Source: Mesaphorura yosii
Lineage: Eukaryota > Arthropoda > Collembola > Poduromorpha > Tullbergiidae
Direction of reading: 5' to 3'
Assembly (NCBI GenBank): GCA_009869945.1
Contig: WIXG01000181.1
Coordinates: 62,001 to 126,000 of the forward strand
Length of the DNA stretch: 64,000 nucleotides
Numbering within the stretch: the stretch's first letter is position 1; every line of letters begins with the position of its first letter. A program made the translations under genes and the position numbers. A model generated the notes under the pieces. It did not search any database, was not told where the DNA came from, and saw nothing but the letters and a program-made list of their open reading frames with translations. This document shows, one piece after another, positions 1-64,000 of this stretch.

Positions 1-3000
1 TCACTTGGATTTATTGGAGAGTTTCTCCTCTCTTGACCTTTTCAGGACTTCAGAGCGAGAGAGAGATAGCGACAGAGACATAATAGGCTCGGCGTACTAA
101 ATTGTCCGAAAACTCATTCTAATCCTTCCGACTAGCCACATTGGCACAAGCCCATACATGCCGTAGACTGTAGACTAGAAAGAGAGAGATCGTCAATAGC
201 ACACGTACCTGAATGCGATGTCTTGAGTCTGTGATTTGTACCATGTCGTGGCAATGATCAAGTGTTGTCACAAGGGTTTGAACCATCATCAATTTGTACG
301 CAGTGTCGACGAGAGATTTCTCCAAGTGACTTAACGCATTGGCCCAGAAATAAGTTGAAACGACTCCGTGATCAATTTCTACCTGAAGGGAAGGATAAAG
401 TAGAAAAAAGTGTAATAAAAGAGAAAGTAATTTTCTTTGACTCCTGTGTCACAGCTCGAGTTGTGCTTCGTAAGCCTTTTTGTTCTTTGTGTCATCGCTT
501 CATCGTGCTAATGGATTTTAAAGCAAGGAATTGCCAATTTCAAGCTCGCCCATGCGTATTGCGTATTGAAACTGGCCAGCCATCCTGACTCAAATAAAAC
601 GTTAATAATTTTTGTGAACGTGAGCACAGCTCAGCAAGCTTGTTAACGTGGACCACCTTCAGAGCTAGGCCTTTGTCCTCTTGAATTCACCTTTGTAATC
701 GAATCAAGAATTAACCAGGCTCATTACACAATATTGTTGGAGTAGAAGGTAAAGAATAAACAAAACCTTACATGCAAAAAGGGGAGACGTAGAATGGAGG
801 CAGCAGAAACCGACTCCACTCGTATTATATTACTAAACAAATACTCTCTATTAGCCTTGGAAAGTAATTACACATTACATCCTGTGTGTATGCAGCCTAC
901 AACTTGTCTTTCTCCATGTAAAGGTTGCCTGAAAGAGAAAGCAAGCCTGCATTTCCAATTTTCCCCAAATGGAATCAAGAATCATGAACTGCTGGCGTGC
1001 TGTGCTGTGGCTTGTAATAAATTATGTACTCGTACTTGATCTTCATTGCGCTGCTGCCGTGCAGTCGCGCATCGAGCGTGCTTGCTGCTGCTGTTGTTCA
1101 GAGTTTGTGAAATTTAATCTTTAATTAGATTTATAACATGACAGTCGTGGATGTAAAATACGTGAATGTGAAGAAGCCTGGTCTGTTTTACATTAATTCT
1201 ATACTTGAAATCGGGCTTGTGTTCAGGTTCACAACAAAAGGTGAATTTGTGAATTCCTATAATGAAGCTCGCTCATTGACGCAGCACAAACCATTCGGCA
1301 TACGCCGCACGTAACACAAGGTAAACATTGATTGCGCGCATGGCCTGCATGGCACGTTTTGTTCAAACTAATCGAATTCAAGTCAACCATAACTCACCTT
1401 GTCAATTCCGGATTCCAGTAGTGAATTAACTGCACTGTCGCTCTTCTCGAAGAAGCTGTTCATTACACAAAGCAAACACGACTAATAAATTACGATTTAA
1501 ATTTCTCTGGGCAAATATTGAATTGGAGGGATTGGGATCGAAATCGAAACTCATTTAGGAGGATCAAAATATGAGTCTGGCGTCAGTACGTACCTTTTCT
1601 TCACGAAGGCGACCACCACCAACACGTAATTCTGAGCTTTCAGAGACCTAGGAAAGAGATCACAATAAAAGATTAGTGTTAATTAGGTGCGTTTATCACA
1701 AGTTATCCAGAATTCACGCTAATCCAACAAGTATTCAAGCTTGTATCTGGCCCGAAATCGTTTGTACAGGCTTGCGTCCTCATGTAAGGCTTGAGTTTCG
1801 ATATCAAGAGGAGCAAGCAATGCGAAGAAGTAGATTCGCTTGCCATGCATGAATCAGCTCACAGAATGACGGCTCTCGAGCGTGTTTTTATTCTGGGAGC
1901 CAGAAATTCGCTATTCTCTTTGAGTAAGCAAAAATTTCTTATTATTTTGATGTCACAAATTCACTCGACTGGAAGTAAAATTTTAATATTCAGCTTCAGC
2001 TATTCAGTGCCAGTCTTCTAAAGCCTCTTCTATGAGAGCCGAGCGCAGTGATGACATATTGCATGCGTCATCTTTGACAGCGGAATGAGGGACTTTAATA
2101 ACATGAAAGACTTAAAGGCCATTGAAAGCTTGATCAAGCAGAATTATGCTCAATTAACGTCGCATCTTTTGATGTGTTGATAAAATTTATTTGTGGTCGC
2201 GGACATTTTGTATGAGGTAGGCGAGGCCCATTGAATGGCAGACGTTTTATCTGCCCGTCCATTCGACCGTGATCTTTGTAAGCAAAACTCCTACGTACGT
2301 GCGTGGTTTGATTCAACTTTCGACATTGAGGTATAGAAAGGTATTGAAGATGCTTCACAATATTTTGAGCTTGTGGTGCCCATTCAACGCAATACATGGA
2401 ATCAGGCCATATTGTTCAGTGCTGTTCTCTCCGAGATATGCAATACGCAATTCCAGCACTATTACTCGGACGGAAGCACTCTTCCGTCAATACTCATAAC
2501 TCGGAGTTGGAACGTGGAAACGTCGACAGCATGAAGAGCATTCTCACTGGTCACAGACCAAAAACAAAAACCCACATATCTCACTGTTCTCCGAAAAATT
2601 ATGTTGTGATATGTTTTCCCGAACCCGACTTAACGATGCTCGTTGAGTGATCAAGTGGGCATTTTTGACCTTCCGATCTGGCTCTTCGCTCGACGTGGGC
2701 GTTAAAATCAATTTTAATTTTGAGTGCAATTAGGACAATTTTGTCGTACAAAGTGGGAATTTCCCGAGAAAAATAGCATGACAAAATCTTGAAATTATTT
2801 CTGAAGGGTTGTCCCATCGTCCTGTACGGGCGACTGTTCCTCATGTTCTGGCATGAAAAAGACGCCACATTTCAAACACAAGAACAAGGTAGTGAAATCT
2901 TTCAAATAAAGAATTGATAAATCGAAAATCTTATAAAAAGTAGAACAGTAGGCAAGTAGTTTGGATGAGAAGGAGGTAAACAAGAGAGTTTCTATTTTTC

Positions 3001-6000
3001 TCTCAGTCAGAAAGAATTGACAAAGTGGTCGATAGAAATTGGAAGCCCTGAAAATAGTACCAACTGTCCTGTCCCAAGCAAGCTCCGCGAGCATAATTTA
3101 CATTCGTCATTACAATAGGACAATAGGAACTTGTGCATCTGAAGACGGTACAAAATCTCTGAAGATGTTGTATTAACAAAATTCATTTCTTCCTTAATTC
3201 CCTATTCTCTTTCTTTGTAACGGCAAATCCTATTAAGATGTAATAAAATTATGAAATCGATGAGAATGCTATTAAGACGAAGGGTATTAAAATACACGTG
3301 TTTGAAAGTAATAATCCATACAGAGGAAAAGTGAAACGACAACCAATCAGAGGAAGCGCATTCGCAGAATCTCGCCGAAATGACGAAATGAAAAAACTAA
3401 ATCTCTTGTCTTCTTCAAATCAGAGTTTCCAGAGCTCCCTCGAAAAAACGTTCTTGTGAGAGAAATCTTCGAAGGACAATTGCTCTTTTGAAAAAGCGGA
3501 CTTTGGAATCGGCGGACTAATCCGGTATTAAGACAAGAATCAGACAGGACATCATAAAGACAGAACATAATGCAATCGTAATCGACCAACTAATCATGTG
3601 CGACGGCTTACTTGATAATCTCCAGCGTGTTCCACGGAAGACTCTTCGGTTGTCTGTAGTCCAGCAGAAGTAGATCAATTGTCGGAGGCGCACATGACGG
3701 AGACGTGGTCGACGAATTAGATGGCAACGTATTGTTGAGATTCAGCCATTCGCTAATGTTGGTCGCGGATGTAATTTTGAATAGGTTTAATTTCCATTTC
3801 AATTTGTCAGATCCATTTTGAATACAGTTCAGAAGCGAGTCCTCACGTGGAAAAGCTGCGATGACCTGCAAAGAGGAAATGGAACGAGATTATTATCGAG
3901 GAAGTTGGACCAACTAATTTCTTTTTCTTTTCAGTTTTAAAGATTTAGATTATTCTTTGTAAATCCAATTTAAAGTGGAATGAAAATATTCCCTTAAGGT
4001 TCAATCTAGAATTGGAGTCAGAGGTTTCCACGAGCGAATAATTCCCACGCAAAGCGTTTGTTTCAGGCCTTGCTATGCACAAATCACGAAGACGGAGATT
4101 TGAATCCAATTTTATTTCCTTCATGAATTGGAAATTACAGATCCGACTCTCATCATTCAAGATATTGCGGCACTTAATTCAAAATTCATAATCCGACCTA
4201 CTTTTCCTTCACCCATCGGGATGACATTACATTGGGATGCTGTTTGATCTGAAGTATTTGCTGCGCAGTCTACGGTATAAATATGTATTAGCAATAGCAG
4301 AGACAGTACACAAGGAACTGCCAGCACGTGCGTAAATGTAAACAGACGGCCGTCATTCAACGGAATCTGGAGTCTGGAGCTTCTTCTCGCAATGCAATAC
4401 ATCTTATGTGTATTCTGCTACCATGTAAAGCTTAAGAGGAAATGGTACTTTTGGGATTTTGTAAATTTAAAAATACGACTCTGAAACTTGTGACTGTATA
4501 AACACTTATGATGAGAATTTCAAATGAATCTATCACAATCAGGGTTGGAAAAAATCAAAAAAGCAGATTTATTGATATATATTATGATTTTTTTTATTTT
4601 CTCGAGATTTAGTAAGATTAAACTTTTTATCAGCGGATAAAATGAAAATTTTTTATGATTCAAAATGATTGATAATTAAGGAGTTAGTACAGTTTGATAC
4701 AAATGAATTTCCAAAAAAACTAAAGAAATTTGGCTTAGACAAAATTTGGTGCAACTGTCATTCGTCTATGTGGCATTCGTCACATAAAAAAATATAAAAA
4801 GAGCAAGAACTGCATGTTAGCATATTTAAGCTAATTATGCAAAAAGTGAAAAAATCTTGATTTTTTAAATTTTTTCCAGATTTACATGAAATATACTGGA
4901 ATGCGTCTTAATAACATTTTCCGGCACAAATATCGTAAAAATCATAAATTTTAAAATAATCGTGATATACTCGTATATCTTCGATTTATACTACCCAACC
5001 CTGTCACAATTCACAAGTGGGAAAGATTTACACATCAGTCATATAGTGCAAGAAAGAGGAAAGAGACTGCTAAATGAAAACCTGTGCCGGACTGCATCTT
5101 GTTCATTTCCAGTGAAAGTTTGGATTTGGAGTGAGAATTTATGCTGTCTTTATCCTGTCAGAGACCACCGTGGTGTCTTGCCGTGTAGTGCAAAACACGT
5201 CGAAAGATCTGTTCGCAAAACAAAACTTGCAGCGCGATGTGTTCCATTCGCGTATTGCATATTTATGCAAATTTTGTCATTTCGCCGCGTGATATCAGTT
5301 CACGTTCACATCCGAATTGGGATTCTGGGCCCGGCGCTGCGAGAAGACGTAGTCACAGACCAAGCGCCTGAGAATGTTGAATATCAAGTGCAAAATCAAG
5401 AATCAGCATAGCCACTGCTGTTGCGTGTTTACTCGGCTCATCCACCTCTGCTAACGTTTACCTTCAGTGCATACAATTAGACACGCATATATGTGGTCCT
5501 TTCTCTTTTCTCCTACACTGCACAGCACTGCACAGTCTCCCGGTCCCGATGAAAAGTCTGCATGTGCGTGTTTCGCATACATTCAATTACTGAACTGGCG
5601 AAGAAGAACTCTGAATGGAAATGCTGAATATTTTAAATAAGCCGAGCGAGAATAAATAAAACTTGTCAATTCAGGCAAGAGAGCCTTTTACTTTCTACTT
5701 TTGCTTCTGCTACTCTGCACACGCTGGAGCTGTGCCTTTGTTAAATGTCACACATGCCAAGCCGTGCGAACTTTGAAGTTCGAAACATATCTCGTGCCCG
5801 TCTCCGTGCTTTTTCATTCCGTGACAACATGGTACTGCACTGTACGGGAGAAAGCGCGTGTGACACACGACAAAAGAAAGTGGCATAAGTAATACTGTAT
5901 GGCACACAGATTGAACACGACTGCGCCTTCGTCCTGCGTCTCGTGCCTCCACTCACGGACTTCACATCTGCTGAAAACACGTGGCAAAATATTTGGCTGA

Positions 6001-8426
6001 ATTATTCTTAATATTCGCAAGTGCAAAGAACAAAAGTATTACATGAAGTGAGGCGTAAACTTCGAAGTAGTGATACACTTAAATCTTAAAACTTTAAACA
6101 TTTGTCAGCGGCAGCGCACGGCAAGCGAGCCCGCCTTTACTTAATTTAATCCCAGAATTCCGTTTTTATTAATTTGCCACTGCTCGCTAAATTATTTGCA
6201 GAAAGTTTCAGTTAAATTAAAGTGAAGTAATTAAATCGATAATTACAACAAGAAATCGCTCACTCGGAACGTTCCTGCTTGTATTGACGCGTATGTCAGG
6301 CTTTTATAGTGAACTTACATTAAGTTGTTGTGGTCTCCTGAAGGTCATGTTTCTCCAGTTGACTGAGCTGCCGCTGCCTTCATTCATTATCGTCATCAAT
6401 CTATTAGAGGAATTTCCCTGAAGAAATAAAAAATAATAAGCACACAGCATCAGCATCAAATGAAAGTTCTCGGTGCGAGTCAGCACGCGTACGGTGAAAT
6501 TTAATTTAAATAAAAGCTCCCCGGTACGGTTCCCCAGATCGCGCATCGTGCAGGGTGAAAAGAAGATTGAAAGTGACTTGGTCGAGGAATGCGGCTTTGA
6601 TGTGAGTACTCGCGTCCACGCTTAATGCTATTTCTAGATATTTAATAATTATTTAAAAGTACGAATGGCCAAAACACAAAACACTAAGCATGTATGCTTA
6701 CGTCATCTCTTCTACGCGTTAATTCCTGCGACTCGCGAAATATTCTGACTGTTTTCCTGCTTGAGATACGCATAGCATTGTTATCCGGATGATTTCATTC
6801 CAATTCGACTCTCGACGCTTGCTTGCAATTCAGCACGTATTTATTCAGCGTTTATTCAAGGGAACGTTCATCGCTTGCGCTAGCGAGATTACATGCACGT
6901 GAAATGTAAATAACAAAAGAATGCCACACGCCGCACGTACTCACTCATGCGACCCTAGTCTCTGGTCCTGAGTTTCCGTCATGACATGACATCTCCCTGC
7001 GCTGCTATAAATGTAAATCACATCGCTTTGCCTTTGCATAGGTCGCAGGTACACAGACCAAGTCGCGAATCTGCGATGTGTCTCTGTCGCGAGTCACGGC
7101 TCAGTTTATGTTTTCTTTTCTTGGCAAATGAATTCGCAACGAAGAGAGATGAGACGACTAAATTTCGTCGTGTGCGATAATAAACCGCCTTGGCATGCAA
7201 GTTTGCAAATAATTGGATGCTTGCAGCCTGAGGAAGACGTATGCGACTGTAATTTATGTATGAAATAATAAAACTTGACTTTTTACATGGATAAGAAAGC
7301 TCCGACTGCCTTTTGCTAGGAAATGCCTGACATTTAGAACACGCGTATGCACAATTAATAGTGTAGCAGAGCAGCTGCCCTTCCTCTTGCCAGGCTGTCG
7401 GTCCGAATGGCAAAATCACTCCTTTCTGAAATCAAATGTAATGAAACGAAGAATGAAAACAGAAAACGTGCATATTGCACGATGCGGTATAACCATTCGC
7501 ACTCGCATTCGCATATGTTATTAGGACGTCAACCGCATGCAGATTCTGAATTAAATGAGGCATGAGACCAAGACCGAGGCCAAGACCCGTCTAATTTCAT
7601 TGCAGCACATTTAAATGTGAAATTCGCTTCCTAGTCGTGATGCTTTGGTTTAATCCAGTTTGGAGCGCGTATTGCGTATCTTTGAGGAAATCCGTAGCGC
7701 GTATCGGGTTATAGTTTGTAATTTCATACTTCGTAGAGGAATATAAACATGCCCTGTTTTATGCTCCCTGTACACTATTCACATGTTAATGAACAAGCTA
7801 AACGCACTAGCAGACAAGCATGAATTATTTACAAGACTGTGGTATTGGACAATCACTTGCTCAAAGTGACCCTGGCGGTGCACTAAAAGCTTTCCCTTTT
7901 GCGGCTTTTTATTACGCTTTCCGCATACGACGCAATCATTGAGTTATCGTATTCATGTTTCACAGTTCATTAAGCCATCCAATTATGTGAGCACAAAATG
8001 CTTTGAGTACTGGACATTCGAATTCACATAACGTAGTAGAAATCAGAAGATTATTGGGCTTGTCTGTCGGGCGTACGCGCGACGAGGCTTATCTCATGTA
8101 GAATTCTCTGTAAAAGCAAAGCAGTCAACGTACCTGGACAAAGTCTAACTTGTGATTAGATTTGGTGAATCCTTGTTCCTTATCTCTGTCTTGCTTGTCT
8201 GTTGTGCCGCCGGTATCTACACCTGTGAAAGTGAAAGGAAGGTGTTGATCACTTTTGTAAACAGTAAGTGATAAGTGACAATGACTAGACACAAGACGAC
8301 GAGACATGAGAACCAGAGCGCAAACTTGAACTTGGACTTGCAGTCGCACAGCTTACTGCTTCTTTTGCAGTATTGCGTCTCGGCGCGGTGAAGTAATTTA
8401 AGCGACCGCAATCACTTACCAGACAT
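1..8426 (-). CDS. Pde8: cAMP phosphodiesterase 8 (PDE8), N-terminal part; 3' end off the window
   Basis: High-affinity cAMP phosphodiesterase family; only the regulatory half is here. Exons read in phase: 8420-8426 (ATG plus 4 nt), 8134-8222, 6319-6417, 3612-3865, 1594-1647, 1398-1455, 209-382 (donor follows at 208). Together they encode about 245 residues. The segment LNVIAAFPREDS and the later IDLLLLDYRQPKSL match the receiver-like (REC) domain of PDE8, and TTLDHCHDMVQIT is almost the human PDE8 start of the PAS domain. The PAS remainder and the HD-type catalytic domain must lie beyond position 1. Introns here are long (up to about 2.4 kb), unlike the neighbouring genes. Exon chaining is inferred from GT/AG sites and phase; the first 7-nt coding exon is the least certain. 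An ORF at 4157-4402 that looks like a signal peptide does not fit the phase and is left out. Confidence 0.8.
4540..5003. mobile_element. hAT-like MITE in a PDE8 intron
   Basis: A 464-bp AT-rich block begins CAGGGTTGG (4540-4548) and ends with its exact reverse complement CCAACCCTG (4995-5003). It is flanked on both sides by the direct repeat TCACAAT (4533-4539 and 5004-5010). Short CAGGG-type termini with a 7-8 bp duplication are typical of non-autonomous hAT elements; hAT normally makes 8 bp, so one base may have decayed. There is no transposase ORF. It sits in the intron between PDE8 exons 3 and 4. Confidence 0.7.
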
Positions 8427-11400
8427 TTGGCAAGGTTGATTTTTATTTTCGTCTTCGATTTGGGAGGCGAATGACAATTAACAACCAACTGCGAAGTGAT
8501 GCCACTACTAAAATACGAGCTACGAGCACAGCCTGATCGGTTTCAGCGTCTCGTAAAACTGAGCTCCATTAATCAACGACACAGCCTCCAAATAACAACT
8601 CGTACCTCGGCCTCGGTTCGCACTCTCACACTAAAATACATTTTAAACCCTAATTCGCCTAATTGTACGTAATTTGAAATGCCTTTCTGATGCAAATTTC
8701 TGAGTGCTCCATTTACTGCTAGTCTGTATAGTCTGTAATGAATAATAGTACGCACGTTTCATTGTAACTGCTACAACCAACCAGCCAACTGAAAGCCAAG
8801 TCACTGCTCAATGACTCGCACTGGCCATATCGAAAGCTAAAACTTTACATCATGTTTTAAATTTGCACGAACGGTATGATGTGAATAAATTATCGTTTAG
8901 GACTTTAACACTTGAACGCGATAAAAATCAACAAGCAGCATCAATCAATTTATTGCGCATCAGATTCCCGTGCATAAATATGCGCGTATTAAGTTGATGA
9001 TGCAAGGGGCTCGGGTTTTGTACTTGAAACTATAATTTATTACTCACCTGCCTTTAGTTCATTAACTCAGAGTACATACGCAAAAGTGCGATTTATGATT
9101 GCCCGTGATTTACATAAGATATAAACAGTTAATTGACGTATTTGTGTTCCTCGAATGCTTATAGCCTATTGTTGTACTTTCATGCAACGGGTTTGGTTAA
9201 TAATGGGAAATCCAATGGTCAAATTACTCCGAGAGACGTCAAGGACCAAGAATTGAAGATTAAATCAATGACGTCCTTGCCCGCATTTGCCTGGAAATGA
9301 GTGAAACAACGGCATATTCATCGACACACTCAACTATTGGCAGGCCAGTCTTTACGATTCCTATTCTGCAATTTGTGATGCTGGATTCAATTATACAGGC
9401 AATGCATTTGGGAATTGGAACGGTAATGACGTCATTGCTTAGAACTTAGAACAAAACTGTAATGGTAACAATGCTGCGAAACGCAAGCTAAATATAATGC
9501 GGATGCTATTTAAATATTTAAAATTATTTGCGCAGTCGTCAATGTCATTTGTGTTCGCCAGTTTTCGGCGCAATGCAGACGCAGAGAATATAGAATCATG
9601 CCACGAACAATAGCAATAAGAAGGAATTAGTGAGCCAGAACTTGATACTTGACGCGACGCAGACAAACAACAAGGTAAATAATAAAAATGATGGAAGTCG
9701 GCATAAGTAAGAAAAATCGTTTCAGGAACTTTTCAAGAAGCCGACTTGGGAAATTATGAAATAAAACTTTATGCTTGTTTATATTTTACGTTACGTCAGG
9801 AGTGGCACCGGAGAAAAAGAAAGGTCACAATCTCACAATGCACCACAATAATACGAATAAACTGTTTACTTTTGCGACTTTGTTTCCATTTGCGAATTGA
9901 GGGCACTCGCCATCGCCAACCTTTTGTGAAGAGTCGAGACTTCAGACAAGACGAGATTCGAGACGAGATTCGGCCTTTGTGAATTGTGAATTGTCACGCA
10001 GCGTCGCGCGACTTGCTGTCACGGCTAATAAGTACAGACAACGTACAAATTTCCTTCTATTGTCATCTTCATCTCACAAAATGCATTGTGGCTGGCTATT
10101 GTGGCCTTGCCTGCCTTTGTGGCCCATAGCTTCACTCCGAACTTTGCTTACTTTATCATTCACCTTCGATCACCAAGAAATCTTGTGCAGTGCAAACACA
10201 AAAAGAAAAGCAAAAACATTCAAGTCACAGCCACTTTTGAGCATCTCAGCCAACTCGTAACGTCACAACACTCGAGTCCAAGATTTTTAAAAGTGTTTGC
10301 AAAAATCATCGAAAGCGAAAGCAACAAAGTGAAGTACGAAAATTAAATTTGGAGGAAGTGGGCGAGTTTCTTGCTGAAAAATCACCAAAGTACGCAATTA
10401 ATGTCAAATTCTCATATCGCTTTCATAATTTCAGGATGCTCCAACTCCACAAACGCCAAAATAAATGCGAAACGCGAACCATGCCCCAGTTTCCGAAAGG
10501 AGGTAAAGCGTAAATTGTCTTCTCATGTGACATTTATTGGCCTGTTGCGAAATAACTTGCTTCATTTTCTGCTACGTGAAGGAATGAATCAAATATTGTA
10601 AACAAAATAAAATCGTATCAATGCCAAAAACGCAGGCAATTTGCTGCCGTTGAATTGTATCCAATCGTTGGCGTAATGAGATGAGATGTAAAGTTGTACA
10701 GAATCTTTGCGTGAAGTGTGAAGTAACAAGTTGAAGAAGTGCAGACGACTGACGACGGCAATAACTTCGATTTACATGCGTTGTCTATTGTCTATTGTGC
10801 ACTAACACTTCGTTGGTTGCGTCGGCTGCTACTGCTAATGAATTCCTCGCTTGTACTCCCGAGATTCTACTACTAAACCCGATACTCGACATATTCATAA
10901 TTTATGATAATCCTAGTCCTAATGAGGCGCCGGAGGTTACCGCCCTTCTGCTGCATTTTGCTATGGGCGCTGCGCTACACTTCGGTTGCAGAATAGTCCA
11001 AATGAAAGTGCGAGCGACAAAGTAAAGTAGAATGGTGTCTACGAATTAATAAACTAGCACCCCAAGTGTGGCTCTTTGTAATGTCTTTGTATAGCCTCCG
11101 GCTCAACTTGACCAGTCGATTACTTTCTGGGAAGGTGTTGTGTTGCAAGTTGGAGTTCAAACGACGAATGAAGATGGCGAATCTTAAGCGGTACACGGGT
11201 TAAATTAATTAACTTGCAAAAATCGCAAATTGCACAGGCATCAAAGTTCAGAAACAAACATCGAACTATCTTTTAGACTCTCAACATTAGTTAAGTTCTC
11301 TCAAAGCTCTTGAATCAAATGACGCTTTTGTTCACACTCATCAGACTCAAACGCTCTTGAAAACCTTGAATCAGATTTACTTCAACTTTTTGATTTAATT

Positions 11401-14400
11401 TTGTGTTAATTATTGTGAAGTACGCATTCATGCTTTGCATTTTTCGTGCAAAACATTCAACTCAAAACAATGAAAGTCGGTTTTCATTAACAAATTTTAA
11501 ATAGCCTAGACTGTTGTCGAGTTGTTGCGCACCAATTCCTGGATTTTTCTTTAAGGAGACTAAAAACAACGCTTAATTAGCATCCAGCATCGCTGCCTAT
11601 AGATCTGCAAGTTCTACAAGTGCCACTTGTAGCTCGTGTCAAATGTGCTCTTATCTCAATGGTTTAATTGGGCTTACCTTCAGCCTTGTTTCCAGCACCG
11701 GCAGGAGAGCTTGGCGAGCAACCCATTCTTGGCTACTGTGACTACGCCTACGATTTCCGGATTTGCCCTCAAATGTCAAATCTCAGTATGTTGCGAACTT
11801 TCACTGGGGACACTTCTCAACAATCAATTTACGAATATTTTTGTCGTTGAACCGGACTCGGACTGGTTGGATATGTGGACATTGTGGAAGACTTCTGCAG
11901 AGTACACTGCCCTGTTTAAACGGACCGCATGAGATGTTCATGGTTCACATTGCATTGCAGCCCAAAATACAACAGGGTTTCACTCGCATTAATCATAGTA
12001 AATGGTTTTGCGAGGACAAGCACGTTGGCGCAAATATGCCAAATTAATTGAATCCATCTGTGTCTGTGAAAAGCGGTTGGGGCGGCGGCGTCTGTCAACT
12101 TTTATCGTGAGTACTGTCATGTGTTCCTCTTTCTGCACTGCTCTTTGTCACTCACTCCCTGTCAAATTGTTAGCTATAAAAATATGCGTCAGCAACGCCT
12201 GTGTACAAAATGCAAACACACATTAACACTGACGCTGGATCCTGTAAATATGCACAATTCCAACGTCTGATTGTTAGTGTCAGCGTGTTTCCTTTCGGTT
12301 TTCCTCTTAGAATTTCAATACTTCGCAGTTTGGCGTGTGTTGCCTGTTGCACGAGTAAACGACTTGATTCGCACTGAACTCACGACTCACGGCAATTATT
12401 TCTTCTTCGTGATCCGTGACTTTATGACCTCCCAGTAGCAGTCTTATCACAGTAATCACAGCACAGCACAGATTAGAATTTACAGTGTCCAACTACGTCT
12501 TAATCTTATCGCCAACATGTGTAATTTGCATAATAAAACTAAATCGTTACCGTTACCACTGCTGTTATGAAACTGATTTATGAATGGTTCGTATTCATAA
12601 AGTCTCGTATCATAATCAATCGAATGTTATATAATGTCAGGTTAAAAGCCAAGGTTCTTAGCTGGGAACTGCGGCGAGGCAGCTGAAGTGAGTTACAGTT
12701 GTTTTGCTCAATTGCTCCAGCTCCAGCCGCGTTCTGGTTCACTGCTTGCGACTGATTGAAACTAAAGCACGACAACGAGACTGCTGGACCGAGCGTGGGA
12801 CCGTAGCTTAGTATTTATCAGCTGTAGCTGTAACGTTTAGTACGTTTACCACCACCAGCGTAACTGACCGAACGTGCGTAACAGGAAAGAACTGGACAGA
12901 TTAGATTAGCACCACGTTTAATTCTTTCTGCTTTTGTACTTCAGTTAACGCTCCCGATACACTTCACAGTTTAGCTTTAGCAGGGTCTGTGGCACGAATT
13001 GTATTAAGCTCTGTCTCGTCGGACGTCTGAGACTTGCGCTTGAATTAAAAATCAGTTCAAACTTGATTGGACGCGGACGCTTTTAGCTTTTATCGTACTG
13101 TTGGATCAGCGAATTTCGCTTGCTTTGCTTGCAGATCGCGAGTCAAATAGACTCTGGCGAAGAGTTTACTTGCAGACTCCAATTTTATACTGAATAACAG
13201 GTTGACAGGTTGCTGGTCGCTGGCGTTGCTGTGTCTGGCTTCTTGTTCTCGCGTAGGGATAGAACCCAATTCTGCTATTCTATTCTGCTCCAAACTGGGA
13301 AACAAGCGAGCGTGAGATTGAAAATGAGTTGCAAAAGAGATATTCCAGACCAAAGCCACAGTTTGCGGCAATGAGTGCAAGAGCGAATGCTAACACTGAG
13401 ACGGAGACGGACGGGCTTGGGCACCGAGATAACATCTCTTCTCAGATCATTCGGGCAGCCGCATCATCAGGATGCGGCGTTTGGAGATGAACCTGATGTG
13501 ATGTGATGATGAACAAGTTACAATCTAGCAGAGATGATTCGCGAATCGAGGCATTGCGTTGAATGCTGCCATTCAGCGTCTGCCGCCTCTGCTCTTCGTC
13601 TCTCTCTTTCATTTTTTATCATTTTCTTCAGTATTCTGCGTTTGTACGTTTTCATATTCTTGGAATTATTGCCGTTGCAGAATTTAACAGAAAAGCATTT
13701 CACTGTGGGAAGAAACGCGAGACGCAGCGCAGTGCAGCCTCGACCGACCTGGGCCTGAACTATTGCCTTGTTTTGTGGTCCACGGTTTCGCCTTGAGCAC
13801 GGGTAGAGTTCGAGTCGGAGTCCATTCGTTAGGGTTATGATGATGTTCGCATCCTATCATCTTTTCATGATCATCTGTCGCAACACTGGCAACACGGCCT
13901 CTCAACAACTCGTAATCATCATTAGATCTAGCAGACCATAGCAGCACTGAAGAGCGAAGGCGGGCCTGATCTCTTGCTACTTGGCGTTCGCGTTGACGTG
14001 CTCCTCGTTAGCGAAAAAGCAATAACACACTTAACAAGAACGTATTGCGGACCTGCACTAGCGTGCAATATCTTCTGCTTGTTCACTTCATTATTAACAG
14101 AGACAAAGCCATGGCTATGACCTCCTCCACTTCCATGCCATGCAAGTGGTAAAGTGTCCATTGAGAATTGGGAGTAAAAAGCAGGAGGGCTTTCTTGCTT
14201 CATGTTTGTTCCAATTTAATAGAACAAATTATAATGAATTAAAGGGAAATCCGAGCATCTTAACATACACTTCATCGCTTTTGTGCTCGGTAATCAGTTT
14301 TGGAGGAAGTGTTAAAGGTGAACCTTGTTAGCCCATTATTCGCTAACTAGGCCAGTCGGATCCTGAGCCTTGAGTACACGGAAAACATGGAAAAAAGGAT

Positions 14401-15801
14401 GTACAGCAAACGGAATGATTTGCTGAATGAATCCACGCGTTGTTGTCGGAAGTACTGCAAGCTGAAGCAAAGGTAAATATTCTTTGAAGCACTGAATGCT
14501 GAATTTGACACGTTCTCACTTCGCACAAAGCACGGCACGACGGACAATTAGTTGTTTGTCAATTGTTCTTAATGCACTCTAAAACTCTAATGTTTTGTAT
14601 TTTGTGTGGTGTCTGGACTGGCCTCAGTACTAGTTCGCTTTGTGTTGCGCTGCAGGTCGTTTATTTTATTCGCGACGTACAGCATGATGCACGATGGACA
14701 ATAAACTGTCCCGTTGCACTTACGAATTACGATACTTATCACACATGACACATTCCATGAAAATTGCAATAATAGACTGTTATCAGCATTTATCTCCAAC
14801 CAAGCTCTGCAGTCTTGGTTTTTGGTACACTCACAAATCACAATCACTCGACTGCCTTCCGTACCAGTGACTAGACAAGTTAATTGACGAGTGTTATGGA
14901 ACACGACGACACTGACGACTGACACGAAATGACGAATGATGAATGAACAATGAATTGCTTAACAAGTGCTGAAATGAAATCCAACAGCTGGAAGCTGCTG
15001 AGGACGCACGTGACAGCATTAAATTTAACACGCTCGTGTGTGAATAAAATCACTGCTTAATATATTTTTAGAATTCATAGCCATAACCTGCACTACTCCT
15101 GGAAAAGTACTGTGGATCCACGACATGCAATGACAAGAGGCCACGGGCTATTAGGCAGAAGAACCTCGCTGTCTTCTTCTTCAGTGATCTCATGCGTGAA
15201 TGCTTCAATGCTTAATTGCTGGCGTACCTTTTGAACTAATAATTTAAAGCGGTGATTAACATAAACGCAGACTCCTCAAATGCACTGCGCTGATGCAAAA
15301 TCAACATGTTGCTGTTACGTGTGCAATGGAAAATGGATGGATGGTCTGAACAAACTCTCAGCCATGCGTTAATTAAAGTACTCAGCTGAGCTTTCAACTG
15401 TGGCATGGAACTAATTGACCATGTAGACTTAAATTCAAGTGAGATTATTAGCAGGATTACAATTACTCACGCTCGTGTGGGCTGAACGTGTTAAAATCTG
15501 ACGTTTCAGTCGCGGGCTCGTGACGTGAGGCTTTTATCTTTTATGCCCGCCCGACGCACGGCGTGACGTGTTGTGTAGTCGAGTTTCAGGAAATATTTAG
15601 GATTGAATTAAATTTCGCCAAGATACCTCGACGCAGCAGCTGACATACAGAAATGATTGAAACGAAATATCTCCATGAACCAGTCGGTATTTAATTGAAA
15701 TGTTCTTGGTGCATGAAGGAGCAAAAGCGATAAGAATAGACGCTGGAATCTGGAATTTGTCTGAAAAACTTGTGGGTTCTGTGCCATCCCGCCGCACATT
15801 C
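8427..15801. other. Gene-poor stretch upstream of PDE8; no gene supported
   Basis: Seven kilobases with only short ORFs of low-complexity or random composition on both strands. None shows a recognised domain or a chain of phase-compatible exons. It may contain the PDE8 promoter, 5' untranslated exons or alternative first exons. A minor direct repeat of the motif GACGAGATTCG occurs at about 9950-9972. An open frame at 11636-11932 was considered and not accepted. I see no tRNA or other RNA gene. Confidence 0.5.
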
Positions 15802-17016
15802 TCACCGCCTATTCGGAAATATTCCCTTAAACCCATGAAACCCGAGGAATGTAATTTCCCCGTCGAATGGAATACCAAAACTGAGCAGTGGAAAGAAGTA
15901 TTCGATATCGCCGCCGTAACTGGAGAAGAAGCTGTCGTCCTCGGAAGCTTTTGGAGTTGCGGCAGTCGTGGTAGAAGAGACACTCGAATCTGTTGAAGAC
16001 GATTCATCAGCATCCGAAGAGTCGGACCTTGAAATAGTCGAAGTCGAGCTGCTGCTGCCTGATTGTGTCTTCTTCTTGCGCCGCCGTCGACGTCGGTTAG
16101 GGCTTGGTCCACGTCTCGCCGGACTCGTCCCTGGTTTGAATGAATTGAAGTAGGATCTCATGCTGGGAGTCTGGTCAGGTCTCTCGATTTGATCCGAATC
16201 TGATCGGGATGAAATTGAGAAAGAAGTCACCTGGAAATTTTCGCTAGGTTTCGCTTGGTCTTGTCCCCAGGCTTGATTTGACCGGAGAACGCGGCTGCTT
16301 CTGGATTCGGGCTTGTTGGCACCTGTAATGAAATTTGATCCTTTAGATAAGATACTTGATTTTCCGCAAAGGGCATTGAAGGTATGCCGGTGAAAACTAT
16401 TTTTTTTTTTGAGTTCATGGGCTAGCAGACTAGAATGATGAAATGATGCACTTTTACCTGTCCCGTCGTTACCGCTGTCACCCATTTCAGCCACAATGTT
16501 CTCAATTTCATCTTCACTGTTCTCTTTGACACCATCTCGATCCGCGTTCGCGTCTTCTTTCTGTCTCACATTTTCATTATCTCCATCCTTTGTTATCTCT
16601 CGCAGCTCACACTCTGTTTGCCAAAACGCCAGCAAATCAGCCATCAATGATGAAACTGTGTACTCATCCGGAATGTTATTTGATCTTCCACTCTCGTCTC
16701 CTCTACTTCTTTTAATCAAGTCTTTCGCCTGAACATGAGCCAATGGATATAAATAGTTGAACAATTGTTCTGGATCGTCAAAGTCTACGTTGCTATTCAG
16801 CTTATTGGCTGAGGACCGCTTCGCCCGATGCACAGGAGAACTTTCCAAGTGATTGCTCACATAGTCACAAGATAGTTTCCAGAGATTGTCCCAAATCGAG
16901 CCAGGTGCTGGTACTTTGCCTTGATTGTGGTTGGGAAAACTTTGATTAGCTTTTGTTTGACTGAATTCCGTCACGAAAATGAAGACAACAAGAACTCGTT
17001 TCCAGTATTCGATCAT
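15802..17016 (-). CDS. Unrecognised secreted, Ser-rich and polybasic protein
   Basis: I do not recognise a family. Start chosen at ATG 17016 because it begins a typical signal peptide (MIEYWKRVLVVFIFVTEF). Proposed exons 16458-17016 and 15802-16322; the intron between them (donor GTAAAAG, acceptor TTACAG, including an A-rich run) is a multiple of three, so the frame would stay open if retained. Spliced product is about 359 aa. After the signal there is an acidic middle (many Glu/Asp/Asn), then a run of about ten Arg/Lys (16076-16105), a Ser/Thr/Asp-rich stretch, and a C-terminus rich in Phe, Gly and Ile. A dibasic AKRSS site around 16830 could be a prohormone-type cleavage site. Whether it is a secreted precursor or a misread nuclear protein cannot be decided here. 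Confidence 0.45.
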   Translation of the reverse strand: MIEYWKRVLVVFIFVTEFSQTKANQSFPNHNQGKVPAPGSIWDNLWKLSCDYVSNHLESSPVHRAKRSSANKLNSNVDFDDPEQLFNYLYPLAHVQAKDLIKRSRGDESGRSNNIPDEYTVSSLMADLLAFWQTECELREITKDGDNENVRQKEDANADRDGVKENSEDEIENIVAEMGDSGNDGTGKSASFHHSSLLAHELKKKNSFHRHTFNALCGKSSILSKGSNFITGANKPESRSSRVLRSNQAWGQDQAKPSENFQVTSFSISSRSDSDQIERPDQTPSMRSYFNSFKPGTSPARRGPSPNRRRRRRKKKTQSGSSSSTSTISRSDSSDADESSSTDSSVSSTTTAATPKASEDDSFFSSYGGDIEYFFPLLSFGIPFDGEITFLGFHGFKGIFPNRR

Positions 17017-17480
17017 TTTGAGAATGCGAAACAAATATACGGCGTGCCGAGCGCCGAGGCACGTCGCTCCCGTCGTCACTTGAAAGGCTTGAAGCAGAAG
17101 TTTTGAATGATGGAATTTTAACGACAAAAAAAAGACAATATAATTCTTTACAATCAAGCCATTCAAGCAACAAGCATTTAACTCAGTCCGTCGCGAGTTT
17201 AAAAATAAATTTGTCATTAATGTACTGTACGCTCAGCTGAATTCTTACAAAAGGAAGAAGTTCATGCACCTCAATTACCGAAAGCGTAATGAGTTTTTCC
17301 AGACAAAGAACGAAATGGATCTGGTTTACCGTTACATAAATAAATCACAAATACACAGACTGAACTTGACCATGAATTCAAATTTATTTCAATTTAAACC
17401 ATCCTCAAATCCATTTAAAGATATAAAGTTTAACATCAAAGCTGTTCAGCTCTAGTTTAGTTGATCCAAAGTTAAACAAA

Positions 17481-18370
<890 letters not shown>

Positions 18371-19875
18371 GATTTATCTTCCAGATGAAGCCTTGCACCT
18401 TCGGGTAAATTCCTTCTAAATCTGTTGATTTCTAATTAACTTAATTCTCCGGCGAATTGAACACGTTCGACTACAGGGGCAGCATAGCGAATACCGCATA
18501 CAGAAATATGGTCGAGATCACTCAAATGCATGCCACATGCTTGCACTGCAGGAGGAATGGCTTTCCAACGAGAAGTTTGGGCTTTTGGCGTATAGAGCGC
18601 AGGCGAGAGGCTCTCACGAGATTCAGGGCACATTGTACGAAGTACGAGTACGTACGAGTTAAAGGAGCAAGGTCATCCAGTTATGAAACCAAGCCTGAGT
18701 TGCAAGATATCACAACCACGGCGAGTGAACGCGAGCTGCGATGCGATGTGGGATGGAGTGAATGTTCCTTATGATGCAAGCAGTGTACTCGTACAGTGTC
18801 CATAGTCTTTCTCGTTGAGAAAAGGGTTCGAGGCTCACATCTGACCGATTTGATTGGTGAATTCGGCTCAGGTGATTGTTGGCTGGCCCTTTCCTTTGTT
18901 GACCGTTTGGAAGGTACTTAAGGCCGCAATGTTTACGTGGAAGAGCTGAACCAACAATGCACGGATACAAATGAGCCCAACTGTATATTTATGTACTCGG
19001 TTGCGTATTTGTATTTACGTTTCAGATTCTCTGATTCTAGTTTAAGCATCAATCTCGTCGTGTGCGCGTATAACGTGCGGTTGGCAACTTCTAAACTAAA
19101 GTTCTGAGAGCCAGAGCCAAGTACTAACGAATGGTCGCATAATGCTATTCGCTAATTTTGCATCTGCAGCATGATCATCACAATTCACGTCCAGATACGA
19201 AAACAACTTTATCACGCAGACAACATTCGCCAATGAGCTCAAGAAGACAGGAAAGATTTTAACGTCTGCGTTCTATTATTACACGAATAATTACTAAACC
19301 CTGTTCATAGTCCATTGCGAATTTAAATTTAGTCGTTTAGACTGCCTAGACCCAGTCAGTTTGAACTGCAACTGGTATCTCAAAACAATAAGACTCGACT
19401 AAGATAACAAGTGTGCTGGTCTGAAATAGCGTATAGCTCTCGTTCCATTTGCATTTTGCATTGTTTATGAAGGAAACTGAAAGTGGAAAGTGCTCTCATC
19501 CGAATTCAGCTGATTATTGTGATATTTGACCACCACCGCTAATGTGGTTGGGGTAAAATCTAAAGTAGGAAATTAGACAAAGAGCAAGAACTACGAACTT
19601 CTCACAATCACGGTCGGGTTAGAAACGCAATAGGTAAGTTAATGGGCTTAATTCATTGCTGGGGTTGATATCGGGTGCGTCGTGCACGTGGAGAGGTGAA
19701 GGGTCGGGTGGGTTTATATAATTGGTAATCAACGGCGCTGACTGCCGTGACCCTGTTCCCATTCTGTAAATTATTACATTACAAATTCCAGGATAATTTC
19801 AGTCAAAATTCTTCATTGGCACATAAAATTCCTTTCTATTGGTGTCCATTCAACGTTAATTCCAAATTATTCGCT
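18371..19875. promoter_or_regulatory. Head-to-head intergenic region between eS17 and CLPX
   Basis: About 1.5 kb separates the divergent starts of eS17 (minus) and CLPX (plus), so it must hold both promoters. I see no supportable coding region. Short ORFs on both strands at 18.4-19.0 kb lack splice context and any family resemblance. No TATA box or other core promoter element could be assigned with confidence. Confidence 0.4.
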
Positions 19876-22800
19876 ATGATTTGCAGCTCTAAAGCTATGA
19901 GCACCATTTCATCAACTTTACGCAGTGGATCTGGCTTGCGAAAAATTTTCATTGTCACAACAAATTCGACGTCATCGAGTCACACTGGCAGTCCCACGCG
20001 CCTAAGCAGTTGCGGTCAATTTGGGCATCATCCGCGCAATCACAATCGTAAGTGAATCTCTTTGTGTTAACGACATGAACAGAATCGTGGACGTTCCGCC
20101 ACGATTTGATAGATTGAATGAGCGATCAGGTCAAAATCATGAAAGTACATGAATAGCACATGCATACAAATGTTCATTTCTGATGACGTGACGTTCGTCT
20201 AGGATTATCTTAATCTAGATTAGTATTTCTCTGAGGCACCCAACGTTTTATCCTTCCAATCGTCTGTATGGTACAATGGCATTGACCTATGACCCTCCAT
20301 TCGTTTAGTTATCACTGTCGCTTTTATAGCAATGCGTCACATACATCACTGTTTTAAATTGGAATTAGGAACTGTGCTTGATGCTGGAACTGGGCAGTGC
20401 AAAATCAAGATGTAAAAATTACGAAGGAAAGTCTTGCGGCACAGTGTTAGATAAACTAGACCTTATTCCGAGAGAAACAGAAGCCCAGCTCCTTCCGGCC
20501 GAATATTTTAAGTTCGAGTGAGAGATTCGGGGAGACACCAGACGCAAATCGGGGTCAAGGCTGATTGTGATTGCATGATTGCATTTTGCATCAATTTGGC
20601 AATGCTTATTTGAACTTATTTCGACACCATCAAATCATACACAATTACGATTTTATTTGAGCGCAGCACAAGTGAAAGGTGCTCTGTTGCTCTTATCTAC
20701 CACACCATCGCCATCGACTTGTTAATATATTCGGCTTGAAGTCGCATAAATATTCAATATGTTTGTTGTTATTCTGATAAACTCATGGTGGGAGTGTCGA
20801 ATTGATCGATGCTAGGACAACTCATTTTATTCACATCTCATGCTGGAAAAGTCATGTTCGTAAAAACTTATGTTGAAGGACGAATTATGTTCTTAAATCT
20901 CATGGTTGACTCCAAGTTATGTTCATATAAATTCATGTTATAGATTGTGTTAGACAAATGAAATATTTGAAACAATAGCAAAGAACCCGATTTTGCGATT
21001 CCTTCCATGAGTCAATAAGAAAATGGTCTCCTCTTGCTGTTTTTGCAATTTCTTGCGGAATTTCCAACTTCCCCAGATTACTTTGATTAATTGTGGACAT
21101 ACCAGCGTTCCTGGTTCGTCGGATCATTTTTTCAGGGCATCAATTTGACTTATAACATGACTTGGGGTCGAGCATGAGATTTCGATATCATGAATAGTCC
21201 AGAACATTAGTTTTTCTAAACATGAGATTTTTTATAACTTAAGTTTTTTAGCATGAGTTTGGCTGTTACGGAATTGATCATGTTCGTCGTTTATACCCAT
21301 ATCCATGCATGGCTTAATATTGCAGCAATTGCGTTACCTTTGAGGTCATTGTTCCAAGTCTTTACGAGCTTGTGCAGCTGAACAAAGGAAATACATCAGC
21401 GATTAGCGAGCACTAATTGCCATGTTATGCTATGCTGTGGTTTAGTATACAATTATCGCGGATGGCGAACCTTAAATGCCGCAATACCGCATAGTACACG
21501 TTACGGTCATCCAGTCTCAGTCAATGAACTTAATTGATGTTCAATTAAGTATGACTCCAGTTTCGGTTGATTTAGACTGTTGTAATGAGATGAATGACAA
21601 GAAATCTTATCCCAATGTTGATTGTAATTAATGTATTGTGCTTAATATAAATTTTAGACACATCCGGATGTTGTTGTTGCACGAAACGATTGTCAACGGC
21701 GGCTGGTAGCAATGGCAGAACTCAGACGGCAAACTCAATACTGCGCCAGGTCAGAGATTATGGGACTACCACGCACACCACTACTACTGGAGGCACTGTT
21801 CGCACCGGCAGCGGATCTGGTCGAGACGGATTGGCATGTCCAAGATGCGGTGATCCATGCGTGCATGTGGAAACATTTATTTGTAAGCTGTACCATTTTA
21901 TAGCACTCCTCCAACTTTATGACTAATCTAGTGTAACTTCTACAGCCTCAGCGAGATTTGTAAAATGTGATAAATGTCAGCACTTCTTTGTGGTTATGTC
22001 CGAATTCGATGGTCGAAAAAATATTCGTGAAAATGCTAGACCTGGTCCAGAGACTTCAGAATCACAACGTTTCGCCTACATTAACAACGTGCAACCTCAA
22101 CAGCAAAAGAAATCACCACCTCCGCCGAAGAAAATATTCGAGTTCCTCAACCGGCATGTAATCGGACAAGGTGATTGTGATTTGCTGAATGAGTTCTAAA
22201 TTGGTTATTATTATATTATTACTAATGTGTCCTGTGTCGTTTTAAACGACTCGTTTCTTGCAGAACAAGCAAAGAAGGTTCTTGCAGTGGCTGTCTACAA
22301 CCATTATAAAAGGCTATCAGTTAATCTTCAGAACGTTGCAGTTCCCGTACGATCATCGGAGCCGACCATCCGCAATTTAGACGGTTTTACCAATCTCACC
22401 AATTCTATTTCTACACGTAATTGTTGATTGAATGAGCCTTCATCTTTCTAATCAATCGATGCGCGCTCATTACACGAATTATTCCTTAAACGCTTCTTAG
22501 CTTGTTGAAGGAATACGTGTAGACAAATTGAAAAACTTGATGCTTACATCGCACCTTTGTCCCTGCAGATTTACTGCACCTGGGTGGTCTCGGACACAGC
22601 TCGGCACTTGGGACATTTCCACAAGGACACCAGACTCAGGGCCCGCATCACCACATTGGACCCAGCTGGGCTAATTCAGACACGTATTATGAGGGCAGAA
22701 CTCCTCGTACAGGAAATACCGGCATGAATATCAATGTCAACAATGGCCCGTCATCCACGTCTCAAAATGTGAACGGCAATCCACCCGTAAGTGGGAGCGA

Positions 22801-24364
22801 TATTTTAGAATCTGGAGCGCAAGATGCCAAATTAGACAAATCCAACATCTTATTGTTGGGACCGACTGGCTCAGGTAAGAAGCCACAAGCCACAAACGAG
22901 TAGAATTCTTTCTTGTTACGATGTTCAACTTGAAAATACGCCAAATGTTTCAGGCAAGACGTTATTAGCCCAAACGATTGCACAATGTCTCGATGTGCCT
23001 TTTGCTATCTGTGACTGCACGACCCTGACACAAGCCGGTTATGTCGGCGAAGACATCGAGTCTGTAATAGCGAAGTTACTACAGGACGCTAATTACAATG
23101 TGGAAAGAGCGCAGACTGGTATCGTTTTCTTGGACGAAGTTGACAAAATTGGGGCTGTCCCAGGAATTCACCAATTGCGTGATGTTGGAGGCGAAGGAGT
23201 CCAGCAAGGTCTGTATTATTGAAAATTAGTATTAAATTTCAATACCATAACTGCAGTTATATTTCAATCCCACTTGCTTTCATTTTTTACAGGAATGCTC
23301 AAGGTAAAAATCCTGATATTTATATTGAAACTTTGATTACGACTTCCTCGTACCATCCGTCCTCTAAGTACCAATTTTTATTTTTATTAATAGATGTTAG
23401 AAGGGACAGTCGTAAATGTTCCTGAAAGAAACGCTCCACGAAAGCTTCGAGGAGAATCGGTTCAAGTTGATACGACGAATATTTTATTTGTGGCTTCTGG
23501 CGCTTTTAATGGGCTCGATCGAATCGTTTCTCGCCGGAAAAATGAAAAGGTTTGTGGTCTATAACACGAGCAAGATTTCAGTTGGCCTGTTTGATTTTAA
23601 TTTGTCTTGAATCGTAGTACCTCGGTTTTGGGATCCCAGCGTCTGGATCACCGGGTCGCCGCGCAGCACACCAGGCAGGTGTGGCAAACATGTCCTCGGG
23701 TGGACTCAACACTGCCGCTGATGACAATGCCGAGATGGACGCATTTTTGAAACAAGTGGAAGCTAGAGATTTGATCGAGTTTGGTATGATTCCGGTACGT
23801 CAAACAGGGTATTTGTACACGTTTTTGAGGTGCTGATTGAAATGCCTTCTGATCGTTTAGGAATTCGTTGGCCGCTTTCCTGTTCTAGTCCCTTTCCATT
23901 CCTTGAGTGAAGATTTGCTAGTCAGAATTTTAACTGAACCGAGGAATGCAATGGTTCCACAGTTTCAGCGCTTGCTTGCGATGGACAAGGTAGAAATACG
24001 AACCTGTACATATGTCGATTAGTTTTTGAGAGACACGAACTAATTTGGATAGGTGGATCTTTCATTTACCCCTGGAGCACTGAAGGCAATTGCTCATCAA
24101 GCCATGGAGCGGAAAACTGGAGCTCGTGGACTTCGCGCTATCGTCGAAAGTATTTTACTAGAACCAATGTTTGAGATCCCGGGATCAGACGTCACAGCAG
24201 TTCACATCACAGACGGAGTTGTCTACGGCCACTGCAACCCCATTTACTCGCGTAATGGTGACGTTAGCCTCGTGGCCGACTCCGTGCATAACTCTCAGTC
24301 TAACCCCCTAAATAACACTCAGGTCTTAGAGGAAGAAATGCTGGAACTGAAACGGCGCGCGTAG
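19876..24364 (+). CDS. CLPX: ATP-dependent Clp protease ATP-binding subunit ClpX, mitochondrial
   Basis: AAA+ unfoldase that feeds proteins to ClpP in the mitochondrial matrix. Eleven exons: 19876-20047, 21658-21882, 21946-22170, 22264-22416, 22569-22874, 22954-23211, 23293-23303, 23394-23549, 23618-23794, 23861-23989, 24053-24364. The N-terminus is Ser/Thr/Arg-rich, as expected of a targeting peptide. A C4 zinc finger follows (CPRCGDPC ... CDKC), then [12 protein letters not shown], Walker A GPTGSGKT split across exons 5 and 6, GYVGEDIES, Walker [12 protein letters not shown], and [19 protein letters not shown]. The 11-nt exon at 23293-23303 is needed to keep this last stretch in frame. The C-terminal domain ([23 protein letters not shown]) is complete. 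Intron 1 contains a fold-back element. The exact start is uncertain; a second ATG is at 19897. Confidence 0.95.
20808..21270. mobile_element. Fold-back element with seven-unit repeat arms, 9-bp flanking duplication
   Basis: A 463-bp element in CLPX intron 1, flanked by direct repeats GAATTGATC (20799-20807 and 21271-21279). Each end carries seven tandem units of 11-17 bp based on TCATGTT plus an A-rich tail. The left array is 20838-20943; the right array, in inverted orientation, is 21149-21256. Units pair in order: the outermost is 14 bp on both sides, and left unit 5 and right unit 6 share the form TCATG-TGAC-CCAAG with few differences. The middle (about 20944-21148) has no clear coding content. 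A 9-bp target duplication and long inverted termini suggest a non-autonomous Mutator-like element, but the family is inferred. Confidence 0.7.
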
Positions 24365-25162
24365 ACTAGGATTGACGCAATTTTTATATTTCGACAATGG
24401 CCATCATTGTCATTTCGTGACAAAATTATCAGTGTAAGTAACATTGTAACTGAAATTGCATGCATTTGTTACCTTGAATTAGGCTAGACCACTGCTGGAC
24501 AAAATTGTAAGAGAAATTAAAACCAAAGATGCAACTCGTCCGCTCATTAGTGGACTTGTACCTGTGTAAAAAGATATGGCTAGAAGTGCCGATTCAACTG
24601 ATTAATAATGTTAACTTCCCATGAATCACATACTACTTAAGAATCTTCTTTGCAAGCATTGCGTAATATTAAAAAGTGATTTTTAACTATTTTAAGATGG
24701 TTACAATGTTATATTAGTCAATCTATTGCGTAAGATTAAGATTAAGTTGACTGCTTTCGATCATCATTACTTGAATCCAATGTTAGATGTATTTTATAGC
24801 GATGGCTTGATAAATTAATTCGCAATCATACTAGAATTGAATTTGTACGAAGCAGAAACAAAATCTTGTGAACGTACGACGAATAAAACGAATTTCGCAC
24901 TCGCGTGAAGAATCTGAATCTGACTACTGTTGGATAATTGGAAACAACAGTGGTTCGTGTTTTATTCATTTGCTAACCGACAACAGTTTATTTCAATACA
25001 GTAAACAGAGATCAAAATTATTCAACAGAATTTATCAAGAAGTATTCACATTGCTTAAAAGCGATGATGGTTAAGTCTAAAAGTTTCAGAGAAAAAGTAC
25101 AAACAGTGGAAAAAGATCAATAAATAGAATAAAAATGATAAGAGAAGTTTGAATGTGTAGAG
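24365..25162. other. Convergent 3' region between CLPX and ash1
   Basis: AT-rich spacer holding the 3' untranslated regions of two genes that run toward each other. Candidate AATAAA polyadenylation signals for CLPX lie in the stretch from about 24880 to 25130. No coding region is supported. Confidence 0.5.
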
Positions 25163-28100
25163 TTAAAAAGAAAGTTTGACGGAAACCTTCTTTCGGGTCG
25201 TAAGCAGAAGATGGGATATGTCAGCCCTGTCCACGTTGAAACCTGGAATCCTGGCCTGAAGTGCATCGAGTCTGCGGTTGAGCTTTTCACGTTTCTCAGA
25301 TCTCTGCAATTTAGAAATTGCGTGATTAGGTCTGCTACGCTCTGGACAAAAATGCTTTCGGGTAGTAATTTTCATTCGCGGTTTCATGGTACCTTTTTTG
25401 CCAAAATTGCATTTTCTTGAGCAATAATGTGCTTGCTCTTGCTTTTATCCTCAGTCTTGTGGCCTCGACCTCTCCCTTTCTCTGTGCCATTGGTCGTACT
25501 GTTCGAATCTTGCATTATCATAGGTTTAATTTTGAAGTCTGGGCTCGGTGGACCGTGAGGCTGTCAAAATATGGAATTTATTATAGCTAATTATAAATTC
25601 CGCACAAACTTTTGAGACGATGACATTTCCATCGAAAGCTAAGGGGTAAGGAGACAGAACTGTGCAAGACTTACGTGCAAATTACGTTGAATTTTGAGCT
25701 TTGTCTCAAAGTGGTTGAATGCAAAGTCTTTGGTGCAATAAGCCTGAGATTGGAATTTGCCAATTTTACTGAAAGCCTTCGCCTTCTTGTCCACCCTCAT
25801 ATCGCAAATGTAAAGATGTGCTTCGATGCAATCCTTTGGTCGCCCTTTGCAGTACGTGGCCGAGTCAACCACCCAACATCGCCCAGCTATCAAATCCAAC
25901 GAAATCAATTCCAGAATTGGTGCTCGAAGTATTTCATTTGGATAAAATCGGCGGCTTGGTTCGTGGAATGTTTCGTTCGGTCGAAGATAATTGTACCCAA
26001 ATGCAAAGCGTTTTCCCCTGTCAAAACAAAAGGTAACATTAGGAAATTACAATTCGCAAAAAAATTGTCAGGTTGCTTGTAAATGTATTTCTTACTCTTT
26101 ATCCTTTCTTAACGCGTCGATTCTGAAGATGTCACATTCCGAGGGCACCAATGGACCAGCATTTAAGTACGTCCTCCTGGGCAATTCCGTACCATCTGGT
26201 AGTATTCTCTTCTCCGGTGGCAACTCTCTGAGTACGTACACAGTATCATTCTTGTGAACAACAAATCCGTCTTCTCGTCGCAAGTTTAAATAGAAGGTCA
26301 TGCCATCTGCGTCTGGTGCCTGATTCGGGTTCAGAAGAACTTCTTGGGGAACCTCCCTCGGCTCACACAGCTCGCAATAGTATGGCTTTTCTTTCTCTTC
26401 CTTCTTGGGCTCGCTTGATGTTTCGGCAGCCTTGTCGTCCACATCCATTGGTTCTTGGTCTACAACTGAATTGGCTACTTCGTTGACGGTCGTTCCATCA
26501 TCATCGCTGTACTCGATCTTCTGAGTTTCCATGTCATGAATGCTAACTTTGGGCTCGTTATTTTCAGTCAGCACATTGTCGCCATTTTTCAAAGTGCTTT
26601 GGTCTGAATCTTCTTCCACAAAAACTAGTTCATCGGCCACACTAATCACGATGCCATCATCCAACTCAACTTTTTCCTTTCCATCACCCGCATTTTGCAC
26701 GCTTCCGGAAGCATTTCGTCCTACCTTGACCGGCGTCCTCGTAAACTTGTTTAAGGAATTACGTTTGCTCTTGCCTTTGAGTCCTCTTCCTTTCTTGACA
26801 AGACTCTGGCGCGTGCCATTTGCATTTTCATTCGGGTAAGGAACTCCCATGCAGTCGCAATGTTGCCAAACAAAACACTTCTCACATTGGATCATCATTC
26901 CTTCTTCGGAATATGTGCCGCATATGCACCTAATTACTTCATCACCTTCCACCGCAGTTTGTGTAAATTTTGGCAGCAGCTCGGAATGTGGGACATCTAC
27001 AATTGTACTGAGAACCTTAGAGCTATCTCGAACAATGAAGGGATCCAGTGCACGCATGGCAATCTGCTTTCTCTCCTTGTAAAGTTTCTTAATTTTTGGA
27101 ACGGCTGACTGAACTTCTGGCTTCTCTTTCTCATATGCCAGCGAAAATCGATTCAGGATCAACGCGATGTCAGTCTCCAGTTGTTGGATGTTTTTGTATT
27201 CACCTCGCAGAATTCCTTTCTCCACAGCCTTCAAGCCATTTAGTTTAGAACCGTTCTCAAATTTTGCGTGGAAAACTGGAAATTGCTTTTTAGATGGTGG
27301 CTCCATGAATAGTTCGCATAGGAAGCGTCCAGTCTCATCTACAAAAAAAGGAAACTGATATTTAAAAAACTTGGTCTGCAGCGAGGAATCAGTTGATTGT
27401 TATCTACGAGGTTCTTTATCAGAAGTGGTAGTTCTATCGCTCAGTATTAAATTCAGAACTCTGGCCAAAGTTTTCATCATTTAAGCAAATAATAACAGTC
27501 TGAATCAGAAAGAACGCATACCTTTCCCCTTTGTGACATTTGCATAAAGGTCATACAAAATCTGGGACACATGAGCCAATTGAACAAGCGTCGGGTCTTC
27601 ATCTGGCAAATGCACTGGTTTATTTTTCGTGGAGCCGACTTTGAACCGCAAAATCCAGCTGCTCATAATTTTCTCTAGTTTGTCACCATATTTATCTTTA
27701 ACTTCTCCTCTTGAACGGCGCATCTAAAATTAAACGGGTACGGGTACGCATTTCTTCATTAGAGTGAGTTCCCCTATTCCAAAATTGGTCGTCAACTTGA
27801 CTTACCTTCTCATAATTTCGCACCAGAAAGCAATGATGGGCATGAATAAAATTACAGTCCCTCCGTGAAAGAATCTTCATTTTCACCGTGGGATCAGCAC
27901 GACGACAAACCAGAAGCTGTGTTGATGCGTGAGGTCCTCTAATATTTGCTGACTTGCGCTTCGATGCGCCGTCGCCTTCCTTCCCGTTCTTTGACTTGCC
28001 ACCAATTACTCCTCGGCAACTCGTACTGCCACAATGGCACGGCTGTCACGAGGAAAAATACCTTTTTTCACATAAGAACTTACAAAACTTAAATGATTCA

Positions 28101-31100
28101 AAGTTTTTACCTGTCCCTCGGAAGGGTTATATAAGGAGAAGTTGTAGTCATACGAAAGCTCCTCTCCGGGTTCTATGTCTCGGAGAGCAAATAAAGCCAT
28201 TCTGGACAATCCACTGACAGACCATTTTTGCATTTCACAATTGGGCTCGCAAGAATGATTCACAAAACGACCTATAAAGCAAAGCAAAGCAAAGTTTACT
28301 CAAAGGGTAAGGGGTCTAGACGCGTTTGTGGTTGGAGTCAAAGATGTTTGATCAGAAGTTGTGGAATCATTCACAAATTTTCAGGACTCTGGCCAGTTTG
28401 TCATCATTGTTGTGAAAAACTTCCATCTCTTAAAAAAGAATTATTATTAAACCTACCAAGTCCACCCGAACGATGTCCGTCGATAACACGCCCGGCATCC
28501 AGCTGCAGGCAATAGTGGTGTGTATCGTTGGCGTAAATGGTATGCATCCTTTCCTTGAAGACAGCATCTGGAACAACTTCTCCAAGGTATTCCAGAATAA
28601 ACTCTCCCTTCTTGATGGTAAGCGGAGTTTTAACTCCATAACCCTTTTCAGGGGTTAAATATTTCTTTAAGTCGGGAGCCCAAATGTGCTTCTGTATCTT
28701 TCTGTTTCCACAATTCTCCCCACAAGCTGATGGACACTCCGTGAATATAAGCCGGTTAAGACAATCTTCGCTAGTGCACTTGAACTCCGATTCCACACAT
28801 TCGCAAAGCTGATCAACTTCTGGCTCCGACGTTACTGGTGGTTTGTTATAGCCGAGGTACGTATCTGTAAAAACGGTTTTGGTCATTATGAAATCTATTC
28901 TAAAGTACATTGGCATGTGCATACTAAAGTTAAATATAGAAAATTACAAGCTAATCGGGCATAGACGTGTGTTCTTACTTTGCTTAATTTTCCTGAAATT
29001 CCAAGACTCAGGAATTATGTCAGGCATGCGGGCTTTCCTAATTTTGGAGGGTCCAGGTTCTGATGCCCGGCGTTTTTCTTGATTTTTAAAGTCCTTCTCC
29101 CTCTCTTTTTGATCCCGTTTGTACTGTTCAAGTCTCTCTTTCGCCTTAATGACTCCAAAACACCATATATCGTACGGAAGAACGAAGTCAATTTTCTTAT
29201 CACGAACGTGAGATCCTGCGTATGCTGGTGCGGGTAGAACCTCATTAATTAACAGCAATTGATTGGTATTTGCATTCCTTCGTGATTCGAGTTGCTGTTT
29301 GTACAATGCCAGATTTGATTCTTGTTGTGCTCCCTTGTAAACTCTTGACATGAGTCCGGCTTTGAGGTAGTTGGTTTTCTGAGGCATTATGATAGGTGGA
29401 TCGATAACGTTCAAAAGCTCGGGCGGAATTCCAAGCCTGTATCCTGGGCTTGTGTAAACGGACCACGATGATGATGATGACACAGACCCGTCTACCGAAT
29501 TTCTCTTACGAATTTTTATCCGCTCTGTTAAAGTTGGAGTGAAGGCAGCAGTGCCTGATTTGTTGGGTTTCAATTCTTTCTTCTCAATGACTGCAACGGT
29601 TTTGTTCATTGCAGGGACCTGGGTTTCAGTCGCTGGCGTGTCTACCACTGCCACTGTCTCCGGTCTAATGGCCTTTTGCTTTGCTTCCCTCTTCGGTACA
29701 ACTTTGAGCGGTTGAATTGCTTCCTCATTCTTCACAGCAAGTGGAGTTTGCTCAGCTTCAGGAAGTACTTCAGTTTTCCTTTTCCGACCTCGTCTCTTCG
29801 GTGTTGACGGAGTAATTCCACTCGAGCTGTTAGCCACACTGCTCAAATCCGGTATTTCATTTCCAGAAGTGGGAAGAGGGAAGACAGCGATTTCTGAATT
29901 TGTAAGTGGCAATGAAACCGAGCGCCGCGCTTGAGTTCGTTGTCTGTGCTTGGGCTTGTACAAGCCCATTCCTCTCCTTTTCTTTTTGCTTGGAAATCCA
30001 GTTCTGTTGACCTTTCTACGCTTCGTTCGACCAGGCGATTGTGAGATGGAATTGGACGAACTTGCCTTATTGGGTGACAAGAACGATGCGGCGTCAACTA
30101 TTTCAATTGGCTTGGATGGCGTTTGCAACAACTCTTCCAGGTCAAGCTTTATTCTTTTGGCATTCTCAGAATCCTCTTCACTCGTGTTAGTTGGATCGTC
30201 ATCGCTGCCCCTCTTGCGATCAGATTTTTGCGAAATACCTGTCGGAGATAAGAGATGAGGCGGCAATGGGACTGGTATTGGAACAGTCTCTGCCAGTACA
30301 GGAGCAGTTGTAGATGGCTTGACTTCTTTCAATTCGGCCTTGGTGCGAATACCCGTCGTAGGAAGATTGCGTTTAGGTGAGAAAATATTTTGCATTATTG
30401 CAGCTTTTTTATTGGTCACCACTGCAGCTCCTGCCGGCGGGATTTTATTGGTTTTCTGGGGTGACGGCTTTTTGGTAGTGCGAAGCGATCTTCTTCTTCC
30501 TTTATCCTTGGTTATCGCGTCTGCCGGAGGTGGACCTGAAGATACCGACTTTCTTTCACTGACGTTCTGAATGAACTTGGAAGTTTGACCGTTGTAAGCA
30601 GATTGAGATTGGCTTCTAGACGTACTCGGCTTGGCAGATGGCTTGGTTGGAACAGTGTCCATGATGGGCACTGAATGTTTAGGTGCAACAGTCGCTGGTG
30701 TTGCCAGTAACATGCTTGAGCCAGGCTTGGAAGATGTCGATGGTAACTCTTCTTTTTCTTGATACTGCGTGTGATGTACAAGTCTCTTCTTCGGTGGAAG
30801 TCTTTGCCTAGCTTCGGTATTACTATGATGTTGGGTACCTTCAGTGGTAGGTGGCCCAGCACTCGAGTGTGCAGTTGATTGATCAGCAACTAGTACTTGG
30901 TTCCTTCTTTTTCTACCAGGTGAAATCGATGATCCTGCTCCACTTTGTTGTTGGTGTTGCGGAAGTTTGGTGGAGGTTGAAAGCAGTGGAGACTTAATAA
31001 CTGCAGTTAGTGAAATACTATTCACATTGCTTAACTTCGGGACCGATGTGTTCACATTCGTTGGCACTGTAGCGGATGGAGCACTAATTGGTGTAATAGT

Positions 31101-32194
31101 TAATTCGCCGTTCTTCTGTTGCAATTTTGTGAGAATTTCAATAGACTTTGGTTTCAGGCCGTCTAACTCAGACCTGCGAGGAGCCGGAAGAGCGTTCTTG
31201 TTAACGCTGCGACTGCGATGACGCTTGGTTTTGGGAACATTCTTGGATGGACTACTCGGTGTCGCAGGGTAACTCCTAGGCGCCTGAATGTCTTTGGGTT
31301 TTGGTTTCGTGTTCTCAACATTTCCGAAGTGTGAGCTTCTTCCTGAAGTTGCTGCGTCGCCATTGCTGCTGCTATTCGTATTGCTAATGGAACTGGCACT
31401 GCTTGTGCTGCCGTTTACGTGTACAGACTTCCGAGCGGATTTACGCGAAGGCGTCGAAGGGGTGCTTTCGCTATCCGAGTCAGTTTCATCTGAGGAACCA
31501 CTGCTGGAACCGCTTGTCGAGCTGCCAGATGTCGATCCTGATCCTGATGAAGTGGAATCCTATCGGAATGAATTAAAGCCAAATACCAAATTACGGAACT
31601 GCTCCTAAGATCTCACTAATTGGCATTGAACTGCAAAAGAATTCATAAAACCCCTACCTCACTCGCCCCGCTAGATCTGCTACTTTCGTCACGACTTTTT
31701 ATTTTTATGGCTGCTGGTACCGAAACTGAACGAGCGGTCTCAACAATCACTGGGTTTTTGGGCTTGACAGGAGTGCTTTCTAGCTTTGGTACAGCGCTCG
31801 CTGTACTTGTACTAGATGTGGGGATTGGTGTCAGCAATGGTGGTGGTGGTGGCTGGACTCGTTCGATCACGGGCGGGTCTGGTGGTTTTGCCTTTGCTCT
31901 TGGTGGCCTAATCCACGTTGCATTCAGATATTGCGAATCAATGGGTGCTGGTCCCTAAAGCATAGAAGAAGTAACCTTGAGCTTAGGATCATTTTGAAGG
32001 GCTTCATCTGGACAACAATAACGTGAATGGCAATCTAATACCTTCAATGCATCCATGTCAATTGTTGAGGGCAACTCTTCAGCCTCTTTTTCTGCTTCAT
32101 CGGTACGGTTTATAATTGTGTGTACCGGTATTGGTAATGTTCCAGGAAGCAGTAGTTTCTTCGGGTCATCACAGTCTTTGAAACCGTTCTCCAT
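25163..32194 (-). CDS. ash1: Histone H3K36 methyltransferase Ash1 (trithorax group)
   Basis: Chromatin regulator that counteracts Polycomb silencing. Eleven exons, all in phase (about 1977 aa): 32042-32194, 31658-31954, 28979-31559, 28457-28864, 28111-28271, 27806-28042, 27522-27723, 26096-27338, 25675-26017, 25393-25560, 25163-25303. Domain order: long disordered Ser/Pro/Lys-rich N-terminus with an AT-hook-like RRGRKRK; AWS (about residues 1025-1070, [10 protein letters not shown]); SET with NHSCEPNC and ELSYDYNF; post-[11 protein letters not shown]; a bromodomain-like region; PHD finger starting at about residue 1484 ([18 protein letters not shown]); BAH domain (YLRPNET, TYCKGRP); and the conserved C-terminal motif found in ASH1L. 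The PHD finger is split by an insertion of about 157 residues (see findings). The start is fixed by an in-frame stop just upstream of ATG 32194. Confidence 0.93.
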
Positions 32195-33686
32195 GATCGG
32201 TCAGAAGTTTTTCTTCGTTTTCTCGCACGACGTATTTCAGTAACACGGCAATAAAAACGGTAGAAGTGGAAGATGAGATCGTAGAAAATCTGTGGCAGTG
32301 AAGAGATCAACGTGCTATTTCCGGTCCAGGTAATTTTATCGGTTTCGGCGTGTCCAAATAGATTCTTACCTTATTCAGCTGCCACGTTGTCAACTCACGC
32401 GCTTTGTATTGAAGTTCCACGTTGTACAAGCAGCTAGAGGCTGGTCACTGTCGCTAATCAACTTGGATCCTGCCTCCCTCCTACCAAAAACCTACCGGAA
32501 TTGTCCATGGTAAGCTAGAATTTGGTTCAACGACGCAAATCCTAATTTTATTCAATTAATTTACGCAAGAGAGTATGAGATTCGCTAATTCCCACTGTGC
32601 ACTATCACGCGCCAATAAGTTAATGCTGGACAAACACTGAATGCTCGAAGTACAAATACGAATACTCGATGGAATAAATCTATACGTTTGCCTATCTTAT
32701 TCGATATCTTAACTATGTTGTAGGAAAATGTTGTCAATTATAAATACAAATTAACGCTAGAAATTGGCAACTGGCAAGTCAAGTTGGCTCACTCTCGCTC
32801 GCTTTTGTTTTCATCGCAATCCAACTTAACGCAAAAAATGCAGAGGTTATTATTTCGAGTTTGTATGAAAGAAATGCAGGGAGGGAATAAATAGCTCGGC
32901 TTTCAACAACGAGACAGAGGACGAGGAGTTTGTTAACATTCGAATGCAATGGCAATGGCATGCATTACGGCCGCCCGACGTGATACCTGAACTTGTATAA
33001 CGAGTCGACAACTATCTAACCACCACGGCGGCCGCGTACACGCTCACGATGCTGCTTTAGAAAGCTTGGAGATATACACAAAAATAAAGATCCATTCGCG
33101 TGGTTCTTGGAAGACGCACTGCACGGCAGGCACACGCTGATCGCGGACGCGGTGGACACGAGATTCGCTATTCGCTTTATTTGGTAGCTTTAATGCCTGC
33201 GCTGTTCTTGGTTATATTCTCCTTTTATTGCCCTTTTCTCTTCCTTGGGAGCGTCCATGAGTCCATTCCATCAACACAGCCGCCGTACGGTACTGAATAA
33301 AGTACGAAAGGAGCACGGAGAATTCGCTTAAATTAATGCCGTAAAATTACAGAGCAGAGAGAAGGTTAGGTTAGTTTACAAGGAGCAATAATGAAATCTT
33401 CGTTTGAGCTTGATTATGCACAAATTTATCTATCAATCAATGAGAATGACTGAACAAGTGAACCACTTAAACTTGGAAAGAAAAGTTTGTTAATTGTTCT
33501 TAGCATGTCATAAATGAATGAGCCGGCGAACAGGCGAACAAATGCGCCGAAATATTATAATATGAATATAATAATAATAGCACCTTAAATGAGTCGGCAT
33601 TGATTGAAGTTTATTAAAATCGACGGAGTTGCTCTCCTTTCCTCGCATTGAAGATGCAAACTACATTTGACAGCGATCAATCTAAT
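32195..33686. other. Intergenic region upstream of ash1 and downstream of PMVK copy A
   Basis: No coding region supported. It should contain the ash1 promoter and 5' untranslated sequence, and the 3' end of the neighbouring phosphomevalonate kinase gene. Confidence 0.4.
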
Positions 33687-34441
33687 TTAATCCAGTGCTT
33701 TATGGACCCAGGACAAAATAATAGCAACGGCATCGCTCAACCCTTTTTCGGAAGTACCATTGTTGGTGACGAGCAGGTCCCAGTCAGTTACATCATCTAA
33801 ATCACATTCGCTTGGACCATCGTCAATCGTGTCCGTCCAGGCCCATCCTCGTTCCTTTCGCACGCTTTCATCCGCCTGTATCCTCACCCTCTTCGTGAGG
33901 TTTGGGTAATATTGACGGAACCAATTGTAGTCTCTGTGATCACGAATGTCAGCGCAAATCCAAACCGGCTTGCCCTCAGCTAGAATGAAAGAAATTGCTG
34001 CAGTTTAGTTTTGAGCATCCTGATTCCCAAATGTTAGTTACCGTTAGCCAGTTTGATGGCATCATAACAGAGGCGCCCGTAACTCTCGGCACGAACTTCC
34101 ATGCTCCAGTTTTGCATTCCAACACGGTGCTGCTCCTTGTAGGCGCTCGTGTCCAGCAGTTTCTCGTAGTCTAGAGAATGCATTTTAGCCCATTCATATT
34201 TGATCACGCCGGCTACTCTCATCACAGAGTGCTCAATCTTCTCTTTATCTAATCTGGCCGAAAAATTTCATCGGGGTTAACATATAGCCTAAAGCAAATG
34301 CAGCAATGCAAGTACGAGCCAAAAGTGATATCACCTTTTTGTTATCAAGTCAGTCAAGAAATCTTTGCCGCATTTTCTTTTGCCACTAATTAGAAGCAAG
34401 AATTTCGGCTGTGTTTCCGGCGGCAGGTAATCTTTACCCAT
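33687..34441 (-). CDS. PMVK: Phosphomevalonate kinase, copy A (animal type)
   Basis: Phosphorylates mevalonate-5-phosphate to the diphosphate in the mevalonate pathway. Three coding exons: 34335-34441, 34042-34253, 33687-33979 (612 nt, 203 aa; human PMVK is 192 aa). The atypical P-loop SGKRKCGKDF, EKLLDTSAYKEQHR, WICADIRDHRDYNWF, and ERGWAWTDTIDDGPSECDLD line up with human PMVK along its length. An acceptor at about 34464 suggests a 5' untranslated exon. It is a tandem duplicate of the gene at 35099-35915, with identical exon boundaries and phases. Confidence 0.92.
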
Positions 34442-35098
34442 TGTTCCCAGATTGTATCCTCCGCCTGAAATTCGAGATTACCAAACGTGACTTCACATCA
34501 ATCAGACATGGTCTGCTTCAGTTTATTCACAAGTAGACAATTTAGAAAACGGAAATCTCACCTCGCCTCGGACGCCGAAGCTGCTGAACTGTGATTTGTG
34601 AATGATGTCCAACAATTACATACACAGTCGATGAACGAAGATAGAATTGTAATAATTAAAATGGTGATTAGGTTCCTTAATGTGCCCTGACAGTGCAACA
34701 AGACTGAAATTGCAGATTTGACTAAAATGAAGTTAACCACATGGACGCAGTTTAAAAGGACGTTTGTCGTTGTACCACTCAACTAAATCGCTGCATACAT
34801 CATTTTATAAACCATATTCAAAATACTCACTACGCTGTAATTGTGTTAGCAAGCCAAGGATTTGATTTGAATTGAGTTTCGAAGGCCACCGAATGACGGA
34901 AGTTAGGCTTGACTGTGGTGAAGCAACGATTTTTTTAATGCAGATGCAAGGCAGAAATGAATTAATGCGAGAAGGCAGTAAACACCGGGACTCTTTACTG
35001 TGCTAGATATGATCATCACATGAATCTTATGAATTCAAGAACTGCAAGTTCAGAAAGACCGCAGACGCAAAATTGGGATTCTGATAAAATACAAATGT
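34442..35098. other. Spacer between the two PMVK copies
   Basis: About 650 bp with no supportable coding region. It should carry the promoter and 5' untranslated exon of copy A and the 3' end of copy B. Confidence 0.4.
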
Positions 35099-35915
35099 TT
35101 ATTGTTCCGACGCTTTTTTAATCCATGACATAATACTCGAAATGGCAGTGTCTAAATCTTCTGTGGAAGCACCATTGTTGTTCACAACCAGATCCCAATC
35201 AGTCACATTGTCGAGGTCACATTCAGTCGGCTCATTATCGATTCCTTCCGTCCAAACCCAACCACGCTCCTTGCGCACGCTGTCGTCGGCCTGGATCCTC
35301 ACTCGCTTCATGACGTGGGAGTAGAACTGGCAGAACCACTCGTAATCTCTTCGGTGGCGAATATCGACATAAATCCAAATTGGCTTGCCCTCAGCTGAAG
35401 TCCAAAAAAAAGAATACTTGAAAATATGGAAGGTCTCAGAGTAAGCTACAACTTAAGAACTTACCATTGGCCATTTTGATTGCTTCGAATGGAAAATATC
35501 CGTAATTCTCGGCACGAACTTCCATGCTCCATTTCACCATTCCTGTGCGATGTTGCTCTTTATACGCGCTTGCATCGAGCAATTTCTCATACTCCAAAGA
35601 ATGTTTTTGTGCCCAGAAATGCTTAATTGGGGCCGATATTCTCATTACGGCGTGGTCAATTTTTTCATCCTCTAACCTGAAAAATTAGAGCGCACAATAG
35701 TAAGCAGGAATGCTGCTAAGTCGAGTTTTCATTTGAAGGTAAATATTCACTATTCACGCGTACAACAGTGAACGCAGGAACAGGAATTAATGACATGAAG
35801 GTCATTACCTCTTGATAAGTATGTCGGTCAAGTAATCCTTTCCACATTTTCGTTTCCCACTGAATAGCAGCAGTAATTTTGGCTCCGTTCCCGGTGGCAG
35901 ATAATCTTTACCCAT
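35099..35915 (-). CDS. PMVK: Phosphomevalonate kinase, copy B (animal type)
   Basis: Second intact member of the tandem pair. Exons 35809-35915, 35465-35676 and 35099-35394 (615 nt, 204 aa). The first two exons are exactly the same length as in copy A (107 and 212 nt), and all phases are shared. P-loop SGKRKCGKDY, EKLLDASAYKEQHR and ERGWVWTEGIDNEPTECDLD are conserved. By eye the proteins are roughly two thirds identical, so the duplication is not recent. Differences cluster in the middle and C-terminus; for example copy A has WICADIRDHRD and copy B WIYVDIRHRRD. Both look functional. Confidence 0.92.
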
Positions 35916-36962
35916 TTCTTTGCTCAAAACTCAAGACCATAAGCCAACTGATAACCGGATTTGGTATGGTGAACCTGCAACGAAAAAATAACCGGCAGCG
36001 TATGCTTTAGTCACCAATAATTGTTGAGTTGCAGGTTTCACGGTTCAAGCAGAGTCTGTAAAATCTCACCTCAGCGTCAAACACCGGTTGAAGATTTGTC
36101 TTTTCCAACTGTTTACAAAGTGGGTAAACTCAGGTCCACTTGATTCGGTATTACAAAACTTGGGCAAGTCGAAAAGTTCCGAAGGAACTTGAGTAACAAT
36201 CGAATGCCGGCAAGCGAATGATTGAAAGAATCGCAAGGCACGGACGGAATTTCTGAAGGAATGATGCCGGAGCTATAAATCGTCATTGCTGATTAAGATC
36301 ACACGTAAACGAAACACGGAGTATTTTCCTTAATGGAAAAATGTACAAGAGGAGAAGTGAGCAAGTTAAGCGGAGTAGTACTTTGACGCAGGCCAGAGTT
36401 GGATTAGTTGATGTTCTTAGAAAAAAAACTCTTGTATTTCCCCAACATCTTGATTGAAAGCACAATAACGTACGTCACATGTTGAGCAACTCGTTCAGTT
36501 CAGTACCGGAGCAAGGACTTCCAGTTATCCAGTTTCATCAAGGCAGACGGAAGTTTGTCTTGCGAAATGACGCCTTGATAAAATAATGAATAACGCAAGG
36601 TTCTTTAATCCTTCAAGGCATTAGTCCTAAGCAACATTGGAATAACGTGAACTCACATTCGTTGAATCAAAGTTTTTTGACTAAATTGTAATAGCGTTCA
36701 TTAACTTTGCGTTGAATGTTACACGTGCAAATCATGTTAATCTGTCACCTTGCCTTTGATGACGGTACGACGTGCGATGCCTTGAGTTTCGTTCAAAGAA
36801 TTCAAAGGCCGAATGAATGAATGTAAAGCGAAACCGAGTAGCAAACACTGCTGAGTTTATTTTCTCGTGTCTCGTGAAAATCCATGATTGTGCAGTTTTA
36901 TGCATAAAATCATTTCATTGGTAATTTTATTGAACTTAGACGAATCCAAGCAGCCTTCACCT
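35916..36962. other. Intergenic region between PMVK copy B and KATNAL2
   Basis: About 1 kb with the PMVK copy B upstream region (an acceptor-like site near 35980 may end a 5' untranslated intron) and the KATNAL2 3' flank. No coding region supported. Confidence 0.4.
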
Positions 36963-39019
36963 TCACAAGTTCTGGATTGCCCACCTTTTGTACTTCTCAA
37001 TTAATGAGGTTGTTACTGTCGGCATCACATTGTCAATGGTCTTCAGCACATCTTCGGTGTGGAGTATAAGGTGACCTGCATACGAATGTATTGCATAGGA
37101 GGCAACTGGAAATTACAAGTGTCGAGATCATTTCGCTTACGAATCGCTACACGTTGTCCACAATTCTCTCGAAACTTTCTAATCACCGTTTCTTTCACGA
37201 TTTGCTGCAAATCCGACGCTGAGTAATTTGCAGTCACCTACGAGGAAAGTGGGGACTTATATAGTAGGCCAGGCATTTGATGCAAAAATTCAAGCAAATG
37301 CATGTATTACCGCGGCCAACTTCGTCGGATCGATCTTACATGTCATGGCGTTTCGTCCCTGACTGACTTGTGACACGTTCCTCGACGTCTTGTCAAAGTA
37401 CAGCTGTAGAATTTTCTCTCTTTCCGTAGCGTTTGGCAGGGGAATGTAAATCCGCTTTTCTAAGCGGCGCAACATGGCCGGATCAATTTCCCTAGAAAAT
37501 TAGACGCGCCTTCAAGATACCATCGAAAGCAAATGGCATTGTACAATGTACAGTTATTTACCACGGAAGATTAGTCGCTGCCAAAATGAAAATTTGCGAT
37601 TCTCCCGCAGTGCTGAGTAGGCCATCAATTTGTTGCAGGAGTTCACTTTTAAATCGTCGAGAAGCATCGCTGTCATTTGTGCCGCCATCACGCCTTGAGC
37701 CAAGCGCATCAAACTCGTCAAAGAAAATGGTCGATGGAGCGTGATATCTTGCCAGATCGAATAAGGTCTAACCGCCAAACCCAAAGCATAAGAAAAATTG
37801 AAATCCGCAAATCTGCACTCTAAGTGGTAAAAAGTCATATCATGTCTTATTTTACCTTCACAATCTTTTCTGAGTCTCCTCTCCACTTGCTGACAAGTGT
37901 CGCCGAAGAAATGTTAAAGAACGTTGTCTTGCATTCGGTAGCCACCGCTTTTGCAAACAATGTCTTCCCTACTCCCGGAGGCCCGTACAAGAGAAGACCC
38001 TTCCAAGGACTCAGACCGTGTCCGAAAAATTCCATGAACTCTTTCGAGTAATTAAGTGTCTGCTCCACGACGTGCTTGGCGTCGTCCAGACCAATTACTT
38101 CGTGCCAAGTTGTGGCGAGATTCTCGACAATAATTTCCTAAATCCAATTCGTCATTATCCCTTCTCATAATGAAGCTAAGAATGCCTCGCACAATTACCG
38201 TCTGAATCATTTCCGCAAAGGAGCGAACATCATCGTTTGGAAAGTCCAGACCGGAAATTGGTTTCAGAAGTTTTCCCAAAGTCAAAATATTATAGTTGGG
38301 CAAGCCATCTTTAAAGTCGGCCACTTGCTTTGCGTGATTTGCGTTCAGACTATTATTGTACCCATTAACCTCCATTGCTGAGACCGCACCTCCGTTACAA
38401 TAATGGCCAGGGCTGTCTTCCGCTTCAAGTGATTTTTCACAACCACCTGTGCTTGGAACTGCTGTTCCCTTGCTGACTTTTGCACTGGAGCATTTCTTGT
38501 CTTTATTCTTCTGGAACTGATGTTGCACCTTCATCTGGTTCAAAAGAGTTTCTGTGGCGGACAGTTGTGCCTTCCTACATATGGAACCAAGTTTTAATAA
38601 TCATGACGAAGTTGGTCATTTTGTAACGCATGTACTTGAAATATTGTGGATATCGTTGATAGCGAATGTGATAATAAGTTTCAAACTCGATAAAAATTGA
38701 GCGCAGATCGATGTTTTCACAAATAGCAAAGTCTTCCAGTTTTAATGAACACTCCGACGAGAGCTTTGTAGCAGTGTCCAAATACCTTCGTGCACACAAA
38801 TGAGGAAGTATTAGTACATGTCTCACCGCATTTCAATAAACTCATATCAATTTACCCTTTTTCTATGAGCAACTGAAAGGTGAAAATGAGCATGGCTTTT
38901 TCACGGTTGGCATTTCGCTTCTCTTCCTGGAAAGATTCAAACGAACGGCTTGTAAAACCTTTCGAAAGTCCGACTTCATTTGACAAAAAGTAGTAGAATG
39001 TTACAGCGTCTTTGGCCAT
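36963..39019 (-). CDS. KATNAL2: Katanin p60 ATPase-containing subunit A-like 2
   Basis: Microtubule-associated AAA ATPase of the katanin group. Eight exons in phase: 38856-39019, 38636-38785, 38199-38574, 37856-38137, 37562-37767, 37311-37491, 37141-37237, 36963-37075 (522 aa; human 538). The N-terminal LisH-like segment ([30 protein letters not shown]) is specific to KATNAL2 rather than KATNA1. Walker A is GPPGVGKT, followed by [20 protein letters not shown]; Walker B is [30 protein letters not shown] carries the arginine-finger region. A low-complexity linker lies in exon 3. The 5' end is uncertain: an acceptor (TTTCCAG) just before [10 protein letters not shown] could mean the true start lies in an unseen upstream exon. 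Confidence 0.91.
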
Positions 39020-39411
39020 GGAGTTCGTTCGCAGACTGAGATACCTCATTGAACATGCTGCCGCCGCCATAATCAACACAAGTAATGACACAAGTGCTAA
39101 TTACACAATAAACTGAGCAACTGTTCTGTTCTGGACCAGCGTAAAACTGCAATTTATTGAACAAAAGTCAGCGGAACGTTCTGAGCTTGGACAACAACGA
39201 ACAATTTATTGAACCATCAAGTGCATTATACATACACGAATAACTTTTCCGGAAGCAAGGAACTTTGCCATAAAATTATCATTGATTTATCAAGAGCGAG
39301 GGTGAGATCCCTACGGAAACTTCTTCACTACGGTGACACGGCACATCAATGGACATGATCGGAGTGTAATGCTGTTCCGTAGCACCACATTGCTTCGTGG
39401 CTGGTAGTAGC

Positions 39412-41446
39412 TTAATCCGAGTCCAATTCATGGTAGAATCGCTTGTACGAAGATTTATATTCCGGCTGCTGCTGACTGACAGCTATCTTCGGCTTCAATT
39501 CAAAACTGTTTTTGATTGATGTACTCATTTGCGCTTTGTGAGTTTTCCTCTTTTCTCTGTGAGACTCAAACGCGACTTTCTTGATCTTAGATCGCCTCGA
39601 ATGGTTTTGTGGTTCTGTTCTTGAATCCGCCACGTGATCTGACTCGTTTTCCAGAATACTGCTGCTGTGACTTGTGCTGTTGCTCAGGCTCGAGTCGTAA
39701 TTTCCTCTCCCACTCTTAATGGTTTGATAGCCTTGCATACTTTGATAAGGTAAATATTGCTCGGAGTGTTGCATCTCCCTTTCGTACTTGGCAATATGAT
39801 ACAAAAATGGACAGAACAGAATGTTAATGACTCCCAATGAACGAATCAGTCCCGGAAATCCAATGAAACCCACAAGTTGTCCGCCCAGCAGTGGACCTGT
39901 TTATTTTAGAAAAATGTGCTGACAGTTTATCTTCAATTTCGCTTTCAAACCAATTTTACATACCGAAGGAGTAAGCTAGAGCGACTGAGGTCTGCGCTAA
40001 TGCGTAAACGGCTGAATAGCCGGAATGATACTTTTCATCCGCAATTCTGGCCAGCAATGGCATCAAAGACGCATCAACAATTCCAAGACCAATTCCCAAC
40101 ATAAAGTGTGGCAATGCCAATTGCAAAATATTGTTTCCGAACGGGAGCTGAGTAAAAATAAAAAAAAGTTGGCACATGGCATTTCTAATTTCTAAGCATG
40201 AAGAAAACTTTCCAGGAGACATGCCACCCCAATTGTGGCCATAGATCCCATGCTGGCCTTCCAGCGGCCAATTCTTCGTGCAAACTGGCCAAAGAAATTC
40301 GTTCCGAGAAAATATCCCAAACTGTCCGGCACAAACACGATGCCCAGCTGCCACTTGGGAGGATCAATCTGCTCAATAAGCCAAATTGGCAAAGTAGGCT
40401 CGAGTACAGACATGGTTGTTGTTGAGAACCACACGCCTATAGTGATGATTAAAATCGTCTTGTCCTTCAACAGCGTGAATATTGTGGATGGTGGCACCAT
40501 AATCAGATTTTTTCCACATGTTTCAGTGCTTTTATCTTGAGTGCCCCTTTGTCGCCATTTTTGTAACCACTTCAGTGCATTCTCTTCCCCGTGATCTTCA
40601 AACGTGGTTTCAGACCGAAACTGCGTTATGTAAATAACTGCAAGAAATGAATCGTTTTTTATTTGAAATTTTGAATGTACTTTGGAAGTTGAAATAGAAA
40701 TGGCCTTACTTGTGTTGAACAAGGCCAGCATCGCGATTAACATGAACGGCATTGTTTTCCCAGTAAATGAATATCCTAAGCCTCCAAACGGATAGCCGAT
40801 TAGCACACCGAGAGCTGCACCGCTCATGATCCTTCCTAGGAATTTTGTCCGCACTTCATCGGTTTGGTGGAGTTCGGCAATCAAAGCCATGCCTGCGACG
40901 GATACCAAAGACGACGCTAGCCCATGACAGGTTCTGACGATTATGAACAGCCAGTACGAGTTGGCGAAACCAAAAACTAAAGTACAAACGGTTCAATGAA
41001 TGAAAAACTAAAATTATGAGAAATTCGATTAACTCACCCAAAGCACACAGCATAAGGATAAAATTTCCAAGTAATAGCGGATACTTGTATCCGATTTTCA
41101 AGGTGATGCTACCCACCAGCGGATTGCACAACAGTTGCATCAAAGCCTTTGTGGAGAGCAGAAACCCAAGCTGGGAATCTTCTTTGACCATTTGCAGATG
41201 GAATAACTGCTTGAGACACGCGTCTTCCGTGGTACTCCTACCTGACCCATGCAGCTGGACCCCGGGGACGGCGGCGGTTGCATTCTCACGGAGGAGATCC
41301 GGAAGAATTGGCACTGGGAACAACAAAAGCCTAAGTCGAGCAGGAGGACCGCAATGATCTTCTGAGGATGACAACTTACCGACAACAGTGAGAAGAAGGT
41401 TGTCACACAAAACGCTCAAGAAAACACCCACAGTCAAGCTTAACAT
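39412..41446 (-). CDS. SLC18 family vesicular amine transporter-like protein
   Basis: Proton-coupled antiporter family that loads neurotransmitters into vesicles (VMAT, VAChT, insect portabella). Six exons: 41380-41446, 41038-41313, 40710-40976, 40228-40637, 39964-40147, 39412-39896 (562 aa). Twelve membrane segments are expected. Conserved: CDNLLLTVVVP (TM1 Asp), STKALMQL with the TM2 Lys, LEPTLPIWL, KWQLGI, GTNFFG, GIGLGIVDASLMP (TM10 Asp, residue 365). The TM11 aspartate of VMAT is Gln at residue 392 (YALAQTSVA). The C-terminal tail of about 120 residues is Ser- and Lys-rich. The N-terminal cytosolic segment normal for VMAT is short here, so an upstream exon may be missed; the donor at 40228 is weak but required by phase. 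Which SLC18 subgroup it belongs to is not settled. Confidence 0.87.
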
Positions 41447-41647
41447 TGCTCGCAACAGTTGGAGTGTAATGGCAACTTGAGTTCCGTCTGCTCATAACAT
41501 GAATGATTTCAGAAACTTTAAACGAAGTCAATTTATAGAAAACGGCCAACGGATTTCTTCCAAGATGTTTCTGTTTCTGCCTTCTGTGATTGCGTATTGC
41601 AAAAATCCGTACTGTTGTAGTTCAAAATAGATTTACTGGACTCGGAA

Positions 41648-42084
41648 TTAAACTGGATTTCCAGAAACACAGACTGAACATGTGCTGTGAATGCTTTCTC
41701 TAAAATAGTTTCTAAATTCATGAATGCATTTTTCAATTTTCATTGGAGTAAGATGACATTTACGCTGTCTTCGGCACGCCTTGTGAAAGAATGAAGGCTG
41801 GCAAGCTAGCGTTGCGCTGCGTGACAAGTCAGAGCCCAGCAAAGAGTGTTTCGTCCAGATAAGTCGTGAATCTCATAATTTGTTTCACGGTTTGGTAAAC
41901 TTAATTTGAAATTGATATCCTTACAATACAAAACTGCCTGTACAGGAAGCGCTGGTGACTGGTACGAACACAAGCAGCTGGCTGCGTTTGATGGCGTTAA
42001 ATCCGATGTCGTACTGATGTAATTGGATCCCGACACCAATGCTACGCAGAAGAAGAGTAAAAGTGTGAAATTTCTTATTCGCAT
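41648..42084 (-). CDS. Tentative small cysteine-rich secreted protein
   Basis: Not recognised. Proposed exons 41925-42084 and 41648-41805, joined by a strong donor (GTAAGG) and a CTAG acceptor in matching phase, giving 105 aa. The N-terminus MRIRNFTLLLFFCVALVSGS is a good signal peptide. The mature part has eight cysteines, beginning with a CxC pair and ending with a CxxC pair, with basic residues between. The gene is head-to-head with the receptor at 42532. Without the intron the first exon would run on to a stop at 41806, giving a 92-aa product with fewer cysteines, so the model rests on splice signals and cysteine content only. Confidence 0.4.
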
Positions 42085-42531
42085 TCTTTTCAATTCACAT
42101 AGTACAAGTTGTTTAAGACGACCGACAGTATTTTGGCCATGAACGTCAGAAAAGTCTTCTCTTCTCGGAATTAGTACAGTTCAGCTGTACCACGGGCTAC
42201 AGCTGGAAGGCGAACATGAGCGCGTTAGTTGGGTTTGTTCCAGTCCTGTTAATATTTCAATTTATTTAATTATGCTGCGTTGCGCGTGTACCCAAAAATT
42301 CAACATTCAATTATTCAATGACTTCTAAAGTGGGTTTGCCAATTTGGTCCGTATTCGAGAGTACATGCGACCAATTCCATCAACATGTGTTCCATTTAAT
42401 GAAATGAAATTACAAACAAACGTGTATCAATTTAGCACTGCCAATCTTCTGTCGTTTCATACATAACACAAGGTCAAACTCAAATGTCAGGCATTTAGGT
42501 CCTGAGGGACAGGACAACAACAGTCCTAACC
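42085..42531. promoter_or_regulatory. Short divergent intergenic region
   Basis: About 450 bp between two divergent starts: the small secreted protein (minus) and the receptor-like gene (plus). It would serve as promoter for both if both are real. No core element assigned. Confidence 0.3.
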
Positions 42532-43677
42532 ATGTTGACGAGACGTATGATGAAAATCTTCGACCTAGTCTTCAGGCTCACGACCCGAGTTCACTGCGCT
42601 CCCTTCGTTTGGGAACCGCAAAATCCGGTGCTCAAACTGTTGCCAATGGAAAAGCGTAAGGACTTCCTATTATATGCCTTGAACGTAATCTGTGAATTGG
42701 TTCATGGGGTCGTCTTCATGGTGGTGTACAAGACAACTCGGATGCATCTCGACACGAGAGACCACATTGTGTTAGCTCCTATTTTGGCGGTCACCCCTAT
42801 TGGGTTGGGGTATACATTAGTCAACCATCAGTGCCGGGATGCTGTGGCAGACTGTGTCAACAAACTATGGCAAACAAATGCCATGCTCGCAATGAGAGCG
42901 AAATGTGATAAGCAACGAAGTCAGAACATTGTTTGGGTGTTGGTGATTTTGGAGTGGCTTCTGGATATCTACATGTGCTCGATCGCTGTGATTCCACTTC
43001 TATTCCTTGGGTTTTTAGTTCGACCTGGGGGAATCGAGAATGCGTACGTGTTATACCACGGCAAAGTTGACGTGGGAGTTGGCGGAAAGCTCGTGTTCGG
43101 CGTGGTCTTAATTGCAATAATAACCAACTTAATCATCAAAGTGACTTTCCACATTATGGTTGGGACGACTTGTGTATTTCTGGTCATAGGTTGGGTCAAA
43201 AACCTTGAGCAAAGAGTTCGGGTGGGATTAGACAAAAATTCGTTCTCCATACTGCGATCACTCCGAGTCCTTTACGCCATCGTAGAGCACTCTTACTGTG
43301 AAGGCGCACTCCCAAGCCTGTTTCTGCTGGAAATCTTTCTTTCGATTTGGGGCTATTCAACTTTGATCCTCTGCGCTCGTCAACTTAGCCTTTTCTTGAT
43401 CACGTTTTTGCTACAAGTATGCATCATTTCGAGTACAGCAATGATACTGCAACCCAAGCTGATTAAAGAACTCACTAAAAGCTATGGCGCCTCATTATCT
43501 CGAGCCTACTCTAAAATGAAGAGCAAAGAAAGGCGACGTCTGTACACGCCAGCTCAGGAAATAAAATTTCGCATTGGACCTCTTCTCGTGGACGCAATTA
43601 CCGGATTGGTTATCGGTCATTTTATTCTAGACAAAGTTATTATATGTGTAGTCACGTTTCGGAGTCGTGTTAAATAG
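42532..43677 (+). CDS. Gustatory-receptor-like seven-pass membrane protein
   Basis: Single-exon ORF of 381 aa starting MLTRRMMKIFDLV. About seven hydrophobic segments can be seen, including around residues 44-66, 83-100, 128-160, 178-215, 264-284, 289-310 and 342-370. Overall size, intracellular N-terminus and the C-terminal IGHFILDKVIICVVTF stretch resemble arthropod gustatory receptors, which end in a TM7 with a TY-type motif; the canonical TYxxxLLQF ending is not present, so the C-terminus is short or divergent. A polyadenylation signal AATAAA lies at 43725-43730. Intronless chemoreceptors point to a recent retro-copy or a lineage-specific expansion. Family assignment is by general features, not a clear motif. 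Confidence 0.62.
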   Translation: MLTRRMMKIFDLVFRLTTRVHCAPFVWEPQNPVLKLLPMEKRKDFLLYALNVICELVHGVVFMVVYKTTRMHLDTRDHIVLAPILAVTPIGLGYTLVNHQCRDAVADCVNKLWQTNAMLAMRAKCDKQRSQNIVWVLVILEWLLDIYMCSIAVIPLLFLGFLVRPGGIENAYVLYHGKVDVGVGGKLVFGVVLIAIITNLIIKVTFHIMVGTTCVFLVIGWVKNLEQRVRVGLDKNSFSILRSLRVLYAIVEHSYCEGALPSLFLLEIFLSIWGYSTLILCARQLSLFLITFLLQVCIISSTAMILQPKLIKELTKSYGASLSRAYSKMKSKERRRLYTPAQEIKFRIGPLLVDAITGLVIGHFILDKVIICVVTFRSRVK

Positions 43678-44620
43678 TTCTTAGAAAATTAGCCTGCTGC
43701 GTTCAGATTTTAAGCGTGTTATGCAATAAATTTTGACTTCTGGCTTTCTGAAGATTTGTCTGAATGCTTCGGTACAAATCACAGCAGCGTATTACGCCAT
43801 AATTCGAGTGATTGACCATGCATAATGTGTAGATGCTGTGATGTGGTGTAAAGTGAATGAAGGAAATTCATTTTATTTCTTTTGAATTCACAAATCCATG
43901 AACTCTATTTTGTAGATGCCCATTGAATTTGAATGCGACGAGGTGAGATCGAAAGCCTCTGTGTCCTACGCTGTGAATAAGTACGGACGAATACAAAAAA
44001 TCACGGACCGTCAAAATATTTTTCTTAATGATCCTCATAGTTTGCATTCGCACAAGCATCTTATGATGTTAACATCTTAATGTTATTGGGCACCCACGTA
44101 CGAATGTGCTTTATGTTTACGCTCCTGCACCACCGTACAGACTGTGCTGCCGAAGAGCGCTGCTCACTTGGCATGTGTAGAAAGGTTAACTTTTATTATA
44201 CGGCAGCAGAAAGTCAAAGTCATTGTTGCGTGGAAGACCTGATGAGATAACACAAGACAATGCAGATGAAAATGCACCTCGTATCAACTTCAACTCGAAG
44301 TATTCGCGAATGTAATGATAATAAAACACGCCTGAAAGGTGAACAGACTCGAAAAGTCATACGAATGTATGCATGCCGTGAGTATGAATCCCACAACTTT
44401 AGCACTGCAAATGTAATACTTTTATTGACACAACTATAAGATTCTTTTAGCAAAGTCATTAAGGTGCTATATTCTTACAGCTTCAGTCTCAACTTGCCCT
44501 TTGTTCGGTGCGTTTGCGTTTGAGTTTGAGTCGAATTTCCGGTATCCAACGCAAAGTTCAACCAGTTGGCAGTCTCAGTTTGCCGAATTTAGCAATCCAG
44601 TCTTTTGCATTGCTTTAAAC
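43678..44620. other. Intergenic region before the FAS1 gene
   Basis: Contains the receptor's polyadenylation signal (43725-43730) and the upstream region of the FAS1 gene. No coding region supported. Confidence 0.4.
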
Positions 44621-46721
44621 ATGAAAACCTTAAAAATCTGCGTGGGTTTAGTGCTTTTAGTCAGTTTAGAATTGTGTCAAGCTCAAATATTTTCAGAACT
44701 GGGAAATCTGTTCCCTCAGACCAAGAAGAGGTTCCAGGACACGGTGAGCAGAAGAGTAATGATCGATCGTTTTTGATTCTCGCACTGCACATTGCACATT
44801 ACGAGAGAAGCACCAATGCAGAAAACGTAAACGAACAACAATGGTCATTTTTACATGTGCATTGAGAAAGGTCAACTTCCATTTCCTCAAGCGACGTAAT
44901 GTCAGCATTGGACAGCTTAATGGAAAATTGTCAATTGCCGTTTTCCTCTAGATGTCATTCTACTTGTTGCCGGAATTTGCAGGATTTATTACCTAGCTTT
45001 AATCCCCTTTGAAGCTTGCTTTAATCTTGTAAAACTTCCCGCAGGTGATCGATACAAAAGCCACAGCAATAAATCACCCACGACGAACGACAATAATCGA
45101 CGTTCTCCGGGAACTGCGTGCAACCACCTTCTTGCAACTTATTCAGCAAACGCAGCTGGGCGACGCCCTCCAAGGCTCTGGCCCCTACACCGTATTTGCG
45201 CCAACTGACGACGCAATTGACCGGTTGCCCAAATGGGCTCAGCGGAAGTTGCTCTCCGACTCGGAAATGCTTGCTCAAATGCTGGTTTACCACATCACAG
45301 TTGGTAAAATTACGTCAAAGGACATGAAGAATGAACTCCGAGTTCCAACTCTCTTTCATGGCCGACCGCTGACAATGCGGCTGTATGCCGATCGCGTAAG
45401 TTCATGACCATGACGCGTATTATAGCAATTAGCATAATGGTACGAGAAAAAGCATTCAGGCAAGCACACACAAAGCAAGATTTTTTCAAAACAAAAGAAA
45501 AGCACATAAGAAACATGTTTTCTTAACCGTAAATAATTGCGGAGCTCAACCCGTATGCCTCATGCATTAAAGTGCGAAGCCGAAGCGGCGCAATCCACAA
45601 TCACGGAGTAGTGGTAGTAATTATTCCTTTGCTTATGACCTGCAGAAACCGACGATAAATCATGTAACAATAACGGTTCCTGACGCAATCGCCTCCAATG
45701 GCGTGGTTCACGTTATTGGCGACACGCTGTTTCCAGTACCCGTGGGAGATGTGTACGAAGTACTCGAAAACTGCACCTCCTTCTCGAAATTCCGCGAGTA
45801 CGTGAAGAGAGCAGGACTGCAAGACGAACTCAAAAATGTCGGTGAGTTGGTTTGGTTTATACTATAATGCAGCTACTTCTCACCTTACCAATCGACTGCG
45901 CCACGCTCTATAATTTACGACCCAAAATGTACTTGCAGCTAACCCAATGACACTCTTTGCTCCAACCAATGACGCCTTTGACCTGCTGCCGGCGAGAGTT
46001 AAAGATATCCTCGAAGGAAAAGTCGACAACGTCACAAGGACAGGCTCAACTTACTCACGTAAAGAGATTTACTGATTTCTCCCATTTAACTTGTCTTATC
46101 TAGCATTTAAATTCAGATTTGGTACATCGTTACCCTAAAAAGCATGCATTACTATAATTAAATCTGGTTCATTCTGCTGCATTCAGGTTCACAGAACGTG
46201 ATTAAGAGCTCGCAAGCCATGATTCTGCAACACGTCCTCCTCGGGACATACTTTAGCCCCAGTTTCAAAGATGGTCAAGAGTTAACAACTGCAGCGGAAC
46301 GCGAACTTTTAATTGGAGTACGAAATGGTAAATGTGGCAAGTGTGACTAAATTCGAGAGGGAGACTGTACCTCATGCACGGATTTTCTATTTCGTGTGAC
46401 TTTCACTAAGTCGCGAATTGCGATAGTAATTTTCCTCTTGGCTGCTTTTGAGTTCCTATTCAGCGAACGCAAGCGCATTATTCATGTCAAGATACAGTCT
46501 TTCTGTACTTTCTCTTGACAATGCCCACAGCAGACTGAGCAGATGGGCCTCATAATTTAATTTAGTTTTATTTCAGCTACTCCAAATTAATGCACTTGAA
46601 ATTTCTTGCAGACCGTTTACGTGAGGTCGGATTGGCGCGGGTCCTCCGCTCAGACATTCCAGCGACGAACGGAGTCGTGCACGCTATTGATCGGTTCTTG
46701 GCGTACGATGACATATGCTGA
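44621..46721 (+). CDS. Secreted protein with two fasciclin (FAS1) domains
   Basis: Extracellular adhesion protein of the fasciclin/TGFBI class. Six exons: 44621-44743, 45045-45395, 45646-45841, 45939-46058, 46187-46327, 46612-46721 (346 aa). Signal peptide MKTLKICVGLVLLVSLELC. FAS1 domain 1 has the hallmark GPYTVFAPTDDAIDRLP and LVYHITVGKI, then NGVVHVIGDTLFPVP. Domain 2 has MTLFAPTNDAFDLLP, LQHVLLGTYFSP and NGVVHAIDRFL. The two domains together fill the protein, with no membrane anchor or GPI signal visible after the second domain, so it is probably soluble or matrix-bound. A polyadenylation signal AATAAA is at 46903-46908, within the short convergent gap to TTC1. Confidence 0.9.
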
Positions 46722-46956
46722 GATGTACGAGCAAAATTCTACTCAAAGAAGTCCTAGATTGCTAGAATGTCACTAGAATGTCACAAGTCGTTACGGTGGG
46801 TAGGTGCAACGAGTGGAATTGATGGTGCAAGCACTTGATGTTTATTATTGTTACTCATTTGTTCATCTTAATATAATGAAAGGTATTCCAAGATTGCATG
46901 TAAATAAAAATGTAATCCGTGTTCGTCATTGAAAGTTGATATAGAAGTCACCGTCC

Positions 46957-48065
46957 TTATTTGTTGAAATTAATTGAATAGCCGCCTCCTTCATTTGGCT
47001 GCAGCTTGAAGTTGTCAGTAGACAATCCAAAACGATTTAAGACCATGTTCCCTAGATCCTTCAATTTTCCTGCAGAGCGTGTCATAAAAATGATTTGCAA
47101 TTAAAATACTGTCGCTAGTTGATGTAGAGCAATTTCGAAACAATTTACCTAACATTTCCTCCTTCATTTTTTCATTCTTCTCGTGGATCTGACCAGGAAG
47201 TCGCTGCAAATAAAAATGAGGAGGCTAGCGTGCGAACTAAATTCTTGTGCATAGCAAATTAGTTAAATTACGACAGCATGTACCACTTACTTGAGCAGCT
47301 ATTCTTGCATCCGTGACCGAAGGATCTAGCTCGAGCACCTGATTGTAGTCTTTCAGAGCATCTTCAAGTCTTTCTGTTTCTTCGTAAAGTTTCGCTCGCC
47401 TGAGGAGAGCTCGAACATAGTCAGGCTTATTTTCAAGTGAATGCGTGCAATCTTCAATAGCTGATTGTTTCATTCCCTGTGCAAAATGAATAGTACGTTT
47501 GCGAAACGATTTACTCCAAATCACTACTTCATATGTCCTATTTACCATCTTAATTTTTGCGGCGGATCTATTTGAGTATAGAATGCTGCGAAATTCTTTA
47601 TCTCGAAGGGGGCATACTAGCAATCCTTTAGTGTAGGTAAAAACTGCTTCCCGATATTCTTGTCTCCCGAATTGCTCGTTCCCTGCATTTTTGTGACTTT
47701 TCGCAGTTTGAAGTCTGTCCTGGATAATGCAAAAATAAATATAAGCTTTTGCTCAAAGGATGGTCCATTAGGCACAGTACCTGAAGTTGCTCTTCGGTAA
47801 GGGACTCTTCTTCTTTTTTCAATGCTTCTTCGTCTACAAAATCATCGACTAGTTCTTCATCATTACCTAAAATTTGCACAGTCGAATGTTGATGATTTTG
47901 AGATTAATTTAAACTTCTGAGATTTCCGACATGACAAATTCTTTTAAAAACGATACCTTTCTTCATATCTGGATCTGATGTCGTTTCCTTTGTCCCAGGG
48001 ATTGCTTGTGTTTCTGCACTGGTTCCAGACGTTTCTTCTTGATTTTCATTTTCCATCTTCTCCAT
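46957..48065 (-). CDS. TTC1: Tetratricopeptide repeat protein 1
   Basis: Small TPR co-chaperone-type adaptor. Six exons: 47957-48065, 47781-47866, 47546-47719, 47291-47476, 47149-47203, 46957-47069 (240 aa). The N-terminus is acidic and disordered. Three TPR motifs follow ([59 protein letters not shown]), then [19 protein letters not shown] and [20 protein letters not shown], which are close to the human TTC1 C-terminus and identify the orthologue. The C-terminus SINFN is also conserved. It converges with the FAS1 gene, stop codons about 235 bp apart. Confidence 0.95.
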
Positions 48066-48815
48066 GTTTGAGCCCGCCCGCAGAAACTCAGGAACGGATC
48101 CTGGAGTAATGTAGTACTCAGCAACCCAGCCAACGGCGAATTAGCACTGATCTAATCACGCCAAAATCACCAGCAAAAATTAACATGAGACATAAGGCAC
48201 AATCTTGACAGGGAAAAAATACGACTTACCAAGCAGTAGTTAGCTCATGGATATTAACCGTCTGAAATGTGTAGTTTTGAACAGTGGCGCAGTGAAATAG
48301 GAACACTCCGACACGGTGAATGCGATAAATCCGAACTAGACACACATTAATTTTGAGGTTAGTTTTGTGGTTTTGCAATTGAAACCATCGAATCTGTGGA
48401 TCGAATACTGCGGAAGCTTTTCTGGAATCAAAGTGAGTTCGCAAAAGTCGTACTCATTTCAGCTGTAGCAGATGATTCACGCAGCAAAGGATATACCGAC
48501 ATGCGTCACGCGAGTGAGTCTCACGTTCGACGGACTAACGATTGCTTCGTTTGATTTACCGGCTAGAATGCGGCCAGCCAGGCCATTTTGGCTGTGGTTC
48601 AGCCAAAATGGTGAGATCAGTCAGTCCAGTTGATTTTCAACAACAAAAAAGAATTTATTTCATTGTCACTGCATAGATAGCTTGAGTATTATAAATGAAA
48701 GAGTCTGGCGAGTCTTGAATATACGATTTTTCTTGAGATTGGGAATAGTAATACGCGAATCGAGCGACAGACGCTGCCAGGCCACTGCAGCACAGTTGAG
48801 GAGGATCTCAGGATC
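48066..48815. other. Spacer between TTC1 and STK19 with a perfect 12-bp hairpin
   Basis: About 750 bp lying downstream of STK19 and upstream of TTC1, both on the minus strand. It holds no supportable coding region. The inverted repeat CCATTTTGGCTG / CAGCCAAAATGG (48583-48594 and 48600-48611) is described separately. Confidence 0.4.
48583..48611. repeat. Perfect 12-bp inverted repeat with 5-nt loop
   Basis: CCATTTTGGCTG is followed after TGGTT by its exact reverse complement CAGCCAAAATGG. In RNA from the minus strand it would form a stable stem-loop in the STK19 3' flank. Function unknown. Confidence 0.8.
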
Positions 48816-50235
48816 TCAATGTCTTTTGATTCTGAGAAGAGGACCGGATGTCGTCTCCAGCCTAAACATATCGAAGAAATTATAACATGCGTACACAGAA
48901 TGAATATGCCAGAGTGGGACCTGACAACAGACAACTGCTCACCTTTCGATGATGCCAGACCCAATCAGGTCAGCGATATGATAGGGCACACCCAACGGAG
49001 CAGTTTTTGCAAATGGTCTTCTCTCAAGTTCCTATAAACCAATCAAAAAATATATTACGATTGCGAAAAATACAAATTAGAAGAATTCTGTAAAATTAGC
49101 GGCTATAAGTACCGTACCTGCTGAAGTATTTCTCCAAACTTTGCTTTTCGTATGCTTGCCAGTATGACCTTTCTTCCTTTCTCAAGAGTTGTAGTAAATT
49201 CTCCAGCACCAGGCAAACTCAGGCAGTAACTCCCGTGGTCGTGAATTCCAAGATAGCCAGCATTCACAAGGCGTCTCAAGTCGTTCTCGTCTTTGATATT
49301 GAGTAGCTTGGTCAGTTTGGTTTTTGAAATTAATCTCAGTAAATCTACTTGCTTGATAATTTCACTCATCGAAGGTTTTGGTAAAGAATTCTCAACGAAA
49401 TTCAGATCTTGGGTGCTTTGGTACGGCAAAACATGAGTGATGAAGTTCTGAAACAGTGGGTCCTTTTGGTGCTTCTGCAGACCAACAAAATCTTCATAGA
49501 ACACAATCAACTGATTTGTCGCGGCAGATAAGCTGCGCTGGGCGAATTTTGACGAACATGGAATGCTTCCTGAAAATGTCGGAAACGCAATAATTTTGTT
49601 AGCGTAGACCAGCGATTTTAACTGCGAATCAATTGCGCTGATGGAAGATTCTTGGAGGACAGAGTTTAGTTGAGTAGATAACAATATTGCTGGAAGTCTG
49701 CCGCCAAAAAGCAGCTTGGGAAACCACTTATGAAGGTAAAGTAGTGCAGCCTCGCAATCGTTTGGAATGTCTCCGGGAGAAAGGAAGCTGGGTGGTCGTT
49801 CAGAGCAAGAAAATTCGTTGTCAGTCTGTATCTTCCTCAACGCAGCTTCTTTGTATGAACTTGGGACAAATACTGGGGCAGGCATGCAGTCATCGTGTGA
49901 GGCATGGGCTTGATTTCTAGAACGCTTCATTCGAGATCCATTTGCGCCGTGTGGATGCGACTCCGACTCGGAGTGAGTGGTCCCTGCCAGATTGACAGAA
50001 CGTTTCTTGTTTACAAGTCGATCCATTGTTGATATTGATACAGTTGCAGAACTACACTCCGAATGTCCAAATTCTGATTTGTTAAATGTTAACTTGTCAA
50101 AGTATCCGTTGCGCCTCTGTCGCTTGTAAGTTCTGTCCCACCTTTGAACTTTCTCCACTTCAATTTCTCAGCAGCTTTCCCCAACACCGGCTTGCCCTTC
50201 TTGTAATCACGGACTGGAAGCAATTTTTGTTGCAT
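48816..50235 (-). CDS. STK19: STK19 (winged-helix nuclear protein, 'serine/threonine kinase 19')
   Basis: DNA-binding winged-helix protein involved in transcription-coupled repair in mammals, despite its kinase name. Proposed exons 50142-50235, 49118-50073, 48943-49031 and 48816-48861 (394 aa). The last two small exons are required to recover the human-like C-terminus (LGVPYHIADLIG then LETTSGPLL). The core has LVNAGYLGIHDHGSYCLSLP, PGAGEFTTTLEKGRKVILAS and IRKAKFGEIL. No kinase motifs are visible. The first exon is inferred from phase and a donor at 50141, and gives a Lys-rich N-terminus; a conservative start is ATG 50026, in which case 50089-50235 is a 48-codon upstream ORF. Confidence 0.88.
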
Positions 50236-50672
50236 TTCACTTTCCCAGATACTGCGGCTTTCGGTTCTGCAGATATGAGATATAATATTCAATTGTATAT
50301 CGGCTCTGTTTCGATTCTCCTGCAATGCAAACAACGACGTCCGAAACTGAAGTACGGTAAGGGCCAAATTGTTTGCTTAGAAGGCTAAGACTCTAGTTTG
50401 AACTTACGCTTCACGGGGATCCAGTTCAGCTTTTAAACAAAATCCCCAAACGTCCATTGCAGACTTTTAACTTGACGTTTACTTACGTCTCTTCCTGATT
50501 TTGATGTCACATTTGATTTATGCGCCCTTGTAGTCTTGCACTTTCCCTCTTGCGTCATCTGGTTTTAGCCCCTATGTTTATGCACTACGTGCCCACAAAA
50601 AGGCGAAAATAATAATCGTATTTACATTTGTGCATGTCAGCAGTGAATAATGAAAATCGCGGTGTGCGGAAA

Positions 50673-50768
50673 CAGTGCTTGTCCGGGTTCGGTGCCGTGG
50701 TCCCGTGGGACCACTGACTTGCTTCCAAAATCGGGATCCGCCGCACCGCCGGAGCCAGACAAGCACTG
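50673..50768. repeat. Inverted repeat with inner hairpin
   Basis: Outer arms CAGTGCTTGTC (50673-50683) and GACAAGCACTG (50758-50768) are exact complements, with weaker pairing extending on both sides. Inside lies a second hairpin, GTGGTCCC (50697-50704) and GGGACCAC (50707-50714), with a 2-nt loop. The segment is GC-richer than its surroundings. Confidence 0.65.
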
Positions 50769-50822
50769 TGTATCCGCCATGATGAAAACGTATCGTGAAA
50801 ATGTATAATGAATCGCCGTCTT

Positions 50823-50950
50823 GGAAAAACTGTTTCGGAACAATTTGTCTGGAAACAAATGTCTCGGAATAATTTATCTGGAAACAATTGTTTCGGAACA
50901 GTTTGTCTGGAAACAATTATCTTGCAACTTGCCAATTTGGAAACAACTTG
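50823..50950. repeat. Imperfect 29-bp tandem array with internal palindrome
   Basis: About four units of 28-30 bp (50823-50850, 50851-50879, 50880-50908, 50909-50938) plus the start of a fifth, each beginning GGAAACAA and most containing TTTCGGAA. Unit 3 contains the perfect 14-bp palindrome GAAACAATTGTTTC (50881-50894). It is non-coding as far as can be seen. Confidence 0.7.
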
Positions 50951-51537
50951 TAGGCCGTGTATGCGTCTTGAAAAGCTTGAAGTCAGGAAAGAATTCAATA
51001 CAAAATAACACAAGTAAGTCTGAGTCCAGTCCAGCATTTCTGTTGCGTTTATTTGTAGGTTTTTATATTTTAGGGACATAGGTACAACTCTTCCGTGTTC
51101 GTTCAACAATGAACGTCAAATGAATAGTTTACAATTCGCAGTATTAAATATACCTTTTCCAAATTTTTGTAAATTAACGTGAATAAAATTAGACGTATAA
51201 AGACAGTTCAGCGTACGCGTACTTCACAGTTCATAAATACTAGAATACACGCAATGAAGAGCACACATGTATCAAACTCGAAGATGATTCCTTTGCATTC
51301 GTCCTAAGCGCAGCGCAGCAAAAATTACTAAAGAACCTAAAGCCTTAATTAACATCAACCCAGGATCGATTTTAGGATTAGACATTTGCCACTAGCTCCG
51401 CTTTATCAGCAGGCAGGCAATCTGTGCGAGTATACAAATTAAAACCATAACTATTACATAACTAGTTGAAAATGATCACGTTTTCCTACTTTTAATGTAG
51501 AAAAGAACAATAAGTAAGTAACGAGATTGCATGGAAA

Positions 51538-53024
51538 TTATTTTTTTGTTGGTTGTTGTAATTGAGAATATTCATAGGGAGGAGTATGCGTAGTAGTCAA
51601 TGGCCAGTTATAATTATTACCGATTACAAAATTATTATGAGCTTGATTTTGTAAGTTATGACTTGAGTTAACTCCAGCAGCATTAAAATTGTTGGGAATA
51701 TTTTGAAGGTTTGTTGCGGACGTCGACGATGATAAAGATGGCTGGTGCATCACAGCAGGACTAAAGCCCACGTTTCCTGGGACAGCTGACGGCGGAGCAG
51801 ATGATGAAATATTCCGCTGCTGCTGCTGTTGGTAGTGCTCGTGATAAGATCTTTCTAGTGCCCTTTCCAATTCACGGTCTCTTGTGTTGGCTTGCGTGTA
51901 ACTTGATAAGAAGGGAAAATGAAGCTTCGTAAATGAGTTCGAAGATGATACAGATACCGCTGAAGGATTCGATTGACTTGATGGCATGGCGTTGGATGAT
52001 ACTAGACTAGACTGGATCGTAGATGCGGGCGAACTTAAGACTTGGTTATTAATTGGTCGCACATTTAGTGAATTATTTACCAATGGAGGAACAGGAACTG
52101 GCGAACAAGACGGTGCCATTGGAACAGGCTGATAGTAAAGAGAACCATTTGGCCTTCCAACTCCAACATGATTTTCCCAAGGCTGTGCTTGCATTTGTTG
52201 TACTGGGTAAGACGTTACTGACGCAGGTGACGATCTATTTGCGTTTATCCCTCTATAGGCTTGCATTTGCTGATCTTGTAATACTTTTCCCCAAATGGAA
52301 GCTAATTCTGCCTTGTCGTTCATACTTTTCAACTCAACACTGTCAAATGGGTTCGCCGTGTCAGCTTCGAAGTCGGAAAGGCTCACATTCGTTTTCCGAG
52401 TGCCTTGAGATTTTGTTCCGCCGATGCTAACGTGCTTTTCAGGAGATTTTGGAATGGAAAACGGTAGTGGTTCTTGGTGTACTGGCACGACTGGTAATAC
52501 AGCGTGAATGACAGCTTGGTTAGAAATTGGTACTGGTTCAACCTTTTCTTCATCATCTGATTGTCGTTTCTCAGACTGGTCTTCAGGACTACTTTCTCCC
52601 GCTTCGTTGTTAATAATTCCAAGAGCATCAATTTTTACTTGTTCAATTAGTAACTGCGCGAGCCTCTCCGCCTGTGCTGCAGCCTCAGCCGCCGCCGCGA
52701 CAGCCAGCTCCTCCTGCCTCCGTTTCTCTTCAGCGAGTCGCTCCTCATTTTTGATTCTCAGTCTTTCTTTCTCTTCCAGGAAAATCTCGTGCTTCACAAT
52801 CATTTGATTTTCCAGTGAGAAATCATACTGAAATCCAAAATAAACCTCATTTAGATTTATCTTGATAGCTAGTAAAATTTTTGAGATAATGGTGGGCTTA
52901 CCTCTTCCTCAAGCGCTTCTAGTGGTATGTGAATGTCAATGTCCCTGAATTGAGGCCTGCTTAAAGGGTAGAATTTCTTGGATAATCTGAATGGCACACC
53001 TCTCAACGAATCCCTGTCCGACAT
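51538..53024 (-). CDS. UBAP1: UBAP1-like ESCRT-I subunit lacking the C-terminal UBA region
   Basis: UBAP1 links ubiquitinated cargo to ESCRT-I in endosomal sorting. Two exons: 52902-53024 and 51538-52827 (470 aa). The N-terminus (GVPFRLSKKFYPLSRPQF and YDFSLENQ) matches the UMA domain that binds ESCRT-I. A charged coiled coil (EEKERLRIKNEERLAEEKRR, about residues 50-90) and the conserved central motif NVSLSDFEADTANPFDSVELK follow. The rest is Ser/Pro/Gln/Asn-rich. The tandem UBA (SOUBA) domain of vertebrate UBAP1 is not present; the ORF ends SQLQQPTKK. Either this lineage uses a UBA-less form or further exons are alternatively spliced downstream. The identification rests on the two N-terminal motifs. 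Confidence 0.8.
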
Positions 53025-54265
53025 CAGTGCACGTATAAATTATTTTGCACCACCTGTCGAACCTGTCCAATTGAGTTGAGGAGCTTGGTAGGGTAGGCAG
53101 GAGAGCTGAAAATAGTAATTAAAATACCAATCCACTAGTGCACACTCCAGTCGCCACAGCCTTGTCTTAGCAGGTTGTTTATTTCGAAGGCCACGCCAGA
53201 TTATTCAAAGCAATTTTCGAAATATGAAAGTCACCTTGTACTTACAGCTGATGTCCACAACCAATTAACTGCTCCCGCTGAGTTTACAATTTTGATTAGA
53301 TTCTGCAATTCCAAAATAGTAAGGTTGAGGCAGATGGCTCTGTGATCCCGACAGGATTAGTCGATAATTTCTAATTTTTCACGATTATTGCTATTACTTC
53401 TGATTTCTCAAGAATTAAATAAATTCTGATACGAAACTCTTAACTTACTGTCCTCGTGATGTGATTAATGCAAACACTGCCACAAAAACATGTTAATGAA
53501 TGAGGATCGGGAATAACAAGGAATAAGCTGCAAACGGGTAGAGCTGTCTGGCGATTAATGACTCTCAATGACGAAATCAAATTACGAATGTGACTTTTAT
53601 AAGTGTATTGCGATTTAGATATTCTGCGAGGATGACTAATAAACAAGGAGCTCTTTGGCTTGTGGCATTGGGTTCTTCGAAGCAAGGCTGCCTGCTCGAA
53701 TGCGAATATGTACCACACACATCAACAGCACAGCACAACAAACACTCGAATGGAAAGATCTGAGACAAAACAAATGCATGTATAAATGAGAAACGACGTG
53801 ACGAGAAGCGCACCAGCATTTTCCATTGTGACTGATAAATCACGAATGATAATTATTTATGACAATCATCCAGTACCAATCTTCGCTGAGTAGCGAATCA
53901 GAGTTTATTCTGGAAAAGTGCTACCAGATTAACATATTTATTGCCTATTTGGGGGACTCTCTCGTGAAATATAATTGCTGCTAAGAATTTTACTAAACTA
54001 GGCATATACAAAATGAGAAAATAATTTCACACTATCAAACGATATTAAAAGATTATAACTGTAATTCATAATGGTAAACCTGAATCACAGTTAGCAATAC
54101 AAATGATACATCTTACATGATGCGCCGTTAGACATTTTACAACTTCTATATTCTGTAATATCTGTAACACAATTACACAATATCTAATTGACTTCGGAGA
54201 ACTTTTCGACTGCGCTAAAGGTATTCTTCTGAAGATCTGCGGTGAATGACTGTTTGACTGATGCA
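53025..54265. other. Spacer between UBAP1 and HINFP
   Basis: About 1.2 kb. It holds the UBAP1 upstream region (acceptor-like sites suggest 5' untranslated exons) and the HINFP 3' flank. A minus-strand ORF at 53577-53843 with a hydrophobic start has no supporting context. No gene called. Confidence 0.4.
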
Positions 54266-56175
54266 CTAACTTGTAATTTGCACGTGATGCTTGATATCAA
54301 TAGCTTCTACTTTTGCATTCACATCTGTCGCATCACTACTTTGATAAGCTTCCCTAGCTGGTTGGTGTTCGTACGAAATCAATCTTAGGAGCCCGTCGTC
54401 CCATAGTCTGTATCTGATTTAGAACAGAAACAAATTGCATGATGACAAAATAGACCTGAATTATGAAGAGGCGAGACCCTTACCTGAAACGCGAATGTCC
54501 AGGTGGCCACTGAAGTTTGTGAGCAGTGATCAAGTGCTTGGAGAGGTAGGCGCCTTTGAAATACTTATTATCACACAAATGACACGCGTATTTTGACTCT
54601 TTAATTGAACGATGAATTTTGTCAATATGATTCTGAAGATTGACGGATGATTTTGAGGCGTACGAGCAGCCAGGTTCCTCACATCGGAGCATGGTATCAT
54701 CGTGTACAGCACAATGCTTGGTAATATCACCTTGAAACTTGGCCCTAATTTTTAGTGTTAATCGAAATGAGACATGGCACCTGGGCTAAGGTAAAATCGT
54801 TGAAAGCAGTGACTTACGTATAATTACAATAGGGGCACTTGTACGGTCTCTCCTTAGAGTGCTTGTATCTCATGTGGTGGGTCAATGTGGACACAGAAGG
54901 GCATTCCATTCCACATTTTCGACAAGGGTATTTATTGATATGTGCTCGAACATGCTCTCGATGCAGCCGTTCCGTCGGAAAACATTTTCGGCACGTCTCG
55001 CATGTGAACAATTGAGCATCTGCAAATGAAATGCGTGCCTTTAGGCGATACATTCATGTGTACGGGTCTTCGAGGAGTTGCCGGTTCCTTACCCATTCCC
55101 ACCAAAATTTGACGACGGCAGTGGTCAAAATATCTCGTCCTGTTTGAGAACAGACTTCCACACGATGGACAGGCTAACAGTTTCTCTTGCGTATGACTCC
55201 TCATATGATCTTTCAGCTTGGTGACGTTCGATACCTGACTTGAGCAACCTAATCAGAAAACCAGAAGAGATTATAACAGACAAGCCGAGGAGAAGCTTCG
55301 TTTTGACAAATGGTGAGGACAAAGATTTAAGATACCTGTCCAACGACATCGAATAGGTCGAGAATTCTGATTGCCTCGTTCGTCTTCGCAATGATATCGG
55401 ATGTGGTCGTAGTACTCTTGAATATTGACAAATAGCTCGGAACAAGATCCCCAAGCGCATCTCAAGTTGTCGGTCAAATCTGGCAAAACATTGCGATGCC
55501 CGTCGTTACCCGAACATGTCTGCAAATGCACAAATTACAATGGCAGGCATTATGGCGCACGCACTTCCCCCATACCTCATTCTTACTTACATTAAGATTG
55601 CACCGGACGGAAGTGTTGTAGCCAATGCATTTTAATCTTGTGTGATACGCATGTAGGAATAAATGTCTTTGGAGATCCATCGAGAACATTGACTTGTAGC
55701 CGCAACCCATCCAATTGCAAAGCAAGCAAACTGCAAAGGTAACAATAGTTCATTAACACAATCCAAGTACAATGATCGAAGATTTACGCAATGTACCTGA
55801 TAATGCTTGGATTTTTCCTGGTTTCACGTCTTCAAAGTGTTCAAAGCCACTAAACTCAGTGGAGCCAATCTCCACACCAGGAATATGCGATGAGACATGG
55901 TCTGCGAATTCTATCGGTACTGAAGTAGCGAAGGTACAACTTTCCCACTCGCAAACTAAAACGAATGTCTCGTCGTCGAATCGAACAGGCTTCAATACTC
56001 GCTGACCTTTGCGTTTTCCTTTTGATATAGCCATTGACATGGAACTGGCTCCGGCTTCGTTCGCAGAGTCAGGCGATGTGCTTGCTGCAAGACATTAGAG
56101 TTTATGACTTACAAATATTACGAGATATAAGTTCCTACTTCCTGAATGAAACTTTTTTTTACCTGATGCGGACAT
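54266..56175 (-). CDS. HINFP: Histone H4 transcription factor (HiNF-P), C2H2 zinc-finger
   Basis: Sequence-specific activator of histone H4 genes at the G1/S transition. Eight exons in phase: 56163-56175, 55797-56084, 55591-55730, 55336-55519, 55093-55248, 54818-55019, 54484-54744, 54266-54413 (463 aa). The first coding exon is only 13 nt. About nine C2H2 fingers follow the human order, including CEWESCTF, CNWMGCGYKSMFSMDLQRHL, CAWGSCSELF, DHMRSHTQEKLLACPSCG, CRKCFPTERLHREHVRAHIN, THHMRYKHSKERPYKCPYC and CHLCDNKYFKGAYLSKHL. The post-finger motif WPPGHSRFRYRLWDDGLLRL is the HINFP signature. The long acidic C-terminal tail of the human protein is shortened. It is head-to-head with uS5, about 590 bp apart. 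Confidence 0.95.
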
Positions 56176-56761
56176 TTTCCAAGCCTTGTACTCAACCGAT
56201 TCGGTTTCCCTCATGCATCCAAACGTTAACTGAAACAGATTCGATGGGGGTCACGGGCGAGGTCACACAAGACACAACTTCAGCTTTAGATTGACCGATA
56301 GAAGATAACAAATGGAGTAATATGAGTGAGGAAAGAAAGTTTACTTAAAGAAACAAAACAGAATCCAAAATCCAAAATGCATGAGCTCCCTCCCAGAGGC
56401 TGAGCTGAATGCTGCGCCACACGCCACGTGGTGACTGTTCTGTGCTTCACGAGCTCATACCTCCATTACCGGAATGCTTCAAAGAGACTCATTACAATCC
56501 ACGGCGTGCACACTCGAGTTTATCGTGTTCAACAGCTCTGATAAAAACTAATTAAACCACAACGTAAGTAACCAATTTACTACTAATTTACATTTAACTA
56601 ATCATCTGGGAGGCTAGACTTGCATTTTTACTAGAATTCAGTTACAATTTGCGAATATAGGGCTGGAAAATCAGTTTTGAACGTGCGCTGCGTGTATCAG
56701 TATTCTGTAACAGCCGGCATACGCAAAACAGGAACTAATTCGTGTTCTCTTGCTAATTAGA
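56176..56761. promoter_or_regulatory. Bidirectional promoter region between HINFP and uS5
   Basis: A 586-bp gap between divergent start codons of HINFP (minus) and ribosomal protein uS5 (plus). Both promoters must lie here. No specific element assigned. Confidence 0.5.
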
Positions 56762-57780
<1,019 letters not shown>

Positions 57781-58751
57781 GTTGGGGATTTGTTTTCTAC
57801 AAATTCATTTGTTACTTCTAAATCTAACTATAAAAACTGAAGTTGGAAATAAACAATTGAAGAGATAGACTGGCCGTTTGAGCTGTGTTTTGTTGATTAC
57901 TCACGTTTTCGAGCGGCGACCATACCCTGCTGATCCCAGCTTGGAAGCCATTTTGCTTGAGATCAGGATCCTTTGATTCCTGGATCCTGGTGGTATCATT
58001 TGCAAGCGTACTATTTCTTGGCTGCTTTCTCCTCTGCACTTCGCTAATGAATTATCTCTGTTCCACTCTAATCTAGAGTAAAGAATAATATTTGACTTTC
58101 TAACTACATTGAACTTTCTTTTCTCCCAACTTCGGGCCTTCACTTTTTGCTGGCATAAATTTACATTAATCAGAATAAAAAGAAACAAAACAAACACTTT
58201 GTGCAGAGACAAGAAGTTGAAAGTTTTTGAATCAAATCCAAAATTATGCATTCGAAGAAGAGCATGGTTAAGGCACATTGAAATTCAAGTACGTTTTCAC
58301 GCATAGCGCTTTCGTGTGCCGTGCGTTCAAGCCAAGTCAAGCCAGTGAACTAATAAATTGAAAACTTCTAAATAGAGTTTTCCGTTGATTAATGACTTAT
58401 TGACTTTCAGCAAGCAATCAAGCACAATTGGAATAGCGAACAGCTGAGAGTAAAAATTAATAAAAGCAATGATCTCCAAAGATGTTTAATCACTAAATGC
58501 ATGGGTCTGGAAAGACACGAGTGAAGATTGCAGGCAGAACAGCAGTTGAACTGAAGTGGCCCTGCCAGTCAATCTGCTGCCGGAATTCCTGACAAGAAGA
58601 TAGAGGCAAGGCTATTTCAGCCTTCGTATAATTTTGGAACGATGCGTAACAAGTGCCATTAAAGTACTTTTTAACGCTACGAATTTTACGCTCATCTCGT
58701 CAAATCAAAGTGCAGCACTAGACAAATTCATTCTATTGTATTTGAGTTTCT
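57781..58751. other. Spacer between uS5 and the Merlin element
   Basis: Holds the uS5 polyadenylation signal. A minus-strand ORF at 57901-58278 has a hydrophobic internal stretch but no family resemblance or splice support. No gene called. The last 8 bases are the Merlin target-site duplication. Confidence 0.4.
58744..58751. repeat. Target-site duplication, left copy (Merlin)
   Basis: GAGTTTCT, identical to the copy at 60240-60247 on the other side of the element. Confidence 0.9.
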
Positions 58752-58790
58752 GGTAGTGCCACGATCCACTCACTACCGTGTACTGCACTG
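58752..58790 (+). repeat. Merlin terminal inverted repeat, left
   Basis: 39 bp starting GGTAGTGCCACGATCCAC and ending CTGCACTG; the right repeat is its reverse complement apart from one C/T difference. Confidence 0.93.
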
Positions 58791-58936
58791 TACTTTCATT
58801 TACATGTTCCAGTCTCTGCACTGAGACCTGTATCTGTAGGGCAAATTTACATTTATGCACTTGAGTCTCTGCATGATTCATAAAATTTCATGTTCAGTTT
58901 CACGGCGACAGTGCTACAGTATAGACCTTGTAAACA

Positions 58937-60081
58937 ATGGCTCTGACTTTGAAAACATTTTACGCTACAATAATTAAAGATGCAGAAACAGCGACAGCAT
59001 TCTTAAAAAATCGTGGGCTTCTGAGTATGAGTTTTGACGTGTGTCCAAAAGTTAAAAACGGAGTGCCATGTGGTGGAAACTTGAAGCAAATCAAACGAAA
59101 CGATCGGCCGTATTTACGTTGCACTAAACGAGGCTGCCAAGCTTACCATTCCACTCGCAAGGGGAATAAATTCTTTAGCACAACGAAGTCAACTGGAGCC
59201 GCTGCAAGTAACCTTCCAGTCGATTGTATTTTGGAGTTGGTGTTCATGTGGGTTCGACGAATAAATGCAACCATGGCACACGATTCGACCGGAAGAAGCA
59301 ACGCGACAGTTACCACTTGGTATAATCTGTGTCGTGAAGTATGCGTCTGGAAATTCCAAAAGCGCGGGAAAACGGGTGGGCCTGGGTTAATTATTCAGAT
59401 AGATGAGAGCTTATTCCAGGTATTAGTGAAGGTTCATTTTAAAGTTGTAAAATTTAGATAACTGCAATTGTACACATTGCAGGGGAAAAGGAAGTACAAT
59501 CGCGGTCGGCTAATGACTGGGGACAGGCAACCTCATAAGAGACCTAGACTAATGCCTGAGTTGGAGGTTGTGGAAGAAAATGAGGCATTATCTGACGACT
59601 CGGAAAATGACAAGGAAAATGACCTACCAGTCTTGGAAATTGAATATGACATCGCTCGAAATTATGGCAAACGCATGCAAGGGCCCTGGGTTTTTGGATT
59701 GATTTGTAAAAATACAAAGGAAGTAAGATTATTCACTGCTCAAAAACGTGATGCAGCTACTCTCATACCCATAATCGAAAGAGAAATTCAGCCTGGCAGT
59801 ACTATTATGAGCGACCAGTGGCGAGCATACTCATCTTTGAGATCACGCAATTTCGAACACCAAACAGTTAACCACTCAGAGTTTTTCATTGACCGAACAC
59901 AGGGGCTGAAACCCAGACAATTGAGTGTATTTGGAGGCATGTGAAAGCACGTTGTGGAATAAGGACAAAGGGTGCCGACCATCTTTTGGAGAAGAAGCTA
60001 ATCGAGGAATGGTGGCGAAGTTTAAATAAGCAAGACACTTTCAACAATTTTCTAAATGATGTGAAAGAATACAATTCGTAA
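58937..60081 (+). pseudogene. Merlin (IS1595-type) transposase with a frameshift
   Basis: DDE transposase. Exon 1 58937-59419; a 63-nt intron (donor GTATTAG, acceptor ATTGCAG); exon 2 from 59483. A zinc ribbon (CPKVKNGVPCGG ... CTKRGC) precedes the catalytic core: first Asp in IQIDESLF, second Asp in SDQWRAYSSL. The reading frame breaks at the short G run 59902-59905 and stops at 59942-59944. The rest of the family sequence, including the third catalytic residue (Glu in TIECIWRHVK), continues in another frame to a stop at 60079-60081. One base appears to be missing; a base-calling error in the homopolymer is possible. A charged acidic insert separates the first and second Asp. Confidence 0.9.
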
Positions 60082-60200
60082 ATATTTCCTTCTTTCGAAA
60101 ATATGAATAAAATGTCGATTTCACGAGTTAATGCAGAGAAAGCCCTAATGCAGAGACTATAAAATGCACACGAATCTTGCAAGTGCAGATACGACATAAG

Positions 60201-60239
60201 CAGTGCAGTACACGGTAGTGAATGGATCGTGGCACTACC
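60201..60239 (-). repeat. Merlin terminal inverted repeat, right
   Basis: 39 bp ending GGCACTACC at the element boundary; reverse complement of the left repeat with one mismatch. The duplication GAGTTTCT follows at 60240-60247. Confidence 0.93.
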
Positions 60240-63200
60240 GAGTTTCTCTGCTGTTTACATTTCACTCGAACACTTTTATCTTATAAAACAAATGAATGGG
60301 CATTTTTGCAGAAATAATTAGTATTACGCATTTTTGAAGTTAAACATTTGCATTTGCATTGAAGCCGAAATTCCGTATCCTCGTATAAAAAGGATTTGAT
60401 AACACATGAAATGAAAATGATAATGTACAAAGGGAATGTTATTACTGCAACCAGCTAAACTCACAAATAAAAGCTTCCTTGCAACTGGTAACTTCACAAC
60501 AACGACCATGAACTTTAAAATTATCTTTAAAATGTCAATGTTTAAATTAAATTATTAAATTAAAATTGTCGTATCCTGTGAAGATCGTCGAAGCCTTCTG
60601 TACCGGCGACTGATGATGTTCCCTGCTCAAGTTCTGTTCCCTCATCCTTCACTCCTCAGCAAACTCTTGACTTGAGTGATCATTTTCTGTGATTGTCTTG
60701 TCCCTTGTTCTGATTTAAAGGCCAGAGAGAATCGATTTCTGCTGCTGCGCCTTTTATTGCTCCTGATCACTGCTCCGGGCATTCTCTAACTCATAAACCA
60801 CCCAAACAACTGGTAATCCACGCACGCTGAAAGTTGCATTGTTTGGTGGATTAAAGCAGATTTTGGAATGCTGTCTTTATTTTTATGTATAGCTCGTCAA
60901 AGTATATAGTTTACGGAGTCTAAATTCATGTTTCATTTCATTTTCATACGCCGGAGAAGTAGAATCCCAAGCTTCACGGGCACATCTCCGGGCAGATTCC
61001 ATTGATTAAATACTTTCAAAATGACTGGCCCTGAACCGAAATCATCCGGCTGTGTGGTACCAAAATTCATGATTAATAAACTTGGAAGGAGGACGAAATA
61101 AACTGTGGACTTTATAGATCACAAACGTGGAAATGACATCGCATCGCATGCCCTAGCCTAGCATAAACTTTAGCTACCTTCAGATTTTCATTGGAAAAGG
61201 TATGAGCATGGTTTTTACGACAGTGTCGTTATTATTTTGTATTCGTATTCCAAGACCAGTCTCGATTTTCCATTATAATTTAAATCTCTTGAGATACAGG
61301 ATTACAGACAGATGTAGGGAACGCGTACAAATGTGAGGAAAGAGACTGAGTTTTATTTTGCGATGGTATTCTTGAATTAATGCTCGAGTTCGTCTTCGCG
61401 AAATCATGAAACTCAGTCGTAGAGTATAGAAAGGAATCTTCATTCCATTTACTCTCTTTGCGCTTCAAGGTTTTACTTTGTAAGTGTTGTGCATTGTATT
61501 GACAGCCCAACACCTCATTTTTTATGACTCGTATCGTATTGTGGTTTATAGCGTCGTATGACAGAATGCCAATGCCAGACGCATTATGATCTGAAATGGT
61601 GCCCGTAAACAAACAGTAGTAGTAGCAGCAAAACTTAATATTTTCCTTTTCGCATGACACAAGACAAAAATCAAAGGTGAAAGTAAAAGAAAAGGAACCA
61701 TCAATCACTGTGCACTGTACCACGCGAATTCTGTTCTGCGAGTAAAAGCATTGTATTTCATTACATCATTTCGCGTGCCTTTGATTCTTTCTTATTACCA
61801 CTCCCATTTATACTCTGCAAATTAATATTGTTGTTCTGCTGCCGCGGCTATACCGCATTTGATTCAGGAACCCGCACGCAACGCAAGACGCGCAAAACCC
61901 ATTGACCTAAAAATAGTACACGCGACTCCATTGCTACACTGGGAATTTTTGTTACGCAAATTAAACCGAAACAGCCTTAAGAAAAGAAACAACCAAATAC
62001 TCACCGAAAGAAATTCATCGCTTGCGAACTAGCGTGAACGGAACGCGAAACCATTTTAATTTTCATTTTATGTTCCTTGAGTGATGAATAGCTCGTATCA
62101 GAGAAAAAATTACTGTTAGGTTCAGATCTTGCTTCATACTCAAGGCAAAGACATGAAATGGTAATGAAAAGATTGTAATTTTCTCGTCTCATTCAAATTA
62201 TCCATCAAAACTCCTGCTCCGTTCTTTCCAGTAAATTTTATTTACATCCTATACTGCCCGAACAACGAACATGAGGCTGTTCAAGAAATGAAAACATTTC
62301 TAGTTCCTTGAAATTGTAGAATTCGTGGAATTTTTGACATGCAACGGTAATTTACTGCTGGACTAGCCAGACCAGAAGTGAAAGTTTCTGACCACAATAA
62401 CGCCCGAACTCTTTATCTTTCTTCTAGTGATTAGCACACAAAGACATGTCAAAGTGAGTCGTTCCACCATTAATGACCAGAGCGTATTGAGTTACAATTT
62501 ACATCGTTTCGTCCTTTAGATGTTATGTCTTAACGTGTGATAGGTGAATACGTCAAGCTTCATACTTTTCCGGTTGCTAGAAATTTCTCTTTCCATTTCC
62601 ATAATGCAGTTCGTGTCGACAAAACAAGATGCAGAGGAAGGAGAACAAGACATATTATGAACACCGTTGACACATTAGTTTATGTCAAGCGCTCAACCTC
62701 ACATATAATGGAGAAAGTGACTAACTGCTGCCGCTCCTGTGAAAGATTTCGACGCTCACAAAATCCAAGATTCCAAGCTCAATTTTCTATGGTATGCACG
62801 CCATTTTCTGTTTCGGCACTCGGCTTGGAACGTCGGAACTTTTTCGGAGACGGTACGTGTAAGATCAGCCCTGAATGAAGAAGCGTTCTACGGACGGAGA
62901 GTGGGTGATAGCGACAGTGAAGTTTTGTTTTGCTCGAGACAACACATCAGGGCAAATGGACAAACCAAGAAGGATTCTTTCGTGGGGAAAGATTTTCTGA
63001 ACTGAAATACTACAGAACAGTACAAAATGATTGGACTCAAGACAGACTATATCCGGGTCCGGATGATGTGTAAAGCAAAATTTCGATCCCCAAAAAATCC
63101 ATCAAACTTGCCGTTTTTAGTTGGCAACCTTTAGAAGGCAAAGAAGAAACAATTCCGGAATAAGTTAATAAAGTTACGTCTGGAATGCCAAGTTGAAATT

Positions 63201-64000
63201 CATAAAAAGTCTCGCATTTGAGAGAAGAGTTAATTTGGAAATTAATCAATGAGCAATCTCATCGCTCATATGCTCCCAAAAATTTTAAGAATTCGCAGAA
63301 TATCTTTACCGCATTGCTGTCGATATTCTATTTCTTGGTTGATTTCTGGGTTGAACTATCCAAATACTTGAGAAATTAATAAAGAATGGTACCAGTTAAG
63401 GCCCTGTTTTCGGCCAAGCGCTCGCGATTGATGACTCGTATCAATCAAAAGCTTATGATCGAAGAATTCCAACGAAATATATTTCACATCGAAAATCCCC
63501 ACAGCAGCTTGTCGAAGTTCAATTCTTTGACCTCGAAAATCTCCAAAACGAAGAGTAATCTTCGAAAAAGTCTCGAAAAATGAAAACTCGCTTTTTGGTG
63601 TAAATTCTGAAAAAAATGTCAAACCACGATTTTCATCTATTTCAAGCCAATTTAAGCGGGATTTTTTGAGTTTTCGCACAGTTTATTGGCCGCCCCCTCC
63701 AGAATTCTTTACTGTGTGGAAGTCATTCATTCATAAAGGGGAAGAAAACAAAAGGCGCATTCGCTGCTTGTTTTCCGTCTGTATTGAACATCTGTATTTT
63801 TTGCCTATTTTGAATGAAAGAACGAGCAACAACTCAGACTAAGTATGAATGTAGGCATGGGCCCAACCAAAGTTTGGGTCCGACGCTTCTGCCGGCGATA
63901 ACTGGTAATTGCAGTCAGTTTGTGCTCGCCTATGAGTCAATTTAAAGCTTCTCGAATGCAGATTTTGAAAATGTAACCCATTTTGCACTATAGCTAAATT
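60240..64000. other. AT-rich gene-poor right end; no gene supported
   Basis: About 3.8 kb with only short ORFs. The longest (61280-61723 minus, 62537-62878 plus) show no domain, signal or convincing splice context. An imperfect palindrome, GGGCCCAAC / GTTTGGGTCC, lies near 63870-63892. The segment may belong to introns or untranslated exons of a gene beyond the right edge. Confidence 0.45.

What the first reader, a model, noticed from the sequence alone, without database searches (positions are those of the whole stretch)
20799..21279. Fold-back element whose arms are inverted minisatellites, in CLPX intron 1
Two arrays of seven 11-17 bp units built on TCATGTT face each other across a 205-bp centre. 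Units correspond in order between arms, and the whole is flanked by a perfect 9-bp direct repeat, GAATTGATC. The stem would be made of short repeats rather than one unique sequence. The 9-bp duplication suggests a Mutator-like origin. I know of fold-back elements with repetitive arms, but this specific repeat architecture is not one I recognise.
Basis: partly seen in the sequence, partly recalled or inferred. Interest (0 to 1): 0.7.

Follow-up and report, generated by a model that had tools for sequence, protein, structure and literature searches.

The report
Old Mutator-type fold-back transposon copy
A 463-base stretch beside the CLPX gene is an old, gene-less copy of a cut-and-paste transposon whose two ends are mirror-image rows of short repeats; elements built this way are already known in mosquitoes and root-knot nematodes, so it is a new family of a known kind.

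Summary
Window 20808-21270 (463 bp) has two inward-facing arrays of about seven TCATG units (pitch 14-17 bp) around a ~205-bp centre, flanked by a perfect 9-bp duplication. It folds better than 100 of 100 shuffles. Genome searches, whose counts are lower bounds, found eight two-ended copies plus three partial ones. Five of eight have perfect 8-9-bp duplications at the same two boundaries, so it is a transposon. Copies differ by 10-36%; the window copy is the most divergent and codes for nothing. No coding parent with these ends was found. The same genome has 45 MULE-domain matches over cut-off; of 28 distinct loci held, 16 have inverted arms, mostly arrays of 14-16-bp units, and four of five ORFs scanned are FLYWCH+MULE proteins. 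Best reading: a non-autonomous Mutator/Foldback (Phantom-type) element whose arrays are transposase-binding sites; binding is inferred. Tm1 of root-knot nematodes and Muta1 of Aedes aegypti have this architecture. The fold has little covariation support.

The parts
20799..20807 (.). left target-site duplication GAATTGATC (9 bp)
   Evidence: perfect direct repeat; the family boundary falls exactly here
20808..20821 (+). left terminal motif (family form GATTCCAGGACAAC)
   Evidence: 28-base pattern search: 7 matches in the genome with up to 3 mismatches (window copy with 3), 0 for the reversed control
20822..20948 (+). left arm: array of seven T[CT]ATG units plus an outer TCAT, pitch 14-17 bp
   Evidence: aligned with 7 other copies
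20949..21150 (.). centre, about 200 bp, no long ORF; diverged from, and shorter than, the centre of the other 7 copies
   Evidence: no BLAST match between window copy and the others here; alignment
21151..21260 (-). right arm: inverted array, five exact TCATG units and two decayed ones
21261..21270 (-). right terminal motif (GGCTGTTACG); a ~30-nt stretch that the other 7 copies have just inside it is missing here
   Evidence: alignment; pattern search for the full right end finds 8 places, 0 in the reversed control, and neither the window copy nor C41 among them
21271..21279 (.). right target-site duplication GAATTGATC

Best explanation
A decayed, non-autonomous copy of a Mutator-like (MULE) Foldback-type DNA transposon family. 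SHOWN: it is an inserted element with fixed ends, different 8-9-bp duplications at different sites, and inverted arms made of ~16-bp TCATG units. [quoted passage not shown] On this reading the mirror-image layout exists because both ends must offer the same row of sites; the hairpin is a by-product. The copy is now inert.
For: Eight two-ended copies whose flanks are single-copy: the 16 matches of the joined-flank query are the two flanks of the eight sites themselves. Same ends with perfect 8-9-bp duplications in 5 of 8, 7 of 8 positions in one, 6 of 9 in two. The same genome has 48 PF10551 matches, 45 over cut-off. Of 28 distinct MULE loci examined, 16 carry inverted arms; mean share of 5-mer recurrences at lag 16 is 15.9% in arms and 1.5% in interiors, and the element family's arms give 16.0%. 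In 14 of 16 MULE arm pairs at most 4 of 200 shuffles reach the observed lag 14-17 count, against 2 of 16 interiors. Duplication candidates of 8-12 bp, some with a mismatch and at scanned offsets, were seen at 7 of 17 MULE loci. Four of five scanned MULE ORFs pair FLYWCH with MULE, which PMC3169594 gives as the mark of Phantom. Published Muta1 is FLYWCH-MULE, has 9 copies of a 12-bp repeat with 3-4-bp spacers and makes 8- or 9-bp duplications in yeast.
Against: No coding element with these ends or this unit was found: copies against 39 transposase loci (about 1.5 kb held on each side of the domain, so some ends are outside) gave a best BLAST E of 0.004, 18 nt and not at an end, and no nhmmer hit at E 10. 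ORF segments of the MULE loci found no convincing remnant inside the copies; one marginal hit lies in the centre of C278 (21 aa, E 0.006). So MULE membership rests on architecture and duplication length, not on transposase homology. Periodic arms are not confined to MULEs: Galileo (P superfamily) has them, and 3 of 4 Merlin loci with inverted repeats here would pass the same shuffle threshold (12-14 pairs, 2-3 of 200), with lag 14-18 shares of 13-35% against 19-54% in MULE arms. 12 of 28 distinct MULE loci showed no inverted arms in the stretch held. Binding of the units is untested.
Confidence: 0.8

Rival explanations
1. A non-autonomous element of the P superfamily, like Galileo, whose long arms also hold tandem transposase-binding sites.
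For: Galileo has repetitive Foldback-like arms with multiple THAP sites (abstract of PMC3688188). The genome has 3 matches to the P-type domain PF21787, one strong.
Against: Only 3 matches against 48 for MULE. The one P locus fetched (L088, 1 of 3, up to a contig end) shows no inverted repeats. Galileo's duplications are 7 bp (recalled); here they are 8-9.
Confidence: 0.07
2. A non-autonomous element of another 8-bp-duplication superfamily (hAT or Merlin).
For: Four of eight copies fit 8 bp best, one of them (C13) also 9. Merlin is present: 9 matches to PF12762, 8 over cut-off, one in this window. Merlin flanks show a mild periodicity too.
Against: The window Merlin has a simple ~39-bp inverted repeat GGTAGTGCC unlike these ends. 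Four copies fit 9 bp better, two of them only at 6 of 9 positions. hAT was not tested.
Confidence: 0.08
3. A kept functional hairpin (RNA or DNA) in the CLPX locus rather than a dead transposon.
For: The strand folds well (z -3.95). 13 of 97 predicted pairs have a double change that keeps the pair in at least one of the 4 copies aligned.
Against: It is the most diverged of eight dispersed copies. The covariation term is +0.19, i.e. no net support, and only 3 of those 13 pairs link the two arms' unit arrays (4 of 8 copies). No Rfam match.
Confidence: 0.03
4. A chance or local minisatellite palindrome with no mobility.
For: Arrays can arise by slippage.
Against: Same ends and different duplications at eight sites with unrelated flanks.
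Confidence: 0.01

Closest known systems
Tm1 of root-knot nematodes (Mutator/Foldback, Phantom subclass; PMC3169594, passages and Discussion part 1 of 2 seen)
   Same: 8-10-bp (mostly 9) duplications, arms of 13-15-bp tandem repeats, short terminal motifs that differ between the two ends, MITE-like decayed copies, FLYWCH-MULE transposase in the family
   Different: Different unit (TCATG, ~16 bp here) and ends; no coding member found here
Muta1 and relatives of Aedes aegypti (PMC5225508, passages and sections 10-11 seen)
   Same: 8- or 9-bp duplications within one family, 12-bp repeats with 3-4-bp spacers (15-16-bp pitch), terminal motif outside the array, many non-autonomous derivatives with varied centres; 10 of 12 long-TIR families there have such repeats
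   Different: Muta1 is intact and active; its ends were not compared letter by letter with these
Drosophila Foldback (FB)
   Same: Inverted arms of short repeats, 9-bp duplication (recalled)
   Different: Longer arms, other unit lengths (recalled); not compared here
Galileo of Drosophila (PMC3688188, abstract and outline seen)
   Same: Long repetitive arms holding several transposase sites
   Different: P-superfamily transposase; 7-bp duplication (recalled)
TU elements of sea urchin
   Same: Fold-back arms with ~15-bp tandem units and 8-bp duplication (recalled only)
   Different: Not compared; no call bears on it

Membership tests
Mutator-like elements (MULE), Foldback-type / Phantom | 8-11-bp target-site duplication, mostly 8-9 | tested here: met
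   5 of 8 copies perfect 8-9 bp; 3 of 8 decayed
Mutator-like elements (MULE), Foldback-type / Phantom | Long inverted arms containing tandem 12-16-bp units | tested here: met
Mutator-like elements (MULE), Foldback-type / Phantom | Terminal motif outside the array, unequal at the two ends (as in Tm1) | tested here: met
   GATTCC at the left, TTACG (TTACC in C48) at the right, in the alignment of 8 copies; the window copy has GATGCT
Mutator-like elements (MULE), Foldback-type / Phantom | Coding relative with the same ends and a (FLYWCH-)MULE transposase | tested here: inconclusive
   MULEs with the same architecture exist but none examined shares these ends; of 48 matched places, 30 (28 distinct) were held, with about 1.5 kb on each side
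Galileo / P superfamily | P-type transposase with the same ends or repetitive arms | tested here: inconclusive
   3 matches in the genome, 1 of 3 fetched, no inverted repeats there
Merlin | Ends like those of Merlin elements | tested here: not met
   window Merlin inverted repeat GGTAGTGCCACG; no end-like match to the 9 Merlin loci; the ends of the other Merlins were not worked out one by one
hAT | 8-bp duplication and hAT transposase with the same ends | not tested
   no hAT search was run

The most novel reading that the evidence does not exclude
In Foldback-type MULEs the pitch of the arm array (about 16 bp, one and a half turns of DNA), not its sequence, is what evolution keeps: each family has swapped the unit while keeping the spacing, because the transposase assembles as a regular row of subunits along each arm. 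The window family would be one more independent unit on that fixed pitch.
Probability: 0.3. Interest if true: 0.55.

Novelty: new member of a known kind. Interest (0 to 1): 0.3.

Why it matters
By itself it is an old, low-copy element. It is useful because this 93-Mb genome holds several MULE groups whose inverted arms are short-repeat arrays of similar pitch (14-16 bp) but different sequence. That lets one ask whether Foldback arms exist to hold a row of transposase sites, and whether spacing is conserved while sequence drifts.

Tried and rejected
Merlin as parent: the window Merlin's ends differ. An 18-nt match between two copies and the window Merlin region is weak (E 0.002-0.006) and not at an end. 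C134, C375 and C56 as coding parents: C134 has only the right end, and the MULE-like remnant beside it (L044:948-1122) lies outside the end, so I read it as one element next to or in another's relic. C375 is a ~125-bp internally deleted copy with no clear duplication (my reading). C56 is a decayed right end. No ORF segment hit inside them. TCATG-array pattern: 43 matches against 4 for the reversed control; beyond the known family it gave no parent, but only one of the other places (C668) was opened, and its inverted minisatellite has another unit. Paralogous empty site: none found (8 candidates scored). Organism: not identified; one paper search was no help.

A first period test with exact 6-mers was too strict for the window element (score 2 against a null 95th percentile of 4; the other seven copies scored 4-10) and was replaced by 5-mer recurrence. 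Bias to note: the arm blocks in which the window copy's arms look more alike than in the other seven copies (0.86, 0.76 and 0.79 against 0.55-0.66, 0.52-0.73 and 0.44-0.64) were chosen on the window copy.

Full report
OBSERVATION. The stretch is as described. The left arm has seven T[CT]ATG units from 20838 to 20933 with steps of 14-17 bp. The right arm, read inward on the other strand, has five exact TCATG units from 21256 to 21160 and two decayed ones in register. The centre is about 205 bp, and GAATTGATC flanks the whole. Inward T[CT]ATG counts are 12 against 0.72 expected, and the best of 12,568 other overlapping placements in the window gives 5. Recurrence of 5-mers at lag 14-18 is reached by 2 of 1000 shuffles in the window copy and by 0 or 1 of 300 in each of the other seven copies. 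The strand folds to -58.5 kcal/mol (z -3.95, 0 of 100 shuffles). Correspondence of units in order is weak in single copies (unit-order shuffles reach the score in 65 of 1000 for the window copy, 28 to 572 of 1000 for the other seven) and clear only in the consensus (8 of 1000).

IT IS A TRANSPOSON. Searching the window's own 93-Mb, 1127-contig genome with the element gives 16 matching segments. Searching with the C278 copy gives 13 segments, which make eight two-ended copies (window, C278, C196, C48, C141, C41, C366, C13) and three partial places (C134, C375, C56). The tool scores only its best candidates, so these are lower bounds. End patterns give 7 left ends and 8 right ends, with none for the reversed controls. 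The copies share ends GATTCCAGGACAAC and GGCTGTTACG with small variations, and their lengths are 463-762 bp. The direct repeats at those boundaries are: window GAATTGATC (9), C48 TATTTGGTT (9), C141 GGCTGGGG (8), C366 GAGGTAAA (8), C13 TCCGTGTC (8, or 9 if read GTCCGTGTC), C196 7 of 8, C278 and C41 6 of 9. A perfect match at a fixed boundary has a chance of about 3e-5 per copy on a simple four-letter count. The 16 matches of a joined-flank query are the two flanks of the eight sites themselves, so no other copy of any flank and no empty paralogue was found (8 candidates scored).

AGE AND STATE. Pairwise identity is 0.78-0.90 among the seven other copies and 0.64-0.69 between them and the window copy. 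The window copy lacks about 30 nt inside its right end and much of the centre. C41 has an extra centre insert of about 190 nt. ORF segments of the MULE loci hit no copy convincingly; the one hit inside a copy (centre of C278, 21 aa) has E 0.006. The family looks old and inactive.

WHAT MOVED IT. The genome has 48 matches to the MULE domain, 45 over cut-off. Thirty loci were cut out (28 distinct); 16 of the 28 have inverted arms flanking the domain and 12 do not in the stretch held. Many of the arms are visibly arrays: GACCGTATA units (L055, L056), TTTGCCCGACA (L047), ATGCCTCCC (L061), AGATTATTGCG (L062); 7 of 17 loci printed gave 8-12-bp duplication candidates, some with a mismatch. Mean share of 5-mer recurrence at lag 16 is 15.9% in arms against 1.5% in interiors, with a second peak at 32 (10.2%). 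The window family's arms give 16.0% and 11.0% (its eight copies are relatives, so they count as one family). Against shuffles, 14 of 16 arm pairs have at most 4 of 200 reaching the observed value (L069 13 of 200, L071 23 of 200), and 2 of 16 interiors do. The 16 loci are not independent: at blastn E 1e-10 they form two larger groups (four and six loci) and six singletons. The control is not clean: 3 of 4 Merlin loci with inverted repeats pass the same threshold (12-14 pairs, 2-3 of 200). Counts of 20 or more occur in 10 of 16 MULEs and in none of the 4 Merlins. Of five MULE ORFs scanned, four have FLYWCH plus MULE and one MULE plus SWIM. The P-type domain has 3 matches, and the single P locus fetched has no inverted repeats. 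hAT was not searched.

MECHANISM. Shown: fixed ends, duplications, inverted periodic arms, and MULEs of like design in the same genome. Inferred: a FLYWCH-MULE transposase binds the units in a row on each arm, pairs the ends and makes a 9- or 8-bp staggered cut. Muta1 produces 8- or 9-bp duplications in yeast within one family (PMC5225508, section 10), as seen here. In Galileo, further binding sites of the transposase's THAP domain were identified in the tandem repeats of the arms (abstract of PMC3688188). The hairpin as such is probably not selected: RNAalifold on 4 of 8 copies gives a covariation term of +0.19, i.e. no net support; 13 of 97 pairs have a double change in at least one copy, 3 of them in the arms.

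COMPARISON. Tm1 (PMC3169594; passages and Discussion part 1 of 2 seen) and Muta1 (PMC5225508; passages and sections 10-11 seen) have the same design: arrays of 12-15-bp units in the arms, short terminal motifs outside them, 8-10-bp duplications, FLYWCH-MULE transposase and non-autonomous copies. A survey of MULEs places Muta elements within Phantom (PMC6446971, passages). As far as tested the window family differs in its unit and ends and in having no known coding member. I searched print and their listings show nothing on this specific family; the organism is unknown to me, so that is weak evidence.

PLACE. The ORF at 22836-23219 matches a mitochondrial ClpX-like chaperone (E 3.3e-51 to 9ykx_A). 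The ORF at 21651-21926 carries a [14 protein letters not shown] stretch that I recognise from CLPX by recall; it contains no methionine, so an upstream exon is expected. The element is therefore probably in an intron, but exon 1 was not found.

VERDICT. New member of a known kind, interest 0.3. The boldest reading left open is that array pitch rather than sequence is conserved across MULE groups.

Noticed in passing
window 58752-60239, duplication GAGTTTCT at 58744-58751 and 60240-60247: A Merlin (IS1595-type, PF12762) transposon with a 39-bp, 97% inverted repeat GGTAGTGCCACGATCC and an 8-bp duplication (my reading); its transposase lies in two open stretches parted by a stop, perhaps an intron.
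   Followed up: partly
L051, L052, L053 (G000:C1031 at 1749, 5793 and 9837): Three MULE-domain matches spaced exactly 4,044 bp apart in loci of identical sequence: a tandem array of a MULE, or an assembly artefact.
   Followed up: no
L087:472-739 (G000:C668): Another inverted minisatellite, ~15-16-bp TCATGGCTTCA units facing each other, of a different unit from the window family; no duplication sought.
   Followed up: partly
L044:754-832 and 948-1122 (G000:C134): A lone right end of the window family lies about 115 bp from a MULE transposase remnant (51% identity over 53 aa to L063), outside the end: probably one mobile element inserted next to or in another.
   Followed up: partly
window 20895-20923 and 21154-21182: The window copy's right arm resembles the family's left arm (0.86) more than the family's right arm (0.73), as if the arms had been homogenised; the block was chosen on the window copy.
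   Followed up: partly
L079, L081, L083: Arms and flanks of three of four Merlin elements with inverted repeats show a mild 14-17-bp recurrence of 5-mers (12-14 pairs against about 4; 2-3 of 200 shuffles).
   Followed up: no
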